A stretch of DNA of 64,000 bases from Acidimicrobiales bacterium (GTDB lineage Bacteria > Actinomycetota > Acidimicrobiia > Acidimicrobiales > Bog-793). How positions within the stretch are numbered: position 1 is the stretch's first letter; every line of letters begins with the position of its first letter. The notes under the pieces are model-generated. The model saw only the letters and a program-made list of their open reading frames with translations, was not told the DNA's origin and did not search any database. The translations under genes and the position numbers were made by a program. This document shows positions 1-64,000 of this stretch, piece after piece. Location: positions 1 through 64,000 of the forward strand of contig DATGLP010000013.1 in assembly GCA_035294085.1 (NCBI GenBank). Reading direction: 5' to 3'.

Positions 1-129
1 GCGGGGAATTCCGATGGCCGCGCGCGGGGAATTCACATGGCCGTCCGCGGGAAGCGAGGTGGCCGCGCGCGGGGAATTCTCGTGGCCACGCGCGGGGAGA
101 AGTCATGGCCGCCTGTGGGGAGATCCTCG
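1..129. repeat. About 23-bp imperfect direct repeats (IS-end-like)
   Basis: Five successive units begin at about 15, 38, 60, 83 and 106, with a partial unit at the window start. The best-conserved core is TGGCCGCGCGCGGGGAATTC; later units drift (CGGGAAGCG, GGGGAGAAG, GGGGAGATC). Spacing is 22-24 bp. Multiple short direct repeats near an end are a known feature of IS21-family elements, and this looks like the inner side of such an end, with the transposase genes lying to the left of the window. The family assignment is inference because no transposase is visible here. Confidence 0.55.
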
Positions 130-461
130 TGACCGTTGACAGCCGATCCGGCGAACATGCGCGATCCGATGCGCGGACCGGTCCCGGGACGGCCCGAGAG
201 CAGCTCACGGAAGAGGTGGACGAGAGAGCCCTCCTCGATCTCGCCCGCACGCGCCTCACGACGTGCGCAGAGTCTGTCGATCTCGGCCGGCAGCTCGGCG
301 ATGCCGCGTCCGATGGTCACCCAGTGGTGGCGCTGGCGTCACGACGAGTACCACCGCGGCAACCTGGGCACCGTCACCCGCGTACCGGAGCCTCGTTCCG
401 GTCCCGGCAGGTGACGGCGCTCGTCACCCGCTCCCGGGGCCGTCCAGCATGTCGCCCGCCG
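130..461. other. No supported gene
   Basis: Short open frames exist on both strands. The best is a minus-strand frame near 330-130 with a helical-looking segment (TIGRGIAELPAEIDRL), but it has no clear start, ribosome binding site or recognisable family, and it runs on into the direct repeats. It may be a remnant of the adjacent mobile element. Nothing firmer can be said. Confidence 0.3.
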
Positions 462-665
462 CTAGGGTGCCGTGACGCCCGACTCCTTGGGCTGCACCCT
501 CACCCCAGCGCTCGGGACGAACAGCGTCTCGTGCCCGTCGTCCCAGCGCACCCAGAGCCGCTGGTGCCCCTCGTCGCCCTCGACGCGGACCACCTCCCCG
601 CTCCGTCGCGCCTGACCGACCTTCTTCGCCTCGACCACGACCCGGTCACCTACTCGTGCCTGCAC
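462..665 (-). CDS. DUF1918 domain-containing protein
   Basis: A 67-residue protein starting at GTG 665. It is preceded by a strong AAGGAGG about 6 nt upstream, which fixes the start even though the frame stays open further upstream. The sequence (VGDRVVVEAKKVGQARRSGEVV, then RLWVRWDDGHETLFVPSAGVRV) is a compact SH3-like beta barrel typical of the DUF1918 family, a small actinobacterial family of unknown biochemical role often linked to stress regulons. The length equals the family's usual 60-70 residues. It stands alone, with the glycosyltransferase operon upstream on the same strand. Family assignment is firm; function is unknown. Confidence 0.85.
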   Translation of the reverse strand: MQARVGDRVVVEAKKVGQARRSGEVVRVEGDEGHQRLWVRWDDGHETLFVPSAGVRVQPKESGVTAP

Positions 666-1273
666 GTTCGCCTCCTTGTCCTCGGACCTCGCTCTCAGGA
701 TGAGACATGACGTCCTGGCGCGCGCTGGATGGCGGCCCGCAGGGCCACCTCGAGGCGGGCGTTGGCGATCGATCCCGCCTGTTTTCCGGGCGCTTCTCGC
801 CAGGACCTCGCGGCACCGGGCGACCTCCTCGGCTACGTGCGCCGCCGGGCGTGCGACTCCCAGGGGCGCGCCGGACACCTCGGCGCGCCGCAGATCGAGC
901 TCCTGCAGGACCGCGAGCGCCTCGGCGGGCGGCGGGTTGGCGTACTGCGCACCGGCGCACAGCCGCTCGTACCGGGCGGCCAGGCCGCGGAGCTCGGCCG
1001 TGGGGGAGTCAGCGGCGGCGCTGCCCACGATGGCCGGCGCGCTCACCGAGGACCTCCAGCGCTGGAGAGCGGCAACGGCGGTGACCACGACCTGGTCGAG
1101 CGAGGCCCGTCGCTCGGCGACGCCCTCCGGGTCGACGGCCGACCGCACCATCGAGGTTGGGCTCCCCAGCCGACTCCTGATCGACTCCCTGTTGCCTCGT
1201 CCTGACTCTTAGCACTCTCGGCGGGTGAGTGCCAGAGGCTCCGATCCTCCAGGCGCCGGGGCGGCACCCGGCC
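666..1273. other. No confident gene; possible degraded minus-strand reading frame
   Basis: The frame of the DUF1918 gene stays open upstream to about 1151. Between about 1050 and 780 it encodes protein-like helical sequence (AELRGLAARYERLCAGAQYA, then EALAVLQELDLRRAEV). It has no good start or ribosome binding site and matches no family I know. It may be a decayed gene or chance coding potential of GC-rich DNA. Confidence 0.3.
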
Positions 1274-2416
1274 TCACGGTCCGGAGCCGATGAGCGACAG
1301 GACGTGGTCGACCGCTGCCTGGCCGCGACCGAGCGCGTCAATGGATGCCGCGAGCCGCCTTGCCGCGTCGGCGTAGGAGGGGTCGTCGAGCACGGCGGTC
1401 AGGGCCGCAGCGATGGACTCGGAGGCGGCTCCCGCCTCGAGGGTGATGCCTGCGCCACACGCCTGCACCCGCGCGGCGTTGAGCGGCTGCTCGCGCCCTT
1501 GGGGGATGCACAGCAGGGGAATGCCGTGGGCGATGCTGGCCATGACGGTGCTCAGCCCGGCGTGGGTCACCACCGCCGAGACGAGCGGAAGCACCTCGGC
1601 GTGAGGGAGGTAGCGGTGGACGGCGACGTTGGGAGGCACCGAGGGCAGCTCAACGGCTATCCCCCCGAGGGTGAGCAAGCCTCGCACCGACAGCCCGGCC
1701 AGCGCTTCGAGGATGGGGGGAAGGGCCTCCTGCTGACGCATGGGGGTCGTGCTCAACGACACGAGCACGAGGGGACGGTCGTCGGTGGGGTCGAATCCCA
1801 GGTCGTGCGGCGTACCGGGAGGGGCCGGGTCGAGGATGGGGCCCACGTAGTGGGTCTCGTCGCCGCGCGGCGCGCCCGGGTAGTCGAAGGCCTCGGGTAC
1901 GAGCACGAGCACCTTCGCGGCGCGCCGCAGCTGGTCGAGGGTCGCCGGTGCAGCCAGGTCGGCCATCCCGAAGGCCTTGCGGCACTGGCTCACGTTCACG
2001 GAGATGTCGCCCCAGAAGCACACGAAGGGCTGGTACAGCACGTGCACGAGCACCGCCGTGGGGAGCCCGAGCCGCTCCGCCGCGACCAGGCCGGCGCCGA
2101 GCATGCAGTCGACCACCACGACGTCGGGGCGGAACTGTGCCGCCGCGGCCAGGACGTCGTGCGCGGTGGCGAGCCCGTTGCGCATCTCGTGGAAGCGAGC
2201 CGGGTCCTCCTCCAGGCTCACCCCGGCGGGCCAAGGCTCCACCGAGCGGTACTCGAGGAGCTGCGCGCCAGACCGGGCCACGGCCTCGGCGACCGAGCGC
2301 TCCGCCGGTGCGGCGTCCGCCAGCAGGGCGACGTCGTGGCCGGCGGCGACCAGCCGGGCCGCCAGGGCTAGGGCGGGGGGGAAGTTGCCGCCGCCTCCCC
2401 AGCTGACGATGAGCAC
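1274..2416 (-). CDS. MGT-type (GT1 family) glycosyltransferase
   Basis: A 380-residue GT-B fold enzyme predicted to transfer a sugar from an NDP-sugar to a small hydrophobic acceptor. The N-terminal Rossmann half opens with VLIVSWGGGGNFPPALALAARL. The C-terminal donor-binding half has the family signature around residues 280-312 (VVTHAGLSTVMASIAHGIPL, then PQGREQPLNAARV). Length fits macrolide- or UDP-glucuronosyl-type transferases. The GTG at 2416 was chosen because it begins the first beta strand; it overlaps the end of the SRPBCC gene by 49 bp, suggesting translational coupling. It is the last gene of a TetR-SRPBCC-glycosyltransferase operon. The acceptor is unknown. Confidence 0.85.
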   Translation of the reverse strand: MLIVSWGGGGNFPPALALAARLVAAGHDVALLADAAPAERSVAEAVARSGAQLLEYRSVEPWPAGVSLEEDPARFHEMRNGLATAHDVLAAAAQFRPDVVVVDCMLGAGLVAAERLGLPTAVLVHVLYQPFVCFWGDISVNVSQCRKAFGMADLAAPATLDQLRRAAKVLVLVPEAFDYPGAPRGDETHYVGPILDPAPPGTPHDLGFDPTDDRPLVLVSLSTTPMRQQEALPPILEALAGLSVRGLLTLGGIAVELPSVPPNVAVHRYLPHAEVLPLVSAVVTHAGLSTVMASIAHGIPLLCIPQGREQPLNAARVQACGAGITLEAGAASESIAAALTAVLDDPSYADAARRLAASIDALGRGQAAVDHVLSLIGSGP

Positions 2417-2913
2417 GCGCCCGCCGGCCAACAGGACGTGGTTCCGCCTCCGGCTTCGGCCTCGGCCTTGAGGCGCTCGAGGGTCTGGCGCATGGCCTGC
2501 TCGCGCCGGCGGTCGCGGTCGGCCATGAGGTAGTCCTCGGCGATGCGGGCCGACAGGGGAAGCCAGTGGACCTCGAAGGACTCGACGAGGTTCACCCCTC
2601 CGTCGGAGGGCTCGATCCGATACGACCAGGTCACCATCTCCTTGCCCCGTACCAGGGTGGACCAGCTGAGCTCCTTGTTGGGGACCGCCGTCTTCACCTG
2701 GCAGGCGACCGACCACCTCATGCGCCCGTAGCGGTTCCAGCCCCGAAAGCGCGCCCCGGGCACGGCGGGCGAGCTGGCGCCACCCTCCCAGGCGACTCGG
2801 TAGCACTCGGGGCTCCACTCCCCCATGCGCTCGAGGTCCGACAGCAGCGCCCAGACCCGTTCCGCTGGGGCGTTCACGTGGACCTGGACGGTTCCCGTGC
2901 GGGCGGTTCTCAT
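2368..2913 (-). CDS. SRPBCC (START/Bet v1-like) family protein
   Basis: A 181-residue ligand-binding fold protein. It begins VQVHVNAPAERVWALLSDLE, the classic first strand and helix of the polyketide cyclase / SRPBCC family, and has WSPECYRVAWEGG and NLVESFEVHWLP further on. It starts at ATG 2913 after GGGAGG, and its start overlaps the stop of the TetR gene (ATGA). The last 25 or so residues (Gly/Ser/Ala/Pro-rich) run over the start of the glycosyltransferase gene in another frame and are probably disordered. Such proteins bind or cyclise hydrophobic molecules; here it may bind the substrate of the glycosyltransferase or the inducer pathway compound, which is inference from context. Confidence 0.85.
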   Translation of the reverse strand: MRTARTGTVQVHVNAPAERVWALLSDLERMGEWSPECYRVAWEGGASSPAVPGARFRGWNRYGRMRWSVACQVKTAVPNKELSWSTLVRGKEMVTWSYRIEPSDGGVNLVESFEVHWLPLSARIAEDYLMADRDRRREQAMRQTLERLKAEAEAGGGTTSCWPAGACSSSAGEAAATSPPP

Positions 2914-3575
2914 CGTGGACCTCCCTGTGTGCTCGTCCCGGCCGGCCGGCGCGCGCCCTGGCGCCCCTTCCGGCGCTGCTTGCTCTTCAGGTGGTCGTAG
3001 GCCATGTCGGCCACGACGTCGATCAGCCGTGCCCAGCGGTCCCCGCCGGGGTCGTTGGCGATCTGCTGGTCGACGAGGCCCGAGCTCAAGGCGGTGAGCA
3101 GGTCCTCGTCCTCCTGGTCGTGCACGAGCCCCGCCCTGGCCAGGTCCTCCCGCAGCAGCGTCATCACCTCGACGGCCTTGGCGTAGGACGCAGGGGAGGG
3201 CTCGAAGCCCGGGACGGTCCTCTGGAACAGGAGCTGGTACCGGGCCGGGTCGGAGGTGCAGAACTCGAAGTACAGGCGGAACCCAGCGCGCAGCCGCTGA
3301 CGGGCGTCGGTGGGCAGCTCGGCCCGGCGCTCCTCCAGGAAGGCCAAGAACTCGTCGTTGCCCTGGGCGAACATGGCGTCGTAGAGGTCGTTCTTCGAAG
3401 CGAAGTACTGGTAGAGCGATGGCACCCGCATGTCCACCCGGGCCGCCACCTCCGCCAGGGTGAGCCCCGCCAGGCCCCGGTGGCGGGCCACCTCCCACGC
3501 GGCCACCACGATCTCGGCCTTGGTCGCCTCGTGCCGGCGGGCTCGTCGATCGTGACTCGGTAGTCCTAATGCCAC
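2910..3575 (-). CDS. TetR/AcrR family transcriptional regulator
   Basis: About 221 residues. The helix-turn-helix lies near residues 18-62 (EIVVAAWEVARHRGLAGLTL, then AEVAARVDMRVPSLYQYFAS), with a C-terminal ligand domain of the TetR_C type (FRLYFEFCTSDPARYQLLFQ). The start is uncertain: GTG 3575 is the outermost reasonable codon but has no clear ribosome binding site. It is the first gene of the operon and its stop overlaps the next start by 4 bp. TetR proteins usually repress their own operon, so it probably controls the SRPBCC and glycosyltransferase genes in response to a hydrophobic ligand. Confidence 0.85.
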   Translation of the reverse strand: MALGLPSHDRRARRHEATKAEIVVAAWEVARHRGLAGLTLAEVAARVDMRVPSLYQYFASKNDLYDAMFAQGNDEFLAFLEERRAELPTDARQRLRAGFRLYFEFCTSDPARYQLLFQRTVPGFEPSPASYAKAVEVMTLLREDLARAGLVHDQEDEDLLTALSSGLVDQQIANDPGGDRWARLIDVVADMAYDHLKSKQRRKGRQGARRPAGTSTQGGPR

Positions 3576-4105
3576 TAGAACATTCTCCGTGGCTTCGGCT
3601 GCCCTGTCAAGGTGCCGCCGCGCTGAGGGCGCTGATACCCCATGGCGTATACCGCCGACCGCGGCCTGCCTTCCCGCCGTCGGGCAGGTCGCTCCGCTGG
3701 CCAGCCCGCCGGCGCAGCCGGCCGGATTCAGAGAGCAGGCAGCCAGGGTGGCGCGCGATCGTCCGGCAGAAGCGCGCTTCGGGTCGCATCCGACGGTGGC
3801 CGCGCCTGTCGTGGGCGGGCCATCGGTCTCGGCGCGCCAGGCCCCGAGCCGTTGTCCGAGGGACCTGCCGAGCACTCGTCACGCCCGGCGGGGCGGATGC
3901 GGCGGCGTGCTGCACGAGGCTGTTGCGGAGTTCCAGAGGCGTGGCGTTCGCCCCGCGACGGCCGGTTCGCGGCCGTGGGCCGCGGGCAGTGACGATCGGC
4001 CCTTGTCCACGGCGCTCGGCGCGTGTCGCGATGGCAGGTGTGGGCGGCGGCGGCACCTCGGTGGGCTCGCAGGCGTTCTCGATCCGAAGCACGGAAGGAG
4101 GCCGC
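3576..4105. other. Intergenic, no gene seen
   Basis: About 530 bp between the divergent TetR and dodecin genes. It should contain both promoters. The region just upstream of the TetR gene (about 3560-3595) is relatively A/T-rich, with TAGTCCTAATGCCACTAGAA giving an imperfect dyad that could be a TetR-type operator. Open frames on both strands here have no family match and poor composition. Confidence 0.4.
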
Positions 4106-4309
4106 ATGAGCGACATCGCACGGGTGACAGAGATCTCGGCCCGCTCACCGGAGAGCTTCGAGGCCGCGATCAGGCTTGGCGTCAAGCGGGCGACCGAGAC
4201 GCTGCGGGGCGTCACGGCTGCCTGGGTGAAGGACCAGCAGGTGAAGGTCCAGGGCAACGAGGTCGTCGAGTTCCAGGTGAACATGCTCGTGACCTTCGTG
4301 CTCGAGTAG
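4106..4309 (+). CDS. Dodecin family flavin-binding protein
   Basis: A 67-residue protein with the dodecin pattern: RVTEISARSPESFEAAIRLG, then TLRGVTAAWVKDQQVKVQGN and EFQVNMLVTFVLE. Dodecins are dodecameric flavin-binding and storage proteins of the cytoplasm. ATG 4106 follows GGAAGGAGG at ideal spacing, and the length is exactly that of the family. It is monocistronic, with a hairpin about 20 bp after the stop. Assignment is firm. Confidence 0.92.
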   Translation: MSDIARVTEISARSPESFEAAIRLGVKRATETLRGVTAAWVKDQQVKVQGNEVVEFQVNMLVTFVLE

Positions 4310-4327
4310 TCCCGCGACGGAACGGAC

Positions 4328-4345
4328 GCTCGGGCTGGCCCGAGC
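4328..4345 (+). terminator. Likely terminator hairpin after dodecin
   Basis: Perfect inverted repeat GCTCGGGC-TG-GCCCGAGC, 18 bp after the dodecin stop. There is no U-tract, as is common in very GC-rich actinobacteria, so its terminator role is inferred from position. Confidence 0.45.
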
Positions 4346-4523
4346 CTGTCGCGCGTCCAGGGCGCCTCGGGGACAGGCTCGGCGGTGCGACGGGCTCACT
4401 CCGACCGCCGGGTTCGTGTCCGCTAGCGTCCGAACGGATGTGCTGAGGCATGGAGGCCACCGAGCCCTGGCGGCAGCGCGCAGCGGATGCCCGACGCTTC
4501 CTGGAGACGGGCGAGTGGGTGGA

Positions 4524-5393
4524 GTGACGAAGGTGCTCACGAGGGAGGACTGCGTCGTCAACTGCTCGATCCTCTTCGGGGAGTACCCGCTTCGCGATCG
4601 GCCGTCGCGGGCGTTCGCCGCCGGTTTCCGCCGCATCGAGCTGTGGTGGCCGTTCGCGAGCGCGGTACCCGGCGATAGCGAGATCGACAGGCTGTGCTCG
4701 GCGATTGAGGACGCGGGGGTGCAGCTGTACGGGCTCAACCTGTTCGCGGGGGACATGGCCGCGGGGGAGCGGGGGATCCTGTCGGCGCCGGCGCGGTCGG
4801 CGGAGTACGACGACAACCTGGCGGTTGTCGCGAGCATCGCGACCAGGCTGGGGTGCCGGACGTTCAACGCGCTGTACGGCAATCGGCTGGAGGGCGTCAC
4901 CCCCGACGAGCAAGACGAAGTCGCCTGCGAGCGACTGCGCGAGGCGGCGGCGATTCTCGGACGGGCTGGCGGTCGGGTGCTCGTCGAGCCACTCAGCGGC
5001 GGAGCCGGCTATCCGCTCCGCCTGGCTGCCGACGCGGTACGGGTGATCGAACGGGCCGAGGCGGCGTCGCCGCTCGGGAACGTCTTCCTGCTCGCGGACC
5101 TCTACCACCTGGCCGTCAACGGGGACGACGTCTCGGCCGCGATCCGGCGCTTCGGGCCTCGGATCGGCCACGTGCAGATCGCCGACGCGCCGGGCCGCCA
5201 CGAGCCAGGCACCGGCGGGCTCCCGCTCGCGCGGTGGATCGGCGAGCTGCAGGCCGCGGGCTACGAGGGCCCGTACGCGCTCGAGTACCACCCGAGCACG
5301 CGGACCGAGGCGAGCTTCGGTTGGCTCGCGCGGACGGCTGTCCCCAGGCGGTCCGCTGACGAACCGGAGAGCCTCGGTCCTTCGACGTCGTAG
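4524..5393 (+). CDS. Hydroxypyruvate isomerase-like TIM-barrel protein
   Basis: A 289-residue member of the xylose isomerase-like / hydroxypyruvate isomerase superfamily. Typical strand motifs are visible: NCSILFGEYPLRDRPSRAFA at the N-terminus, VQLYGLNLFAGDMAAGERGI, GRVLVEPLSG with the metal-binding Glu, FLLADLYHLAVNGDD, GHVQIADAPGRHEPGTGG and ALEYHPS. GTG 4524 was chosen because it lies just ahead of the first barrel strand; the frame is open further upstream. Hyi interconverts hydroxypyruvate and tartronate semialdehyde, but relatives act on other keto acids and sugars. Its position next to tcuAB suggests a role in the same organic acid pathway (inference). Confidence 0.8.
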   Translation: MTKVLTREDCVVNCSILFGEYPLRDRPSRAFAAGFRRIELWWPFASAVPGDSEIDRLCSAIEDAGVQLYGLNLFAGDMAAGERGILSAPARSAEYDDNLAVVASIATRLGCRTFNALYGNRLEGVTPDEQDEVACERLREAAAILGRAGGRVLVEPLSGGAGYPLRLAADAVRVIERAEAASPLGNVFLLADLYHLAVNGDDVSAAIRRFGPRIGHVQIADAPGRHEPGTGGLPLARWIGELQAAGYEGPYALEYHPSTRTEASFGWLARTAVPRRSADEPESLGPSTS

Positions 5394-5765
5394 AAGCTGG
5401 CCGCTCGACGAGAGGGCGACCTCGTCGCCCGGAGATGGCGGACGACGCGCGAAGCGCCTCGCGCCGAGCAGGGCGAGGCTCCGGCGTCCGCGACCCACCG
5501 GACGGCGCCAGCTCGCGCGCCGGCTGGGCCGGAGGTGCTGGTGAGGGCGGGGCGCAGGGGACGGGGCCGGGTGCGCCCGAGCCACCCTTCGTGGACCCGG
5601 CGAGCAGCTGGAGGGGACGCGCCTAGCCGAGCCTCCAAGGAGGGCGACGGGCGCATAAGGTATGCACCAGTATACGACAGTTTACGAGTTGTGGAGGCAG
5701 CGTTGGGTGCCTGGCTCCGGTCCGGTCGATCACGCGGCCCCACGCCCGCCGAGGGGCGTGGGCCC
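5394..5765. other. Intergenic region upstream of tcuA
   Basis: About 370 bp. It is mostly GC-rich, with one conspicuous A/T-rich patch at 5653-5690 that holds the dyads listed separately. The tcuA frame is open throughout. Alternative tcuA starts are GTG 5691 and TTG 5703, the latter with GGAGG 5 nt upstream. Confidence 0.4.
5653..5675. promoter_or_regulatory. Candidate GntR (FCD) operator / promoter region of tcuA
   Basis: The inverted repeat GCATA-AGG-TATGC (5653-5665) is followed at once by the palindrome GTATAC (5670-5675), in the only A/T-rich patch upstream of tcuA. FCD-type GntR regulators commonly bind short palindromes of the form TNGTNNNACNA, to which AGTATACGA is similar. The regulator at 8307-8933 is the obvious candidate partner. 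This is inference from sequence shape and location. Confidence 0.4.
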
Positions 5766-7178
5766 GTGCGCGCCGCAGTCGACCTGCTCGACGCGGGTCC
5801 GTTCGACGTCGTCGTCCTCGGCGGCGGGAACGCGGCCCTCGTTGCGGCGCTGACGGCGCGGGAGGCCGGTCGCCGTGTCCTGCTCCTCGAGCGTGCGCCG
5901 GAGGCGCAGCGTGGTGGCAACAGCCGGCACACGAGGAACATCCGCTGCGTCCACGACGGGAACGACGGCCGCTCGGTGGGCGGCTACGGCTTCGACGAGC
6001 TCTGGTCCGATCTCTGCGGCGTCGGGGACGGGCCTGCGGACGAGAAGCTGGCAGCGCTCACCATCCGGGCTTCGGCGGAGCTCCCGGCCTGGATGAGCGC
6101 GCGAGGGGTGCGCTGGCAGGCTGCGCTCGCCGGGACGCTCCAGCTGGATCGCACCAACAGGTTCTTCCTCGGTGGCGGGAAGGCGCTAGTGAACACCTAC
6201 TACCGGCGTGCCGCCGCCCTCGGCGTGCACGTCGCCTACGGCGTGACGGCCGAGGATCTCGTCGTCGAGGGCGATCGGTGCACGGCGGTCGTCGCGAGCT
6301 GCGCCGGCCGGACCTTCGAGGTCGCCGCCAAGGCAGTCGTGTGCGCTGCTGGCGGGTTCGAGGCGAACCTCGAGTGGCTGCGCGCCTACTGGGGGGACGC
6401 CGTCGACAGCTTCGTCGTGCGGGGACCGCGCGACAACGACGGCCGTGTGCTGCGCGCCCTCTACCGTGCCGGTGCGCGCCGGGTCGGGCGTGAGGAGGGC
6501 TTCCACGCGGTCGCGGTGGACGCGCGCTCGCCCCGCTTCGACGGGGGGATCGCGACGCGCATCGACGCCATCCCCTTCGGGATCGTCGTCAACCGGGATG
6601 CGCAGCGCTTCTACGACGAAGGCGAGGACATCTGGCCGAAGCGCTACGCGCAGTGGGGCCGCAACATCGCGCGCCAGCCCGGCCAGATCGCCTACTGCCT
6701 GTGGGACTCGAAGGCGGCGGGGAGGTTCCTGCCGCCGATGTTCCCGCCGCTGCAGGCGGGCTCGGTGGACGAGCTCGCTCTGCAGCTCGGCCTGGATCCT
6801 CGGGCGCTCGGTGCGACGGTCGACTCGTACAACTCGCGCGCGGGCGACCCCGCCACGTTCCGGCCGGGCGAGCCGGACGGGTGCGCGACCCGAGGCCTCG
6901 TACCTCCGAAGAGCAACTGGGCGCTGCCGCTCGACCAGCCTCCCTTCTTCGCCGTGCCGCTGCGCCCGGGGATCACCTTCACCTACCTGGGCGTCGCGGT
7001 CGACGAGCGGGGCCGCGTCGTGGGGGCGGACGGGACGCCATTCGTCAACGTGACGGCAGCGGGAGAGATCATGTCGGGGAACATCCTGTCGAGCGGCTAC
7101 CTCGCCGGGTTCGGCATGACGATCGGCACCGTCTGGGGCCGCATCGCCGGGAGGACGGCGGCCGATGTCGCGGCGTGA
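5766..7178 (+). CDS. tcuA: FAD-dependent tricarballylate dehydrogenase TcuA
   Basis: About 470 residues of a fumarate reductase/succinate dehydrogenase-type flavoprotein. The FAD-binding motif is FDVVVLGGGNAALVAALTAR. GNSRHTRNIRC just after it is characteristic of TcuA, which oxidises tricarballylate to cis-aconitate. Near the C-terminus AAGEIMSGNILSSGYLAGFG closes the FAD site. GTG 5766 gives the family's usual length, but TTG 5703 with GGAGG is a credible alternative. The next gene, tcuB, begins 14 bp before this stop, so the two are coupled. Electrons would pass to TcuB. A dedicated transporter (TcuC) is absent nearby. Confidence 0.85.
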   Translation: MRAAVDLLDAGPFDVVVLGGGNAALVAALTAREAGRRVLLLERAPEAQRGGNSRHTRNIRCVHDGNDGRSVGGYGFDELWSDLCGVGDGPADEKLAALTIRASAELPAWMSARGVRWQAALAGTLQLDRTNRFFLGGGKALVNTYYRRAAALGVHVAYGVTAEDLVVEGDRCTAVVASCAGRTFEVAAKAVVCAAGGFEANLEWLRAYWGDAVDSFVVRGPRDNDGRVLRALYRAGARRVGREEGFHAVAVDARSPRFDGGIATRIDAIPFGIVVNRDAQRFYDEGEDIWPKRYAQWGRNIARQPGQIAYCLWDSKAAGRFLPPMFPPLQAGSVDELALQLGLDPRALGATVDSYNSRAGDPATFRPGEPDGCATRGLVPPKSNWALPLDQPPFFAVPLRPGITFTYLGVAVDERGRVVGADGTPFVNVTAAGEIMSGNILSSGYLAGFGMTIGTVWGRIAGRTAADVAA

Positions 7179-8310
7179 GGCGCTGCGCGCCGAGGCGGTG
7201 CGCCAGCTCAGGATCTGCGACGCCTGTCGCTACTGCGAGGGGTACTGCGCGGTCTTCCCAGCGCTCGAACGCAGGTCGCCGGAGATCGAGGGGAGCGTCG
7301 ACTACCTCGCGAACCTGTGCCACGACTGCCGCGCCTGCTACTACGCGTGCATGTACGCGCCGCCGCACGAGTTCGCGGTGAACATCCCGCGCATCCTGCA
7401 GGACGCCCGGCTCGCTGGCTACGACGAGTTCGTGAGCCGACGGGCGCCGCACCGGCCTCTGCTGCGGGGCCAGTGGGTCGTTCCTGCCGCGGCCCTCGGT
7501 CTCATCTCCCTGCTGGTGGCGACGGTCAGCGCGGCGAGCGTGGGCCTCGGCGCGTTCTGGCGTCACGGCCACGGCGCGGCCTCCCCCTACCAGAGCCTTC
7601 CCTACCCGGCCCTGCTCGTGCTCGCAGGGATCCCGACCCTGTGGGGGGTCGCGATCCTCGCCCGGGCGAACGTCCGCTACTGGCGCGCGACGGGCGGGCT
7701 ACGTGGCGCGAGCGTTCGCCCGGCTGCGCTGTACCGGGCGCTGCGGGATGCGGCGGTGCTCGCGAACCTGCGAGGTGGCGGCGGTGAGTGCTTCTACCCC
7801 GACGAGCGCCCGAGCCCGCTCCGGCGCCGCCTGCACGCCGCCGTCGCCTACGGCTTCGTCCTCTGCGTTGCGTCGACCGTGAGCGCAGCGGTCGAGCAGG
7901 ACCTCCTCGGCGTGCAGCCCCCGTACGGGCTCTTCTCGGTGCCGGTCCTCCTCGGGCTGGTGGGTGGCGTCGCGCTGGTCGTCGGGTGCGCGGGGCTGAT
8001 CTGGCTGAAGCTGCGGTCGGACCCGGCGCCCGAGAGCGTGGCGATGGCCGTGCGCGACTACGGGCTGCTCTTCTGGCTGGGACTGCTGAGCGCGAGCGGC
8101 CTGGCCGTCCTCGGACTGCGGTGGTCCACCGTCGCGGGGGCGGCCTTCCTCGTCCACCTCGCCGTGGTCCTCACCGCCTTCGTCCTCGCGCCGTACACGA
8201 AGTTCGCGCACGTCGGCTACCGCGTGCTCGCGCTCGTCCAGGACGCGGCGGAGCGCGCTGGGCGACGAAGCGCACCGGCCCCCGCGCCGGGCGGCGGGCG
8301 CCCCGCCTAG
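7165..8310 (+). CDS. tcuB: Tricarballylate utilisation 4Fe-4S membrane protein TcuB (CitB-like)
   Basis: A 381-residue protein that reoxidises TcuA and passes electrons to the membrane quinone pool. The N-terminus has two iron-sulfur motifs, CDACRYCEGYC and CHDCRACYYACMYAPPHEF. The C-terminal two thirds holds about six membrane helices (for example VVPAAALGLISLLVATVSAA, FSVPVLLGLVGGVALVVGCA and AAFLVHLAVVLTAFVLAPYT). The order and spacing match Salmonella TcuB. ATG 7165 overlaps tcuA by 14 bp. Its stop overlaps the stop of the convergent GntR gene. Membership is well supported; the true substrate in this organism is not shown. Confidence 0.85.
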   Translation: MSRREALRAEAVRQLRICDACRYCEGYCAVFPALERRSPEIEGSVDYLANLCHDCRACYYACMYAPPHEFAVNIPRILQDARLAGYDEFVSRRAPHRPLLRGQWVVPAAALGLISLLVATVSAASVGLGAFWRHGHGAASPYQSLPYPALLVLAGIPTLWGVAILARANVRYWRATGGLRGASVRPAALYRALRDAAVLANLRGGGGECFYPDERPSPLRRRLHAAVAYGFVLCVASTVSAAVEQDLLGVQPPYGLFSVPVLLGLVGGVALVVGCAGLIWLKLRSDPAPESVAMAVRDYGLLFWLGLLSASGLAVLGLRWSTVAGAAFLVHLAVVLTAFVLAPYTKFAHVGYRVLALVQDAAERAGRRSAPAPAPGGGRPA

Positions 8311-8933
8311 TCCGCGCTCGCGTACATTTCGAGGCGGATGTCGCGCGCCGCGGCCATGTGCCGGGCGGCGAGCTCCCCGGCCTCCTCCTCGCGCTGGCGC
8401 GCGATGGCCTCGATGAGCGCCTCGTGCTCGGCGAGGACGGCCGGCCAGCGTCCCGGGTAGCCGAGCGTCGTCTCCGGGTAGCGCAGGAGCTGCATCTCGA
8501 TGCGCTCGAGGAGGTCGACGAGCGTCCGGTTGTGGCTGGCTGCCCAGATGAGCTTGTGGAACGCACGGTTCGCCGCGACACGATCGTCGGCCTGCTGCTC
8601 AGAGAGAGCCGCCATGTCGGCGTGGGCACGGCGCAGGCGGCTCAGATCGAGGTCGGTGCGGCGCCGGGCCGCGCCGCGGGCGGCGGCGCCCTCGAGCAGG
8701 ATGCGCATCTCGTAGATCTCGAGGATCTCCTCGGGGCTGCGCTGACGCACGACGTGGGCGCGGCCGCTGCGCTCGACGAGTCCGTCCTGGCGGAGCTGGA
8801 GGAGGGCCTCGCGCACGGGGGTTCTCGAGACCCCGAAGTGGCGCGCGAGCGCCGACTCGACGAGCGGCGTGCCCGGCGGCCGCTTCCCGGTCACGATGTC
8901 GTTGCGCAGCTGGGCGTACACCGACTTGGCCAT
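8307..8933 (-). CDS. GntR family regulator, FCD (FadR-type) subgroup
   Basis: A 208-residue regulator. The winged helix is at residues 1-70 (SVYAQLRNDIVTGKRPPGTP, then LARHFGVSRTPVREALLQLR, then DGLVERSGRAHVV). An all-helical FCD ligand domain follows (LEIYEMRILLEGAAARGAAR, NRAFHKLIWAASHNRTLVDL, EHEALIEAIARQREEEAGEL). FCD proteins usually sense carboxylic acids and use metal-binding His/Asp residues, which fits regulation of the convergent tcu genes. The ATG at 8933 is the only sensible start. It is convergent with tcuB, sharing 4 bp. In Salmonella the tcu regulator is of the LysR family, so this is a different arrangement. Confidence 0.85.
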   Translation of the reverse strand: MAKSVYAQLRNDIVTGKRPPGTPLVESALARHFGVSRTPVREALLQLRQDGLVERSGRAHVVRQRSPEEILEIYEMRILLEGAAARGAARRRTDLDLSRLRRAHADMAALSEQQADDRVAANRAFHKLIWAASHNRTLVDLLERIEMQLLRYPETTLGYPGRWPAVLAEHEALIEAIARQREEEAGELAARHMAAARDIRLEMYASAD

Positions 8934-9173
8934 GACGAGCCGCCGACCCTCCCTCCGGCTGCCTTCGGGCCGGCGGGCGCGCCCCGGAAGGGAGCGCTCG
9001 GATCCCGCTTCGGCGCGACGAAGGTAGCACCGAGGGTGTCGATGTGACCTGCCCGCGGATGCGGCCGCCGACCCGCCGGAAGGGCGCGCGAGGACCTTCG
9101 CCTCTGGGCCGCGCCGTCCGGCGGGGCGGAGCATGGCACCGGCGTTGGCGCGCACGCTCGGGGTGGAGGCGGG

Positions 9174-10055
9174 ATGCGACGGAGGACCGTGGCCGTGGCG
9201 CTCGGAGCGCTCTCCGCTGCGTGCGTCGCGTGGTTCGGTCGCCGGCGGTTGGTGCAGCGGGCGCGGCCGTTCGCCGAGCGCTGCCGGCGCGTGGCGCGGC
9301 GATCGACGGGGCGGCTGCGCGGCCTCGGCTACCGCCTGCGGCGGGCTCGCCCGGACCCGGACGTCCCGGACCTCGTCCTCGCCGACAGGATCCGCTCGAC
9401 GATCGGTCCGCTCGAGCGGCGGCTGGACGTGCCTCGAGTCCACGTGATGGTCGAGAACCACACGGCCCTCCTGCACGGCGAGGTTGCGAGCGTCGACGAC
9501 GCGCGCGCGATCGAGGAGGCCGTCTCGAGGGTCTCCGGCGTGGCCGGCGTCGAGTCCTACCTCCACGTCGGGCTGACGCGAGGCGACACGCGTCCCTCGG
9601 GTGGTCGCCACGAGCAGGCGTCGCCGGCCCGCCGGCGCCTCGTCGAGGCGGCGCGCGCCGCCGGCGTGCCCGACGACCACGCCGTCGCGGCCGTCCGGGC
9701 GGTGCTGGCGACGTTCGCCGAACGGGTCCCCACCGACGAGCTGGACCACGTCCTCGCCCACCTGCCCGAGGACGTCCGGTCGATGCTCGAGCGGCCGCGC
9801 CGCTCCGGCATGCCTCGGCGGCACGACCCGCGCGCGGCCCTCCTCGGGGCCGTCGCGGCCGTGACGCCTCGCGGCGAGGAGGTCGCCCCGGCCGTCGTGG
9901 CGGCCGTGCTCGGCGAGCTGCGCCGGCTCGTCCCGGAAGAGGCCGCGGATCTCGCGGCCGTGCTCCCCGGCGAGCTGCGCAGGTGGTGGGAGGAGGCGGC
10001 AGAGCCCGCCCGCGGGGCGGGCCCGGAGACGGGAGCAGGGTCCGATGCGCTGTGA
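9174..10055 (+). CDS. BON and DUF2267 domain protein
   Basis: 293 residues. An N-terminal hydrophobic stretch (VAVALGALSAACVAWF) may anchor the protein or act as a signal. A BON domain follows at about 65-135 (LADRIRSTIGPLERRLDVPR, ENHTALLHGEVASVDDARAI, VSGVAGVESYLHV), then a DUF2267 domain at about 150-275 (ARAAGVPDDHAVAAVRAVLA, LAHLPEDVRSML, VLGELRRLVPEEAADLAAVL). BON domains bind membranes or phospholipids, and DUF2267 proteins are often stress-linked. ATG 9174 follows GGTGGAGG. The stop overlaps the next gene by 11 bp, so they are coupled. The precise role is unknown. Confidence 0.8.
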   Translation: MRRRTVAVALGALSAACVAWFGRRRLVQRARPFAERCRRVARRSTGRLRGLGYRLRRARPDPDVPDLVLADRIRSTIGPLERRLDVPRVHVMVENHTALLHGEVASVDDARAIEEAVSRVSGVAGVESYLHVGLTRGDTRPSGGRHEQASPARRRLVEAARAAGVPDDHAVAAVRAVLATFAERVPTDELDHVLAHLPEDVRSMLERPRRSGMPRRHDPRAALLGAVAAVTPRGEEVAPAVVAAVLGELRRLVPEEAADLAAVLPGELRRWWEEAAEPARGAGPETGAGSDAL

Positions 10056-10281
10056 CGTGTGCGGCAACGAGTACGACCGTTCCTTCGAGGTCGTGACGGA
10101 CGGCGGCGAGCGGTTCGCGTTCGACAGCTTCGAGTGCGCCATCCACCGGCTCGCGCCGACCTGCGACCGCTGCGGCTGTCGCGTGATCGGGCACGGCACC
10201 GAGTCGCAGGGGCGCATCTACTGCGGCGCGCACTGTGCCGCCGCCGCAGGCGTCGTGGGGCTCGTCGACCACCTCTCGTAG
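10045..10281 (+). CDS. Small cysteine-rich zinc-ribbon (metallothionein-like) protein
   Basis: 78 residues with nine Cys and several His: MRCDVCGNEYDRSFEVV, DSFECAIHRLAPTCDRCGCR and IYCGAHCAAAAGVVG. The spacing resembles a widespread actinobacterial family sometimes annotated as prokaryotic metallothionein, but CxxC pairs separated by a beta hairpin suggest a structural treble-clef or zinc ribbon. Its start lies inside the end of the BON/DUF2267 gene. The ribonucleotide reductase gene begins 8 bp after its stop, so all three may be co-transcribed. Function is not established. Confidence 0.75.
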   Translation: MRCDVCGNEYDRSFEVVTDGGERFAFDSFECAIHRLAPTCDRCGCRVIGHGTESQGRIYCGAHCAAAAGVVGLVDHLS

Positions 10282-10288
10282 CGCTCGG

Positions 10289-12427
10289 ATGGCAGCCTCG
10301 CCCGGGCGAGCGGTGCCGGGCGCGCGGCAGCGCGCGCGCCCGCCGACGAAGGTGCGGGCGCGCGACGGCACCATTCGCCCCTTCGACGCGGCTCGCATCG
10401 AGCGGGCCGTGGAGCTCGCCGCTCGGGAGGTGGGCGCGGCGGAACCGGCACTCGGCGCGAAGATCGCCCGGGCGGTCGTCGACGACCTGGCGAGCGCGTT
10501 CCCCGGCGGGCTCGCGAGCGTGGAGGATGTCCAGGACGCCATCGAGCGTGAGCTCATGGCGGCCGACCTCGCTGACGTCGCTCGTGCCTACGTCGTGTTC
10601 CGCCGCCGCCGGGCCGAGGTGCGGGAGTCCAAGCGGCTGCTCGGCGTGCGCGACGAGCTGAAGCTCGGCATCGCTGCGGTCACGGTGCTCAAGGAGCGCT
10701 ACCTGCGGCGGGACGCGCACGGACGCGTCAGCGAGTCGACGGGCGAGATGATGGACCGGGTCGCCGGCCACGTCGCCCAGGCCGAGGAGGCCTACGAGCC
10801 CGGTTCGTCGACCAGGTGGGCCGACGCCTTCGCGCGCGCGCTGCGAGGGCTCGAGTTCCTGCCGAACTCGCCGACGCTCATGAACGCGGGCACCGGCCTC
10901 GGCCTCCTGTCGGCCTGCGTGGTGCTGCCCGTCGAGGACTCCCTCGCCTCTCTCTTCTCGGCGCTTCGCGACGCCGCCCTCGTCCACCAGAGCGGGGGCG
11001 GCACGGGGTTCTCGTTCTCCCACGTGCGCCCCGCTGGCGACCGGGTGGCGAGCACGGGTGGCCGCGCGAGCGGCCCCGTCTCCTTCCTCAAGGTCTTCGA
11101 CGTGGCGGCCGAGGTGGTGCGCGCCGGCGGGAGGCGTCGCGGCGCGAGCATGGCCGTGCTCGACGTGTCCCATCCCGACATCGTGGAGTTCGCCCGGGCG
11201 AAGCTCGAGGGCGACGCCCTCCCGAGCTTCAACCTCTCGGTGGCCGTGCACGACCGGTTCATGCGTGCCGTGGCGGGCAACGAGGTTCACCGGCTGGTCA
11301 ATCCCCGCACCGGGCGGACCGTGGCGACGGTGCGGGCCGGGGAGCTGTTCCAGACGCTCTGTGAGGCGGCCTGGGCGAGCGGGGACCCGGGGCTCGTGTT
11401 CATCGACCGCATCAACCGCTCGAACCCGCTGCCCTCGCTCGGTCGCATCGAGGCGACGAACCCCTGCGGGGAGGTCCCCCTCCTTCCCTACGAGTCGTGC
11501 AACCTCGCATCGATCAACCTCGCCCGCCTCGTCGTCGACGGCCGAGTCGACTGGGAGCGCCTTCGCGCCGTCGCCGGCCTGGCGCTGCGCTTCCTCGACG
11601 ACGAGATCGACGTCAACGGCTACCCGGTGCCGGAGCTGGGTCCAGCCGCGCTGGCGAGCCGCAAGGTCGGACTCGGCATGATGGGGCTCGCCGAGCTCCT
11701 CGCCGCTCTCGAGGTGCCCTACGACAGCGAGGAGGCGCTGCGCCTGGCCGGCCGCGTCGCGAGGACCATCGCGGCGAGCGCGCGCGACGCTTCGGCCGCG
11801 CTGGCGAGCCAACGCGGCCCGTTCCCGCTGTTCGCCGAGAGCCGCTTCGCGCGCCGCGGCTTCCCGCCGCTGCGCAACGCGCAGCTCACCGCGGTGCCGC
11901 CGACCGGGACGGTGTCGCTCATCGCCGGGACGACCGCCGGGATCGAGCCCCTGTTCGCCGTCGCGTACGTCCGCAACGTCCTCGGGCGCCACCTCGTCGA
12001 GGTGAACCCCCTCTTCGAGCGCGTCGCCCGCCGGCGCGGCTTCTACTCGGAGTCGCTCGTCGCCGACATCGCGCGCACCGGCCGGGTCGGCGACGACCCC
12101 CGCGTGCCGCCGCGCACGCGCGCCGCGTTCGTGACGGCCCTGGAGATCCCCCCCGCCTGGCACCTGCGCATGCAGGCGGCGGTCCAGCGCTACACGGACG
12201 CGGCGGTGTCGAAGACGGTGAACCTGTCCGCAGACGCGTCCGTCGAGGACGTGCGGTCGATCTTCCTCGGGGCGTGGCGCGCCCGCCTGAAGGGCATCAC
12301 CGTCTACCGCTACGGCAGCAAGGAGGGTCAGGTGCTCACGCTCGTCGGGGACGGGGACGGTGCACCGGTCGTGCGCGCGGCGGCGGAGTACGCAGGCGGC
12401 TGCGCAGGCCGCGCCTGCGAGTTCTGA
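10289..12427 (+). CDS. nrdJ: Adenosylcobalamin-dependent (class II) ribonucleoside-diphosphate reductase
   Basis: 712 residues. An ATP-cone lies at about 20-105 (KVRARDGTIRPFDAARIERA), followed by the alpha/beta barrel. The catalytic triad Asn-Cys-Glu is in EATNPCGEVPLLPYESCNLA. The redox cysteine is in LLSACVVLPVEDSL, and a swinging-arm C-terminus ends GGCAGRACEF. TAVPPTGTVSLIAGTTAGIE is the substrate-binding P-loop. No nrdB-like small subunit is adjacent, which supports class II. ATG 10289 was chosen as the first start after the preceding gene. It makes deoxynucleotides regardless of oxygen. Confidence 0.85.
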   Translation: MAASPGRAVPGARQRARPPTKVRARDGTIRPFDAARIERAVELAAREVGAAEPALGAKIARAVVDDLASAFPGGLASVEDVQDAIERELMAADLADVARAYVVFRRRRAEVRESKRLLGVRDELKLGIAAVTVLKERYLRRDAHGRVSESTGEMMDRVAGHVAQAEEAYEPGSSTRWADAFARALRGLEFLPNSPTLMNAGTGLGLLSACVVLPVEDSLASLFSALRDAALVHQSGGGTGFSFSHVRPAGDRVASTGGRASGPVSFLKVFDVAAEVVRAGGRRRGASMAVLDVSHPDIVEFARAKLEGDALPSFNLSVAVHDRFMRAVAGNEVHRLVNPRTGRTVATVRAGELFQTLCEAAWASGDPGLVFIDRINRSNPLPSLGRIEATNPCGEVPLLPYESCNLASINLARLVVDGRVDWERLRAVAGLALRFLDDEIDVNGYPVPELGPAALASRKVGLGMMGLAELLAALEVPYDSEEALRLAGRVARTIAASARDASAALASQRGPFPLFAESRFARRGFPPLRNAQLTAVPPTGTVSLIAGTTAGIEPLFAVAYVRNVLGRHLVEVNPLFERVARRRGFYSESLVADIARTGRVGDDPRVPPRTRAAFVTALEIPPAWHLRMQAAVQRYTDAAVSKTVNLSADASVEDVRSIFLGAWRARLKGITVYRYGSKEGQVLTLVGDGDGAPVVRAAAEYAGGCAGRACEF

Positions 12428-12469
12428 GCGGCGCCGCGAGCGCGACCTGGCCGCCCCGGCGGGCTGACG

Positions 12470-12772
12470 TCAGCCGCGCCCTGGGTGGCGCAGGCCGTGT
12501 CGGTGCTTCGCGAAGGGCCGCGTCCCGGAGGCTGGTGGCGCTGGCGCCGGCGCCCAGCGCGCCCAGCGGCGGTGCCGGTGGCCGGGGGCGTGCGCCTCGT
12601 CCACGGCGGGCGGTTGGGCCGCGGTCGAGACCTCCGGCGCGGGCGGGGACATGACGGACGCCGCGAAGTCCTGCGCGGCGCGGGCCAGCCGTGACCGCCG
12701 GCGCGAGCGAGCCCAGGCGAGCCCGACGGCCGACGCGGCGCCGAGGGCCGCGTACCTCCTCGTGATCCGCAT
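12470..12772 (-). CDS. Small hypothetical protein with N-terminal hydrophobic segment
   Basis: 100 residues from ATG 12772, which has GGAGG 8 nt upstream. The N-terminus (MRITRRYAALGAASAVGLAW) is a basic plus hydrophobic stretch resembling a short membrane anchor or signal. The rest is Ala/Pro/Arg/His-rich and probably disordered. It lies 28 bp downstream of the dksA-like gene in the same direction, so it may share that transcript. The antisense strand is also open. No family recognised. Confidence 0.45.
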   Translation of the reverse strand: MRITRRYAALGAASAVGLAWARSRRRSRLARAAQDFAASVMSPPAPEVSTAAQPPAVDEAHAPGHRHRRWARWAPAPAPPASGTRPFAKHRHGLRHPGRG

Positions 12773-12800
12773 CACCACCACCTCCGGGCGCGAGTCGGCG

Positions 12801-13250
12801 TCATCGCGCCTCGTCCTCGTCCTCCGAGACGCTCCGGCCGCGCCCGACGCCGCGGGCAGGACGGCCGGCGGCGCGCGCCTGGCACGTGATGCAGCGCGTC
12901 GCAGTCGGGATCGCCTCGAGGCGGGCGCGGCCGATCGACTGGCCGCACGACTCGCACCGCCCGTAGGTGTGGGTGTCGATGCGTCGGAGGGCGTCGTCGA
13001 TCCTCGCCAGCCGCTCGACGGCGGCGGCGTGCTCGGCGCGGGCGCGCTCGAGCTCGACGCTCGCCGTCTCGCCGGTGCCGAAGCCCTCCTCTGCCGACTC
13101 GCCCGCCTCGCGGCGCCGGAGGAGGGCGTTGACCTCGGTGGCGAGCATTTCGACGGTACGCGCCTCGCTGGCGCGTAGCTCCTCGAGCAGCGCGCGCTGG
13201 TGCCGGAGGAAGTCCTCGTCGACCACGTCTGCCTGCGGTGATGTGGTCAC
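12801..13250 (-). CDS. DksA/TraR-type C4 zinc-finger protein
   Basis: 149 residues. A long helical coiled-coil (EDFLRHQRALLEELRASEAR to LERARAEHAAAVERLARIDD) is followed by IDTHTYGRCESCGQSIGRAR and a C-terminal CITC. The four cysteines (CxxC-17-CxxC) form the zinc finger typical of the family. DksA-type proteins enter the RNA polymerase secondary channel; actinobacterial homologues such as RbpA-independent CarD partners are less understood. GTG 13250 follows AGGAAA. An acidic tail (SEDEDEAR) ends the protein. Because rel is also in this window, a ppGpp-linked role is possible but not shown. Confidence 0.85.
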   Translation of the reverse strand: MTTSPQADVVDEDFLRHQRALLEELRASEARTVEMLATEVNALLRRREAGESAEEGFGTGETASVELERARAEHAAAVERLARIDDALRRIDTHTYGRCESCGQSIGRARLEAIPTATRCITCQARAAGRPARGVGRGRSVSEDEDEAR

Positions 13251-13574
13251 GCAGCTTTTCCTACCCAGATCGGCGTCGGCGCGCTCGCTCGAGCGAGGGG
13301 GAGGCGTTCCGGCGGGACGGGCCCGGCCTGCGCGGCGCTCCTGCCCGCCGCCCGGCACACGCAACGTGCGGCGCGCGCTAGCGCTCTGGCAGACTCGGGC
13401 CGTGCCAGGCGCGTCGGGGTGGCGACCGAGAGACGGGCGCGCCTCGCCGAGCGGCTGCCCACGGCCGTGCCGGCGCCTGCCCGTCCCTGCGGCGGGGGAG
13501 CGGGCCCGGTCGCATGGCGCAGCGCGCCGGTGCCTCGCCGGTGCGGGCCGGTCGCGCGCCGCGAGCCGTTCGCG
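13251..13574. other. Divergent promoter region, no gene seen
   Basis: About 320 bp between the dksA-like gene and the iron-sulfur membrane protein. The plus-strand frame is open from 13419, but its translation there is Pro/Arg-rich without domain character, so the gene start was placed at 13575. Confidence 0.35.
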
Positions 13575-15680
13575 ATGCTGAGCCGCTACCCGGCCGTGAT
13601 GGCGGTCGGCGCGCTCGCGCTCGCGGTGGCGGGCGCGCGCCTCGCTCGCCTCGCCCGCCTCCTCGCGAGCGGCCGGCCGGCCGAGGGTCGGACGTCCGGC
13701 TGGGACCGGCGCCTGCGACGGGAGCTGCGGGAGGTCGTCGCACAGCAGAAGCTCCTCCGCTGGACGGTGCCAGGGCTCGCCCACGCCTTCACCTTCTGGG
13801 GCTTCATCGTGCTGCTGCTCACGATCATCGAGGCCGTCGGCGACCTCTTCGACCCGAGGTTCGCGATCCCGGGCATCGGGCGCAGCGCCGCGGTGGGCTT
13901 CCTCGAGGACGCGTTCGCCTGCGCGGTCCTCGTCGCCCTCGTGGTGTTCAGCGTCATCCGGGCGCTCTCGGGGCCCCGCCGTCTCGAGCGACGGTCGCGC
14001 TTCTTCGGGTCGCACACGCGCGCCGCGTGGCTCGTGCTGGCGGCGATCGCCGCCGTCATCATCACGCTCCTCCTCTACCGTGCCGCCCAGACGAACACCG
14101 GGGACTTCCCCTACGGTTCGTGGGCGTTCGCCTCGCACGCGCTCGGCCGAGCGCTGCACCCGCTCGGGGTCTCGACGAACCGCACGCTCGAGACGGCCTT
14201 CGTCGACGTGAACGTCGCGGTGATCTTCGCCTTCCTCGTGTTCGTGGCGTACTCGAAGCACCTCCACATCTTCCTCGCGCCGCTGAACGTGGCGCTCGCG
14301 CGCGAGCCGCGCGCGCTCGGGGCGCTCGCCACGACGCCGAACATGGATCCGGAGCAGGTCAGCGAGGACACGGTCTTCGGGGCCGGCAAGATCGAGGACC
14401 TCACCTGGAAGCAGCTGCTCGACCTGGCGACCTGCACGGAGTGCGGCCGCTGCCAGAGCCAGTGCCCGGCCTGGGCGACCGGCAAGCCGTTGTCGCCGAA
14501 GCTCCTCGTCATGGACCTGCGCGACGAGCTCTTCGCTGCGGCGCCGCGCCTGCTCGCCGCGAGGCGGCAGCGAGGCGGCGAGGTGGGTGGGGTGCCGGGC
14601 GCGAGGGCACTCGTGCCCGACGTCATCGCGCCGGAGGTGCTGTGGGCGTGCACGACCTGCGGCGCGTGCGTGGAGGAGTGCCCGGTCGACATCGAGCACG
14701 TCGACACGATCGTCGACCTTCGCCGCTACCAGGTGCTGATGGAGGCGCAGTTCCCGTCCGAGGCGGGCTCGATGCTGCGCAACATCGAGGCGCGGGGCGA
14801 CCCCTGGGGCCTCGGCCCGGCGAAGCGCCTCGAGTGGCTCGCGGACCTCGGCTTCGAGGTACCCGTCGTGGCCGATGGCATGCCCCCCGACGTCGAGTAC
14901 CTGCTGTGGGTCGGCTGCGCCGGCGCTCTCGACGAGCGGGCGAGACGCACGACGCAGGCGGTCGCACGGGTGCTCCGGCAGGCCGGCGTCTCGTTCGCGG
15001 TGCTCGGGCCCCGGGAGTCGTGCACCGGCGACCCGGCGCGGCGCCTCGGGAACGAGTTCCTCTTCCAGGACCAGGCCCGCCGCAACGTCGCGACCCTCGA
15101 GGGCGCCGGGGTCAAGAAGGTCATCGCGACGTGCCCGCACTGCTTCAACGCCTTGGCGCGCGAGTACCCGTCGCTCGGCGGCACCTTCACGGTGGTGCAC
15201 CACTCGCAGCTCCTGGCGTCCCTGCTCGCCGACGGCCGACTGGAGGCGGGCTGCCTCGACGCCACCGTCACCTACCACGACCCGTGCTACCTCGGACGGC
15301 ACAATCGGGTCTTCGACGAGCCGCGAGCGGTGCTCGAGGCCGTCGACGGCGTGCGCACGGTCGAGATGCACCGCTGCCGCGAGCACGGCTTCTGCTGCGG
15401 GGCAGGCGGCGCGCGGATGTGGATGGAGGAGACGATCGGCACGCGCATCAACGCGAACCGCATCGACGAGGCGCTCGGCACGGGCGCGGCGGTCGTCTCC
15501 ACCGCCTGTCCCTACTGCATGATCATGCTCGACGATGCGGTGAAGGCCGCCGGCCGCGGGGACGACGTGGAGGTCCTCGATCTGGCCCAGGTCCTCGAAC
15601 GATCCGTACACGCTCGTGTCGAGGCCGCCACCTCCGGCGGCCGCCGGACCGGTGCCCCGGAGGAGCCGGGGCTCGCCTGA
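13575..15680 (+). CDS. Membrane-anchored heterodisulfide reductase-like (Fe-S)-binding protein
   Basis: 701 residues. The N-terminal third has about five membrane helices of the NarI/HdrE cytochrome b type (AHAFTFWGFIVLLLTIIEAV, AWLVLAAIAAVIITLLLYRA, FVDVNVAVIFAFLVFVAYSK). Two 4Fe-4S motifs follow (CTECGRCQSQCP and CTTCGACVEECPVDIEH). Two HdrB-type CCG domains come next (CPHCFNALAREYP, YHDPCYLGRHN, HGFCCGAGGARMW, ACPYCMIML). Such proteins move electrons between a cytoplasmic donor (often acyl-CoA or thiol oxidation) and the quinone pool. ATG 13575 is ahead of the first helix but lacks a clear ribosome binding site. A strong hairpin follows the stop. Confidence 0.85.
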   Translation: MLSRYPAVMAVGALALAVAGARLARLARLLASGRPAEGRTSGWDRRLRRELREVVAQQKLLRWTVPGLAHAFTFWGFIVLLLTIIEAVGDLFDPRFAIPGIGRSAAVGFLEDAFACAVLVALVVFSVIRALSGPRRLERRSRFFGSHTRAAWLVLAAIAAVIITLLLYRAAQTNTGDFPYGSWAFASHALGRALHPLGVSTNRTLETAFVDVNVAVIFAFLVFVAYSKHLHIFLAPLNVALAREPRALGALATTPNMDPEQVSEDTVFGAGKIEDLTWKQLLDLATCTECGRCQSQCPAWATGKPLSPKLLVMDLRDELFAAAPRLLAARRQRGGEVGGVPGARALVPDVIAPEVLWACTTCGACVEECPVDIEHVDTIVDLRRYQVLMEAQFPSEAGSMLRNIEARGDPWGLGPAKRLEWLADLGFEVPVVADGMPPDVEYLLWVGCAGALDERARRTTQAVARVLRQAGVSFAVLGPRESCTGDPARRLGNEFLFQDQARRNVATLEGAGVKKVIATCPHCFNALAREYPSLGGTFTVVHHSQLLASLLADGRLEAGCLDATVTYHDPCYLGRHNRVFDEPRAVLEAVDGVRTVEMHRCREHGFCCGAGGARMWMEETIGTRINANRIDEALGTGAAVVSTACPYCMIMLDDAVKAAGRGDDVEVLDLAQVLERSVHARVEAATSGGRRTGAPEEPGLA

Positions 15681-15705
15681 CCCTCGCCGGCTCGCCGAGC
15701 GTCTC

Positions 15706-15737
15706 GGGGGGAGCGACCCCGAGAGGTCGCTCCCCCC
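15706..15737. terminator. Bidirectional terminator hairpin
   Basis: A perfect 13-bp stem: GGGGGGAGCGACC, a 6-nt loop, then GGTCGCTCCCCCC. It lies between the stops of two convergent genes. There is no U-tract; position and symmetry suggest it ends transcription from both sides. Confidence 0.7.
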
Positions 15738-15759
15738 GCGCCCGTGCGGCCCCCGGCCC

Positions 15760-16569
15760 CTACGACGCGTGGCCCTGGTCGATGACCTCGAAGGCGCTGC
15801 TCGCCTCGAGCGCCGCGACGTCGGCGTCCTTCGGCGCGCGCACCTTCACGATCCCGCGGTCACCGGCCGTGATGGGCGCCCGGTCGTGGAGCACGACGCG
15901 GGTCTTCGTCGTCGTGGGGATGACGAGGGTCTGGCCCCGGAGGGTCGCCCGCCCGAAGTTGGACGCGGCGACCGTGATCGAGACCGAGCCGTCCGCGCTC
16001 GACGACGCCGGCGTGTAGGCGCCGAGCGTCCCACGCAGCACGAACAGGACGCTCGGCGACGGCGCGGCGGTCGGCTTGCCGCGGGTGCCCTGGCTGCCCT
16101 TCGAGGCAGGGGGGCTCCCGCTGCCGGCGGAGCCGTGGCCCTGGTCGATGACCTCGAGGGCGCTGCTCGCCTCGAGCGCCGCGACGTCGGCGTCCTTCGG
16201 CGCGCGCACCTTCACGATCCCGCGGTCACCGGCCGTGATGGGCGCGCGGTCGTGGAGCACGACGCGGGTCTTCGTCGTCGTGGGGATGACGAGGGTCTGG
16301 CCCCGGAGGGTCGCCCGCCCGAAGTTGGACGCCGCGACCGTGATCGAGACCGAGCCGTCCGCGCTCGACGACGCCGGCGTGTAGGCGCCGAGCGTCCCCC
16401 GCAGCACGAACAGGACGCTCGGGTGCCCGTGCGAGCCGCGGGTGGAGTGCCTGCTCGTGGCCGAGGTCGGTGGGCCCGAGGGGTGCGTCGGCGGTGACGC
16501 CAGCGCGCTCGCCGGCGCGAGGGCGCCGAGCAGGAGTGCGCCTGCGGTTGCCATCAGGATCCGTCTCAT
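15760..16569 (-). CDS. Secreted protein with two near-identical tandem domains
   Basis: 269 residues from ATG 16569, after GGGAGGAACGAC. A Sec signal peptide (MRRILMATAGALLLGALAPA SALA, cut near residue 24) leads to a Ser/Thr/Pro/His-rich linker. Two copies of a roughly 95-residue beta-rich domain follow (residues about 50-145 and 172-267), each starting SVLFVLRGTLGAYTPA and ending EVIDQG. The copies differ by only about one residue and four bases. The domain occurs in other actinobacterial exported proteins of unknown role. The gene is third after an ECF sigma factor and its likely anti-sigma factor, 16 bp downstream, suggesting it belongs to that cell-envelope response. Confidence 0.75.
   Translation of the reverse strand: MRRILMATAGALLLGALAPASALASPPTHPSGPPTSATSRHSTRGSHGHPSVLFVLRGTLGAYTPASSSADGSVSITVAASNFGRATLRGQTLVIPTTTKTRVVLHDRAPITAGDRGIVKVRAPKDADVAALEASSALEVIDQGHGSAGSGSPPASKGSQGTRGKPTAAPSPSVLFVLRGTLGAYTPASSSADGSVSITVAASNFGRATLRGQTLVIPTTTKTRVVLHDRAPITAGDRGIVKVRAPKDADVAALEASSAFEVIDQGHAS
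15769..16056 (-). repeat. 288-bp intragenic direct repeat, copy 2 (C-terminal)
   Basis: Matches 16135-16422 at a constant offset of 366 bp, with about four mismatches in 288 positions. It encodes the second domain of the secreted repeat protein. Synonymous identity this high indicates recent duplication or continuing gene conversion. Confidence 0.9.
16135..16422 (-). repeat. 288-bp intragenic direct repeat, copy 1 (N-terminal)
   Basis: Partner of 15769-16056. The two are separated by a 78-bp spacer coding for a Gly/Ser/Pro/Lys linker. Confidence 0.9.
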
Positions 16570-16585
16570 GTCGTTCCTCCCCATC

Positions 16586-17560
16586 TCAACGAAGCGGTCG
16601 GTTGACCGCTGGTTCACCGTCCCCGGATGCTCCGGGGCCGACCTGGGTGGCGCCGGGCTCTGTCGTGCCGGTCGCTCCTGGCGTCGCCGTCGCCGGCGAG
16701 GCGCCCGTCTGGTGCCGTCCGTGCCCGCCGGCGGGCGGCGAGCTCCCGGCGACGGGCGACGAGCTCGTGGTGGGCGTCGACCGAGGCGGTCGCGTCCGCT
16801 GGACGCTCCCGCTCGTGCTCGTCTGCCTCCCGTGGCTCGGTCCACGGCGCTGCGGGTGGGAGTGGTGTCGCGCGCCGGCGGGAGCGTGGCGAGGCGTCCC
16901 CTCGCCGTGCGCGCGCGTGGGCTGGGGCGAGGACGGGGCGGGCGCGGGCGGGCTCGTCGGCGGCGCCGAGGTAGCCGGCACGCTCGTGGAGCTGGGCGAC
17001 GTGACGCGCGTGGCGCTCGTCGGTCGCCTCGTCGGTGTCGCGCACGGCGTGTGGTGCCGCGCGGGGCTCGCCGTGCGCTCGTGCTCGCAGCGCCCCGCGC
17101 CACGGCGCGGAGCGTGGCTCGACGTCTCGGTCCGCCGCCTGGCAGGCACGGTGCCGGCCGGCGGGCGGGGGAGGGAGATCCCCAGGTGGTGCAGCGCGCG
17201 CGCCACGGGCGCCTGCAGCGACGCGGGTAGCGCGCCCGTGGCGGCCGCAGCGATGCCCCCGGTCAGCGCCGCGCCGAGGGCTGCCGCCGCGATGCGCAGG
17301 GCGAGGCGAGGAGCGAGGCGCCGGGCGGGGGCCACCTGGGGCACCGGGCGGCTGGCGCGCACGAGCGCGGCCACCTCGGCGACGAGCTCCTCGGTGCCGG
17401 CGAGCTCGAACGGCGCGGCAGGTGCCTGGGCCGCCCGGATGAGCGCGGCGAGCGCGGCCAGGTCCGCGGGCGCGTCCTGCGGGTCGATCCGCCCGGTGAG
17501 CAGGGCCTCCTCGAGATCGTTGCGTCGCATCGCACCGGAGACATCGTCCGACGCGCTCAC
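16586..17560 (-). CDS. Probable membrane anti-sigma factor with long disordered extracellular tail
   Basis: 324 residues. The cytoplasmic N-terminus (RRNDLEEALLTGRIDPQDAP, then FELAGTEELVAEVAALVRAS) is helical. One membrane helix is near 87-113 (LRIAAAALGAALTGGIAAAA). The remainder is extremely Thr/Ser/Pro/His/Arg-rich, like a wall-spanning region. Its GTG start overlaps the stop of the ECF sigma gene by 4 bp (GTGA), the usual arrangement of sigma/anti-sigma pairs. No classical zinc anti-sigma HxxxCxxC motif is present, so the anti-sigma role is inferred from context and topology. Confidence 0.6.
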   Translation of the reverse strand: MSASDDVSGAMRRNDLEEALLTGRIDPQDAPADLAALAALIRAAQAPAAPFELAGTEELVAEVAALVRASRPVPQVAPARRLAPRLALRIAAAALGAALTGGIAAAATGALPASLQAPVARALHHLGISLPRPPAGTVPARRRTETSSHAPRRGAGRCEHERTASPARHHTPCATPTRRPTSATRVTSPSSTSVPATSAPPTSPPAPAPSSPQPTRAHGEGTPRHAPAGARHHSHPQRRGPSHGRQTSTSGSVQRTRPPRSTPTTSSSPVAGSSPPAGGHGRHQTGASPATATPGATGTTEPGATQVGPGASGDGEPAVNRPLR

Positions 17561-18111
17561 GGCGTTACCGCGTCCCGGCCGAGGCGCGCCGCGAGCCTGC
17601 GCAGGGCGCGGTGCTGGAGCACGCGCACCGAGACGGTGCTGCGCCCGAGCACCCGGGCGACCTCCTCGGCGCGCAGGCCGGCGACGACGCGAAGGAGCAG
17701 CACCTCCGCCTGCTCGGGCGGCAGCGCCTGCACGAGCGCCTCGATCGCCGCCTGCGCGCTCGCAGCGCCGAGGACCTCCTCCTCGGCGCCGCTCGCCGCG
17801 GGGTCGGCGGGCGCCTGCGCGAGCGGCACGGTGCGCGGCCGGCGCAGGTGCGCGCGCTGGTGGTCGACGAGGCGACGCCGAGCGATCGTGAACAGGAGCG
17901 CGCGGAACTCACCGAACGACCCCTCGAACGTCGGCAGCAGTCGTGCCGCTGCGAGCCACGTCTCCGACGCGAGGTCCTCGGCCGCCGTGGGCGCCCGCTG
18001 GCGCAGGTAGCGGAGGAGCTGGGGGTGCAGCGCCCGGAAGAGCTGCGCGACGGCACGGTCCTCGCCCCGCTGGGCCCCTGCGAGCGCCTCCTCGAGCTCG
18101 GGCGAGCTCAT
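17557..18111 (-). CDS. ECF (sigma-70 family) RNA polymerase sigma factor
   Basis: 184 residues. Region 2 (AVAQLFRALHPQLLRYLRQR, ASETWLAAARLLPTFEGSFG, EFRALLFTIARRRLVDHQRA) contacts core and the -10 element. Region 4 (LPPEQAEVLLLRVVAGLRAE, then EVARVLGRSTVSVRVLQHRA, LRRLAARL) carries the -35 helix-turn-helix. Length is typical. It begins at ATG 18111 and heads an operon with a likely anti-sigma gene (4-bp overlap) and the secreted repeat protein. It probably drives its own operon in response to an envelope signal. Confidence 0.9.
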   Translation of the reverse strand: MSSPELEEALAGAQRGEDRAVAQLFRALHPQLLRYLRQRAPTAAEDLASETWLAAARLLPTFEGSFGEFRALLFTIARRRLVDHQRAHLRRPRTVPLAQAPADPAASGAEEEVLGAASAQAAIEALVQALPPEQAEVLLLRVVAGLRAEEVARVLGRSTVSVRVLQHRALRRLAARLGRDAVTP

Positions 18112-18542
18112 CGTCGGTGGCGGCGCGCGCCACGAGGCGCGCGCCCTCCCGACGCGGCCTGCCGGCGCAGGGCGCGCTCGGTCCGAGCGCGCCCGGGGCC
18201 CGGCACGCCACCGGGCGCTGGCGAGGTCGCGACCACGTGGCGTGCGACGAGAGCACGAGCCGCGCGGCGCGGCCCGCCTCGCGCTCGAGACCCGGGGCGA
18301 TCGCTCGCGAGGCGCGCCACCTCACGAGGTGGCGCGGCAGCGGCGCCGGCGCTCGGGCGCCCCGGTGCCGCCTCGCAGGAGCGCTCGGGCGCGAACGGGA
18401 CGCGTGCTCGCGGCTCGCGGCCCGTCGGGGCGCTCTCGCTCACGGGCGGCCTGCGCACCGGCGCAGCGGTCGCCGGCTCGTCCACCTGGTGCGGCGCGAC
18501 CGCGGCGAGGGCGGGCGGTCGTCGCTCGATCGGTGCGTCGGC
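18112..18542. other. Intergenic region upstream of the sigma factor operon
   Basis: 430 bp without a supportable gene. It contains a near-perfect palindrome at 18313-18336 (listed separately) and the self-complementary GGCGCGCGCC twice near 18125-18150. It should hold the promoter of the sigma factor operon and the end of the 18543-18836 gene. Confidence 0.4.
18313..18336. other. 24-bp palindrome
   Basis: CGCGCCACCTC-AC-GAGGTGGCGCG, an 11-bp perfect dyad with a 2-bp centre, about 200 bp upstream of the ECF sigma gene. The short loop favours a protein-binding site or cruciform over a terminator, but neither is proven. Confidence 0.45.
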
Positions 18543-18836
18543 CTACGGCGTGCCCTGGGGCCTGCCGCACAGGTTCGCGTTGGCGCTCCCGGTGGCGGGA
18601 CCGCTCGCGCCGCGCCCGTTCGGGCCGGACGGCGCCCCGCCGAGGTTCGAGATCCCGACGCCGAAGTTGTACTCCCGGCCGAAGGCTCCGAAGGACCCGT
18701 GGCCGGCGCAGGTCGTGTGGCCGAGCGCGACGGTCGACCCCGGCACCGGCTGGGAGCCGTCAGCGGCGAGCGCCGGCGTGCCGGTGGCCACGAGCAGCGC
18801 GCCGCAGAGCACGGCGGCGACGAGGTAGCGCTTCAT
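18543..18836 (-). CDS. Small secreted protein of unknown function
   Basis: 97 residues from ATG 18836, preceded by GAGAGGA. A clear Sec signal peptide (MKRYLVAAVLCGALLVATGT, cut after PALAA) precedes a Gly/Asn-rich mature part (FGAFGREYNFGVGISNLGGA, then SANANLCGRPQGTP) with two Cys that could form a disulfide. It is monocistronic and divergent from the carbonic anhydrase gene. No family recognised. Confidence 0.7.
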   Translation of the reverse strand: MKRYLVAAVLCGALLVATGTPALAADGSQPVPGSTVALGHTTCAGHGSFGAFGREYNFGVGISNLGGAPSGPNGRGASGPATGSANANLCGRPQGTP

Positions 18837-19021
18837 GAGTAGTCCTCTCCCAGGCACGTTGCGGATGGCCAGTCTTCCAGCCGCTCTGCCGGCCGGCAAG
18901 GACTCGCTGCGCCGGCGCCGCCCCTGCACGGGCACGAGCAGCGAGGTCGTGTCGGTCGCGCTTGACCGGCTCGGCCGCCTCGGGCTAGCCAGGACTGCCC
19001 GCGAGGCCGACGGGAGATGAG

Positions 19022-19516
19022 ATGACCTTCACCGATCAACTGCTCGAACGGGCGAGGCGCCGAGCGTACGAGGCGGGGGGGCCGTCGAGCGCGCCGCCGA
19101 AGGTGGCCGTGCTCGCCTGCATGGATGCCCGCATCGACGTCTACCGGCTGCTCGGCCTGTCGCTCGGCGACGCCCACGTCCTGCGCAACGCCGGCGGGGT
19201 CGTCACCGACGACGCCATCCGCTCCCTCGTGCTCTCGCAGCGCCTGTTCGGCACGAGGGAGATCGTCCTCGTCCACCACACGGACTGCGGAATGACGACC
19301 TTTCACGACGATGCGCTGCGAGACGAGATCGCCCGCGAGGTGGGCTTCCGCCCGCCCTTCGCCCTCGAGGCGTTCGCGGATCCCCGCGAGGACGTGCGCC
19401 AGTCGATCGCTCGCCTGCGCGCGTGCCCCTTCCTCCCCCACCGAGCACACGTCCGTGGCTTCGTGCTCGACGTGCACTCCGGCGCGCTCGAGGAGGTCGT
19501 CGCGCCGGGCGCGTGA
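19022..19516 (+). CDS. Beta-carbonic anhydrase (Rv1284-like)
   Basis: 164 residues. Zinc ligands are visible: Cys33 in ACMDARID (also giving the Asp35-Arg37 dyad), then His86 and Cys89 in VHHTDCGM. LRNAGGVVTDDAIRSL is the family's core. It lacks the N-terminal arm of plant-type enzymes and matches the short mycobacterial Rv1284 subgroup. It interconverts CO2 and bicarbonate in the cytoplasm. ATG 19022 follows GGGAGATGAG. It stands alone, divergent from a small secreted protein. Confidence 0.92.
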   Translation: MTFTDQLLERARRRAYEAGGPSSAPPKVAVLACMDARIDVYRLLGLSLGDAHVLRNAGGVVTDDAIRSLVLSQRLFGTREIVLVHHTDCGMTTFHDDALRDEIAREVGFRPPFALEAFADPREDVRQSIARLRACPFLPHRAHVRGFVLDVHSGALEEVVAPGA

Positions 19517-19553
19517 CCCTGGCGCGTCGACCCTCCCCGGTGGAGCGAGCGCC

Positions 19554-19877
19554 CTACGCGCTGTGCGGCTGCTGGTCGCGCCGGCCGGCGCCGGTGCGCG
19601 GGTGCGCCGGCGGGAGCGGCACGACCGGAGCGCCGACGAAGGACTCGTAGCGCTTGACCCGCTCGTTCACGTGCTCGGCGACGCTGCGCTCGAAGTCCGC
19701 CGCGTGGCGGGCGGCCTCCCGCAGCTGGTCCTCGGAGGTGAGGATCCGCACGAGCGAGGGGGGCTCTCGTGGTGGTGTGGCGGCTGCCCTCGGCCGCCCT
19801 CGCCGCCAGCTACCGGCGACCCCGGCGATCGAGACGACGACCGCCGCCGGAACGACGAAGAGCGCGAGCTCTCGCAT
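19554..19877 (-). CDS. Small membrane-anchored hypothetical protein
   Basis: 107 residues from ATG 19877, with a GGGGG stretch 6 nt upstream. One N-terminal helix (MRELALFVVPAAVVVSIAGV) is followed by a basic Arg/Pro linker. A short amphipathic helical part comes next (SEDQLREAARHAADFERSVA, then EHVNERVKRYESFVGAP), and a Pro-rich tail ends the protein. It is convergent with the carbonic anhydrase gene, 37 bp apart. The coding signal is reasonable; the family is unknown. Confidence 0.6.
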   Translation of the reverse strand: MRELALFVVPAAVVVSIAGVAGSWRRGRPRAAATPPREPPSLVRILTSEDQLREAARHAADFERSVAEHVNERVKRYESFVGAPVVPLPPAHPRTGAGRRDQQPHSA

Positions 19878-20027
19878 CACCGACCCCCTTGCTGCAACCT
19901 CCTGTTGTCCTCGCGAACCCCCCGTGCGCGCTTCGCCTTCCCAGTATGACAGCCGGCACCAGGGTCCAAGGTCACGCCCGCGCGCGCCGACCCGTCGGCG
20001 GCCGCCGGTCCGACGGGCCGCGAGGGC

Positions 20028-20477
20028 CTAGGTGGACCCGGCCGGCCCGTTGAGGCGCTCTCCCGAGAGCCCGGCGTGGACGAGCATCTGCAGCGCCTCG
20101 GGCTCGAGGATGGACGCCCCGGGGCTCAAGAGCCGAAGCTCGAGCGGCACGAGCACGTCGCGCTGCACCCGCAGGAGCGTCGCCGGGTCGCCCCTCGTGA
20201 GCTGCAGGAGCTCGCCGGCAAGCTGACGGGTCACCGACGCCCACGGCCCCGCGAGGGGCGACTCGCGCCGCCAGGCAGAGAAGCGGGACCTCGCCAGGCG
20301 CCGCAGGCGGCGCGCGTCGCCGTGGGCGAGGGGGTGGATCGAGATCCACGGGGACGTCGACGGCTCGCGCCGCCGGTCGGCGCGCGGGACGTCGCCGTCG
20401 AGGAAGAGCTCGCACTGCGCGACGAGCCGGTGCGGCGCGACGCGGCGTAGGAGCCACCTGCTCCACCAGCCAGACAT
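20028..20477 (-). CDS. Hypothetical cytoplasmic protein
   Basis: 149 residues starting at ATG 20477, with an ideal AAGGAGGTGCC. Sequence features: MSGWWSRWLLRRVAPHRLVA at the start, then DGDVPRADRRREPSTSPWIS and a helical second half (SVTRQLAGELLQLTRGDPAT, LLRVQRDVLVPLELRLLSPG). No Cys cluster, no membrane helix and no family I recognise. The ribosome binding site and amino acid pattern support a real gene. Confidence 0.6.
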   Translation of the reverse strand: MSGWWSRWLLRRVAPHRLVAQCELFLDGDVPRADRRREPSTSPWISIHPLAHGDARRLRRLARSRFSAWRRESPLAGPWASVTRQLAGELLQLTRGDPATLLRVQRDVLVPLELRLLSPGASILEPEALQMLVHAGLSGERLNGPAGST

Positions 20478-20580
20478 GGCACCTCCTTCCTCTCGACGAG
20501 CCGATCTTGGCCGGGGGTTCCCGGTCCGAGAAGGGACGAAGGTCACCGAAGCCCCGCGGCCGACGCCCTCGTCGGCGAGC

Positions 20581-20892
20581 TCAGCGCCACCGCGGCGACG
20601 AGCCGGTCCCGGAAGGGTTCCGACCGCGATCCCCGTCGGCCAGACCCGCCTCGTGGAGCTGGGCGAGGCGGTCGCGGAACTCGGCCTCGTCGATCTCGCC
20701 AGCGGCGAAGCGGCGGGCGAGGATCTGCGCGGGGTCGTCGTCGCGGCGGGTCGCGGGCGGTTCCCGGTGGGAGCGGTAGGACCCGACGAGGGCGAGGACG
20801 ACCCAGACGAGCACGCCCCAGAACGCCACGGTGAGGAGGAATCCGAACAGGAAGCCCCACCAGTGCACCCCCGAACTCCAGTACCACATCAT
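20581..20892 (-). CDS. SHOCT domain-containing small membrane protein
   Basis: 103 residues from ATG 20892 (second ATG at 20889), with GGAGG upstream. One aromatic-rich membrane helix (WWGFLFGFLLTVAFWGVLVW, continuing VVLALV) is followed by a SHOCT motif (DPAQILARRFAAGEIDEAEF, RDRLAQL), a short C-terminal helical hairpin often found in membrane or phage-shock-like proteins. The length and arrangement are classic. Role unknown. Confidence 0.8.
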   Translation of the reverse strand: MMWYWSSGVHWWGFLFGFLLTVAFWGVLVWVVLALVGSYRSHREPPATRRDDDPAQILARRFAAGEIDEAEFRDRLAQLHEAGLADGDRGRNPSGTGSSPRWR

Positions 20893-21032
20893 CGCGCCGA
20901 TCCTCCTCGCCGGGCGCCGTCCGGTGCCCTCCTCGTCCAGTTCGGGCCGGCGACGGCGCTGGGTGGTAGTGGCGGAGGTCCCGAAGGCGACGCCCGACCG
21001 AGCGCGTCGGTGCGGGGCCCCGTGTCCGCCCC

Positions 21033-21839
21033 TCAGCGGCCTGGAGAGGGGCGCGCCGGGCGCGGGACGCCCGATCCGTCGGGCGGCAGGGCGTCCCGGT
21101 CGATCCGCGGACGGCGCGGCAGGTCGTGCCAGTCGCGCCCGCGACCGCCGGCGCGCCGTCTGCCCCAGAACGGTGCGTCGAGCGCCATGAAGCACACGAT
21201 CGCCACGCCCGCAGCGCCGAGGATGTACCAGGGCCAGGGGCCGAGGACCCGCAGGAGGGTCCAGTTGGACGGCGGGCGGCGCAGGAACATGTAGTTCGCG
21301 CCGAGCAGGAAGTCCATGAGGCCGACGAACGCGGTGTAGCCCGCAGAGATGGCGGTCACGCGCACGACCGCTGCGCGCCGGGGGACGACCCTGAGCCCGA
21401 GGACGAGATCGAGCGCGGCGACGACGATCCCGAGGTGGCCCGCCACGTACTGGAAGAAGACGAGGTGGGGGAAGCCGACGCTGAGGTCGGGCGTGATGAT
21501 CGCCTGCAGGGCGCCGGTGAGCCCCCAGAAGTAGGCGAGCTCGACGAGCAGCGGGTGCGGGACGAAGCACGCCGTCGCGCTGACGAGGACGGCGACGTTG
21601 CACAGGGCGAGGGGGAGCGAGGTCCTCGGCGAGAAGGAGCCGCGCGCGACGAGGGCCGCGACGTAGCTCAGGGCGTCGGCGGCGAGGACGGCCCCGACGA
21701 GGCGGGAGGAGAGGGACGCGCGTCCGGGTGGCGAGCGGCGTGCGGCGACGACGAGCGCCGCGCCGGCCAGCGCGGCGAAACCGACGGCGGCGCCGTAGGC
21801 ACCGGGGCTGACGATCGCGACGAGCAGCGCTTCGGTCAC
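21033..21839 (-). CDS. TIGR02206 / YwaF-like integral membrane protein
   Basis: 268 residues with six or seven helices (VGFAALAGAALVVAARR, LVGAVLAADALSYVAALVAR, LPLALCNVAVLVSATACFV and so on). The family signature is ELAYFWGLTGALQAIITPDL, then FPHLVFFQYVAGHLGIVVAA and MDFLLGANYMFLRRPPSN. It is homologous to Bacillus YwaF, of unknown function. GTG 21839 was chosen. It lies about 106 bp downstream of the large ACP-acyl-AMP ligase-acyltransferase gene, so it may share a transcript with lipid-modifying enzymes. Confidence 0.85.
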   Translation of the reverse strand: MTEALLVAIVSPGAYGAAVGFAALAGAALVVAARRSPPGRASLSSRLVGAVLAADALSYVAALVARGSFSPRTSLPLALCNVAVLVSATACFVPHPLLVELAYFWGLTGALQAIITPDLSVGFPHLVFFQYVAGHLGIVVAALDLVLGLRVVPRRAAVVRVTAISAGYTAFVGLMDFLLGANYMFLRRPPSNWTLLRVLGPWPWYILGAAGVAIVCFMALDAPFWGRRRAGGRGRDWHDLPRRPRIDRDALPPDGSGVPRPARPSPGR

Positions 21840-21945
21840 CGGCGGCGCGCCTCGCCCGAGCGCGCCACCTGCACGCGAACGGTGGGGTCGGCGAAGACCG
21901 GGCGGGTCACGGCGCCGGTTCGGCAGCGCGGGGCGGGCATCGCTC

Positions 21946-24753
21946 CTACGACGAGGCCTCGAGGAGCGCCTCGCCGCTGAGCTCGGCGATCGCCTGTCGC
22001 GCCTCGTCGCGGCACGCGACCTCGGCGGCGAACGTCGGCGCAGGAGCGGGCAGGGTGCGTCCGACGCGGATCGTGACGTCGGCGCGTCGGGGTAGGAGCC
22101 GTCCCGGGCGCAGGATGGCGCGGGTACCGACGATGCCGACGGGCACGAGCGGGCAGCCGGCGCTCGCGGCGACGGCGAAGGCGCCGAGGTGGAAGGGGCG
22201 GATGCCCGGCGCCGGGTCGAGGCGACCCTCGGGGAAGACGACGAGGCTCGCGCCGGCGCGCGCGTGCGCCGCGACGCGCGCGAGGTCCGGCTCCGTCCGT
22301 TCGGGGGAGCCGCGGTGGACGAAGACGCAGCCGATCCGCCGGAGGAAGCCGCCGACGAGACGGGCGCGCTCGAGCTCGGTGCTCGCCACGAAGGTGAGCG
22401 GCCTGCTCGACGCGGCGAGCAGGGCGGCGCCGTCGACGAAGCTCGCGTGGTTGGCGACGACGACGACCGGGCTCTCGCGCGGCAGCTCGCCCTCGGTCTC
22501 GATGCGGATGCCCGACGCCCGGCACAGCGCGCGCGTCGCGGCTCGGGCGAGGGCCCAGCGGCGCGCCGAGGGGAGCGGCAGGCGGACGAGGAGGTAGGTG
22601 GCCGCGGCGAGGGCGAGCGCGACCGACCAGGCGAAGGCGCCGAAGGCGACCTGCGCGCCGGCGCGGCCGAGACGTCCGAGCGCGGGCCGGAGGCTCGAGG
22701 CCGCGAACCGGAGGAGCTGCACGGCGGCAGGTTCCGGGGCACGGCCGAGGGCGCCTGCCTCGTAGGCGTCGCGCGTCGCCGAGCGCCTGATCTTGCCGCT
22801 CGCCGTTCGCGGGATCGAACCCGGCCGGACGAAGACGACGTCGTCGACCGGCTGGCCCACGAGCGACGCGGCGAGCGAGGCGACCTCGGCGCGCAGCGAC
22901 GCCGGGTCCTCGAGGACCTCGGCCTCGGCGACGACGACGACCCGCTCGGTGCCCTGGCGCGGGTCGGGGACGCCGAGGACGGCGACGTGCCCCTGGCCGA
23001 GCGCCTCGAGCTCGCCGAGGCGCTGCTCGAGCTCTTCGGGATCGATGTTCCTGCCCCCGCGCACGACGGTGTCCTTCGAGCGCCCGGTCAGGAAGAGCTG
23101 GCCGCCGGCGAGGTAGCCGAGGTCGCCGGTCACGAGCCAACCGTCGTGCCAGAGCTTCGAGGTCGCGGCCTCGTTGCGGAGGTAGCCCGAGGTCGCGGAG
23201 GGACCGCGGCACTCGACCTCGCCGAGTCGGCGCTCGGGCAGCACGGCGCCGGCGGGGTCGACGACACGGATCTCGTAGCCCGGGAGCGGAACGCCGCTGC
23301 CCACGACGGCCCGCGCGTCGGGATCCTCGGGCCGGGTCGGCACGGCGCGGCCCGAGCGGGCGAGCGCCGAGCGCGCGACGACGTCGACGACTGGTCCGCG
23401 GCCGATCGGCGTGAAGGTGGCGCCGACGCCGACCTCGGCGAGGCCGTAGGCAGGGCACATGGCCTCGCGCCGGAAGCCCCAGCGAGCGAAGCGGCTCGTG
23501 AAGCGCTCGATCGTGGGCGCATGAACGGTCTCCGAGCCGTTGAAGGCGATCCGCCAGGAGGAGAGGTCGACCCCGTCCATCTCCTCGTCGGCGACCCGGC
23601 GAGCGCACAGCTCGTAGGCGAAGTTCGGTGCCGCCGACAAGGTTCCCCGGTACTGGGAGATGGCCACGAGCCAGCTCGCGGGGCGGGCGAGCAAGCGGAG
23701 CGGCGAGAGGACCACGAGGGGCATCCCGATGACGAGGCTGGCGTGCCACGCGCCGATGAGGCCCATGTCGTGGTAGAGGGGGAGCCAGGAGACGAAGACG
23801 TCCGCCGCGCTGGCCGCCGCGGCGTCGCCCATCGCCGCGATGTTGGCGAGCAGCTGGGCGTGGGTGAGGACGACGCCCTTCGGCTCGCCGGTGCTGCCCG
23901 ACGTGTACTGGACGAGCGCGACGTCGTGCGGGCCAGGCTTGGGCAGGGCCGCCGGCGCGCCGCCGGCGAGGTCCTCCGGGCTGCGCAGCGCCCGCAGCGA
24001 GGGTACCTGGAGCGCGAGGAGGCGGGCCGCGAGGAGGGCCTCGCGCACGGTCACGAGCATCGACGCGCCGGCGTCGCTCAGGAGCCGCGCCTGGCGACGG
24101 AGGTGCTCCTCGAGCTGAGCCGGCCGCGCCGGCGGGTAGAGGGGCACCGGCACGGCGCCCGCGAGGAGGACCCCGAGGAAGGTGACGAAGTACTCGCCAC
24201 CGGTCGGGAGCATGAGCGCGACGCGCGCGCCAGGCTCGATCCCGTCGTGCAGCAGGGCGCAGGCGACCCCTCCCGCCGCGGCGCGCAGCTCGGCGTAGGT
24301 GAGCTCGACGGCTGGTCCTGCTCGATCGCCGTCGAGGATGCGCAGGCACGGGCGTCCCGGGTGCGCGCCGACGTGCCAGTCGAGCGCCTCGACGAGCGTG
24401 CGCGCCGAGCGAGGCCAGCCCTCGCCGTGCGGCGGCTCGGGTCCGGCGGCGCGCTCGTCCGCGGGAGCGAGCTGCGGCGCCGCACGCGTGCCGCGCGCCT
24501 CGAGGACCGCCTGCAGCCAGTCCCGGGGCGTCGCCGCGCTCGCGAGGACCTGCTCGGGCAGGCGCACGTCGAAGGCCTGCTCCAGGCGGCCAGCGAGCTC
24601 GACGAGGGCGAGGCTGTCCAGCGCGGCCTCGACGAGCAGGTCGCTGTCGAGCGAGAGCGGTCGGTGCGCGCCGCCGTGGAGCTGCGCGACGAGCGCGTCG
24701 ACCTCGGCGAGCACGAGCGCCGCCGCGTCGCTCCGCTCATCGCGCACGGTCAC
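21946..24753 (-). CDS. ACP - fatty acyl-AMP ligase - PlsC acyltransferase fusion
   Basis: About 935 residues (957 if ATG 24819 is used). An N-terminal acyl carrier domain carries the phosphopantetheine Ser in LLVEAALDSLALVELAGRLE. A FAAL/acyl-CoA synthetase domain follows (QYTSGSTGEPKGVVLTHAQL, WLPLYHDMGLIGAWHASLVI, AFNGSETVHAPTIERFTSRF, VTGDLGYLAGGQLFLTGRSK). A membrane helix pair (FAWSVALALAAATYLLVRLP) and a C-terminal PlsC domain (VVVANHASFVDGAALLA with NHx4D, and VVFPEGRLDPAPG) complete it. It could activate a free fatty acid, load it on its own carrier and transfer it to a lysolipid. The domain order differs from Aas. Activity is inference. Confidence 0.85.
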   Translation of the reverse strand: MTVRDERSDAAALVLAEVDALVAQLHGGAHRPLSLDSDLLVEAALDSLALVELAGRLEQAFDVRLPEQVLASAATPRDWLQAVLEARGTRAAPQLAPADERAAGPEPPHGEGWPRSARTLVEALDWHVGAHPGRPCLRILDGDRAGPAVELTYAELRAAAGGVACALLHDGIEPGARVALMLPTGGEYFVTFLGVLLAGAVPVPLYPPARPAQLEEHLRRQARLLSDAGASMLVTVREALLAARLLALQVPSLRALRSPEDLAGGAPAALPKPGPHDVALVQYTSGSTGEPKGVVLTHAQLLANIAAMGDAAAASAADVFVSWLPLYHDMGLIGAWHASLVIGMPLVVLSPLRLLARPASWLVAISQYRGTLSAAPNFAYELCARRVADEEMDGVDLSSWRIAFNGSETVHAPTIERFTSRFARWGFRREAMCPAYGLAEVGVGATFTPIGRGPVVDVVARSALARSGRAVPTRPEDPDARAVVGSGVPLPGYEIRVVDPAGAVLPERRLGEVECRGPSATSGYLRNEAATSKLWHDGWLVTGDLGYLAGGQLFLTGRSKDTVVRGGRNIDPEELEQRLGELEALGQGHVAVLGVPDPRQGTERVVVVAEAEVLEDPASLRAEVASLAASLVGQPVDDVVFVRPGSIPRTASGKIRRSATRDAYEAGALGRAPEPAAVQLLRFAASSLRPALGRLGRAGAQVAFGAFAWSVALALAAATYLLVRLPLPSARRWALARAATRALCRASGIRIETEGELPRESPVVVVANHASFVDGAALLAASSRPLTFVASTELERARLVGGFLRRIGCVFVHRGSPERTEPDLARVAAHARAGASLVVFPEGRLDPAPGIRPFHLGAFAVAASAGCPLVPVGIVGTRAILRPGRLLPRRADVTIRVGRTLPAPAPTFAAEVACRDEARQAIAELSGEALLEASS

Positions 24754-25005
24754 CGGCGGACCTGCCGGCGGGCACGGCCGCCGGCCCGGCGACGGCTGGG
24801 ATCCATCGCCGATGATCATGCACCCCGCCCTCGGGAGGCGGAAGGGCGGGCGAACCCACCCGCCTCGCCGCCTCGTCGAGCGCGTCTGGCACGGCGCGTC
24901 GCCACGGTGGACGCCCGTCGCGCGCCGGGCGGCGCCGTCGGGGAATAGCTCGCCGTGGGGCGCGGTTGGGGTCTTCTGCTACGTCATCGACCACGGGAGG
25001 TCCTC

Positions 25006-25572
25006 GTGAGCGCCGTCGGGCAGTCGGTCATCCCAGCAAGTCTCACGGGCGAGTACGCCCTCGATCCGGCGCACACGCGCCTCGGCTTCGTCGCTCGCCA
25101 CGCCATGGTCACGAAGGTGCGCGGCTCGTTCAACGAGTTCGAGGGCCGCGGCTACCTCGACGCGTCCGATCCCTCTCGCTCACGCGCCGAGGTGACGATC
25201 AAGGTGGCGAGCATCGACACGCGAAACGCCGATCGCGACGCCCACCTGCGCAGCAACGACTTCTTCGACATGGAGCGCTACCCCGAGATCCGCTTCGTCA
25301 GCACCTCGGTCGAACAGGTCGGCGATGCGACCTTCCGGGTGAGCGGCGACCTCACGATCAAGGGGGTGACGCGTCCGATCTCGATCGACTTCGAGTTCAC
25401 GGGATCGGCCGTCGACCCCTTCGGGAACCAGCGCGTCGGTTTCGAGGGCTCGACGACCATCAACCGCAAGGACTGGGGCGTCAACTGGAACGCGGCCCTC
25501 GAGGCGGGCGGCGTCCTCGTGAGCGAGCAGGTCACGCTCGAGTTCGAGATCTCCGCGATCAAGCAGGCCTGA
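25006..25572 (+). CDS. YceI family lipid-binding protein
   Basis: 188 residues. The family pattern is visible: GEYALDPAHTRLGFVARHAM, VRGSFNEFEGRGYLDASDPS, VKVASIDTRNADRDAHLRSN, DFFDMERYPEIRFVSTSVEQ and VSGDLTIKGVTRPISIDFEF. YceI proteins are lipocalin-like barrels binding isoprenoids or other amphiphiles. No signal peptide is present, so it is cytoplasmic here. GTG 25006 follows GGGAGG. It is convergent with the MoaD-like gene 14 bp away and divergent from the FAAL fusion. Confidence 0.9.
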   Translation: MSAVGQSVIPASLTGEYALDPAHTRLGFVARHAMVTKVRGSFNEFEGRGYLDASDPSRSRAEVTIKVASIDTRNADRDAHLRSNDFFDMERYPEIRFVSTSVEQVGDATFRVSGDLTIKGVTRPISIDFEFTGSAVDPFGNQRVGFEGSTTINRKDWGVNWNAALEAGGVLVSEQVTLEFEISAIKQA

Positions 25573-25586
25573 CCGCCACGCGCCGC

Positions 25587-25883
25587 TCAGCCGCCGGCGA
25601 GGGCCCCGACGACCAGGAAGGGTTCGGCGCCGCTGCCGACCGCCGCGGGCAGCGGCGCGTCCGGCGGCTCGTGCGAGAGGTCCTCGCCGCACGCGAAGAA
25701 GCGGACGAAGGGTCGCCGGCGCTGCGTCGCCTGGTCGCGGATGGTGCCCCGCAGGGATGGGTAGCGTGCCTCGAGCGCGTCGAGGAGGCGCCGCTGTGTC
25801 GCCACGCCGGCGAGGTCGAGCCGCACCTCGCCGGCGATGCCCGCGAGCGTCCGCAGGTGCGGTGGGAGAACGACGCGGACCAC
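25587..25883 (-). CDS. MoaD/ThiS-like ubiquitin-fold protein
   Basis: 98 residues. It has the beta-grasp pattern of Moa[21 protein letters not shown], then [20 protein letters not shown], and a C-terminus [16 protein letters not shown] ending in the Gly-Gly needed for thiocarboxylate or adenylate chemistry. It begins 17 bp after the stop of the BNR-repeat gene. The pairing of these two genes recurs in other actinobacteria and proteobacteria as I recall, without any known function. No moaE or thiG is nearby, so molybdopterin or thiamine roles are not implied. Confidence 0.8.
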
Positions 25884-25899
25884 GGCAGGCCTGCGGCGG

Positions 25900-27015
25900 T
25901 CACGACAGGGTCTGCGCTGCGACGGCGAGGACCGGCGGGAGGTCGCGCACGACGGCCTGCCAGCTCTCCCCGCCGTCGGCCGACGCGTAGACCTGGCCGC
26001 CGGTGGTGCCGAAGTAGACGCCGCACGGGTCGAGCGAGTCGACGGCCATCGCGTCGCGCAGGACGTTCACGTAGCAGTTCGCCTGGGGCAGACCCTCGGT
26101 GAGTGCCTCCCAGTCGTCGCCGCCGGTCCTCGTGCGGTAGACGCGCAGGCGGCTGCCCGGCGGGTAGTGCTCGGCGTCGCTCGTGATGGGCACGACGAAG
26201 ACGGTGTCCGGCTCGTGGGCGTGGACGGCGATCGTGAAGCCGAAGTCGCTCGGCAGGTTGCCGCTCACCTCGCGCCAGGAGCGGCCACCGTCGTCGCTGC
26301 GCAGCACGTCCCAGTGCTTCTGCATGAAGAGCACGTCGGGCCGGTCCGGGTGGGCGGCGACGCGGTGGACGCAGTGGCCCACCTCCGCCGTGGGGTCGGG
26401 GAGCATCTCGGAGCGCAGGCCGCGGTTCGCCGGCTGCCAGGTCGCGCCCGCGTCGCCGGTCACGAACACCCCGGCGGCGGAGATAGCGACGAGGATCCGG
26501 CTGCGATCGGTCGGGTGGAGCAGGACGGTGTGCAGGCACATGCCGCCGGCCCCCGGCTGCCAGCTCGGCGCGCTCGCGTGCATGCGCAGGCGCGAGAGCT
26601 CCTGCCAGCTCTCGCCGCCGTCGCTCGACCGGAAGAGGGCGGCGTCCTCGACGCCGGCGAAGACCACGTCGGGGTCCTCGGGCGAGGGCTCGAGGTGCCA
26701 GACGCGCGCGAACGTCCAGGGCCGTGGCGTCCCGTCATACCACTGGTGGGTCCCGACCGGCTGCTCGTAGGCGAAGGCGTTGCTGACGGGTGCCCAGCTT
26801 CGCCCGCCGTCCGACGAGCGCTGGACGACCTGGCCGAACCAGCCGCTCGACTGGGAGGCGTAGAGGCGGTCGGGGTCGGCCTGGGAGCCGGCGAGGTGGT
26901 AGACCTCCCACCCGCCGAACAGTGGGCCGTGGAGGTCCCAGCGACGGCGCCGGCCGTCGGCGGCGAGGATGAACGCGCCCTTGCGCGTGCCAACGAGCAG
27001 ACGAACGCGCGCCAT
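25900..27015 (-). CDS. BNR/sialidase-like beta-propeller protein
   Basis: 371 residues from ATG 27015, after AGGAGG. Multiple BNR Asp-box repeats ([55 protein letters not shown]) mark a six- or seven-bladed propeller. It starts [20 protein letters not shown] without a signal peptide, so it acts in the cytoplasm, unlike true sialidases, and the sialidase Arg triad is not evident. [20 protein letters not shown] and [13 protein letters not shown] are typical of this exo-alpha-sialidase-annotated family. It is the first gene of a pair with the MoaD-like protein. Confidence 0.85.
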
Positions 27016-27137
27016 CGGCCCCGACCTCCTCCGCCCGGCACGTCGCGGGCTGGCTCCACGCTAGGGCGTGGCGGGTCCCGCCGCCGGGCGCGCCCGCCCC
27101 ACCCCTCGCCTTGGGGGCGCAGCGCAGGGCCCGCCGC

Positions 27138-27995
27138 TCACGGACTGGCGCGCCGGCCCCTCACGAGGAAGAAGGCGAGGGGGAGCGCTCGGCCAGCCGG
27201 CCGCAGCTCGAAGGCTGCGAGGTGGCGCTCCACGATCGCCGTGGCCTCCCCGAGGCGCTCCTCGGGTATCCCCATGAAGCGGAGCTGGTCGTCGTCGACG
27301 AGGTCGTCCGGGTCGAGCTCGACGACGAGCTCCTGGGGGCGAACCTCGACGTCGCGGAAGCCGGCCCGGCCCAAGAGCGAGACGACGCGGGTCGCGTCGG
27401 CGAGGGCGAAGGGGCCGGTCGGCGACTTGCCGGGGGCGGGAGGCGGGGGAGGCGGCAGGAGGGGCTCGAGGGCGGCCGGGAGGTACCACGGGTTGGCGTG
27501 CACCGGCTGCCAGCAGACGAAGGCGAGCCGCCCGTCCGCCCGGAGGTGGCGCGCCACGTTCGCGAAGGCGGTCTGCGGCTCGTCGAAGAACATCACCCCG
27601 AACTGGCTCAGCGCGGCGTCGAACGGGCCGCCCGCGAGGGCTTCGCGCTGGACGTCCGCGACGGCGAAGGTGACGTTCGCCGCACCGGCCTCGCGGGCCC
27701 GCTGCGCCGCGATGGTCGTGAGCGGGGCCGAGATGTCGGCCGCGACGACTCGGCCCCCCGGCGTGACCTCGCGCCAGATGTCGAGCGTGGCGGCCCCCGC
27801 ACCCGAACCGATCTCGAGGACGCGCTCGCCGGGGCGAAGCTCGGCTGCATCGAGGAGGAAGGGCGTGACGGCGCGCGTCAGCCGCTCCCGCCTCGGCCAT
27901 ACGCGCGTCCAGCGCTCGTCGTTCCAGCGGCGTCGCTCGAAGGCGTTCGCCTCGACGTCGGCGCTCGCCTCGAGGCCTGCGGGGTCGGGGTCCAC
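27138..27995 (-). CDS. Class I SAM-dependent methyltransferase
   Basis: About 285 residues. SAM-binding motif I is ERVLEIGSGAGAATLDIWRE, motif II is GRVVAADISAPLTTIAAQRA, and FAVADVQREALAGGPFDAAL and VARHLRADGRLAFVCWQPVH complete the Rossmann core, as in UbiE-like arsenite or lipid methyltransferases. The C-terminus (GFRDVEVRPQELVVELDPDD) is family typical. GTG 27995 is a guess; the frame is open far upstream over the divergent O-methyltransferase gene, which cannot be real. The substrate is unknown. Confidence 0.75.
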   Translation of the reverse strand: MDPDPAGLEASADVEANAFERRRWNDERWTRVWPRRERLTRAVTPFLLDAAELRPGERVLEIGSGAGAATLDIWREVTPGGRVVAADISAPLTTIAAQRAREAGAANVTFAVADVQREALAGGPFDAALSQFGVMFFDEPQTAFANVARHLRADGRLAFVCWQPVHANPWYLPAALEPLLPPPPPPAPGKSPTGPFALADATRVVSLLGRAGFRDVEVRPQELVVELDPDDLVDDDQLRFMGIPEERLGEATAIVERHLAAFELRPAGRALPLAFFLVRGRRASP

Positions 27996-28095
27996 GGGAT
28001 GGACGATAGGCGTCTGGGCCGTCCGCGCCGGCGCGCCTAAGGTGGCTCGACGTCGTGGCGACGCGTGGCGCGAGGCGGCAGGGGACGGAGCGAGC

Positions 28096-28761
28096 ATGGA
28101 CGAGCTGTGGAGCGAGGTCGACCGGTTCATCGAGGACCGCCTCGTCGGGACGGACGTCGTGCTGCACGGGGCGCTCGAGGCGAGCGCCCAGGCCGGCCTG
28201 CCGGCGATCAACGTCGCTCCGAACCAGGGCAAGCTGCTCATGCTCCTCGCCCAGATCCAGGGCGCGCGGCGGATCCTCGAGATCGGGACCCTCGGCGGCT
28301 ACAGCACGATCTGGCTGGCCCGGGCGCTGCCGGCGGACGGGCGGCTCGTGACGCTCGAGGTGGACCCCCGCCACGCCGAGGTCGCCTCGGCGAACCTCGC
28401 GGCCGCTGGCCTCGACCGGCTCGTCGAGGTGCGCCTCGGGCCTGCTCTCGAGCAGCTCCCGCTGCTCGCGAGCGAGCCGCCCTTCGACTTCGTCTTCATC
28501 GACGCCGACAAGGGGGGCTACCCGGAGTACCTGCGATGGTCGCTGCGGCTCACGCGTCCGGGAGGCCTCCTCGTCTTCGACAACGTCGTGCGCGCCGGGA
28601 GGGTCGTCGACCCGCCAGCGGACGACACGGACTCGCAGGCCATCCGCCGCCTCTACGACGACCTGGCGGCCAGCGCGCACCTGAGCGCCACGGCGATCCA
28701 GACCGTCGGGGTCAAGGGCCACGACGGGCTCGCCTTCGTCCGCGTCGGCGCCGAGGGCTGA
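28096..28761 (+). CDS. O-methyltransferase (COMT/CCoAOMT-like)
   Basis: 221 residues. The family motifs are clear: APNQGKLLMLLAQIQGARRI, LEIGTLGGYSTIWLARALPA (motif I), LVTLEVDPRHAEVASANLAA, PFDFVFIDADKGGYPEYLRW (metal Asp) and GGLLVFDNVVRAGRVVDPPA. These enzymes methylate catechol-type hydroxyls using SAM and a divalent metal. ATG 28096 follows a GGAG a few bases upstream. It is divergent from the other methyltransferase. Confidence 0.9.
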   Translation: MDELWSEVDRFIEDRLVGTDVVLHGALEASAQAGLPAINVAPNQGKLLMLLAQIQGARRILEIGTLGGYSTIWLARALPADGRLVTLEVDPRHAEVASANLAAAGLDRLVEVRLGPALEQLPLLASEPPFDFVFIDADKGGYPEYLRWSLRLTRPGGLLVFDNVVRAGRVVDPPADDTDSQAIRRLYDDLAASAHLSATAIQTVGVKGHDGLAFVRVGAEG

Positions 28762-28820
28762 GCGCAGGCGCGGCTGGCGCCGGTGCGCCGGCCGTTAGGG
28801 TGCGCAACGGAGGCGTGAGC

Positions 28821-29114
28821 GTGCGAGGCTTCGTTGCGACCGCGCTGGTCGTGCTCGCCGCGATCGGCGCCGGCGTGGGCGCGGAGGCGGCGGCGGGCCC
28901 GTCCGGGCCGCAGGTCGTGCAGCTGTACGCGCCGCACGTCGACCTCGAGCCGCTGAACGGCGGCGCCGAGGCGCTCATCGAGGCGGGCGGGAGAGCGCCA
29001 GGGACCGGGACCGTCCTCGTCGTGCACGGGGAGGGCTACGTCGTGCGCTACAGGGTCACGTCGTCGTCGCAGCTCGGCTCGTACTTCCGCGCCTACGGCG
29101 CGCTCGTCCGCTGA
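28821..29114 (+). CDS. Small secreted hypothetical protein
   Basis: 97 residues from GTG 28821, with GGAGG 7 nt upstream (GTG 28815 is possible but too close). The signal peptide is VRGFVATALVVLAAIGAGVG, then AEAAAG. The mature part (PQVVQLYAPHVDLEPLNGGA, TGTVLVVHGEGYVVRYRVTS, SSQLGSYFRAYGALVR) looks like a small beta-rich domain. It is 59 bp downstream of the O-methyltransferase. No family recognised. Confidence 0.6.
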   Translation: MRGFVATALVVLAAIGAGVGAEAAAGPSGPQVVQLYAPHVDLEPLNGGAEALIEAGGRAPGTGTVLVVHGEGYVVRYRVTSSSQLGSYFRAYGALVR

Positions 29115-29384
29115 GCGACCGGGGCGCCCGGGTCGATAGGCACGTCGCTCGCAGGCACGCGGCGTCGTCGCGCCCGCCCACGACGCGAGCGCGCCGCGCA
29201 CGTCGAGCGCGCGGGGACCGGGCGCTGCAGCGCAACCGCAGGCGGCGCCTGTGGCGCCGCGCCTCGCCAGGGCTGCGCCGAGGTCGCGCCGGCGCGACCG
29301 GTCACCGTCGTCCTCTCGTCCTCGCCGGTCGTGGCAGGAGGAGGGGCCTGCACCCTCGCCGGGGGGCCTTCGATCGCGACGGCG
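29115..29384. other. Intergenic between convergent genes, nothing seen
   Basis: 270 bp of GC-rich sequence between the small secreted protein and the M14 peptidase. No gene or strong hairpin was identified. Confidence 0.35.
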
Positions 29385-30230
29385 TCAGGCGAGTCGGAGC
29401 CGGGCCGGTGCCCGGGCGACCGGTGTCGTGGGTGGCGCGCCGGCCGCGAGGGTGCGCAGCGCCGCGACGTAGCGTCGGCGCGAGGCGGGCGAGAGCTGCC
29501 CCGGCGGGAGCTCGACGACGAAGGCGGAGTTGGCGACGAGGTGGTCCTCCCAGCCGATGGCGCTGCCGGGGTAGTCGGGGAGCGGCGTGAGGGGGAGCCC
29601 GACGCGCGCCGCGAAGAGGCGCTCGAGGCGCCGCGGACCCTCCGAGTCGTCGACGAGGCCGAGCGGCTGGTGGAACCACACCGCGACGCCGGGTCGAACC
29701 GCCTCGATGAGGCTCGCCATCGCCCGCGACTCCGGCTCGGACAACGGTCGCGCCCCCGCGTACTCCGCGCTCCCTCGCGGCCCGAGGGGGCGCCAGGCGT
29801 CGGGGAAGTTCCGGTTCAGGTCGACGCCGCGAGCGTTCGCTCGCGTCCGGGCGGCCACGCCGTCGGGGTTCATGGTGGGCACGATCCACAGCGCGACGCC
29901 GCGGACCGGTCCGCTCGCGGCGAGCGCGTCCGCCACGGGGATGCCGGCCGTCTCGTTCCCGTGGGTGCAGCCGACGACGAGCATGCGCCGCGGCGCGCGC
30001 TCGCTGCCGACCAGGATGGCGACGATGGGCCGCCGTTCCAGGGAGTAGCCGATCACGAAGCGGCGTTCGGCCGGGGGCGCAGCGCGGCGCTGGCCGGCCG
30101 TCGCGGCGTGCGTGCCGCTCGCGAGGGGGAGGAGACCGACCAGGACGGCGCCGAGGACCGGCCTGGCGCGGCGCGTCGGCCCGGTGGTCGTACCGAGCCT
30201 GGGTGCCAGGCGCACGGGGTGATCCTTCAC
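29385..30230 (-). CDS. Exported M14-family zinc carboxypeptidase-like protein
   Basis: 281 residues. A hydrophobic N-terminal export segment (ARPVLGAVLVGLLPLASGTH) is followed by the M14 fold. Zinc ligands are in VVGCTHGNETAG (HxxE) and the distal His in VAVWFHQPLGL. NARGVDLNRNFPDAW is the conserved substrate-binding motif, and FVVELPPG carries the catalytic Glu. Similar proteins cleave peptidoglycan stem peptides (MpaA-like or DL-carboxypeptidases). GTG 30230 is chosen because it overlaps the preceding stop as GTGA, the coupling seen throughout this genome. It is the last gene of the radical SAM - Fpg-like operon. Confidence 0.85.
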   Translation of the reverse strand: MKDHPVRLAPRLGTTTGPTRRARPVLGAVLVGLLPLASGTHAATAGQRRAAPPAERRFVIGYSLERRPIVAILVGSERAPRRMLVVGCTHGNETAGIPVADALAASGPVRGVALWIVPTMNPDGVAARTRANARGVDLNRNFPDAWRPLGPRGSAEYAGARPLSEPESRAMASLIEAVRPGVAVWFHQPLGLVDDSEGPRRLERLFAARVGLPLTPLPDYPGSAIGWEDHLVANSAFVVELPPGQLSPASRRRYVAALRTLAAGAPPTTPVARAPARLRLA

Positions 30231-31069
30231 CGGAGGAGCCGGGAGAGACGGCGGTCCGCCAGCTCCGGGCCACCCGTCTGGCACGGCGGGCAGCAGACGA
30301 GGCCGTGGTGCTCGGAGGCGACGCGCCGAGGCGGCTCGGCGCAGCGGGGCCGGGGCTGTCCCGTCCGATCGTGGACGACGAAGCGGTCGTCCGGCGCGAC
30401 GCCCACCGCCCCGGCCGGGCGTGCGCGCGCCCGAGCGAGCGCCTCCTCGAGGGTCGCGTCGAGGGCCTGCACGAGCGCGAGGCGATCGACACGCCCGAGC
30501 GAGCGCAGCGGGGCGACGGGCGAGCGCGCGGCCCGGTGGAGGATGTCGTCGGCGTACCCACGCCCGAGGCCGGCGACGGGTCGCTGGTCGCGAGGGAGCG
30601 AGTGACGCGGTCGAGCAGTCGTCTCGGCGAGGACGCGCCGGGTACCCTCGGGCGAGCCCGGCTCGGGGTCGAGGTGGGAGAGCGGGCCGGCGTCACCGGG
30701 TCCGAGCACCCAGCACCCGGCCCCCCGCTCGCGGCCACGCTCACGAACGAGCTTGGCCGCGTCGGACCCGGCGCCGAGGCGCACGAGCGCGCCCCTCGGG
30801 CGGGTGGCGCGTGCCGGGAGCTCGAGGTCGAGCCGGCCACGCTGGCCGAGGTGGAGCACCACTCGGTACGCGCAGCCGACGTCGAGCACGAGGTACTCGT
30901 CGCCCCGGCGGCCGACCGTCCCGAGCGCGTGCCCGCGGACGTCGGCCGGCGGTGGCGAGGCGGTCGTGAGCGTCGAGCAGGCGAGGACGTCGAAGCGCTG
31001 GAGCACGCGATGGCCGAGCGCCGGTGCGAGCCGCTCGACGAGGGCCCGGAGGTCGGGGGGCTCGGGCAC
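30227..31069 (-). CDS. Fpg/Nei family DNA glycosylase-like protein, active-site variant
   Basis: 280 residues. After removal of the initiator, the N-terminus is Pro-Glu (PEPPDLRALVERLAPALGHR), keeping the catalytic Pro1-Glu2 pair of Fpg/Nei. The family's beta-turn lysine (RxxKYLLL) is replaced by RRGDEYLVLDVG. The helix-two-turn-helix region (GRGYADDILHRAARSPVAPL) is present. The C-terminal zinc finger is degenerate: GQPRPRC instead of GxPCxxC, though VCCPPCQTGG remains. These changes may alter lesion choice or abolish lyase activity. It lies between the radical SAM gene (1 bp away) and the peptidase (4-bp overlap). Confidence 0.8.
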   Translation of the reverse strand: MPEPPDLRALVERLAPALGHRVLQRFDVLACSTLTTASPPPADVRGHALGTVGRRGDEYLVLDVGCAYRVVLHLGQRGRLDLELPARATRPRGALVRLGAGSDAAKLVRERGRERGAGCWVLGPGDAGPLSHLDPEPGSPEGTRRVLAETTARPRHSLPRDQRPVAGLGRGYADDILHRAARSPVAPLRSLGRVDRLALVQALDATLEEALARARARPAGAVGVAPDDRFVVHDRTGQPRPRCAEPPRRVASEHHGLVCCPPCQTGGPELADRRLSRLLR

Positions 31070-31070
31070 G

Positions 31071-32105
31071 TCAGCTGCGGGCGCCCGGCCCGTGCGCGCC
31101 CGCGCATGGCCCGGTGCGCTCGTCCCCGCCCGCGCGCTGCACCGGTGCGCGTCGGCGCGCCGCGGGCGAGGGCAGTCTCGCCGCGACGAGGGCGGAGAGC
31201 CGCCGCTGCTCGCTGGCGGGCTGGTAGGCGCCGCGGGCGAAGCGCTCCTCGTAGAGCGCGACGAGGTCGGGGCGCTCGCGGCGGAGGAAGGCGAGGAAGT
31301 GCTCGCGAACGCCGGCGCGCAGGTGCAGCGGGACCACCGTGACCGAGGCCGCACCGGCCGCCGCGCACGCTTCTGCGAGCTCGCGTACCTGCGCGTCGGC
31401 GTCGGAGAGGCCCGGCAGGATCGGGGCGATGAGGACGCCGCAGGGCACGCCGGCGTCGTTCAGGCGCCGCACTGCTGCGAGGCGCTTGTCCGGCGGAGGC
31501 GTCCCGGGCTCGGTGAGGCGCCACACGGAGCGGTCCAAGGTCCCCACCGACAGGTGCAGCCGCACCTCGGTGCGCTTGGCGGCCTCGACGAGCAGGTCGA
31601 GGTCGCGCAGCACGAGGGTCGACTTCGTCACGATGCTGAAGGGGTTCCGGTGCTGCGACAGGACCTCGATGATCCCGCGCGTCAGGTGGTACCGGCCCTC
31701 CGCACGCTGGTAGGGGTCGGTGTTCGTCCCCATCGCGATGTGGTCGCCCTGCCAGCGGCGGGAGCGGAGCTCGGATCGCAGGCACTCCACGGCGTTGACC
31801 TTGACGACGATCCGGCGGTCGAAGTCCTCGGCGATGCCGAGACCGAGGTAGGCGTGGGAGGGGCGGGCGAAGCAGTACGCGCAGGCGTGGCTGCAGCCGC
31901 GGTAGGCGTTGACGGTGAAGCGGAACCCCAACCGGCTCGCCTGGGGCACCTCGTTGATGATCGTGCGCGCGTTGACGTGGAGGAACTCGAGGCCCGCGAA
32001 CGCACCCGTGCCGACGTGTCGGTCCACGAGGCCATCGACGTCGAACAGCCTCGGGTTGTCGTCCGCCCCGGCGAGCGCCCAGCGCAGCTTCGTCGAGGCG
32101 GTCAC
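31071..32105 (-). CDS. Rv2578c-type radical SAM protein
   Basis: 344 residues. The 4Fe-4S/SAM motif is CSHACAYC in VNAYRGCSHACAYCFARPSH (CxxxCxxC). KVNAVECLRSELRSRRWQGD and HIAMGTNTDPYQRAEGRYHL are typical of the spore photoproduct lyase-related / Rv2578c family. ITKSTL-like NPFSIVTKSTLVLRDLDLLV and LHLSVGTLDRSVWRLTEPGT follow. The product is unknown; a nucleic-acid role is suggested by the coupled Fpg/Nei-like gene, which is inference. GTG 32105 is the likely start. The C-terminal 50 residues are Arg/Ala/Gly-rich. Confidence 0.88.
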   Translation of the reverse strand: MTASTKLRWALAGADDNPRLFDVDGLVDRHVGTGAFAGLEFLHVNARTIINEVPQASRLGFRFTVNAYRGCSHACAYCFARPSHAYLGLGIAEDFDRRIVVKVNAVECLRSELRSRRWQGDHIAMGTNTDPYQRAEGRYHLTRGIIEVLSQHRNPFSIVTKSTLVLRDLDLLVEAAKRTEVRLHLSVGTLDRSVWRLTEPGTPPPDKRLAAVRRLNDAGVPCGVLIAPILPGLSDADAQVRELAEACAAAGAASVTVVPLHLRAGVREHFLAFLRRERPDLVALYEERFARGAYQPASEQRRLSALVAARLPSPAARRRAPVQRAGGDERTGPCAGAHGPGARS

Positions 32106-32182
32106 ACGGGCAGTCTAATCGAACACCTGTTCTGCAAGCGTTCAGTCCGCGCAGGGCGGGATTCGACGGTGCGATCCCGCCG

Positions 32183-32734
32183 CTAGGAGAGGCCGGGCAG
32201 GCCGTCGATGCTGCGAGCGTTGTGGTCCTGCCAGTAGCGCTCGATCCCGGCGGGACCCTTGCGCGCGGCCCACTCGTCCAGCGTCGGCCGGTGCTGCTCG
32301 AAGGTCATGAGCGGCACGCCGAAGCCGCACGAGTCGGAGATCCGCTCGACCGAGACGACGATCACGCAGCGCGTGCCCGGGGACGGGTCCGCCGCGAAGG
32401 ACGAGAGGAGCTCCTCGAGGCGCGAGTCGCCGGCGCCGGTGACCGATCCGGTCCCGTGGAGCCTGACGACGCGGGGCGGTCCCGAGAAGGCGCAGAACAT
32501 GAGGACGATTCGCCCGTTCTCGCGCAGGTGGGCGACGGTCTCGATGCCGCTTCCGGTGCGGTCGAGGTAGGCGACGAGGCGCGGCCCGAGCACGGCGAAC
32601 TCGCCCCGGTTTCCCTTCGGCGAGCAGTTGACCCGTCCCGTCGGCGAGAGCGGCGCGGTCGCGACGAAGAAGACCGGCTGCGCCTCGAGGAAGCGGGCGA
32701 GGGCGTCGTCGATGCCCTCGCGGACGCGCCCCAC
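32183..32734 (-). CDS. Pyridoxamine 5'-phosphate oxidase-fold (PNPOx-like) protein
   Basis: 183 residues. The split-barrel flavin-binding pattern is clear: EAQPVFFVATAPLSPTGRVN, CSPKGNRGEFAVLGPRLVAY, LDRTGSGIETVAHLRENGRI and VLMFCAFSGPPRVVRLHGTG. This subgroup (about 180-190 residues, with SCGFGVPLMTFEQHRPTLDE near the C-terminus) is common in actinobacteria and is probably an FMN- or F420-binding oxidoreductase, distinct from the true PdxH at 47347. GTG 32734 is the start. Substrate unknown. Confidence 0.85.
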   Translation of the reverse strand: MGRVREGIDDALARFLEAQPVFFVATAPLSPTGRVNCSPKGNRGEFAVLGPRLVAYLDRTGSGIETVAHLRENGRIVLMFCAFSGPPRVVRLHGTGSVTGAGDSRLEELLSSFAADPSPGTRCVIVVSVERISDSCGFGVPLMTFEQHRPTLDEWAARKGPAGIERYWQDHNARSIDGLPGLS

Positions 32735-33234
32735 GGCACGAGGCTACCCGGTGCTCTGGCGTCCCTGGAGGAACGGCGCCCGCCGGTCCTGCGGGCCGCG
32801 CGGGCCGGGGCCCGGAGCCGCGCGGCACCGCGTGGACGGTTCGAGGCCGTGGCGCGCGCCGACCAGCCTGTGCTCGGCGAAGCGCCGGCGGGCGGCGGCG
32901 CTCGCCGAGGACCCGCATCGTCCTCGCCCGGGCGGCGCCGCGGTCCCAGGTGCCGTGCCGGGGCAGTCGCGCTTCCCCGGAAAGGGGGCCTCACCAGGCC
33001 GGGCGGCCCGTGGCCCAGGCTCGGCGAGGCCGCAGCTGCCGAGATCCCCGGCGCCCTCGCGGCGCGGCGTGGCTGACGGCGAGCAGCGCGACGCGCACGC
33101 TCGCGCCGCCAGGCGCCGGTGCCGACTCGCGGCGCGCGAACCCGCGCGAGCGGTGGTCGGCGCCGGCGCGTGGACGCCGGCGCCGCGGGCGGCAAGTCCG
33201 GTGGCGAGGCGCGCCGCGCTCTCGGGCGCCGCGC
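32735..33234. other. Intergenic, no gene seen
   Basis: 500 bp upstream of the PNPOx-like gene and downstream of the debranching-type enzyme, both on the minus strand. It is strongly GC-skewed with several frames open by chance. A small dyad (TTCCCCGGAA, near 32975) is the only local symmetry noticed. Confidence 0.35.
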
Positions 33235-35406
33235 TCAGCGCGCGTGCCGGCGGGAACCGGCACCCGGACCTGGCAGGTCGAGGGGGCGCGGCTCGAGGAC
33301 GAGGCGCAGGTCCTTCGGCAGGCCGTCGACGTGCACGTCCGTCCCGTCGACGTCGATCGTCAGGCGGTGGCCGGCGAGCGGCACGTTCTCGAGGTGGAGC
33401 GGACCGAATCCGTCGCCGAGCGACGGCGCGAGCCAGACCGTCCGATCCGGGACGCAGGCATCGAGGCGCAGCAGGACGGACCGCACGAGCAGGAACGGTG
33501 CGGCCGACGCCCAGGCCTGGGGTGAGCAGGAGGTCGGGTAGCGGACAGGGAGCGGGTACTCCTCGCGGTCGAACCCGCACATGAGCTCGGGGAGCCTCCC
33601 GCCAACGGTCTCGGCGGCGTCGAGGAGGGCACGCGTGACCGCGTGCGCCTCCTCGAGGAAGCCGTAGCGAGCGAGGCCTGCGGCGCAGATCGCCGTGTCG
33701 TGCGGCCAGACCGAGCCGTTGTGGTAGCTCACGGGGTTGTAGGCGGTCATCGACGCGCCGAGCGTTCGGATCCCCCAGCCGCTGAACAGGCCGGGGCTCA
33801 CGAGGTGCTCCGCCACGCGTCGGGCCTTCGCCTCGTCGACGACCTCGGTCCACAGCAGGTGGCCCATGTTCGAGGTGATCGAGTCGATGGGCCGCTTGTC
33901 GGCGTCGAGGCCGAGCGCGAAGTACTCCCCGTCCGCGATCCAGAAGGCGTCGTTGAAGGAGGCCCGCAGCGCGCTGGCGCGCGCCTCGTAGCGCTCGGCG
34001 GTCGCCTCGTCGCCCGTCCCGCGCGCGAGCAGGGCACGCGCCCGGAAGGCCGCGTACACGTACCCCTGCACCTCGGCCAGCGCGATGGGAGGCTCCGCGA
34101 GGCGGCCGTTCGCGAAGTTGACGCCGTCGAAGGAGTCCTTCCAGCCCTGGTTGCGGAGGCCCCGGGCCGTCGCCCGCTGGTACTCGACGAACCCGTCCTT
34201 GTCGCGGTCCCCGTAGTCGTCGATCCACGCGAGGGCGCGATCGACGTGGGGGAGGAGCTCCTCGACGACGTCGGGGCTGGCGCCCCAGCGGTAGAGCTCG
34301 CCGACGAGGACGACGAAGAGGGGCGTGGCGTCGATGGAGCCGTAGTACGGCGTTCCGAGGGGCAGCTCCGGGCCGACCTGGAGGCCCCGGCGCACCTCGT
34401 GGAGGATGCGGCCCGGCTCCTCCTCGGAGAGGGGGTCGACGCGCCGTCCCTGGAAGCGCGCGAGCGTCTGCAGCGTGCCGACCGCGAGCGTCGGATCGAC
34501 CGCGAGCGTCATGAGCGAGGCGATGAGCGAGTCACGCCCGAAGAGCGTCATGAACCACGGGGCGCCGGCCGCGATGACGGGTCGAGCCGGGTTGGCGGGG
34601 TCGAAGATCCGGAGCGCGCCGAGGTCCTCGATGCTCTGCGCGAGGGCGACGTTGAGGCCCGGGCGGCCCGAGATCGCCTTCGGGGTCCGCTGCTGCCAGG
34701 CCCGCAGCCGGGTGACGGGGGTCGAGTGCTCGACCGGCTGGCCCTTGTGGTAGCGGAGGTTGATGCGCTCCCCGTCAGCCGCGAGCTCGAGCTCGAAGGA
34801 GCCGCTCCACTCGTCGCGCGGCTGCACGACGACCTCGAGGAGGATGAGGTTCGCCGAGATCTTCGCCTCGGGCGGGCAGTGGACCTCGAGACGGCGCGTC
34901 GACTCCCGGTCGGAGTAGTCGAAGATCAGGCTGGATCCGTGCGCGGCGATGGTGCGCTGGCCGCGGACGCGCACCCGCCCCTCCTTGACCTCGAAGAGGT
35001 GGGCGAAGTCGGCGTCCACCTCGAGGCTGAGCGAGCAGGCGGCGGCCTCGCTGCCGAGGTTGCGGATGACGAGGTCCTCGCGCATGCCGTTGCCGACGTA
35101 GCGGTCGCGTCGGACGAGGATCGTGCTGTCGGCCTGACCGGCGGCCGGCCGGCCGCGACCGAGGAAGCTCGCGGCGAAGGGCTCCTTCGGGATGACGACG
35201 AGGTGCTCGACGGGGGCGTCGGCGACCGTGAGGCGCCAGGACGAGACGAAGCGGGTGTCGTGGCAGAACAGCCCCTGGGCCCCTCCGGGCTCGATGTCGC
35301 CGCCCGGTGTGGAGATGGCGAAGGTCGCCCCCTCGAGCAGGGTGACCGACTCGCTCGCCAGGCCGCTGACGATCGGGGCGGCGCCGTAGGTCCACGCGCT
35401 GGTCAT
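33235..35406 (-). CDS. Amylo-alpha-1,6-glucosidase / glycogen debranching-type protein
   Basis: 723 residues. The N-terminal beta-sandwich (VTLLEGATFAISTPGGDIEP, GLFCHDTRFVSSWRLTVADA) is the GDE N-terminal domain. The C-terminal (alpha/alpha)6 barrel has APWFMTLFGRDSLIASLMTL, PYYGSIDATPLFVVLVGELY, DRDKDGFVEYQRATARGLRN, QGWKDSFDGVNFANGRLAEP and YHNGSVWPHDTAICAAGLAR. This arrangement is common in actinobacteria and is assigned to trehalose- or glycogen-linked debranching or GH63-like hydrolysis; the true substrate is uncertain. ATG 35406 is used. No other glycogen genes are adjacent. Confidence 0.85.
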   Translation of the reverse strand: MTSAWTYGAAPIVSGLASESVTLLEGATFAISTPGGDIEPGGAQGLFCHDTRFVSSWRLTVADAPVEHLVVIPKEPFAASFLGRGRPAAGQADSTILVRRDRYVGNGMREDLVIRNLGSEAAACSLSLEVDADFAHLFEVKEGRVRVRGQRTIAAHGSSLIFDYSDRESTRRLEVHCPPEAKISANLILLEVVVQPRDEWSGSFELELAADGERINLRYHKGQPVEHSTPVTRLRAWQQRTPKAISGRPGLNVALAQSIEDLGALRIFDPANPARPVIAAGAPWFMTLFGRDSLIASLMTLAVDPTLAVGTLQTLARFQGRRVDPLSEEEPGRILHEVRRGLQVGPELPLGTPYYGSIDATPLFVVLVGELYRWGASPDVVEELLPHVDRALAWIDDYGDRDKDGFVEYQRATARGLRNQGWKDSFDGVNFANGRLAEPPIALAEVQGYVYAAFRARALLARGTGDEATAERYEARASALRASFNDAFWIADGEYFALGLDADKRPIDSITSNMGHLLWTEVVDEAKARRVAEHLVSPGLFSGWGIRTLGASMTAYNPVSYHNGSVWPHDTAICAAGLARYGFLEEAHAVTRALLDAAETVGGRLPELMCGFDREEYPLPVRYPTSCSPQAWASAAPFLLVRSVLLRLDACVPDRTVWLAPSLGDGFGPLHLENVPLAGHRLTIDVDGTDVHVDGLPKDLRLVLEPRPLDLPGPGAGSRRHAR

Positions 35407-35710
35407 GGCCGCTCCGTCGCTGCGCGCCGTCGAGCGCCGAGGAACGGGCGCGGCCGCGCGCGCCCGAGCGATGCCGCAGCGGCGCCGGCCGCGTCGTTCG
35501 GTCTGGGTGCTCGCATGGGACCGCCAACCTGTCTAGCCGCTCGGCACGCGCCCGACGGCGCGAAGCCGCCGGGAAGGCTCCGGCAGGGAAGGGCGCGACG
35601 GTCGGGCGCCGGGCGCCGTGCGCCCGTTCTGCGCCGACGCGCGCCCGAGCGCCGGCCGCCCGGGCACGTCGTCGCTCGCTCGATCACGCTGCTCCTCGCA
35701 CGCAGGCCGG
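35407..35710. other. Intergenic, nothing identified
   Basis: 304 bp between two minus-strand genes, expected to hold the promoter of the debranching-type gene. No convincing motif or small gene was seen. Confidence 0.35.
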
Positions 35711-35992
35711 CTAGGCGAGGGCCTGCGCGGCGAACTCCTGCTCGATCTCCTCGAAGGGCGAGGGGTGCTCGTCGAGGACGACGACGATGTAGCTCGTCGA
35801 GCCCTCGGCGAGGTCGAGCCGCAGGCGGACGTCGGTGACGATGGCGGCACGGCTCCCGCCGGTGATCTCCACGACGCTGCCGATCGGGGGCCACAGCGGA
35901 TCGTGGATCTCCGCGAGGCGCTGGCCGTCGCGGTCGACGAGGATGGTGTGGGCGTGGGGCGAGCTCGGCACTGCTCCGTGCTCCTCTTGCAT
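35711..35992 (-). CDS. Conserved-looking small hypothetical protein
   Basis: 93 residues from ATG 35992 with a perfect AGGAGGTGCC. The sequence is beta-rich and acidic at the end: HTILVDRDGQRLAEIHDPLW, PPIGSVVEITGGSRAAIVTD, VRLRLDLAEGSTSYIVVVLD and EEIEQEFAAQALA. No membrane helix or Cys. It may be a small barrel-fold protein. No family recognised. Confidence 0.65.
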   Translation of the reverse strand: MQEEHGAVPSSPHAHTILVDRDGQRLAEIHDPLWPPIGSVVEITGGSRAAIVTDVRLRLDLAEGSTSYIVVVLDEHPSPFEEIEQEFAAQALA

Positions 35993-36223
35993 CGGCACCT
36001 CCTGGAGCGGCCGAGCCGCAGGCCGCGGCTGCGGACGACGACGCGACGCCGGGGTCCGGCGCCTGCTCGACGACGGCTCGCCTCGCGCGCGATCTTGGCT
36101 CACGAGGAACGCCGCGACAACCGGAGCCGTGGTCGCCACCGCCCCGGACCGCGCGCGCCGCGCACCGCTCGGGCCTGTCGCACGCGCACCTGGGCGGCGG
36201 CGCCGGACCGGCGAGGGGCGACG

Positions 36224-37591
36224 CTAGGGACGGGCCAGCCACGGGTGGCCGTGGCGCCAGACGACGAGGACCACCCGGCCGACGATGCTCGTCCTCGGAA
36301 CGGTCCCGAAGCTCCGGCTGTCGAAGGAGTCACCGCGGCAGTCGCCGAGCACGAAGTAGTGGCCGGGAGCGACGCGCTGGGGGACGATGCGGTAGGCGGA
36401 GACGGCGCAGGCGCCCGTGAGTCGCGGCAGCCAGCGCTCGGCGAGCGGCCGGCCGTCGATGAGGATGCGCTTGGCGCGCGACGCGATGCGTTCGCCGGGG
36501 AGGCCGACGATGCGCTTCACGACGAGGGTCCCCGCCGGCAGCGAGGCATCGGCGCGCACCCGCCGGAAGACCACGATGTCGCCGCGGTGCAGCACGCCAG
36601 GGAGCCTGTCCACGAGGACGCGGTCGCCGACTTGCAGTGTCGGGCTCATCGAGACCGACGGGATCGTGACCACCTCGAAGGTGGTCGCCTGGAGGAGGAA
36701 GGCAGCCGTCGCGCCGAGGGCGACGAACGTCGCGCCGACCGCGACCCGCCGGCGTGCCGGTGTCGTCCTGCCGTCGGCGCCTCGCGGCGCAGGGGAGGGT
36801 GCTCGCGGCGCCGGCCTCGTGCGCGCCGGCGGGACGAGCCCGGCGATGGTGACCTGCGGTTCGTGGCCGTCCGCCGGGTGCGCAGGCGCCGTCGCTCGAT
36901 CGACGCGCGCGTCGGCTCGGAGGCCGGGAGCCGTCCCCGTGGCGCTCGGCAGCGCTCTGCGTCCGGCGAGCGCCTCGTGCCAGCAGCGGCGCTCGGCTCG
37001 CAGGAGCGGCACGGCCGAGACGAGGTCCTCGTCGCGTGCGACCTCGACCCAGGCGGCCCAGGCCGCGAGGCGCTCGAGGACCCCAGCCGCGCTACCGGGG
37101 GGCAGGACCGGCTCGAGCGCGGTGAGCCGGCGCCTGGTCGGCGCGAGCCGCGCTGGAGCGAAGTGGCCGCGCCATCGCCTGGCCGCCGCCGCGCCAGCTG
37201 CGCTCGCGACGGCGCCAGCGAGATCGGCGAGCGCGCGCCCGAGGTCACAGGCCTCGGCGAGGCGGGGGTCGAGGCCCCAGAACGCGTCCTCGAGGCCGTC
37301 GTGGACGGAGGCGAGCGCGCACGAGAGCCGGTCGGGATCGCCGAGGCGCGCCGCATCGAAGAGCGCGACGAGGTCACGGCGGGCATCGAGGCCATGGCGC
37401 TCCAGGCGGAAGGCGAGCGGGCGCGCGAGGAGCGCGACCACGGCGTACACCGCCGGGGACGGTGGTCCGGCATCGCTCCGCCGGGCCAAGGTCGCGAGCT
37501 GCCCGAGCTGCCAGCCGACGTCGACGGCCACAGCGGGGGTGACCGCCGCGGCACCCGGTCGGGCGAGGGCCTCGATCTCAGCTGCCGCCAC
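36224..37591 (-). CDS. lepB: Signal peptidase I with a long N-terminal extension
   Basis: 455 residues, roughly twice the usual size. Residues about 310-455 form the S26 catalytic domain: VVTIPSVSMSPTLQVGDRVL contains the nucleophilic Ser, LVVKRIVGLPGERI the general-base Lys, and FVLGDCRGDSFDSRSFGTVP the box E. A membrane helix precedes it (VGATFVALGATAAFLLQATT). The first 220 residues are an Ala/Leu-rich helical region of unknown type (VYAVVALLARPLAFRLERHG, GLEDAFWGLDPRLAEACDLG), joined by a Pro-rich linker. It would cleave Sec signal peptides outside the membrane. GTG 37591 is inferred. Confidence 0.85.
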   Translation of the reverse strand: MAAAEIEALARPGAAAVTPAVAVDVGWQLGQLATLARRSDAGPPSPAVYAVVALLARPLAFRLERHGLDARRDLVALFDAARLGDPDRLSCALASVHDGLEDAFWGLDPRLAEACDLGRALADLAGAVASAAGAAAARRWRGHFAPARLAPTRRRLTALEPVLPPGSAAGVLERLAAWAAWVEVARDEDLVSAVPLLRAERRCWHEALAGRRALPSATGTAPGLRADARVDRATAPAHPADGHEPQVTIAGLVPPARTRPAPRAPSPAPRGADGRTTPARRRVAVGATFVALGATAAFLLQATTFEVVTIPSVSMSPTLQVGDRVLVDRLPGVLHRGDIVVFRRVRADASLPAGTLVVKRIVGLPGERIASRAKRILIDGRPLAERWLPRLTGACAVSAYRIVPQRVAPGHYFVLGDCRGDSFDSRSFGTVPRTSIVGRVVLVVWRHGHPWLARP

Positions 37592-37672
37592 GGGCCGTCC
37601 CGGCCGAGCTGGCGGCCCGCGGCGGGCGACGAGCGCTGCAGCCTCGTGACCTCGCGCCGCGGCGGGCGGGGT

Positions 37673-37704
37673 GCTCCGGGGCCGCCTCTCGGCGGCCCCG
37701 GAGC
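37673..37704. terminator. Strong terminator hairpin after the phosphoesterase-GH16 gene
   Basis: A perfect 14-bp stem GCTCCGGGGCCGCC with TCTC loop and its complement GGCGGCCCCGGAGC, 22 bp past the stop codon at 37727. There is no U-tract. Placement between two co-directional genes suggests it isolates the signal peptidase gene transcriptionally. Confidence 0.65.
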
Positions 37705-37726
37705 TTGTGCTCGTGGTGTCGCCCGC

Positions 37727-40447
37727 CTAGTGCTGCCACACCCGCACGTAGTCGACGAGCATCGAGGCGCCGGTGACGGTCGGTCCCTGCCCCGCGCCCA
37801 TGTTGAGGACAAGGTACTGCGGGCTCGAGGTGATCGAGGTCGTCGCCGACGTGAGCGTGCGCACGACCTTGCCGTCCCAGTAGACGGTGATCGAGCCCGG
37901 CTCCCAGTCGACGCCGTAGGTGTGCCATCCCGCCGACCACGTACCCGGAATCGTGTTGGAGTTAAAGGCCCCGGAGGAGTTGTGGTAGTTCGACGTCAGC
38001 GTGCCGAGGCCCTCGGCGATGTCGATCTCGCCGTCGGCCGGCCAGTTCTGCCCGTCCGTCCAGAACGCCGGCCAGTTGTCGATGGTGGACCCGCTGCCGG
38101 GGAACCAGATGCGTGCCTCGGCGTACCCGTAGGTGAACTGGAACCCTGGGGATGCACCGCCGTTCGGGTTCGTGCTGACGAGCGCCCCGCTGGAGGGGCT
38201 GGCCAGCTTGAGGGAGAGGACCCCGTTGGCCACCGAGACGTTCGAGCTGTAGGTCCCGACGTTGTTCATGGACCCGCCGTTGCCGAACCAGTCCGGGGCC
38301 CACTTCGAGGTGTCGAGCGAGCTGCCGTTGAACTCGTCGTCGAAGACGAGCCTCCAGGTTCCCCCCGGCCCGTCCGGCATCGGCGTTTCCGACGAGCTGG
38401 CGCTGGCGGCCCCTGCCGCCGCCGTGGTCGGGCTCGTCGGGGCGCTCGGCGGGGAGGACGAGCCGCCGGCGGGGGTGGAGGTCGTGGCCGGCTGCGTGGA
38501 GAGGCTGGACGCGGCGCCGGCGCGGTCGACCGCGTCGAGCGCGAGCGTCCCGAGCTGGCCGCCGCCGTTCTCGACCTCGAGGCCGACGTAGCGCAGGCCG
38601 CCGCTGAGGGCGGGCACGGTCCAGGTCACGGTGGTCCACTGCCCCGGATCGAGGTGCACGACGCCCGTGAAGTGGGCCTTCCACGTGCCGTCCATGGCGT
38701 ACGGGTCGACCTCGAGGTCGAGGGCGCTCGGCTCGTAGATGTGGTAGGTGAGCTCGGTCCCGGCCGTCACGCCGGTGAGGTTGCCGGGCGAGGAGATTCC
38801 GGGGTTGCCGGCACCGAGCAGGTGGATGGCGAGGGAGTGCATCCCGGAGAACGCGACGGCCGTGGTGTTCGCCACCGTGGCCGGCCCCCAGTCGGCGAAC
38901 CAACCCTGGGTCGTCCCGTCCTCGAAGTCGAACATCGGCGCGCTCGACGTGGTGGGGCTGTCGGCCGGGGGAGCGGTGGTCTGCGAGGTCGAGCCGAGGG
39001 AGGGCGGCGGGCTCGTCTGGGCGTCGTGGGCGGCGAGCTGGGAGGCGCTCGAGGTCGCGCCTGCAGGCACCGGATCCGAGGCGCTCACGGCGTCGAGCGC
39101 GAGCGTCCCGCGCTCGCCTCCGCCGTTCTCGACCTCGAGGCCGATGTAGCGCAGGCCGCCGCTGAGGGCGGGCACCGTCCAGGTCACCGTCGACCAGCCG
39201 CCTGGCGTGAGCGTCGCGGCCGGCGCGAAGTGGGCGCTCCACGCCTCGTCCATCGCGTAGGGCGTGACGGCGAGGTCGAGGCCAGGCGGCTCGTACACGT
39301 GGTAGGTCACGGCTGTGCCGACGCCGATCCCGGGGGGCTGTGGCGGTGACATGATGCCGGGGTTGCCGGCGCCGGTGAGCGTGATGGCGAGCGAGTGCGA
39401 GCCACTGAAGGCCATGTCGGTCGTGTTCGCGACCGTCGCGGGCCCGTAGTCGACGGACCAGCCCTGCGTCGTTCCGTCCTCGAAGTCGTAGAGGACGGTA
39501 CCGGCCGATGCCGCCGTCGAAGTCGCCGGGTTCGGCGGCGTGCTGCTCGTGGCTGGGCTCGGTGCCGGTGCGCCCGACGAGAACACCGCGAAGGGCGACG
39601 CCGAAGCGGAGGCGCCGAGGGGGGCGAGGCCGAAGGCGTCCTCGATCGTCCGCAGCAGCGAGTTGTGGTCGTAGTACTCGCCGTACGTCCCGGGCGTCAC
39701 GTTCGCGCCGGCGACGATCGCGGCGACGTTGTTGCCGTTCTCGCCGGGCTGGTTGGCGTTGTAGTTCGGGTCGCTGTCGTTCTCGTCCCAGACGACGACC
39801 AGCATGCTGTCGTTCTGCCTCGCCCACTGGAGGTAGGGGTCGATGTTGGTCCGCAGCCACGCATCACCCGACGCGATACTACCATTGTGCATGTCATTGG
39901 CGAGATCTGGCACGACGAAGCTGATCTGTGGCAGCGCAGCGTAGTTCCCGCTCGGGAAGTCGGTGAACGGGTGGGATAGCCCGGCCGAGTCGCTGAACTG
40001 GGCCATCGGGTTGTGGCGGCAGACGTAGCTTCCGGTATCGGTGGCCGGCGAGGTGCCCATTCCCTCGAAGTACCCGGCGATGGAGATCCCCGCGGCGCGG
40101 GCTTCGCCGCCGAGCGAGGGTGCGCTCGAGGTCGTGCAGGCGTCGCTGCCGTCGGTGCCCTGCGTCGAGCCGGAGTAGATGTCGAGGTAGTTGGGCTCCG
40201 AGGGGTGGGAGACGGCGTGGTAGTTGGTGAGGAGCGCGCTGGAGCTCGCGAGCGAGTTGATGTAGGGAGCGTTGGGGTTCCCGATGATCTCGTTGAAGCC
40301 GTAGTTCTCCATGATCACGACGACGAGGTGCGCGGGACGCGGGACCGCGGCGGCCTGCACGTCGCCGACAGCCCCGCTGACCCCGCCTGCGATCGCCATA
40401 CCGAGCGCAACCGCCGCGATGGGGCGGAGCAGACGCTTTCGCAGCAT
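37727..40447 (-). CDS. Secreted phosphoesterase - CBM - CBM - GH16 fusion
   Basis: 906 residues from ATG 40447 after GAGAGGAG. Signal peptide 1-34. Residues about 38-290 are a PF04185-type phosphoesterase (acid phosphatase / phospholipase C-like): HLVVVIMENYGFNEIIG, HPSEPNYLDIYSGS, VVVWDENDSD and YYDHNSLLRTIEDAFGL. Two related beta-sandwich modules (about 318-458 and 505-642, both opening with FEDGTTQGW) resemble carbohydrate-binding domains. A GH16 domain (about 696-906) has the catalytic EIDIAE (Glu807, Asp809, Glu812). Ser/Thr/Pro-rich linkers join them. It should bind and cut an extracellular beta-glucan and also hydrolyse a phosphate ester; the combination is unusual. Confidence 0.85.
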   Translation of the reverse strand: MLRKRLLRPIAAVALGMAIAGGVSGAVGDVQAAAVPRPAHLVVVIMENYGFNEIIGNPNAPYINSLASSSALLTNYHAVSHPSEPNYLDIYSGSTQGTDGSDACTTSSAPSLGGEARAAGISIAGYFEGMGTSPATDTGSYVCRHNPMAQFSDSAGLSHPFTDFPSGNYAALPQISFVVPDLANDMHNGSIASGDAWLRTNIDPYLQWARQNDSMLVVVWDENDSDPNYNANQPGENGNNVAAIVAGANVTPGTYGEYYDHNSLLRTIEDAFGLAPLGASASASPFAVFSSGAPAPSPATSSTPPNPATSTAASAGTVLYDFEDGTTQGWSVDYGPATVANTTDMAFSGSHSLAITLTGAGNPGIMSPPQPPGIGVGTAVTYHVYEPPGLDLAVTPYAMDEAWSAHFAPAATLTPGGWSTVTWTVPALSGGLRYIGLEVENGGGERGTLALDAVSASDPVPAGATSSASQLAAHDAQTSPPPSLGSTSQTTAPPADSPTTSSAPMFDFEDGTTQGWFADWGPATVANTTAVAFSGMHSLAIHLLGAGNPGISSPGNLTGVTAGTELTYHIYEPSALDLEVDPYAMDGTWKAHFTGVVHLDPGQWTTVTWTVPALSGGLRYVGLEVENGGGQLGTLALDAVDRAGAASSLSTQPATTSTPAGGSSSPPSAPTSPTTAAAGAASASSSETPMPDGPGGTWRLVFDDEFNGSSLDTSKWAPDWFGNGGSMNNVGTYSSNVSVANGVLSLKLASPSSGALVSTNPNGGASPGFQFTYGYAEARIWFPGSGSTIDNWPAFWTDGQNWPADGEIDIAEGLGTLTSNYHNSSGAFNSNTIPGTWSAGWHTYGVDWEPGSITVYWDGKVVRTLTSATTSITSSPQYLVLNMGAGQGPTVTGASMLVDYVRVWQH
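38522..38935 (-). repeat. Carbohydrate-binding-like module, copy 2
   Basis: Encodes residues about 505-642 of the fusion. It is clearly similar to the module at 39074-39496 (shared FEDGTTQGW, GPATVANTT, HSLAI, GAGNPGI, TWTVPALSGGLRY, GLEVENGGG and GTLALDAV), implying internal duplication. Confidence 0.75.
39074..39496 (-). repeat. Carbohydrate-binding-like module, copy 1
   Basis: Encodes residues about 318-458. Partner of 38522-38935. The two copies have diverged more than the sigma-operon repeat copies at 15.8-16.4 kb. Confidence 0.75.
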
Positions 40448-40843
40448 GCTTCTCCTCTCAGGCGCATCGCGGCCGCCTTCGCGCCCATCGGTGCCGGATC
40501 GGTCGAGCGCGCTCGGCGGGACGCGGCAACGCCGTTGGTTTGCGGGATGCTTCGAGCGGGTAAAACTACGGCCCGAAAAACTGCTCATCCAGCATGGTTC
40601 CGCGCGGCGCGACGCGAGCATGGCTGGCTTCGCGTCGAGCGAAGGGCTTCTGCAACATGGGCATTAGCGCCGTGCCCGAACGGGCAACTCTCTGCAAGAA
40701 CGCAGCGTTTCCCGCGGCGGAGACGGTATCGGGCGGGTCAGGAAATGAATGAAAGGGCAGCCGAGGCGTAGGTGTGGTGCCCGATCGAGCAGGCGCGCCG
40801 GTGCAAGGCGGCGCGCGCCAGGCGCGCGAGGCGGGCTGGCCAC
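40448..40843. other. Gene-free leader of the phosphoesterase-GH16 gene
   Basis: About 400 bp with visibly lower GC than its surroundings (for example GGTAAAACTACGGCCCGAAA). It contains three short perfect inverted repeats in a row (40628-40644, 40674-40685, 40699-40709). The promoter and an unusually long 5' leader of the minus-strand gene probably lie here. Confidence 0.45.
40628..40709 (-). promoter_or_regulatory. Cluster of three hairpins in the leader of the GH16 fusion gene
   Basis: CTTCGC-GTCGA-GCGAAG (40628-40644), GCCCG-AA-CGGGC (40674-40685) and AACGC-A-GCGTT (40699-40709). In the minus-strand transcript they would sit about 180-260 nt ahead of the ATG. I do not recognise a known riboswitch consensus. 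A regulatory leader is a hypothesis. Confidence 0.35.
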
Positions 40844-41028
40844 GAGGGCACGGAGGTTGGCGCGTGGTGCGCGTGGACCTGCACGGCGCGCAGCGTGCCC
40901 TCTGGTGCGCTGCGCTCCTAATGGGAGCGGAACGGCCTCCGGTGGGAGGCTGGTCTCCGAGCCACCTGGCGGTGAGCACTGCGTGCTCCCGAGCTTCGAG
41001 CTCTACTGCTCGAGCGTGCCCCGCCAGG
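40844..41028 (+). ncRNA. Candidate IS110-type bridge RNA (structured left-end RNA)
   Basis: Four hairpins in 185 bp: GAGGGCACG/CGTGCCCTC enclosing 41 nt (40844-40902), GCTCC/GGAGC (40914-40928), GCCTCC/GGAGGC (40935-40950) and CCTGGCGG/CCGCCAGG extended by GCAC/GTGC, with an inner stem (40965-41028). The stretch ends about 106 bp before a deleted IS110 transposase on the same strand. In the IS110 group a bridge RNA of about 180 nt is encoded just upstream of the transposase. Identity as a bridge RNA is inference; the hairpins are directly visible. Confidence 0.45.
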
Positions 41029-41134
41029 CGGTGAGGAGTTGGACGGCTGGTGGGGTGTCGTGCCTCGAGCACTGATCCATTAGGTCGCCGCATCACTCCT
41101 CGGGCTCGTCGATGGTCGAGAGAGAGGAGGAGCG

Positions 41135-41419
41135 GTGCTCGTTGTCGGAGTGGACTGGGCCGAGGACCACCACGAGTGCTGTGTGCTCGCCGAGGACGGA
41201 GCGGTGCTCGCCAAGCGCCGGGTCGCCGACAGCGTGGTCGGGATCTCGGAGCTCGCCCGCGCCTACTACGACAAGCTCCGCAGACGCGGCAAGAGCCATC
41301 GCCAAGCGCTCCGCCAGCTCGGCAATCGCCTCGTCGGCATCTTGCACCACTGCCTCGAGCACGGTGAGCTCTACGACGAGAACCGTGCGTGGCCACCCTC
41401 GATCGCGGCGGCCGCTTGA
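41135..41419 (+). pseudogene. IS110 family transposase, internally deleted
   Basis: A 94-residue frame from GTG 41135 (after GAGGAGG) that keeps only the two ends of a roughly 400-residue transposase. The N-terminus VVGVDWAEDHHECCVLAEDG is the first strand of the DEDD RuvC-like domain, with its first catalytic Asp. It runs directly into the family's C-terminus, YYDKLRRRGKSHRQALRQLG, NRLVGILHHCLEHGELYDEN, RAW. The join is near 41255. The middle, including the serine-containing Tnp domain, is gone but the frame is preserved. It cannot be an active recombinase alone. Confidence 0.85.
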
Positions 41420-41446
41420 CGGCTTCGGGCCGTGGGGTGTCTAGCA
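41417..41446 (+). mobile_element. Putative right-end sequence of the IS110 relic
   Basis: CTTGACGGCTTCGGGCCGTG followed by GGGTGTCTAG, immediately after the transposase stop. As I recall, a short sequence of the form CTTGAC...GGTGTCTAG follows the stop of many actinobacterial IS110 transposases, which would make this the right end. Exact boundaries are not determined because IS110 elements lack inverted repeats and target duplications. Confidence 0.4.
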
Positions 41447-41535
41447 TGGAGGAGCGCAGCGCCCGTGCACCCGGCCAGGACGCGTCACGCGCGGCGGCGC
41501 GCCCACGGTCGGCGCGGTCGGACCGGAGGAGGACC

Positions 41536-42408
41536 ATGCAGCTCGGCTTGCACATCTCGGACTTCACCTGGCCCGGCGGGGCGCCCGAGCTTCGGAGCAC
41601 GTTGCGGCGGGTCGCGGCCGCGGCCGAGGAGGCGGGCTTCGCGAGGATCAGCGTCATGGACCACTTCTGGCAGATCGGCGCGATCGGACCGCCGGAGAAC
41701 GAGATGCTCGAGGCGTACACGACCCTCGGCTACCTCGCGGCGCACACCGAGCGGGTCGAGCTGCTGACCCTCGTGAGCGGCGTCATCTACCGGGAGCCAG
41801 CCCTGCTCGCGAAGGCGGTGAGCACGCTCGACGTCCTCTCGGGCGGCCGCGCCTGGCTCGGCATCGGCGCCGCATGGAACGAGGAGGAGTCGCGCGGCCT
41901 CGGCTTCCGCTTCCCGTCGGCTCGCGAGCGGTTCGAGCGGCTCGAGGAGGCGATCCAGATCTGCCTCCAGCTGTGGAGTGACGAGGAGGCCCCGTACGTG
42001 GGGCGCCACTACGAGCTCGGGCGCACGCTGCACGCACCGCAGCCCATCTCACGCCCGCACCCGCCGATCCTCATCGGTGGCGGCGGCGAGCGGAGGACCC
42101 TGCGCCTGGTGGCGCGCTACGCGCGGGCCTGCAACCTCTTCGCGGGACCGGACGTGAAGCGCAAGCTCGACGTGCTCGCCGAGCACTGCGAGCGGGAGGG
42201 TCGGCCCTTCGAGGACGTCGAGAAGACCGTCGCGTACACCTTCGACGTCGGCGCCTCGGGCGAGCGCGTCGACCGGATCGTGGACGAGCTCGGCGAGCTC
42301 GCCGGCCTCGGCTTCAGCGTCGCGATGGGCCGGGTGGTCAACGCGTCGGCGATCTGGCCGATCGAGCTCATCGGCGAGCGGGTCGTCCCCGCCGTCGCCG
42401 GCCTCTGA
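41536..42408 (+). CDS. LLM class F420-dependent oxidoreductase
   Basis: 290 residues from ATG 41536, with GGAGGAGG. It has the luciferase-like TIM barrel signatures MQLGLHISDFTWPGGAPELR, ISVMDHFWQIG, EAYTTLGYLAAHTERVELLT, AKAVSTLDVLSGGRAWLGIG, AAWNEEESRGLGFRFPSARE, RFERLEEAIQICLQLWSDEE and PPILIGGGGERRTLRLVARY. The closest annotation class is the LLM class F420-dependent oxidoreductases of actinobacteria. It probably reduces or oxidises an unknown small molecule using F420. It is the first of a co-directional set that continues with GH3. Confidence 0.9.
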   Translation: MQLGLHISDFTWPGGAPELRSTLRRVAAAAEEAGFARISVMDHFWQIGAIGPPENEMLEAYTTLGYLAAHTERVELLTLVSGVIYREPALLAKAVSTLDVLSGGRAWLGIGAAWNEEESRGLGFRFPSARERFERLEEAIQICLQLWSDEEAPYVGRHYELGRTLHAPQPISRPHPPILIGGGGERRTLRLVARYARACNLFAGPDVKRKLDVLAEHCEREGRPFEDVEKTVAYTFDVGASGERVDRIVDELGELAGLGFSVAMGRVVNASAIWPIELIGERVVPAVAGL

Positions 42409-42494
42409 GCGCCGCGGCGCCGAGGCCGCCGGCGCGCCGCGCCGTCGCGGCGGCGATCCTCGCGCTGGCAGGCGGTTCTCTCGCCCGTGCGCCG

Positions 42495-43541
42495 GTGCTG
42501 CCACCACGGGCGAGCTGTGGCTCGCCGGCCCGGTGGCCCCTGGCGCGGCTCGCGGCACGCGTCCTCGCCGTGCCGGTGGACGAGGCCAACCCGCAGACGG
42601 TCACGCCGGAGGTGGCCGCCGGGGCGGGTGGGGTGCTGCTCCTCGGCTCCTCGGCGCCCGCCGACCTCCGCCAGCGGCTCGTGGCGCTCGCGCGCGCCGC
42701 CAGCGGCGGACCTCCGCCGCTCGTCATGGTGGACGAGGAGGGCGGGTCGGTGCAGCGGCTCGCCGCGATCGTCGGCCCGGTGCCCTCGGCGCGCGCGATG
42801 GCAGCGACGATGTCGGCCGCCGCGATCGAGGCCCTCGCCTACCGCCTCGGGCGGCGCCTCGCCGCCCTCGGCGTCACGATGGACCTCGCGCCGGTCCTCG
42901 ACCTCGACGCCGGACCGGGGCCGAGCGAGTCGGATCCGGACGGGACCCGGTCCTTCGGGCTCGACGAGCGCCGGGTGGCGGCGGACGGCATCGCCTTCGC
43001 GCGGGGGCTGGAGCGAGCCGGCGTGATCCCCGTCGCCAAGCACTTCCCCGGCCTGGGTGGCGCCAGTGGCAACACGGACTTCGAGCCGGCGAGGACGCCC
43101 CCCCTCGCCGTCCTGTGGCGGCACGGCCTCGTGCCCTTCGAGCGCGCGGTCGCGGCCGGCCTGCCAGCGGTCATGGTGGCGAACGCCACGATCCCCGGGC
43201 TCACCTCGAAGCCGGCGAGCCTGTCGGTTCGGGCCATCGCCGGGCTACTGCGCGCACGCCTCGGCTTTCGGGGGCTCGTGCTCACGGACTCGCTCTCAGC
43301 CGTTGCCGTCTCGTCGGCTGGCTACTCGGTGCCGGACGCCGTCGTGGCGGCGATCAGGGCGGGAGCGGACATGGTCCTCTACAACGCGAGCCAGGGGGAC
43401 GTCGCGCGCCTCACGCACGCGTCGATGGCCGCGCTCGTGGGCGCTGTCCGTTCGAAGCGCCTCGCGCGCGACCGCCTCGTCTCGGCAGCGGAGGACGTGC
43501 TCCGGGCGCAAGGTGCCGCGTGCCGGGACGGCGCGCGCTGA
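42495..43541 (+). CDS. GH3 family beta-N-acetylhexosaminidase (NagZ/LpqI-like)
   Basis: 348 residues from GTG 42495. The frame is protein-like further upstream and encodes a signal-peptide-like stretch (RRAVAAAILALAGGSLARAP) back to CTG 42405, which would overlap the previous stop as CTGA. GH3 motifs: [49 protein letters not shown] and [14 protein letters not shown], with the nucleophile Asp. Actinobacterial LpqI-type enzymes are exported and recycle peptidoglycan by removing N-acetylglucosamine. Without the upstream part it would be cytoplasmic, so the true start matters. Confidence 0.8.
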
Positions 43542-43581
43542 GCGCTTGGGCCGCCGGCGCGCTCGGCGCGAGACTGCTCGC

Positions 43582-44583
43582 GTGCTCGCGTGGGTGGTGG
43601 CGCGCCCGGGTCCGATCGAGACCTCGCCGCTTCAGCGCGTGGACCGCCCGGCCCCCGAGCCGGCGCCCGGGGAGATCCGAGTCCGGGTTCGGGCCTGCGG
43701 CGTCTGCCGCACCGACCTGCACCTCGCCGAGGGCGACCTCCCGCCCCGCCGGCCGGGCGTCGTGCCCGGGCACGAGGTCGTCGGCGTCGTCGACCGCCTC
43801 GGCGCGGGATGTCGTCGCTTCGCGCTCGGGGCGCGCGTCGGCATCGCCTGGCTGCGCCACACCTGCGGCGTGTGCCGGTACTGCGCCCGTGGCGACGAGA
43901 ACCTGTGCGTCGCGCCGGGCTTCACCGGCTGGGACGCGGACGGCGGCTACGCGCAGTTCGCGGTCGTCCACGAGGACTACGCCTACGAGCTGCCGGCGGG
44001 CTGGACGGACGAGCAGGCCGCACCGCTGTTGTGCGCGGGCATCATCGGCTACCGCGCGCTGCGCCGCGCCGATCTGCCCGCGGGCGGCCGTCTCGGCATC
44101 TACGGGTTCGGCGCCTCGGCGCACCTCGCAGCCCAGGTCGCGCGCTTCGAAGGGGCCACGGTCCACGTGATGACCCGCTCGGCGCGCGCCCGGGCGCTCG
44201 CGCTCGAGCTCGGCTGCGCCTCCGCACAGGGGGCGGAGGACCCGCCGCCCGAGCCGCTCGACGCGGCCATCCTGTTCGCCCCCTCGGGCGCGCTCGTGCC
44301 TGTCGCGCTGCGCGCCCTCGACCGTGGGGGCACGCTCGCAGTCGCCGGCATCCACCTCTCGTCGATCCCGGGCCTCGACTACGAGCGCGAGCTGTTCCAA
44401 GAGCGCGTGCTGAAGAGCGTGACCGCCAACACGCGCGCCGACGGGGAAGCCTTCCTCACCGTCGCGCGCCGCGCCGACCTGCGGGTCGTCACGACGCCGT
44501 ATCCGCTCGAGCAGGCAGACGTGGCGCTGCGAGACCTCGCCCACGACGCCGTCGAGGGTGCGGCCGTACTCGTGGCGAGCTGA
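43582..44583 (+). CDS. Zinc-dependent alcohol dehydrogenase (MDR family)
   Basis: 333 residues. Catalytic zinc site: [19 protein letters not shown] and [14 protein letters not shown]. Structural zinc site: [40 protein letters not shown]. The nucleotide-binding Rossmann is [20 protein letters not shown] with GxGxx[21 protein letters not shown] is typical of the AdhA-like bacterial subgroup. GTG 43582 begins the first strand. It lies 40 bp after the GH3 gene. It oxidises alcohols or reduces aldehydes with NAD(P); the substrate is not evident. Confidence 0.9.
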
Positions 44584-44802
44584 GCGGTCGGGGCCGGCGG
44601 GTCGGGCGGGGCGGCTCGCGTCGCGCGCTCTGCCAGCTTGGCCGGTCGGCGCCGGCGGGCTCCCTGCCGCTCGACCGACGCGCCGCGTCCTGGCGGTGGC
44701 TGCTCGCGCCGTCGCTCGGTGTGGCCGGCCGGAGCGGGTCGGCTCCAGCACGGCGCGGCGTGGCGCGACCTGCGGCCGGGGCCGCTCCGCTAGCTTCGGG
44801 CG
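44584..44802. other. Intergenic, nothing identified
   Basis: 219 bp between the alcohol dehydrogenase and the phosphoesterase. The plus strand is open but Arg/Gly-rich without features. Confidence 0.3.
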
Positions 44803-45786
44803 GTGCGCTGGCGCCGGATCTCGTTCGTGCTCGCCGTCCTCGCCGGAGCTTCCCTCGTCGGGCCGCTCGCAGGGGCGACGACGTCGAGGGCGCCGGGCCG
44901 TGCGCGAGCCGGTGTGCCGGCCTTCTCGCACGTGTTCGTCGTCGTGATGGAGAACCTCGGCTACGCCGGGGCGATCGCCGTCCCGGGCTTCGCCCGCCTC
45001 GCCGCGCGCTACGCCTCGGCGACCCGCTACTACGCGTTCGGCCACCCGAGCCTGCCGAACTACCTCGACCTCACGAGCGGCTCGTCCTGGGGCATTGCGA
45101 GCGACTGCCCGACGTGCTACGTCGCCGCGCCGAACGTCGCCTCCCAGCTCCAGGCGGCGCACGTCTCGTGGGGTGCCTACATGGAGGGCGTGCCGAGCCC
45201 GTGCTGGCTCGCCCCCTACGGGCCGGGGGGCTACGCCGGCAAGCACGACCCGTTCGCCTACTACCTGGCCATCCGCGACAGCCGCGCCGCCTGCTCGCAC
45301 ATCCGGCCGCTCCCCGACCTCTACCGCGCGCTGGCGGGGCCCGCTGCGGCGGTCCCGCGCTTCGTGTGGGTGACGCCCAACCTGTGCCACGACGGCCACG
45401 ACTGCCCGCCGAGCGTGGCAGCGGCCTGGCTCGACGGCTTCGTCGGGCGTGTCGTCGCGAGCGCCGCCTGGCGACACCGGGGGGTCCTCTTCGTGACCTG
45501 GGACGAGGCGAACGGGGACTCCTCGGGCGTGGGCGCGTCCGGTCGCGTCACGGCCGGCGGGGGCGGTGGGCGGGTGCTCACCCTCGTGATCGCGCCGGGA
45601 GTACCCGCCGGACTGCGAGTCGGCGCCGTGTACGACCACGACAGCCTGCTCGCGACGGTGGAGGACGCCTTCGGGCTGCCGCTGCTCAACGGGGCGCGCC
45701 GCGCGGCGCCGCTCACGGCGTTCTTCCAGGCGCGCCGGACGCCGGCGCGCGCCGGCGCGCGGCCGGCGAGACGGGCGCGCGCGTGA
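44803..45786 (+). CDS. Secreted phosphoesterase (acid phosphatase / PLC-like)
   Basis: 327 residues. Signal peptide: RRISFVLAVLAGASLVGPLA, GATTSRA. The PF04185-type motifs match those in the GH16 fusion: HVFVVVMENLGYAGAIAVPG, FGHPSLPNYLDLTSGSSWGI, VLFVTWDEANGD and VYDHDSLLATVEDAFGLPLL. It is thus a stand-alone paralogue of that fusion's first domain. Family members hydrolyse phosphate monoesters or phospholipids outside the cell. GTG 44803 is the start. Its stop overlaps the start of the alpha/beta hydrolase by 4 bp. Confidence 0.88.
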   Translation: MRWRRISFVLAVLAGASLVGPLAGATTSRAPGRARAGVPAFSHVFVVVMENLGYAGAIAVPGFARLAARYASATRYYAFGHPSLPNYLDLTSGSSWGIASDCPTCYVAAPNVASQLQAAHVSWGAYMEGVPSPCWLAPYGPGGYAGKHDPFAYYLAIRDSRAACSHIRPLPDLYRALAGPAAAVPRFVWVTPNLCHDGHDCPPSVAAAWLDGFVGRVVASAAWRHRGVLFVTWDEANGDSSGVGASGRVTAGGGGGRVLTLVIAPGVPAGLRVGAVYDHDSLLATVEDAFGLPLLNGARRAAPLTAFFQARRTPARAGARPARRARA

Positions 45787-47306
45787 CCGGCCGCGCGCGG
45801 GGGGGCCAGCTCGGCTCGCGGCGCGCCGGGCGGGGCGTCGGTGCGACAGCCGTCGCGCTCGTCCTGGTCGCCGAGGCGCTGGCCGTGGTCGGCGGTCCGC
45901 TGCCGGCCGGCGCGGCAGCGAGCGGCCTCGCGTGGCGGCCGTGCGCGACCCGCTTCCGATGCGCCACGCTGCGTGTTCCCCTCTCCTACGCCCATCCGGA
46001 CGGGGCGACCATCGGGCTGAGCGTCGTGATGCTGCCGGCCACGCGCCACGCGGCCGGGGACGTGGTCCTCAACCCCGGCGGGCCGGGCGGGTCGGGCGTT
46101 GCCTTCCTCGAGCAGGCGTGGCGGGCCTTCCCCGCTGCGCTGCGCTCGTCGTTCAACCTCGTGAGCTTCGACCCCCGCGGCGTCGGCCGCAGCGACCCGG
46201 TTCGCTGCGTCGGACCTGCCGGGACGCGCGCGCTCTTGCGGGTGGACCCGGCGCCGGTCACGGCCCGCCAGGTCCGCGCCCTCGTCGCGGCGACGAAGTC
46301 GTTCGTCGCCGCCTGCCGGGCGCACACCCCCGCTGCGCTGCTCGAGAACGTGTCGAGCCTCGACACCGCGCGCGACCTCGACCGTCTGCGCGCCGCGCTC
46401 GGTCAGGCGCGCCTCAACTACCTCGGCTTCTCCTACGGCACCTACCTCGGTGAGCTCTACGCCTCGCTCTTCCCGTCGCGGGTGCGTGCGCTCGTGCTCG
46501 ACGGCGTCGTCGACCCGGCGCTGTCGACCGTCGCCGGCGACCTCCAGCAGGCGCGAGGGTTCGAGTCGGAGCTCGCGCACTTCTTCTCCTGGTGCGACGC
46601 CACGCCGAGCTGCCGGCGGGAGCTGCCCGGTGGGGCGGCGGCGGCCTACGGCGCCGTCTTCGCCCGCCTCGTGGCGGGCCATGCGCTGGTCGCGCACCTG
46701 CGACCGGCCTTCGGCGGCACGCAGCCGGTCACCTACGGCGTCGCCGTGGTGGGCGCCGTCGCCGCCCTCTACTCGGAGAGCACCTGGCCGGACCTCGCCG
46801 CCGCGCTCGCGTCGGCGCGGGCAGGCGACGGCGACCTCTTCGCGGCGCTCGCCTTCAGCTACGCGGGCGCCGAGCCGGACGGTCAGTTCACGAACGAGCT
46901 GGCGGCGGAGACCGCGATCAGCTGCGTGGACCGGCCCGCCCCGCGCACGCTCGCCGCCTACGAGGCGCTCGCGGCTCGGCTCGCGCGCCTCGCCCCGCAC
47001 TTCGGGGCTGCCGAGGCGTGGGGGACGCTGCCGTGCGCCTACTGGCCGGTGCGGCCCTCGGGCGTGGTCGGGCCGATCCGCGCGCCGGGCACGCCGACCA
47101 TCCTCGTGGTCGGCACGACGGGCGACCCCGCCACGCCCTACGCGGCTGCCAGGGCGGTCGCCCACGAGCTCGCGCACGCCGTGCTGCTCACGCGCGTCGG
47201 GGAGGGGCACACCGCCTACCTCGGCAGCACCTGCGTCCAGCGCTACGTCGACCGGTACCTCGCCACGGGGATCGCGCCTCGGCCGGGCACGACCTGCCGA
47301 GGCTGA
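45783..47306 (+). CDS. Exported alpha/beta hydrolase (tripeptidyl aminopeptidase-like)
   Basis: 507 residues. The signal segment GATAVALVLVAEALAVVGGP, LPAGAAA leads to the mature enzyme. Oxyanion region: VVLNPGGPGGSG. VSFDPRGVGRSDPVRC follows, then the nucleophile elbow LNYLGFSYGTYLGELYASLF (GxSxG). The C-terminal TAP-like part (TPTILVVGTTGDPATPYAAA, ARAVAHELAHAVLLTRVGEG, HTAYLGSTCVQRYVDRYLAT) carries the catalytic Asp and His. Cys pairs (CATRFRC, CDATPSC) suggest disulfides. Such enzymes release peptides from N-termini or hydrolyse esters. GTG 45783 is coupled to the phosphoesterase gene (GTGA). Confidence 0.9.
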   Translation: MTGRARGGQLGSRRAGRGVGATAVALVLVAEALAVVGGPLPAGAAASGLAWRPCATRFRCATLRVPLSYAHPDGATIGLSVVMLPATRHAAGDVVLNPGGPGGSGVAFLEQAWRAFPAALRSSFNLVSFDPRGVGRSDPVRCVGPAGTRALLRVDPAPVTARQVRALVAATKSFVAACRAHTPAALLENVSSLDTARDLDRLRAALGQARLNYLGFSYGTYLGELYASLFPSRVRALVLDGVVDPALSTVAGDLQQARGFESELAHFFSWCDATPSCRRELPGGAAAAYGAVFARLVAGHALVAHLRPAFGGTQPVTYGVAVVGAVAALYSESTWPDLAAALASARAGDGDLFAALAFSYAGAEPDGQFTNELAAETAISCVDRPAPRTLAAYEALAARLARLAPHFGAAEAWGTLPCAYWPVRPSGVVGPIRAPGTPTILVVGTTGDPATPYAAARAVAHELAHAVLLTRVGEGHTAYLGSTCVQRYVDRYLATGIAPRPGTTCRG

Positions 47307-47346
47307 GGCGGCCCCGGCGCCCGTCGGGCCGGTAGGGTGCGCGGGG

Positions 47347-47958
47347 GTGGCCCAGCACGACCGACCGCTGCGAGAGGACGAGGCCGGAGAGGACCCTGTC
47401 GAGCTCCTCGCGCGCTGGTACGAGGAGGCGGCGCGCGCGCTGCGCCTGCCCGAGGCCATGGCGCTCGCGACCGCAGGTCGCAGCGGTCGCCCGAACGTGC
47501 GCATGGTGCTGCTGAAGCGCTTCGACGAGCGCGGCCTCGTCTTCTTCACGAACTACGAGAGCGCGAAGGCACGCGAGCTCGACGAGAACCCGCGCGCCGC
47601 CGCCGTGCTCCACTGGGACCCCCTCGGCCGCCAGGTGCGCGTCGAGGGCGAGGTGGTGCGCGTCGCCGCGGCCGAGTCGGACGCCTACTTCGCCACCCGG
47701 CCGCGGGCCGCGCAGCTCGGGGCGTGGGCCTCGCGCCAGAGCGAGCCGATCGCGAGCCGCGAGGAGCTCGACGCCCGGGTCGCGGCGGTGGCGGCGCGCT
47801 TCGCCGGCCGAGCCGTCGAACGGCCACCGTTCTGGGGCGGCTTCCGGCTCGTGCCCGACGCCTTCGAGTTCTGGCAGAACCGGGCCGATCGGCTCCACGA
47901 CCGCCTCGCCTACCGCCGAGCCGGGACGGGCTGGCGCCGGACGCGCCTGCAGCCGTGA
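47347..47958 (+). CDS. pdxH: Pyridoxamine 5'-phosphate oxidase
   Basis: 203 residues. The full PdxH pattern is present: ALATAGRSGRPNVRMVLLKR, FDERGLVFFTNYESAKAREL, DENPRAAAVLHWDPLGRQVR, VEGEVVRVAAAESDAYFATR, ASRQSEPIASREELDAR and the C-terminal PPFWGGFRLVPDAFEFWQNR ADRLHDR. It oxidises pyridoxine or pyridoxamine phosphate to pyridoxal phosphate using FMN. GTG 47347 is chosen as the nearest start before the N-terminal helix. It is convergent with tlpA. Confidence 0.93.
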   Translation: MAQHDRPLREDEAGEDPVELLARWYEEAARALRLPEAMALATAGRSGRPNVRMVLLKRFDERGLVFFTNYESAKARELDENPRAAAVLHWDPLGRQVRVEGEVVRVAAAESDAYFATRPRAAQLGAWASRQSEPIASREELDARVAAVAARFAGRAVERPPFWGGFRLVPDAFEFWQNRADRLHDRLAYRRAGTGWRRTRLQP

Positions 47959-47977
47959 GCGGCGCGTCGGGCAGCCG

Positions 47978-48574
47978 TCAGCGCGTCGGGCGGCCGTGCT
48001 CGAGGGCGGCCACCTGGCGCTCGAGGCCGGCGGTGCCCTCGCGGCCGAGGACCTCGTCGACGACCCGTCCGCGCGCGTCGAGGAAGAAGGTCACGGGCAG
48101 GTCGGCGACGCCGTAGGCGCGGGCGAAGGCGAGGCTCGCGCTGTCCCGCACGACCGGGTAGCGCGCGCCGGCGGCGCGCAGGAGCGAGAGCGCGCGCCCG
48201 GGGGTCGAGTCGTTCGTGTCGACGCCGAGGAACCGGACGCGCCCGTCCGCGGCTCGAAAGGCGCGCGCGAACGCCCCGAGCTCGGCCGCGCACGCCGGGC
48301 ACCAGGAGGCGAAGACGTTGACGACGGCCGGGTGGCCGGCGAGGAGCGAGCGGACGCGAAGCGGCCGCCCCCCGCCGAGGCGGGGGAGCACGAAGTCGAG
48401 GGGCGCTCGGGCGCCGAGCCGCAGCGTCGCCGACGCCGCGGGGGAGACGGCGACGGCCGCGGGCGGGCTCGCGCGCCACGCGGCGAGCGCGCCGGCGGTG
48501 GCGAGTCCTCCGACGCCCACGAGGATGCCCGCCGCGACGAGCGCCCGGTGGCGTCTCGCGCCCGCGCGCGCCAC
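47978..48574 (-). CDS. TlpA-like membrane-anchored thiol-disulfide protein
   Basis: 198 residues. An N-terminal anchor (ALVAAGILVGVGGLATAGAL) precedes an extracytoplasmic thioredoxin fold with VVNVFASWCPACAAELGAFA (Cys92-x-x-Cys95), VRFLGVDTNDSTPGRALSLL and VADLPVTFFLDARGRVV, where the cis-Pro is conserved. It resembles AhpC/TSA-type TlpA or ResA proteins that reduce disulfides, for instance in cytochrome c maturation. The start is 11 bp after the transketolase stop, so the two may be co-transcribed, though their functions are not obviously linked. Confidence 0.85.
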   Translation of the reverse strand: MARAGARRHRALVAAGILVGVGGLATAGALAAWRASPPAAVAVSPAASATLRLGARAPLDFVLPRLGGGRPLRVRSLLAGHPAVVNVFASWCPACAAELGAFARAFRAADGRVRFLGVDTNDSTPGRALSLLRAAGARYPVVRDSASLAFARAYGVADLPVTFFLDARGRVVDEVLGREGTAGLERQVAALEHGRPTR

Positions 48575-48584
48575 GTCGGTTCCC

Positions 48585-50435
48585 CTAGCCCCGGACGAGG
48601 CGGGTGGCGGCGCTCACGATGTGCGGGGCGGAGATGCCGGCCGCGTCGAGCAGCTCGGCCGAGGTGCCCGAGCCCACGAGCGTGCGCACCGCGAGGTGGG
48701 CGACGCGCACGGGCACCCCGGCGGCGGCGAGCGCGCTCAGCACGGCCTCGCCGAGGCCGCCGGCGGGGTAGTGGTCCTCGGCGACGACGAGGCGGCCGCC
48801 GGTCGCCTCGCAGCTCGAGACGAGGAGGTCCACGTCGATCGGCTTCACGCTGTAGCAGTCGACGACGCGCGCCGAGATGCCGCGAGCGGCGAGCGTCTCG
48901 GCTGCCCGCAGCGCCTCGTGCACCGTGACGCCGGCCCCGACGAGCGTGACGTCGTCGGCGGCGTGCGCCGAGACGAGCTTCGCGCGCCCGATCGGGAACT
49001 GCTCGGTCGGGCCGTAGATCACCGGGTAGGCGCCGCGGGTCGTCCGGATGTAGGTGATGCCGGGGTGGTCGGCGGCGGCGATCGTGAGCGCGGCCGCGCT
49101 CGTCGCGTCGCAGGGGTACAAGACGGTGGAGCCGTGCACGGCGCGCATCGCCGCGAGGTCCTCGAGCGCCATCTGCGAGGGTCCGTCCGCGCCGATCTCG
49201 ACGCCCGCGTGCGACCCCGCGAGGCGGAGGGAGACACCGGAGATCCCGGCCATCCGGACGAAGTCGAGCGCGCGCGAGAAGAAGGCGCCGAACGTAGCCG
49301 CGTAGGTCACGTAGCCGCGGACCGAGATCCCCGTCGCCGCGGCGACCATGAGCTGCTCGGCGATGAAGCACTCGACGTAGCGCTCGGGTGCCGCCTTCTG
49401 GAACTCGTCGGCGTGCGTCGAGTTGCCGACCTCGGCGTCGAGCACGACGACCTCGGGGCGTGCCGCGAGGGCGGCGAGCGCGTCCCCGAAGGCGCGGCGG
49501 GTCGCGAGCTTCGCGCCGAGCTCGTAGGTCGGAACGGCGACCTGCGCCTTCGGGTCGGGGGCGATGGCGGGCGTGCCGGCCGGCGGGGGGAGGGACGCGA
49601 CGCGGTAGGAGGTCGTGCCGCCGAGCGCGGCGACGGCCCGCTCGGCGAGGTCGGGCGGGAGCGCGGTGCCGTGCCAGCCGTTGCGGTCCTCGATCTCGGG
49701 GACGCCCTTGCCCTTCACGGTCTTGGCGAGGATGACGGCGGGGCGGTCTGCGGCACGGGCCTCGCCGAGCGCTGCATCGATCGCGGCGAGGTCGTGGCCG
49801 TCCACCGTGAGCGCGCGGCAGCCGAAGGCCTCGACGCGAGCCGCGTAGGCGTCGAGGTCCCAGCCGAGCTCGGTGGGGCCGCGCTGGCCCAGCCGGTTGA
49901 CGTCGACGAGCACGACGAGGTTGGCGAGGCCGTAGAAGCCGGCCTTGTCGAGGGCCTCCCAGACGGCGCCCTCGGCGAGCTCCGAGTCGCCGCAGAGCGC
50001 GTAGACGCGGGCGTCGAGGCGGTCGAGCCGGCTGATCGCGTAGGCGATCCCCACGCAGGTCGCGATCCCGACGCCGAGGGAGCCGGTCGCCACGTCGACC
50101 CAGGGGAGCGCGGGGGTGGGGTGCCCCTGCAGGGGGGAGCCGAAGCGGCGGTAGGTACCGATGAGGGCGTCCTCGTCGATGACGCCGACCGCCCGGTACA
50201 GGGAGTAGAGCAGCGGGGAGGCGTGGCCCTTGGAGAAGACGAGGTGGTCGTTCGTCGGGCGCTGCGGGTGCTCCCAGTCGTAGCGCAGGTGGCGGGTGGC
50301 GAGGACGGCCACGAGGTCGGCGGCCGAGAGCGAGGACGTCGGGTGCCCCGAGCCGGCCGCCGTGGAGCAGCGGATCGAGTCGACTCGGAGCTGGCGCGCG
50401 AGATCGCTGGCTGCCTGGAGGTCCTGAGCGAGCAT
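48585..50435 (-). CDS. tkt: Transketolase
   Basis: 616 residues, the short mammalian/archaeal-like form. TPP-binding motifs: HPTSSLSAADLVAVLATRHL, FSKGHASPLLYSLYRAVGVI, GDSELAEGAVWEALDKAGFY and VDVNRLGQRGPTELGWDLDA. The Pyr domain has ECFIAEQLMVAAATGISVRG, with the catalytic Glu, and the C-terminal domain has VVDCYSVKPIDVDLL. It moves two-carbon units between sugar phosphates in the pentose phosphate pathway. ATG 50435 follows GAGGTGCC. The more usual actinobacterial tkt is about 700 residues, so this is probably an additional or distinct type. Confidence 0.9.
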   Translation of the reverse strand: MLAQDLQAASDLARQLRVDSIRCSTAAGSGHPTSSLSAADLVAVLATRHLRYDWEHPQRPTNDHLVFSKGHASPLLYSLYRAVGVIDEDALIGTYRRFGSPLQGHPTPALPWVDVATGSLGVGIATCVGIAYAISRLDRLDARVYALCGDSELAEGAVWEALDKAGFYGLANLVVLVDVNRLGQRGPTELGWDLDAYAARVEAFGCRALTVDGHDLAAIDAALGEARAADRPAVILAKTVKGKGVPEIEDRNGWHGTALPPDLAERAVAALGGTTSYRVASLPPPAGTPAIAPDPKAQVAVPTYELGAKLATRRAFGDALAALAARPEVVVLDAEVGNSTHADEFQKAAPERYVECFIAEQLMVAAATGISVRGYVTYAATFGAFFSRALDFVRMAGISGVSLRLAGSHAGVEIGADGPSQMALEDLAAMRAVHGSTVLYPCDATSAAALTIAAADHPGITYIRTTRGAYPVIYGPTEQFPIGRAKLVSAHAADDVTLVGAGVTVHEALRAAETLAARGISARVVDCYSVKPIDVDLLVSSCEATGGRLVVAEDHYPAGGLGEAVLSALAAAGVPVRVAHLAVRTLVGSGTSAELLDAAGISAPHIVSAATRLVRG

Positions 50436-50516
50436 GTTGGCACCTCGGACGAGTTGGGGACTCGCCCTAGGCTAGTGGCGCTCGCCCGGCCCGGCTCCGC
50501 AGCCGGCGGCCCGGAC

Positions 50517-51143
50517 CTAGCGCCGGCGCGACCGGGTCGTCCCGGTGAAGAGGCTCTGCAGCGTCAGGACCATCACCCTCTCCGACGCGAGCGCCGAGCG
50601 GCTGAGCCCGTCGCGTAGGTAGTGCCAGCTCTGCCACGCCGTGGCGAGGTCGAGGGCGTCGAGGAGCGACCTGCCGGCGTCGGCTCGGGCCGCGAGCTCG
50701 GGTCCGAAGGCGCTGGCGACGTGGTTGCGGCGGAGCACCCTCGTCCGCCGCAGGCCCTTGGCCATCTCCGGCGAGGCGTGCTCGTCGAACAGGGTCGCCC
50801 GGCGGATGGGCGTGATGGCCTCGTAGAGCTTGCGGCACTGGCGCGCGACGATGGCGACGCGCTCGTCGAGCGGGAGCGTCGGGTCGACCGGCTGCAGCGC
50901 CTCGACGTGCCGACTGAGCTGGAGGTCGAGTGCCATCCTGCGCAGCGCCTCGACGTCCTCGAAGTGGTGGTAGACGGTGCGCAGGGCCACGCCGGCCCTC
51001 GCCGCGATCTCCTGCGCCGTCGGGCGTACCTGTCCTTCCTCGACGAGGGCGAGGAGGGCCTCGAGGACGCGCAGGCGCGTCCGTTCCCCGCGCGCGCGCC
51101 GGCCGTCGACCCGGGCAGGGCTGGTTTTTGCAACAGCGGGCAT
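50517..51143 (-). CDS. TetR/AcrR family transcriptional regulator
   Basis: 208 residues. The DNA-binding domain has RLRVLEALLALVEEGQVRPT, AQEIAARAGVALRTVYHHFE, DVEALRRMALDLQL. The C-terminal ligand region includes ATAWQSWHYLRDGLSRSALA. ATG 51143 is chosen from the position of the first helix. It lies 81 bp upstream of transketolase on the same strand, so it might control tkt-tlpA or an unlinked target. The region upstream (51180-51215) is relatively A/T-rich and may contain its promoter. Confidence 0.88.
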   Translation of the reverse strand: MPAVAKTSPARVDGRRARGERTRLRVLEALLALVEEGQVRPTAQEIAARAGVALRTVYHHFEDVEALRRMALDLQLSRHVEALQPVDPTLPLDERVAIVARQCRKLYEAITPIRRATLFDEHASPEMAKGLRRTRVLRRNHVASAFGPELAARADAGRSLLDALDLATAWQSWHYLRDGLSRSALASERVMVLTLQSLFTGTTRSRRR

Positions 51144-51280
51144 GAGCCCTAGCCTACCCACGGCCGTCCGGAGGACGGCAACTCGCTTGTCATTGCACGG
51201 CAAATGTAAGGAATCTGCTGGAGATCGGCCCCGTCACCCGCCGCTCCAGCCGGCAGTGCGTGCGGGTCGCAGCTCGCGGG

Positions 51281-54031
51281 CTACGGGACCGCGCGGGTGC
51301 GTCGGCGAGCCGCGAGCGTGCACGCCGCGAGCAGGATGAGGCCGATGCCGGAGACCACGATCCCGACGAGCAGCTCGCGCGGCGCGTAGCGCCACGTGAC
51401 GAGCCACCTCCCGCGCCCGACGTCGACGGCCTGGACGAGGCCGAAGCGGTGGGCGGCGACGACGCGGACGGGTCCGCCCGAGCGTCTGGTGATACGGGCC
51501 GTCCAGCCGGGGGCGTAGGTCACGGAGCGGACGAGCACCGCGGGGGCCTCGGCGTCGACGACCATCGTCGTGGCGCCGGCGGTCGCGCCGCCGAGCACCC
51601 GGACGGTGCCCGGTGCCCGGCGGTCGGTGCGCGGCGTCGTGTCCCCGAGGGGCTGGAGCCAGGCCAGGCCGGCCGTCTCGTGGTTCTCGAAGGCGCTGAA
51701 GGGGCCGACGGCGCCTGCGTAGGTCCAGTGCGGAGGGACGAGCGCGCCCTGGAGGGGCCCGTCGAGGAGGAGGCGCTGCGCGGGCGAGCGCGTGACGACC
51801 GTGACGGCGCCGACGAGGGCGGCCGTGCCCGTCGGTGCTGCGACGCTCACCGTCTCGACGGTCTCGGGAGCAGGCAGCCGGACGAGGGCCTCGCGGTGGC
51901 GGACGGGCACGACCACCGGCGCGGCGGGGTAGCCGGGCCCGCTCGTGACGACGTGCAGCGTGCGCGGCACGCCGCCGAGCTGCGGGAGCAGGTAGACGGT
52001 CAGGCGCGCGACGGTCGCCGGCGCGGGGAGGAGGAAGGACGCCGGGTGGCTGGCGCTCGCCGGCCAGGGGCCGGCGGGCGCCGCGGCGGACGAACCGGGG
52101 AGCGGCACCGGCGCCCCCGGGGCGATCGGGTGCGCGAGGTAGGGGGGCAGCGTGAGCAGGAGGCGCAGGTCGAGCGTGTTGAACGACTCGCCGCTCAGGC
52201 GATCGACGGCGAGGTTCTCGAAGTCGTGGGTGCTCGTGACGTCCTGGTAGGTCCCCTCGACGAGGGAGCCGTAGCCCTGGACGCTCGAGGTGCCCTGGAT
52301 GACGTTGATGTCGGTGAGCCCGGCGGCGTTCAGCGCGCTCTGGCCTGCGGGAGGCGTGATGAACGACGGGTTGTAGATCGCGAACCGGCCGTCGCTCCCG
52401 GTCGCGGCGGCGATGCGCCGGCTGAGGCTGGTCGGCCCGAGGGTCGCGGCGGGCACCGTGGCCCAGCTCCCGAACGCGAGGTAGAGGCCGACGTCGGCGA
52501 GGCAGGCGGCGGCGAGCAGCACCCGGCGGTCGCGCCACGACAGGCGGCGGGCGCCGAGGGCGAGGCCGAGGGACACGAGCGCCAAGAGCGCGCTCGCGAC
52601 GAGGTACCCGGCGAGGGCCCGGAACAGTCCCGGCGACACCACGTAGGCGTGCAGGCGCCGCTGCAGGCTGGCCGGCCTCGCGAACGCGTAGGCGACGAGG
52701 GCGAGCGCTGCGGCGCCGGGGAGCGCGCCGAGCAGGCGGCTCGTCGCGCTCCGAAGCGTCCGGCTCGCAGCCCCGGCCCGGCGCGACCACAGGTCGTCGG
52801 CGAAGTAGCCGAGCAGGACGCACAGCCCGAGGTCGATGAGGACGGCGTTTCGGTTCTGGAGGCGCTCGCCGCCGTAGAAGGGGAGGCGCGCGAGCAGGTG
52901 GCCGGCGGGCGAGGCCGTGCCGAGGGTGAGCACGGTGCCGACCGCGACGAGCGCGTACCAGACCCCGAGAGGGCGGTTCCCGGTGCGTCGCGACACGCCG
53001 CGCAGCCAGGCGGCGAGGGGGGCGAGGAGCTCGGGCACGAGCGCGAGGGCGGCGACGAGCGCCGTGAAGCCGACGCCGACGGTGAGCTCGGGCAGGTTGT
53101 AGCTGCCGAAGTAGACGGGCTGGCCGAAGTTGCCGTTGCCCCCGAGGAGGAACGGCAGCAGGAGCAGGCTGAGCAGGTGCGGGAGGCTCACCGAGCCCGC
53201 GGCGAAGAAGTCGTAGGCGGTGGCGCCCCGCTGGGAGGCCCGCACGAAGCCGAGGCCCGGCAGCCACTGGACCGCCGACACGGCGACACCGAGGAGCGTG
53301 CCGGCGAGCACGAGGGCGAGCAGGCGCGCGCCGCCGCGTCCGCGCAGCGCAGCGGCGAGCGCGAGCACGCCGATCGCGATCGCCGCGCTCGACACGGCTC
53401 GGGGGTCCCCTGCCAGGACGGCGAGCCCGAAGGCCGCGCCGAGCAGGGCGAGGTGCCCGAGCGTGGCTCGCTCGTCCGCCCGGCGGGCGAGCCCGTCCAC
53501 GGCCAGGAGCATCCAGGGGAGCAGCGCGCTGCCCTCGGTGAGGCCGAGGTGCACGATCTGGCCGTTCATGAAGCCCGTGTACGAGAAGGCGAGCGCGGCG
53601 AGCAGGGCGGGGACCGGCTGGCAGCCGAGGCGGCGGACGAGCGCGTAGGTGCCCGTCCCCGCCACGGCACCGACGGCGGCGAAGTTGACCGTCCAGGCGG
53701 CGACGGGCGGGAGCAGCGCGAACAGGAGGGTGCCGGGGAACAGGGCGCCCGCGTTCCACCCCGCGAGCAGCGGGGTGCCGCTCCAGATGAGCGGGTCCCA
53801 CGACGGGAGGTGGCCCGAGGCGAGGACGCGGCCGGCGAGGACCCGGAGGGGGTAGTTCTGGTAGAGGTCGTCGCCGGGGAGCACGGGGTGCCCCGCGATC
53901 GCCAGCGGCGCGTAGAGGAGGATCGGCAGGGCGACGAGGGCCGCGAGGGCGAGGCGGTCGTGGCGGCCGAGGCGTCGTAGCGGAGCGGCCAGGCGCGCGG
54001 CGACGGGCAGGGCGGGGGCGCTCGTGATCAC
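51281..54031 (-). CDS. YfhO-like polytopic membrane protein
   Basis: About 916 residues. The N-terminal 550 hold about a dozen membrane helices with LALAALVALPILLYAPLAIA, GHPVLPGDDLYQNYPLRVLA and LPSWDPLIWSGTPLLAGWNA (the ExD/DD-type glycosyltransferase-like first loop). A periplasmic part follows, with SFITPPAGQSALNAAGLTDI, NVIQGTSSVQGYGSLVEGTY and VTYAPGWTARITRRSGGPVR. A final helix (LLVGIVVSGIGLILLAACTL) ends the protein. YfhO relatives help glycosylate wall polymers. GTG 54031 is 40 bp from the divergent DedA start. Confidence 0.8.
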   Translation of the reverse strand: MITSAPALPVAARLAAPLRRLGRHDRLALAALVALPILLYAPLAIAGHPVLPGDDLYQNYPLRVLAGRVLASGHLPSWDPLIWSGTPLLAGWNAGALFPGTLLFALLPPVAAWTVNFAAVGAVAGTGTYALVRRLGCQPVPALLAALAFSYTGFMNGQIVHLGLTEGSALLPWMLLAVDGLARRADERATLGHLALLGAAFGLAVLAGDPRAVSSAAIAIGVLALAAALRGRGGARLLALVLAGTLLGVAVSAVQWLPGLGFVRASQRGATAYDFFAAGSVSLPHLLSLLLLPFLLGGNGNFGQPVYFGSYNLPELTVGVGFTALVAALALVPELLAPLAAWLRGVSRRTGNRPLGVWYALVAVGTVLTLGTASPAGHLLARLPFYGGERLQNRNAVLIDLGLCVLLGYFADDLWSRRAGAASRTLRSATSRLLGALPGAAALALVAYAFARPASLQRRLHAYVVSPGLFRALAGYLVASALLALVSLGLALGARRLSWRDRRVLLAAACLADVGLYLAFGSWATVPAATLGPTSLSRRIAAATGSDGRFAIYNPSFITPPAGQSALNAAGLTDINVIQGTSSVQGYGSLVEGTYQDVTSTHDFENLAVDRLSGESFNTLDLRLLLTLPPYLAHPIAPGAPVPLPGSSAAAPAGPWPASASHPASFLLPAPATVARLTVYLLPQLGGVPRTLHVVTSGPGYPAAPVVVPVRHREALVRLPAPETVETVSVAAPTGTAALVGAVTVVTRSPAQRLLLDGPLQGALVPPHWTYAGAVGPFSAFENHETAGLAWLQPLGDTTPRTDRRAPGTVRVLGGATAGATTMVVDAEAPAVLVRSVTYAPGWTARITRRSGGPVRVVAAHRFGLVQAVDVGRGRWLVTWRYAPRELLVGIVVSGIGLILLAACTLAARRRTRAVP

Positions 54032-54070
54032 GGCCGGCGCGCGGCGGGACCTGGGCCTGCTCGTACACTC

Positions 54071-55432
54071 GTGCGCACCGTGGTCAACACCCTGCTCCAC
54101 CCGATCCTCGGCCTCGGTGGCTGGGAAGCCTACGTGCTGGTCGGAGCGCTCTGCTTCGGGGAGGCCGCGATCTTCCTCGGCTTCGTGATCCCCGGCGAGA
54201 CGGCGGTCGTCCTCGGCGGGGTGCTGGCGGCCGAGCACCACGTGTCACTGCCGGCGATGGTGACGCTCGTCGTGGCGTGCGCGATCGCGGGCGACACCGT
54301 CGGCTACGAGGTCGGCCGGCACCTCGGTCCGCGGCTGCTGCAGCTGCGCCCGCTCCGGGCGAACCCGAACGTCGAGCGCTCGCGCCGCTTCCTGCAGCGA
54401 CGCGGGCCGGTCGCGGTGTTCCTCGGCCGCTTCACCGCGGTGTTCCGCGCCCTCGTCCCGGGCATCGCTGGCCTGTCGGGGCTGTCGTACCCCCGCTTCG
54501 CGCTGGCGAACGCCGCGGGCGGGATCGTGTGGGGCGCCGGCTTCACGCTCGCCGGCTACGCCGTCGGCACCGGCTACGAGAAGGTGCTGCGCGCCGCGGG
54601 GACGGCCTCGACGGCGCTCATCGCCGCAGCCGCGCTCCTCCTCGTCGGCTGGTTCGCCTGGCGCCGGGTCCGGGAGCGGCGTGAGCGGGCGGCGCTGCGC
54701 GCCGGGCCAGAAATCCGACCCACGAAGTCGACATTCGGCGCGCCCGCCGGTAAGATCGGACGGCGACGACACGACAGCGACGACGAGGAGAACCCCATGG
54801 CACTGCAGCTCGGCGACCCCGCCCCTGACTTCACCGCCGACTCGACGGAGGGTCCGATCCACCTCTACGAGTACCTCGGCGACAGCTGGGGCATCCTCTT
54901 CTCCCACCCCGCCGACTTCACGCCCGTCTGCACGACCGAGCTCGGCGAGGTCGCGCGGCTGAAGGGCGAGTTCGACAAGCGCAACACGAAGGTGCTCGGC
55001 CTGTCCGTCGACCCGGTCTCCTCCCACAGGGACTGGGCGCAGGACATCAAGGACGCGACCGGCCACGCCCTCAACTACCCGCTGATCGGCGACCCGGAGC
55101 GCAAGGTCGCCGACCTGTACGGGATGATCCACCCGAACGCGAACGACACGCTCACGGTGCGATCGGTCTTCATCATCGGTCCGGACAAGAAGATCAAGCT
55201 CACCATCACCTACCCCGCGTCCACGGGCCGGAACTTCCAGGAGATCCTGCGCGTCCTCGACTCGCTCCAGCTGACCTCGCAGTACTCGGTGTCCACGCCG
55301 GTCAACTGGAACGACGGCGAGGACGTCATCATCGCCACGGCGATCTCCGACGACGAGGCCAAGCAGCGGTTCCCGAAGGGCTTCAGGGCCGTCAAGCCCT
55401 ACCTGCGCTACACGCCGCAGCCGAACCGCTGA
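54071..55432 (+). CDS. DedA family protein, in frame with downstream peroxiredoxin
   Basis: Residues 1-215 are a DedA/SNARE-associated membrane protein: AYVLVGALCFGEAAIFLGFV, IPGETAVVLGGVLAAEHHVS, GDTVGYEVGRHLGPRLL, FLGRFTAVFRALVPGIAGLS and FALANAAGGIVWGAGFTLAG. These are polyprenyl- or phospholipid-translocating proteins. No stop codon separates this from the peroxiredoxin: the frame continues through a polar stretch (PEIRPTKSTFGAPAGKIGRR, RHDSDDEENP) for a 453-residue total. Either DedA is made as a fusion or the peroxiredoxin is mainly made from its own start at 54797. GTG 54071 is the first start. Confidence 0.75.
   Translation: MRTVVNTLLHPILGLGGWEAYVLVGALCFGEAAIFLGFVIPGETAVVLGGVLAAEHHVSLPAMVTLVVACAIAGDTVGYEVGRHLGPRLLQLRPLRANPNVERSRRFLQRRGPVAVFLGRFTAVFRALVPGIAGLSGLSYPRFALANAAGGIVWGAGFTLAGYAVGTGYEKVLRAAGTASTALIAAAALLLVGWFAWRRVRERRERAALRAGPEIRPTKSTFGAPAGKIGRRRHDSDDEENPMALQLGDPAPDFTADSTEGPIHLYEYLGDSWGILFSHPADFTPVCTTELGEVARLKGEFDKRNTKVLGLSVDPVSSHRDWAQDIKDATGHALNYPLIGDPERKVADLYGMIHPNANDTLTVRSVFIIGPDKKIKLTITYPASTGRNFQEILRVLDSLQLTSQYSVSTPVNWNDGEDVIIATAISDDEAKQRFPKGFRAVKPYLRYTPQPNR
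54728..54756 (+). promoter_or_regulatory. Candidate sigma-70-type promoter of the peroxiredoxin gene
   Basis: TCGACA (54728-54733), a 17-bp spacer, then TAAGAT (54751-54756), about 40 bp upstream of ATG 54797. Both boxes are close to the housekeeping consensus and the spacing is ideal. It lies inside the 3' part of the open DedA frame, implying independent transcription of the peroxiredoxin. Confidence 0.6.
54797..55432 (+). CDS. 1-Cys peroxiredoxin (Prx6/AhpC-TSA family)
   Basis: 211 residues from ATG 54797, with GAGGAGA 6 nt upstream. LQLGDPAPDFTADSTEG and FSHPADFTPVCTTELGEVAR give the peroxidatic Cys45 in the PxxxTxxC motif. It is the only cysteine, so this is a 1-Cys enzyme. NYPLIGDPERKVADLYGMIH and the long C-terminal domain (VNWNDGEDVIIATAISDDEA, FRAVKPYLRYTPQP) are Prx6-type. 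It reduces peroxides, with ascorbate or thiol reductants in relatives. It has its own promoter-like sequence although the upstream DedA frame runs into it. Confidence 0.92.
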   Translation: MALQLGDPAPDFTADSTEGPIHLYEYLGDSWGILFSHPADFTPVCTTELGEVARLKGEFDKRNTKVLGLSVDPVSSHRDWAQDIKDATGHALNYPLIGDPERKVADLYGMIHPNANDTLTVRSVFIIGPDKKIKLTITYPASTGRNFQEILRVLDSLQLTSQYSVSTPVNWNDGEDVIIATAISDDEAKQRFPKGFRAVKPYLRYTPQPNR

Positions 55433-55515
55433 GGGGCGGCGCCGGGTCCGGCCGACGGTGCCGGACCCGGTCGACGGTGCCCGGCTCGGCGGAGGCGCGG
55501 GGCTACCATCACGCC

Positions 55516-56940
55516 GTGCGCGCCCGGCTCTACGACCTCGGCCGTCGCTGGGGCGCGGCGCCCGGGATCGCGCAGGACGCGTTCTTGTACTTCGCGTCCG
55601 CCGTCTACGCCCTCACGACCGTCGCGACGGCCGCCGGCGGCGACTACCGGTCGTGGGGCGAGATGGCAGCGGTCGCCTACGCGCTCGCGGCCGTGCTGGG
55701 CGCCGTCGCCGCCGGCGTCGCACGCCGGGGCCGGCTGGGACCTCGCGCCCTTCGCGTCGCGCGCCGCGTCCTCCTCGTCGCCGTCTTCGTCGGCGCCCTC
55801 GCGATTCCTCTCGGTGCGCAGCTCGCCTGGCGCGCCGCGGCGCGGCCCGGGCCCCACGCCCAGCCGGAGGTCGCCGTGATCGAGCGCGCCGGCGACCGGC
55901 TCGCCAGCAGCCACGACCCGTACCTCGCGTCGCCGCGATCGGTCGGGGTCGCACCGTCGAGCGACGCCAGGGCGGTCGACGAGAGCACCTTCTTCCCCTA
56001 CCTGCCCGGCATGGTGCCGTTCGGCCTCCTCAACGCGCTCCACGCCCCCTCGCCCGTCACCGATGCCCGGATGAGCTTCCTCGCCTTCACCCTCGCCGTC
56101 GCCGCCGCGGCCCTCGGCCTGAGCGGCGCGCCGGCCAGCCAGCGGGGGCGGGCGCTGCAGTTCCTCGTGGTCCTCCCCTCGGGCGCGCTCCCGCTCGTCA
56201 CCGGGGGGGACGACCTCCCCGTGCTCGCGCTGATGCTGCTCGGGCTCGTCCTCGCGACGCGTCGGCACCCGGTGCTCGCGGGCCTCGCGCTCGGCTGCGC
56301 CGGCGCCCTGAAGCTCACCGCGTGGCCGCTGCTCGTGCTGCTCGGGCTCGTCGTGCGCGACGCGACCGACCGGCCGGCCCGCGCCCGGTACGCGACGGCG
56401 GCGCTCGGCGTGCTCGTGCCCGTCCTCGCGGCCGGGCTGGTCCCAGATCCGCGGGCGTTCCTCGTGAACGTGGTTCGCTTCCCGCTCGGCCTGGCACGCG
56501 TCGCGTCGCCCGCGGCGAGCCCGATGGTCGGCCAAGTGCTGGCGAACGCCCTCCCGCACGAGCGCCGGCTCGTCACGATCCTCCTCGCCGTCGCGGTGCT
56601 CGCCATCGTCCTCGGCGCGCTCGCCCGGCTCCGGCCCCGGGACCCGGCCGACGTGGCGCGGCTCAGCGCCCTCGCGCTGAGCGTCGCGACGCTCCTCGCG
56701 CCGGCGACGCGCTTCGGCTACTTCATCTACCCCGTGAACCTGCTCGTCTGGAGCTTCTTCCTACGCACGGTGCCCGAGCGCCCGGCCCTCGCGGCCTGGC
56801 CGGTGCTCGCTCAGCCGAGGTCGTCGACGGCGAGGAGCCGCAGGGAGAGCGAGCTCGTCGGGCCGGTGCCGTCGCCGGCGAGGGCGGGGCTGACGAGGGG
56901 GTTGCGGGGCGTAACCCGCACCCCGGCCTCCCACTCGTAG
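55516..56940 (+). CDS. GT87-like (DUF2029) polytopic membrane glycosyltransferase
   Basis: 474 residues with about ten membrane helices (AYALAAVLGAVAAGVARR, VLLVAVFVGALAIPLGAQLA, FLAFTLAVAAAALGLSG, LAGLALGCAGALKLTAWPLL). The motif region around SSHDPYLASPR and ESTFFPYLPGMVPFGLLNA resembles polyprenyl-phosphate-mannose-dependent mannosyltransferases, with an aspartate-containing first loop. The last 45 residues are Ser/Arg-rich and overlap the 3' end of the opposite-strand gene by 130 bp, so the end may be poorly constrained. GTG 55516 begins the N-terminal segment. Product unknown. Confidence 0.7.
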   Translation: MRARLYDLGRRWGAAPGIAQDAFLYFASAVYALTTVATAAGGDYRSWGEMAAVAYALAAVLGAVAAGVARRGRLGPRALRVARRVLLVAVFVGALAIPLGAQLAWRAAARPGPHAQPEVAVIERAGDRLASSHDPYLASPRSVGVAPSSDARAVDESTFFPYLPGMVPFGLLNALHAPSPVTDARMSFLAFTLAVAAAALGLSGAPASQRGRALQFLVVLPSGALPLVTGGDDLPVLALMLLGLVLATRRHPVLAGLALGCAGALKLTAWPLLVLLGLVVRDATDRPARARYATAALGVLVPVLAAGLVPDPRAFLVNVVRFPLGLARVASPAASPMVGQVLANALPHERRLVTILLAVAVLAIVLGALARLRPRDPADVARLSALALSVATLLAPATRFGYFIYPVNLLVWSFFLRTVPERPALAAWPVLAQPRSSTARSRRESELVGPVPSPARAGLTRGLRGVTRTPASHS

Positions 56941-57452
56941 CCGTCGGCTCCGGCGTGGGTGGCCAGGATGAGGGTGGAGCCGTCGGTCGCGGCCGTGACG
57001 CCGACGAGCGACCAGTGGGCGGCGCGCAGCTCGGTGCGGTAGAAGTCGACGAGGGCGCGCGCGTCCTGCTTCACGGCGAAGGTGATCGTGCGGTCGTAGA
57101 GCCCGACACCGCCGTCCTGGCGGGTCGTGCCGGTGACCGTGGCGCCCGCCGGCACGACGAGCGCAGCGAGCACGTTCGCGGGAGGCTCGTCGGGCGAGCG
57201 GATCGGCCGCAGGATCGGCGCCGCGGCCACCGCCGCGATCCCGTCGGCCCGCGCGACGACCGGGCCGCCGGCGCTTCGCCCGGGTCCGCCGGCGAGGGCG
57301 CCGGCCAGGCCGCCGGCGAGCGCCACGAACGCAGCGAGCCCCACGACGAAGAGGGCGGGGCCGCGCCGCACGGGGCGCTGCCAGGTGGCCGCGGCGCTGG
57401 GGGGCGTCGGGCCGTCGAGTCCGGGCTGGGTGGTCACGGCGGGCAGGGCCAT
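56811..57452 (-). CDS. Single-pass membrane protein with extracytoplasmic domain
   Basis: 213 residues. A Pro-rich N-terminus is followed by one helix at about 33-55 (ALFVVGLAAFVALAGGLAGA), an Ala/Gly linker, and a beta-rich domain (LAALVVPAGATVTGTTRQDG, YDRTITFAVKQDARALVDFY, RTELRAAHWSLVGVTAATDG, YEWEAGVRVTPRNPL). It is divergent from rel by about 47 bp, and its end overlaps the GT87-like gene. No family recognised; the domain with DFYRTEL and W is a pattern I associate with small actinobacterial lipoprotein-like modules. Confidence 0.7.
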   Translation of the reverse strand: MALPAVTTQPGLDGPTPPSAAATWQRPVRRGPALFVVGLAAFVALAGGLAGALAGGPGRSAGGPVVARADGIAAVAAAPILRPIRSPDEPPANVLAALVVPAGATVTGTTRQDGGVGLYDRTITFAVKQDARALVDFYRTELRAAHWSLVGVTAATDGSTLILATHAGADGYEWEAGVRVTPRNPLVSPALAGDGTGPTSSLSLRLLAVDDLG

Positions 57453-57499
57453 CGTAGTGCGAGCGCCCCGTCTGGTCGGCAGCGGCGGTACCCTGGCGT

Positions 57500-59764
57500 A
57501 TGGCCGTCGTCGACCCGCTGAGCGACGAGGGCGTCGCCGTCCGCGGCGGCGCGGACACCACCGTCGAGCCGAGCTTCGAGGGTCTCCTCGCGCTCCTCGA
57601 GGCGCACCATCCGGGCCAGGAGGTCTCGATCGTCGAGCGGGCGTACGCGCTCGCCGAGCGGGCGCACGAGGGCCAGTTCCGCCTGTCGGGCGAGCCGTAC
57701 GTCAGGCACTCGCTCGCGGTGGCGATGATCGTCGCCGCCCTCGGGCTGGACGCGACGAGCGCGGCGGCGGCGCTCCTCCACGACGTCGTCGAGGACACGG
57801 AGGTCTCCCTCGAGGAGATCGAGGCGTCCTTCGGCCCGGAGGTCGCGGCCATCGTCGACGGCGTGACGAAGCTCGACCGGCTCAGCTTCTCATCCAAGGA
57901 GGCGCAGCAGGCCGCCACCGTCCGCAAGATGCTCGTCGCGATGGCGAAGGACTGGCGCGTCCTCGTGATCAAGCTCGCCGACCGGCTCCACAACATGCGC
58001 ACGCTCGACGCCATGCCGCAGTGGAAGCAGCGGCGCACGGCCGAGCAGACGCTCGACATCTTCGCGCCGCTCGCGCACCGCCTCGGGATCCAGGAGATCA
58101 AGTGGCAGCTCGAGGACCTCGCCTTCAAGACGCTGCACGCGAAGCGCTACGCGGAGATCGCCCAGATGGTGGCGACGCGCGCGCCGAGACGGGAGGTCGA
58201 GCTCGCCGAGGTGGTCGAGGTGCTGCGCGCCCGGCTCGAGGCCCTGTCGATCGACGCCGTCGTCACGGGCCGACCGAAGCACCTCTGGAGCATCTACGAG
58301 AAGATGGTGCTGCGCGGCAAGGAGTTCGACGAGATCTACGACCTCGTCGGCATCCGGATCATCGTCCCGACCGAGAAGGACTGCTGGGCGGCGCTCGGCT
58401 CCGTGCACGCGCTCTGGGCGCCCGTCCAGGGCCGGTTCAAGGACTACATCAACTCGCCGAAGTTCAACCTCTACCAGTCGCTGCACACGACCGTCGTCGG
58501 GCCGCACGGCAAGCCCCTCGAGATCCAGATCCGCACGCACGAGATGCACCGGCGGGCCGAGTACGGGATCGCGGCGCACTGGGGCTACAAGGAGGAGGCG
58601 AAGCGTCGCGACTCGGCACGTCCCGCCGACGACATCGCCTGGCTCCAGCGCCTCGTCGACTGGGAGCGGGACACCCCCGATCCGATCGAGTTCCTCGAGA
58701 CGCTGAAGCTCGACCTCGAGCAGGACGAGGTCTACGTCTTCACCCCCAAGGGGGCCATCGTCACGCTCCCCGCGGGCTCGACGCCGATCGACTTCGCCTA
58801 CGCGATCCACACCGAGGTCGGCCACCACTGCGTCGGCGCGCGCGTGAACGGCCGGCTCGTGCCCCTCGACGCGAAGCTCCAGTCGGGCGACACCGTGGAG
58901 ATCATCACCTCGAAGGTGCCCACCGCCGGACCGTCGCAGGACTGGCTGAAGATCGTCGCCTCGCCGCGGGCGCGCAGCAAGATCCGCCAGTGGTTCTCGC
59001 GCGAGCGCCGGGAAGACGCCATCGAGGCGGGCCGAGACGAGCTGGCCAAGGAGCTGCGGCGCGAGGGCCTCCCCGTGCAGCGCCTGGCGAGCTCGAGCGC
59101 GCTCGCCGAGGTGGCAGCGGCGATGGGCTACCCGGACCTCGACGCGCTGCACGCCGCCATCGGCGCGGGCCACTGCTCGTCGCGGGGGGTCGTCCAGCGC
59201 CTGCAGCGCCAGCTGGCCGGCGACGAGGTGCAGCTTCCGACGACGGTCCTCCAGCCGCGCCGTCCCTCGGTGCGACGAAGCGGCACCGGCGTGTACGTCG
59301 AGGGACTCGACGACGTCATGGTGCGCCTCTCTCGCTGCTGCACGCCGGTGCCGGGCGACAGCATCGTCGGCTTCGTCACGCGCGGACGCGGCGTCTCGGT
59401 GCATCGCGAGGACTGCGTGAACGCGCTGGCGCTCCGCAGCGCCGACCGCGAGCGCCTGATCGAGGTGGAGTGGGACGAGGCGCGAAGCGGGATGTTCGTC
59501 GCCGCGATCGCGCTGAAGGCGCTCGACCGCTCGCAGCTCCTCGCCGACGTGGCCCGCGTCCTCGCCGAGCACCACCTCGGCATCGTCGCCTCGTCCACCC
59601 AGGTCACAGAGGATAGGGTGGCGAGCATGCGCTTCGAGTGCGAGCTCGCGGACGGCGCGCACCTCGAGTCCGTGCTCTCGGCGTTGCGCCAGCTCGAGGG
59701 GGTGTACGACGCCTACCGGGTGCTGCCCGGTCGCCGCTCGGCTCCCGCGCGCGCGACGCGGTGA
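57500..59764 (+). CDS. rel: Bifunctional (p)ppGpp synthetase/hydrolase Rel
   Basis: 754 residues. The HD hydrolase has HSLAVAMIVAALGLDATSAA, AALLHDVVEDTEVSLEEIEA and LADRLHNMRTLDAM. The synthetase has GRPKHLWSIYEKMVLRGKEF, DEIYDLVGIRIIVPTEKDCW, SPKFNLYQSLHTTVVGPHGK and EYGIAAHWGYKE. TGS (VYVFTPKGAIVTLPAGSTPI, DFAYAIHTEVGHHCVGARVN), a zinc-finger/CC region (VRLSRCCTPVPGDSIVGFVT) and a C-terminal ACT domain follow. This is the complete long RSH architecture, which makes and degrades the alarmone. Its stop overlaps hisS (GTGA). Confidence 0.96.
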   Translation: MAVVDPLSDEGVAVRGGADTTVEPSFEGLLALLEAHHPGQEVSIVERAYALAERAHEGQFRLSGEPYVRHSLAVAMIVAALGLDATSAAAALLHDVVEDTEVSLEEIEASFGPEVAAIVDGVTKLDRLSFSSKEAQQAATVRKMLVAMAKDWRVLVIKLADRLHNMRTLDAMPQWKQRRTAEQTLDIFAPLAHRLGIQEIKWQLEDLAFKTLHAKRYAEIAQMVATRAPRREVELAEVVEVLRARLEALSIDAVVTGRPKHLWSIYEKMVLRGKEFDEIYDLVGIRIIVPTEKDCWAALGSVHALWAPVQGRFKDYINSPKFNLYQSLHTTVVGPHGKPLEIQIRTHEMHRRAEYGIAAHWGYKEEAKRRDSARPADDIAWLQRLVDWERDTPDPIEFLETLKLDLEQDEVYVFTPKGAIVTLPAGSTPIDFAYAIHTEVGHHCVGARVNGRLVPLDAKLQSGDTVEIITSKVPTAGPSQDWLKIVASPRARSKIRQWFSRERREDAIEAGRDELAKELRREGLPVQRLASSSALAEVAAAMGYPDLDALHAAIGAGHCSSRGVVQRLQRQLAGDEVQLPTTVLQPRRPSVRRSGTGVYVEGLDDVMVRLSRCCTPVPGDSIVGFVTRGRGVSVHREDCVNALALRSADRERLIEVEWDEARSGMFVAAIALKALDRSQLLADVARVLAEHHLGIVASSTQVTEDRVASMRFECELADGAHLESVLSALRQLEGVYDAYRVLPGRRSAPARATR

Positions 59765-61023
59765 CGCGCTTCCAGGCGCCGTCGGGCACCCGCGACATCC
59801 TCCCGCCCGAGAGCGGGCGCCTCGAGGAGGTCGTCGCGCGCTTCGCACGGGTCGTGGAGCTGGCCGGCTACGGCCTCGTCGTCTCCCCGCTCTTCGAGGA
59901 CGTCGGCGTCTTCCGCCGCGGCATGGGCGAGTCGTCGGAGATCGTGCGGAAGGAGATGTACGAGTTCGAGGACAAGGGGGGTCGCCTCCTCGCGCTGCGG
60001 CCCGAGGGAACCGCCCCCGTCGTGCGGGCCTTCATCGAGCACCAGCCGCCCACGGTGTGGAAGGCGTGGTACGTGACGCCCGCGTTCCGCTACGAGCGCC
60101 CCCAGGCCGGCCGCTACCGTCAGCACCACCAGCTCGGCGTGGAGGCGATCGGGAGCGCGGACCCCGACCTCGACGTCGAGGTGATCGCGCTCCTCGCCGG
60201 CTTCTTCTCCTCGCTCGGGCTCGAGCGCGTCGAGCTGCGCGTGAGCTCGATGGGCGACGGCGCGTGCCTGCCCGCCTACCGGACGGCGCTGCGGTCGTAC
60301 CTCGCGGCGCACGAGGGGGCGCTGTGCGCGGAGCACGCCGCGCGCTATCGCGAGAACCCGCTGCGCGTCCTCGACTGCAAGCGCCCGAGCTGCAGGCAGG
60401 TTCGCGAGGGCGCGCCGCGGCTGCGCCACGCCCTGTGCGAGCCCTGTGCAGCGCACCTGGCCCGCGTCTGCGCAGGGCTCGACGCCCTCGGCATCGCCTA
60501 CAAGGAGGACGACTTCCTCGTGCGCGGCTTCGACTACTACACGCGCACCACCTTCGAGTTCTCGAGCCTCGCCCTCGAGGCGGCCCAGGACGCCATCGGG
60601 GGCGGCGGCCGCTACGACGGGCTCGCGGAGCTGCTCGGCGGCAGGCCGACGCCGGGGATCGGGTTCGCGAGCGGCATCGAGCGCCTCCTGCTCGCGTGCG
60701 ACGCAGAGGGGGTGCTGCCCTCCCGCCCGTCCCCGGTCACGGTGTTCGTGGCCGACGTGGCGGGAGGCTCGGTGGCGCGCGACCTCACGCACGAGCTGCG
60801 CCGGGCGGGGATCGGCTGCGAGCGCGCCTTCGACGGCCGTTCCCTCAAGGCGCAGCTGCGGCTGGCCGATCGCGCCGGGGCGCGCCTCGCGCTCATCGTC
60901 GGGCCGGAGGAGGCCGCGGCGGGGGCGGTGACGCTGCGGGTGCTGCGTGGCCCGCAGGCAGGCCACCAGGAGCGTCTGGCGCGCAGCGGCCTCGCCGAGG
61001 CGGTGGCCGCGTGGCTGGCATGA
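59761..61023 (+). CDS. hisS: Histidyl-tRNA synthetase
   Basis: 420 residues. Class II motifs are clear: PSGTRDILPPESGRLEEVVA, GVFRRGMGESSEIVRKEMYE, LALRPEGTAPVVRAFIEHQP (motif 2 region), RYERPQAGRYRQHHQLGVEA and GGRYDGLAELLGGRPTPGIG, FASGIERLLLA (motif 3). The histidine-specific motif is LVRGFDYYTRTTFEF. The C-terminal anticodon domain ends the protein. GTG 59761 is coupled to rel, and aspS starts on its stop (ATGA), so rel-hisS-aspS is one translational unit. Confidence 0.96.
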   Translation: MTRFQAPSGTRDILPPESGRLEEVVARFARVVELAGYGLVVSPLFEDVGVFRRGMGESSEIVRKEMYEFEDKGGRLLALRPEGTAPVVRAFIEHQPPTVWKAWYVTPAFRYERPQAGRYRQHHQLGVEAIGSADPDLDVEVIALLAGFFSSLGLERVELRVSSMGDGACLPAYRTALRSYLAAHEGALCAEHAARYRENPLRVLDCKRPSCRQVREGAPRLRHALCEPCAAHLARVCAGLDALGIAYKEDDFLVRGFDYYTRTTFEFSSLALEAAQDAIGGGGRYDGLAELLGGRPTPGIGFASGIERLLLACDAEGVLPSRPSPVTVFVADVAGGSVARDLTHELRRAGIGCERAFDGRSLKAQLRLADRAGARLALIVGPEEAAAGAVTLRVLRGPQAGHQERLARSGLAEAVAAWLA

Positions 61024-62786
61024 GCGCGCCCGGCCCCGTCGCGCGCGGCCTGCGCAGCGCCTACTGCGGGACGCTGCGCGCCGAGGACGTCGGGCGCGCG
61101 GTGACCGTGTGCGGGTGGGTGGCCCGCCGGCGCGCGCACGGCGAGCACCTCGTCTTCCTCGACGTGCGCGACCACACCGGCGTCGTCCAGTGCGTCGTCG
61201 ACGGCGCGCACGCGCTGCGCGCCGAGTACGTCGTGCGCGTGACCGGCACCGTGCGTCGCCGGCCTGCCGGCACGGAGAACCCGGCGCTGCCGACGGGCGA
61301 GGTGGAGCTCGCCGACTGCGAGGTCGAGGTCCTCTCGCCGGCCGAGCCGCTGCCGTTCAGCCTCGACGCGCGGGCCGAGACCGACGAGGCGCTCCGCCTG
61401 CGCTACCGCTTCCTCGACCTGCGCACCGAGCGGCTGCAGAGGAACCTCCGCCTGCGTGCCCGGGTCAACGCGGCCCTGCGCGCCGCGATGGAGCGCCAGG
61501 GCTTCGTCGAGGTCGAGACGCCGCTCCTGTGGACGCCGACCCCCGAGGGGGCGCGTGAGTTCGCCGTGCCCTCGAGGCTTCAGCCCGGCTCGTTCTACGT
61601 CCTGCCGCAGAGCCCGCAGCTCGCGAAGCAGCTGGCGATGGTGGGCGGGATCGACCGCTACTACCAGATCGCCCGCTGCCTGCGCGACGAGGACCTGCGG
61701 GCCGACCGGCAGTTCGAGTTCACCCAGCTCGACGTCGAGGCGTCCTTCGTCGGCCAGGAGGACATCTGGGCGTTCGTCGGTGAGGCGGTGCTCGCCGCGA
61801 CGGAGGCCGCGACCGGCGAGCCGCCACCACCGATCGAGAGGCTGACGTGGCTCGAGGCGCTCGACCGCTACGGCACCGACAAGCCCGACCTCCGGTTCTC
61901 GATGACCCTCGTCGACCTGACCGCCGTGCTCGCGTCGACGCAGCTGCGAGCGCTGCGCGCGCCCGCCGTGAAGGCGATCCGCGTGGAGAAGGCGGGCGAC
62001 CTCGCCCGGTCGCGCCTCGACGCGCTCACGAACCGGGCGCGCTCGCTCGGCGCCGAGGGTCTCGTGTGGCTGCGCGCCGTCGAGTCGGACGGGCGGGTCG
62101 ACCTCGACGCGCCGGTCGCGAGGCACCTGAGCCGCGCCGAGCGCGACGGGATCATCGCCGAGACGGGCGCGCTCGCCGGCGACCTCGTCCTCGTCGTCGC
62201 GGGCGAGCACCGGCGTGCCTGCGAGGTGCTCGGCCAGCTGCGCCTCGATCTCGGCCGTCCGCCGATCGGCGAGGGGCCGCTGCGGTTCTGCTGGGTGGTC
62301 GACTTCCCGCTGTTCGAGGGCCTCGACGAGCAGGGTCGGCCGGTGGCCGCCCACCATCCGTTCACGATGCCGCACCCGGACGACCTCGACGCGCTCGAGG
62401 ACGACCCGCTGTCGGTGCGCGCGCAGTCCTACGACCTCGTGCTGAACGGCTGGGAGCTCGGCTCGGGGAGCATGCGGATCCACCGCGCCGACGTCCAGCG
62501 GCGGGTCTTCGCCGCGCTCGGCGTGGGCGAGGAGGAGGCCGAGCGCCGTTTCGGCTTCCTCCTCGAGGCCTTCCGCTACGGCGCTCCGCCGCACGGCGGC
62601 TTCGCGGTCGGCCTCGACCGGCTCGTCGCGCTCCTCGCCGGGGAGGAGAACATCCGCGAGGTCATCGCCTTCCCGAAGACGGGGTCGGGTGCGGACCTCA
62701 TGACCGGGGCGCCCAAGCCGCTCGGCGAGCGCGAGCTCGCCGAGCTGTCCCTCCGGGTCGTCACGGGCCGGCGCCCGCCGGGCTGA
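61020..62786 (+). CDS. aspS: Aspartyl-tRNA synthetase
   Basis: 588 residues. The N-terminal OB anticodon domain has VTVCGWVARRRAHGEHLVFL, DVRDHTGVVQCVVDG. Class II motifs include RLRYRFLDLRTERLQRNLRL, FVEVETPLLWTPTPEGAREF, VLPQSPQLAKQLAMVGGIDR, YYQIARCLRDEDLRADRQFE, FTQLDVEASF. A GAD insertion lies between. The end has YGAPPHGGFAVGLDRLVALL, AGEENIREVIAFPKTGSGAD. The architecture is the bacterial type. It charges tRNA-Asp. ATG 61020 overlaps the hisS stop by 4 bp. Confidence 0.96.
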   Translation: MSAPGPVARGLRSAYCGTLRAEDVGRAVTVCGWVARRRAHGEHLVFLDVRDHTGVVQCVVDGAHALRAEYVVRVTGTVRRRPAGTENPALPTGEVELADCEVEVLSPAEPLPFSLDARAETDEALRLRYRFLDLRTERLQRNLRLRARVNAALRAAMERQGFVEVETPLLWTPTPEGAREFAVPSRLQPGSFYVLPQSPQLAKQLAMVGGIDRYYQIARCLRDEDLRADRQFEFTQLDVEASFVGQEDIWAFVGEAVLAATEAATGEPPPPIERLTWLEALDRYGTDKPDLRFSMTLVDLTAVLASTQLRALRAPAVKAIRVEKAGDLARSRLDALTNRARSLGAEGLVWLRAVESDGRVDLDAPVARHLSRAERDGIIAETGALAGDLVLVVAGEHRRACEVLGQLRLDLGRPPIGEGPLRFCWVVDFPLFEGLDEQGRPVAAHHPFTMPHPDDLDALEDDPLSVRAQSYDLVLNGWELGSGSMRIHRADVQRRVFAALGVGEEEAERRFGFLLEAFRYGAPPHGGFAVGLDRLVALLAGEENIREVIAFPKTGSGADLMTGAPKPLGERELAELSLRVVTGRRPPG

Positions 62787-62791
62787 GGGCC

Positions 62792-64000
62792 GTGACGGGC
62801 TCGCCCGACCTGTTCGACGCGGCCGCCGAGGCCGAGCTGGCGCGGCGTGGGCCACTCGCCACCCGCCTCCGCCCGCGTCGCCTCGACGAGGTCGTCGGCC
62901 AGCGGCACCTGCTCGCCGAGGGCGCGCCGCTGCGCGCGCTCATCGAGGCGGACCGCCTCGGCTCGGCGGTCTTCTTCGGTCCCCCCGGGAGCGGCAAGAC
63001 GACCGTCGCCGAACTCGCGGCGCGCGCGAGCGAGAAGGCCTTCGTGTCGATGTCGGCGGTGAGCGCCGGCGTGCGCGAGGTGCGCGAGGTGCTCGAGCGC
63101 GCACGGCACCGGCTCGGCGCGGAGGGGCGCGGCACGATCCTGTTCCTCGACGAGGTCCACCACTTCAGCCGCGCCCAGCAGGACGCCCTGCTGCCGGGGG
63201 TCGAGGCCGGCACCGTCGTGCTCGTCGGGGCGACGACGGAGAACCCGTTCTTCAGCCTCGCGGCGCCGCTGCTGTCGCGCGCGACGCTGTGGCGCTTCGA
63301 GCCGCTCGGCCTCGAGGACGTGCGCGAGCTCATCGGGCGTGCGCTCGCCTGCGAGGGCGCCGAGATGACCCCCGAGGCGTGCGAGCGCTGCGCCCGCCTC
63401 GCCGGAGGCGACGGGCGCGCCGCGCTCACGACCGTCGAGGTGGCCGTCGCCGTGGCGGCGAGCCGCGGTCGGCGGGTCGTCGAGGTCGCGGACGTCGAGG
63501 CGGCACGCCAGACGCGCGTGCTGGGCCACGGGCGCGACGAGCACTACGACCTGACGAGCGCCTTCGTCAAGTCGATCCGGGGCTCGGACCCCGACGCCGC
63601 CCTCTACTGGCTGGCGCGCCTGCTCGCCGCGGGCGAGGACCCACGCTTCGTCGCACGCCGCCTCGTCATCGCGGCGAGCGAGGAGGTCGGCATGGCGGAC
63701 CCGAGCGCGCTCGTCGTCGCGGTCGCCGCCGCGACGGCGGTGGAGCGCGTCGGGCTCCCGGAGGGCGCCCTCGGTCTCGCGCAGGCGACCGTGCACCTCG
63801 CCAGCGCGCCGAAGTCGAACCGGTGCGCGGCGGCGCTGTGGGCCGCCCAGGCAGACGTGGCGAGCGGTCCGCTCGCGCCGGTACCGGCGAGGCTGCGGGA
63901 CGCGCACTACGCGGGCGCGGCGGCGCTCGGCCACGGCGTCGGCTACGAGTATCCTCACGACGACCCCCGGGGGTACGTCCCCGCAGCCCACCTGCCAGAG
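62792..64000 (+). CDS. rarA: Replication-associated recombination protein RarA (MgsA), 3' end outside the window
   Basis: At least 403 residues, with no stop before the window end. Walker A is FFGPPGSGKTTVAEL, Walker B ILFLDEVHHFSRAQQDALLP, and sensor/VGATTENPFFSLAAPLLSRA and the C-terminal RarA domain (SAFVKSIRGSDPDAALYWLA, RRLVIAASEEVGMADPSALV, LGLAQATVHLASAPKSNRCA) are complete or nearly so. It is an AAA+ ATPase acting at stalled replication forks. GTG 62792 lies 5 bp after aspS, so it continues the rel-hisS-aspS operon. The last few residues should lie beyond the window. Confidence 0.93.
   Translation, partial: MTGSPDLFDAAAEAELARRGPLATRLRPRRLDEVVGQRHLLAEGAPLRALIEADRLGSAVFFGPPGSGKTTVAELAARASEKAFVSMSAVSAGVREVREVLERARHRLGAEGRGTILFLDEVHHFSRAQQDALLPGVEAGTVVLVGATTENPFFSLAAPLLSRATLWRFEPLGLEDVRELIGRALACEGAEMTPEACERCARLAGGDGRAALTTVEVAVAVAASRGRRVVEVADVEAARQTRVLGHGRDEHYDLTSAFVKSIRGSDPDAALYWLARLLAAGEDPRFVARRLVIAASEEVGMADPSALVVAVAAATAVERVGLPEGALGLAQATVHLASAPKSNRCAAALWAAQADVASGPLAPVPARLRDAHYAGAAALGHGVGYEYPHDDPRGYVPAAHLPE

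What the first reader, a model, noticed from the sequence alone, without database searches (positions are those of the whole stretch)
40844..41028. Four strong hairpins just upstream of a deleted IS110 transposase: candidate bridge RNA
The sequence shows stems of 9, 5, 6 and 8 (+4) bp in a 185-nt window, all ending about 106 nt before an IS110-type transposase start on the same strand. IS110-group elements encode a roughly 180-nt bridge RNA in that position with loops that pair to target and donor DNA. If this is one, its loops would show the former target and donor sequences, and an element that kept the RNA while losing most of its recombinase would be a non-autonomous derivative that could be mobilised by a full-length relative.
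Basis: partly seen in the sequence, partly recalled or inferred. Interest (0 to 1): 0.66.

Follow-up and report, generated by a model that had tools for sequence, protein, structure and literature searches.

The report
Bridge RNA in gutted IS110 element
This is a real guide-RNA ("bridge RNA") gene inside a bacterial jumping gene that has lost most of its recombinase, so it can no longer jump alone but still carries the ends and RNA that an intact relative in the same genome could use; it is a clear new example of a mechanism described in 2024.

Summary
The bridge-RNA idea is right, but the coordinates are off. The element runs 40918-41442, CT core to CT core. It is an in-frame 930-bp deletion of an IS110-group insertion sequence whose intact copy lies elsewhere in the genome (98-99% identical over the shared parts). 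The first 74 nt of the finding are host DNA, and it stops before the donor loop; the RNA is about 40929-41110.

Evidence: 60 relatives share the structure with compensatory changes (0/500 shuffles). The right target guide matches each element's own right flank at 95% of four positions (41% permuted, n=61), the left guide at 68% of seven (32% permuted, n=64); 17 further loci agree. The donor guides match the element's own ends. A promoter motif forms across the predicted circle junction in 57/57 relatives.

The window copy lost 310 of 404 codons and most catalytic residues. Its ends and donor loop are intact, so it is probably mobilisable in trans. Its RNA alone carries A-to-C at 41011, where the right target guide pairs with the CT core, so it is probably an impaired guide.

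Nothing was tested experimentally. Verdict: a new, defective, non-autonomous member of a known system. Two solo left-end remnants are a small lead.

The parts
40918..41442 (+). whole deleted IS110-group element, core CT to core CT (525 bp; the intact sibling is 930 bp longer)
40911..40917 (+). left target half-site (LT, host DNA), TGCGCTC
   Evidence: matches the left target guide at 5 of 7 positions
40918..40924 (+). left core CT plus right donor sequence (CTAATGG)
   Evidence: complementary to the right donor guide in 60 relatives, one non-pairing cell
40929..41110 (+). predicted bridge RNA; start inferred from the junction promoter, end approximate
   Evidence: conserved structure, covariance-model hit 40962-41083 at 114 bits (this sequence was in the model's alignment); no transcript data
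40929..40956 (+). 5' stem-loop
   Evidence: poorly aligned among relatives, covariation not shown
40964..41028 (+). target-binding loop: stem 40964-40979 with 41016-41028, hairpin 40991-40994 with 41000-41003
   Evidence: 11 of 14 stem pairs and 4 of 4 hairpin pairs have changes on both sides (coordinates)
40982..40988 (+). left target guide CGTGCTC
41006..41012 (+). right target guide CTGCTCG; intact siblings have CTGCTAG, so A to C at 41011 in the core-pairing base
41032..41102 (+). donor-binding loop: predicted outer stem 41032-41039 with 41095-41102, hairpin 41060-41063 with 41069-41072
   Evidence: the hairpin hardly varies, the outer stem is a single-sequence prediction
41051..41059 (+). 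left donor guide TGGGGTGTC, identical to the right end of the element plus the first core base (41433-41441)
41077..41083 (+). right donor guide CCATTAG, complementary to 40918-40924
41135..41419 (+). recombinase remnant, 94 aa: residues 1-40 fused in frame to 351-404, deletion join at 41254/41255
41416..41421 (+). -35 box TTGACG of the promoter expected across the circle junction; -10 TCTAAT = 41440 + core CT + 40920-40922
   Evidence: conserved in 57 of 57 distinct relatives
41434..41442 (+). left donor sequence GGGGTGT plus right core CT
41443..41447 (+). right target half-site (RT, host DNA), AGCAT
   Evidence: matches the intact right target guide at 4 of 5 positions

Best explanation
The feature is the bridge RNA gene of an IS110-group insertion sequence that lost 310 recombinase codons by an in-frame internal deletion. 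In intact siblings the recombinase is expected to excise the element as a circle; the joined ends (RE-CT-LE) form a promoter that transcribes a bridge RNA of about 180 nt; its first loop pairs with the two half-sites around a CT in target DNA and its second loop with the two element ends, so that the recombinase joins the two CT cores. The window copy, or its parent, inserted this way with an intact guide at TGCGCTC-CT-AGCAT. The recombinase was lost, and the right target guide acquired a change opposite the CT core. It cannot move itself, but its ends and donor loop are unchanged, so the recombinase and bridge RNA of intact siblings in the genome could probably excise and re-insert it. Shown by sequence: element, ends, deletion, conserved structure, guide-target and guide-donor matches, promoter motif. 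Inferred: transcription, recombinase binding, circle formation, mobilisation in trans, impairment by the change at 41011, and the order of events.
For: Intact sibling in the same genome. IS110 Pfam domains and relation to solved IS621 and ISCro4 transposases. Covariation: 16 pairs with changes on both sides, 0/500 shuffles reach any measure, slid controls 29-47% paired vs 98.6%. Target guides match own flanks: RT 94.7% vs 41.1% permuted (max 52%), LT 67.9% vs 32.4% (max 39.7%), 20000 permutations; further loci 92.6% vs 46.7% and 58.8% vs 31.2%. Own-genome flanks fit the guides. Right donor guide complementary to the left end; left donor guide equals the right end. Junction promoter TTGAC(A)-17/18-TCTAAT. 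Trans mobilisation of an ISEc11 derivative and bridge RNA in trans for IS621 are published (PMC11187229, PMC11208160).
Against: No RNA or recombination data. No second copy of the 525-bp derivative, so mobility after the deletion is unproven. The left guide fits this site at only 5 of 7. The left donor match is nearly invariant among relatives, so its covariation is weak. No empty site was found in the family.
Confidence: 0.85

Rival explanations
1. It is a bridge RNA gene by descent but a dead fossil: recombinase gone, target guide mutated, no longer transcribed or mobilised; the element is simply decaying.
For: Core-pairing change at 41011 seen in this copy only; single copy of the derivative; degraded orphan RNAs are found in several relatives.
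Against: Ends, donor guides and the rest of the RNA are still identical to the sibling, so siblings should recognise it as a donor; the loss looks recent.
Confidence: 0.35
2. The structured stretch is mainly a cis-acting leader that regulates recombinase expression, not a guide.
For: It lies directly upstream of the recombinase start on the same strand; [quoted passage not shown]
Against: Loops match host target flanks element by element and the element ends, which leader regulation does not predict. It could act in addition.
Confidence: 0.04
3. Chance hairpins in very GC-rich DNA.
For: Part of the quoted interval is an unrelated host palindrome; fold energies of the donor half are unremarkable.
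Against: Covariation, guide matching and recovery of the same RNA by a covariance model upstream of related recombinases.
Confidence: 0.01

Closest known systems
IS621 bridge RNA system (IS110 group, E. coli; PMC11208160, PMC11208158)
   Same: RNA in the long left end upstream of the recombinase; 5' stem-loop, target-binding loop, donor-binding loop; left guides read as the top strand, right guides complementary to the top strand; CT core; promoter made by joining the ends; DEDD plus serine recombinase.
   Different: Actinobacterial branch with a 404-aa recombinase (the IS621 chain in the PDB is 328 aa); other guide and donor sequences; the window copy lacks the recombinase core and has a changed core-pairing base in the right target guide.
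seekRNA of ISEc21 and ISEc11 (IS110 and IS1111; PMC11187229)
   Same: RNA-guided target choice by IS110-type elements; upstream non-coding region as in ISEc21; movement of a gutted element with transposase and RNA in trans shown for ISEc11.
   Different: ISEc11 carries its RNA downstream (IS1111 type); the gutted ISEc11 was engineered, whereas this is a natural derivative.
Non-autonomous IS derivatives (MITE-like internal deletions)
   Same: Ends retained, transposase lost, intact relative in the genome.
   Different: Also retains the guide RNA gene; no terminal inverted repeats; single copy found.

Membership tests
IS110 family, IS110 group | DEDD RuvC-like domain plus Transposase_20 domain with conserved serine | tested here: met
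   Intact sibling: PF01548 and PF02371 over cut-off; D7, E59, D99, D102 and S317 align with IS621 D11, E60, D102, D105 and S241 by reading the alignment. The window copy itself retains only the first of these.
IS110 family, IS110 group | long left end with the RNA, short right end (opposite of IS1111) | tested here: met
   217 nt between the left core and the start codon, 21 nt between the stop codon and the right core
IS110 bridge RNA | conserved RNA structure with target- and donor-binding loops | tested here: met
   donor outer stem and 5' stem-loop not shown by covariation
IS110 bridge RNA | target guides complementary to the flanking target, varying with it between elements | tested here: met
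IS110 bridge RNA | donor guides complementary to the element's own ends | tested here: met
   right donor guide; left donor guide (identity, little variation)
IS110 bridge RNA | guides pair with the CT core on both sides | tested here: inconclusive
   Right guide: siblings and the other extracted relatives have AG, this copy CG at 41011-41012, so not met for this copy; left guide reads CC opposite the CT core here.
IS110 bridge RNA | transcribed from a promoter made at the circle junction and bound by the recombinase | not testable with these tools
   promoter motif present in 57/57 distinct relatives; no RNA or binding data
Mobile non-autonomous derivative (MITE-like) | both ends intact and an intact sibling present | tested here: met
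Mobile non-autonomous derivative (MITE-like) | has moved after losing its recombinase (several copies of the same derivative) | tested here: inconclusive
   one copy found in the draft genome and no other in 34 further genomes of the family; copies collapsed at contig ends cannot be excluded

The most novel reading that the evidence does not exclude
Besides ordinary deletion derivatives there are 'solo left-end' forms: in the same genome (C14, about 92 bp of left end) and in G022 C18 (the whole left end with the complete bridge RNA). In both an internal CT is joined directly to host DNA that fits the right target guide at 4 of 4 positions. If these are products of the recombinase using an internal pseudo-donor CT (a mini-circle of the left end that re-inserts), IS110 elements would spawn recombinase-free elements that are little more than a guide RNA gene. 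Microhomology deletion (TCT or TCTA) explains both joins equally well so far.
Probability: 0.15. Interest if true: 0.55.

Novelty: new member of a known kind. Interest (0 to 1): 0.33.

Why it matters
It shows that bridge RNA architecture, including element-by-element agreement of guides with flanking target and with the element's own ends, holds in an actinobacterial IS110 branch spread over many genomes and can be recovered from sequence alone. It gives a natural example of an element that kept ends and RNA but lost the recombinase, with an intact sibling in the same genome, so mobilisation in trans of IS110 elements can be tested with native parts. A single natural substitution in the core-pairing base of the target guide gives a ready-made test of how strictly the core must pair.

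Tried and rejected
Rfam at gathering and relaxed thresholds: nothing relevant. Empty-site search in the family with the joined flanks: no homologous empty site. Search for further target sites (GSTCCTAGCA) in the own genome: none; CTAG is rare here, and the control (pattern read backwards) is not a matched one, so this says little. Single-sequence folding as evidence: judged weak, because guides pair with other parts in minimum-energy folds. Generality of solo-left-end joins at CT: checked on the loci fetched by covariance-model searches; among parsed loci lacking most of the recombinase only G022 C18 showed CT joined to a guide-matching right target just after the RNA, so no general claim is made. 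In that scan 37 of 87 loci were not parsed by the pattern used. The first placement of the element ends by BLAST extension (40913, 41444) was corrected to the CT cores after comparing relatives. Chance hairpins and pure leader regulation were considered and set aside (see rivals).

Full report
WHAT IS THERE. The window copy matches, at 98-99% identity, a full-length element in contig C12 of the same genome in two blocks, separated there by 930 bp that are missing in the window. The C12 element encodes a 404-aa recombinase with Pfam DEDD_Tnp_IS110 and Transposase_20 and is related in sequence to the solved IS621 and ISCro4 transposases. In the window, residues 1-40 are fused in frame to 351-404, giving a 94-aa frame without E59, D99, D102 and S317, which align with catalytic residues of IS621. 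Four contig ends carry further copies that the assembly could not resolve (C28, C30 left ends; C15, C13 right ends), and C14 carries a left-end remnant.

ENDS. Relatives fetched from other genomes start at CTAATGG and end at GGG(G/A)T(G/A)TCT, with few exceptions. The shared dinucleotide is CT. In the window the cores are 40918-40919 and 41441-41442. The first 74 nt of the finding therefore belong to the host. The joined host flanks read GCGCTGCGCTCCT-AGCATGG-AGGAGCGCAGCGC, a 13-bp inverted repeat (read), so the element sits in a host palindrome. The strong hairpins in 40844-40917 are likewise host sequence.

STRUCTURE. In 60 aligned left ends RNAalifold recovers the target-loop stem and hairpin and the donor hairpin, and also pairs the element start with the right donor guide. 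Counting pairs (element start with right donor guide included): 98.6% of cells are standard pairs, 16 pairs have changes on both sides, 150 cells have double changes (37.7 in shuffles), 0/500 shuffles reach the observed value on any measure, and slid versions fall to 29-47% paired. A covariance model of the central 131 positions finds this RNA in further genomes of the family, order, class and phylum, most strong hits standing upstream of a related recombinase. The window and C12 copies score 114 and 118 bits; both were in the training alignment.

GUIDES. The right target guide, read as reverse complement, agrees with the first four bases after the core CT in the element's own right flank at 94.7% of positions, against 41.1% when flanks are permuted among elements (maximum 52% in 20000; n=61). 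The left guide agrees with the seven bases before the core at 67.9% against 32.4% (maximum 39.7%; n=64), and only in one register. In 17 loci not used before, as judged by their guide and flank sequences, the values are 92.6% vs 46.7% and 58.8% vs 31.2%. In the own genome all five known right flanks match at 4 of 5 positions; at CT sites of the window this happens in 1.1%, and AGCA follows only 1 of about 3200 CT. The right donor guide CCATTAG is complementary to core plus right donor CTAATGG in all 60 relatives but for one non-pairing cell, with compensatory changes at one position. The left donor guide TGGGGTGTC equals the right end TGGGGTGT-C in this family. Related elements are not independent, so the permutation values describe strength rather than exact probability.

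PROMOTER. Joining right and left end gives TTGACG-18 nt-TCTAAT in this family. In 57 distinct relatives the -10 is TCTAAT every time (partly by construction, since the ends were located by their motifs), and the best -35 is TTGACA in 42 and one mismatch away in 15, always 17 or 18 nt apart; shuffled right ends give a perfect box in 0.1%. The -35 box overlaps the recombinase stop codon. Promoter formation across the circle junction is known for IS110 elements (PMC11208160; PMC11187229).

THIS COPY. Four substitutions separate the first block from C12, one of them just outside the core. One, A to C at 41011, falls on the right-guide base that pairs with the T of the core. C12, C28 and C30 have A there, and so do the other extracted relatives. 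For IS621, pairing of the RNA with both strands of the CT core is strongly preferred (PMC11208160), so this copy's RNA is probably a poor guide for a CT target. Its donor loop and ends are identical to the sibling's, so sibling recombinase with sibling RNA should recognise it as a donor. Movement with components in trans has been shown for ISEc11 (PMC11187229), and bridge RNA in trans for IS621 (PMC11208160). No second copy of the derivative was seen, so actual mobility is unproven.

RELATED REMNANTS. G135 C114 (L165) is another natural internal deletion that keeps an RNA, a short recombinase start and a right end. Degraded RNAs without a recombinase occur in G006, G007, G009, G023 and G261. 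Two solo left ends (G000 C14; G022 C18) join an internal CT to host DNA that fits the right guide at four of four positions. Both joins share TCT or TCTA with the normal right end, so microhomology deletion is a sufficient explanation, and other truncated loci did not show this join.

VERDICT. It is a new, defective member of a known system, not a new kind.

Noticed in passing
window 40905-40919 joined to 41443-41457: The host target site is a 13-bp inverted repeat with a 7-nt spacer (GCGCTGCGCTCCT-AGCATGG-AGGAGCGCAGCGC); the C14 site is also palindromic (CACGCGCT...AGCGCGTG).
   Followed up: partly
L008 (G000 C14) near 1511-1609, and L040 (G022 C18) 1501-1723: Solo left ends whose internal CT is joined to host DNA fitting the right target guide; microhomology TCT or TCTA, or use of a pseudo-donor.
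   Followed up: partly
L058 2111-2240 (Mycobacterium barrassiae contig end): A 124-nt left-end fragment that ends in the right target guide is followed directly by a complete left end; tandem arrangement, or an assembly effect at the contig end.
   Followed up: no
G000 whole genome: GSTCCTAGCA occurs nowhere in the genome although the same pattern read backwards occurs 51 times; CTAG is probably avoided, so the guide's best target looks almost absent.
   Followed up: no
right ends of relatives, window 41416-41421: The TTGACA box of the circle-junction promoter overlaps the TGA stop codon of the recombinase in most relatives.
   Followed up: partly
G000 C11:47459-47716 and C23:87844-88089 (L009, L010): Two other IS110-type recombinases in the same genome, not close relatives of this element by DNA.
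   Followed up: no
L165 (G135 C114), RNA at 1501-1627 on the minus strand: A second natural internal-deletion derivative: bridge RNA, about 29 recombinase codons and a right end.
   Followed up: partly
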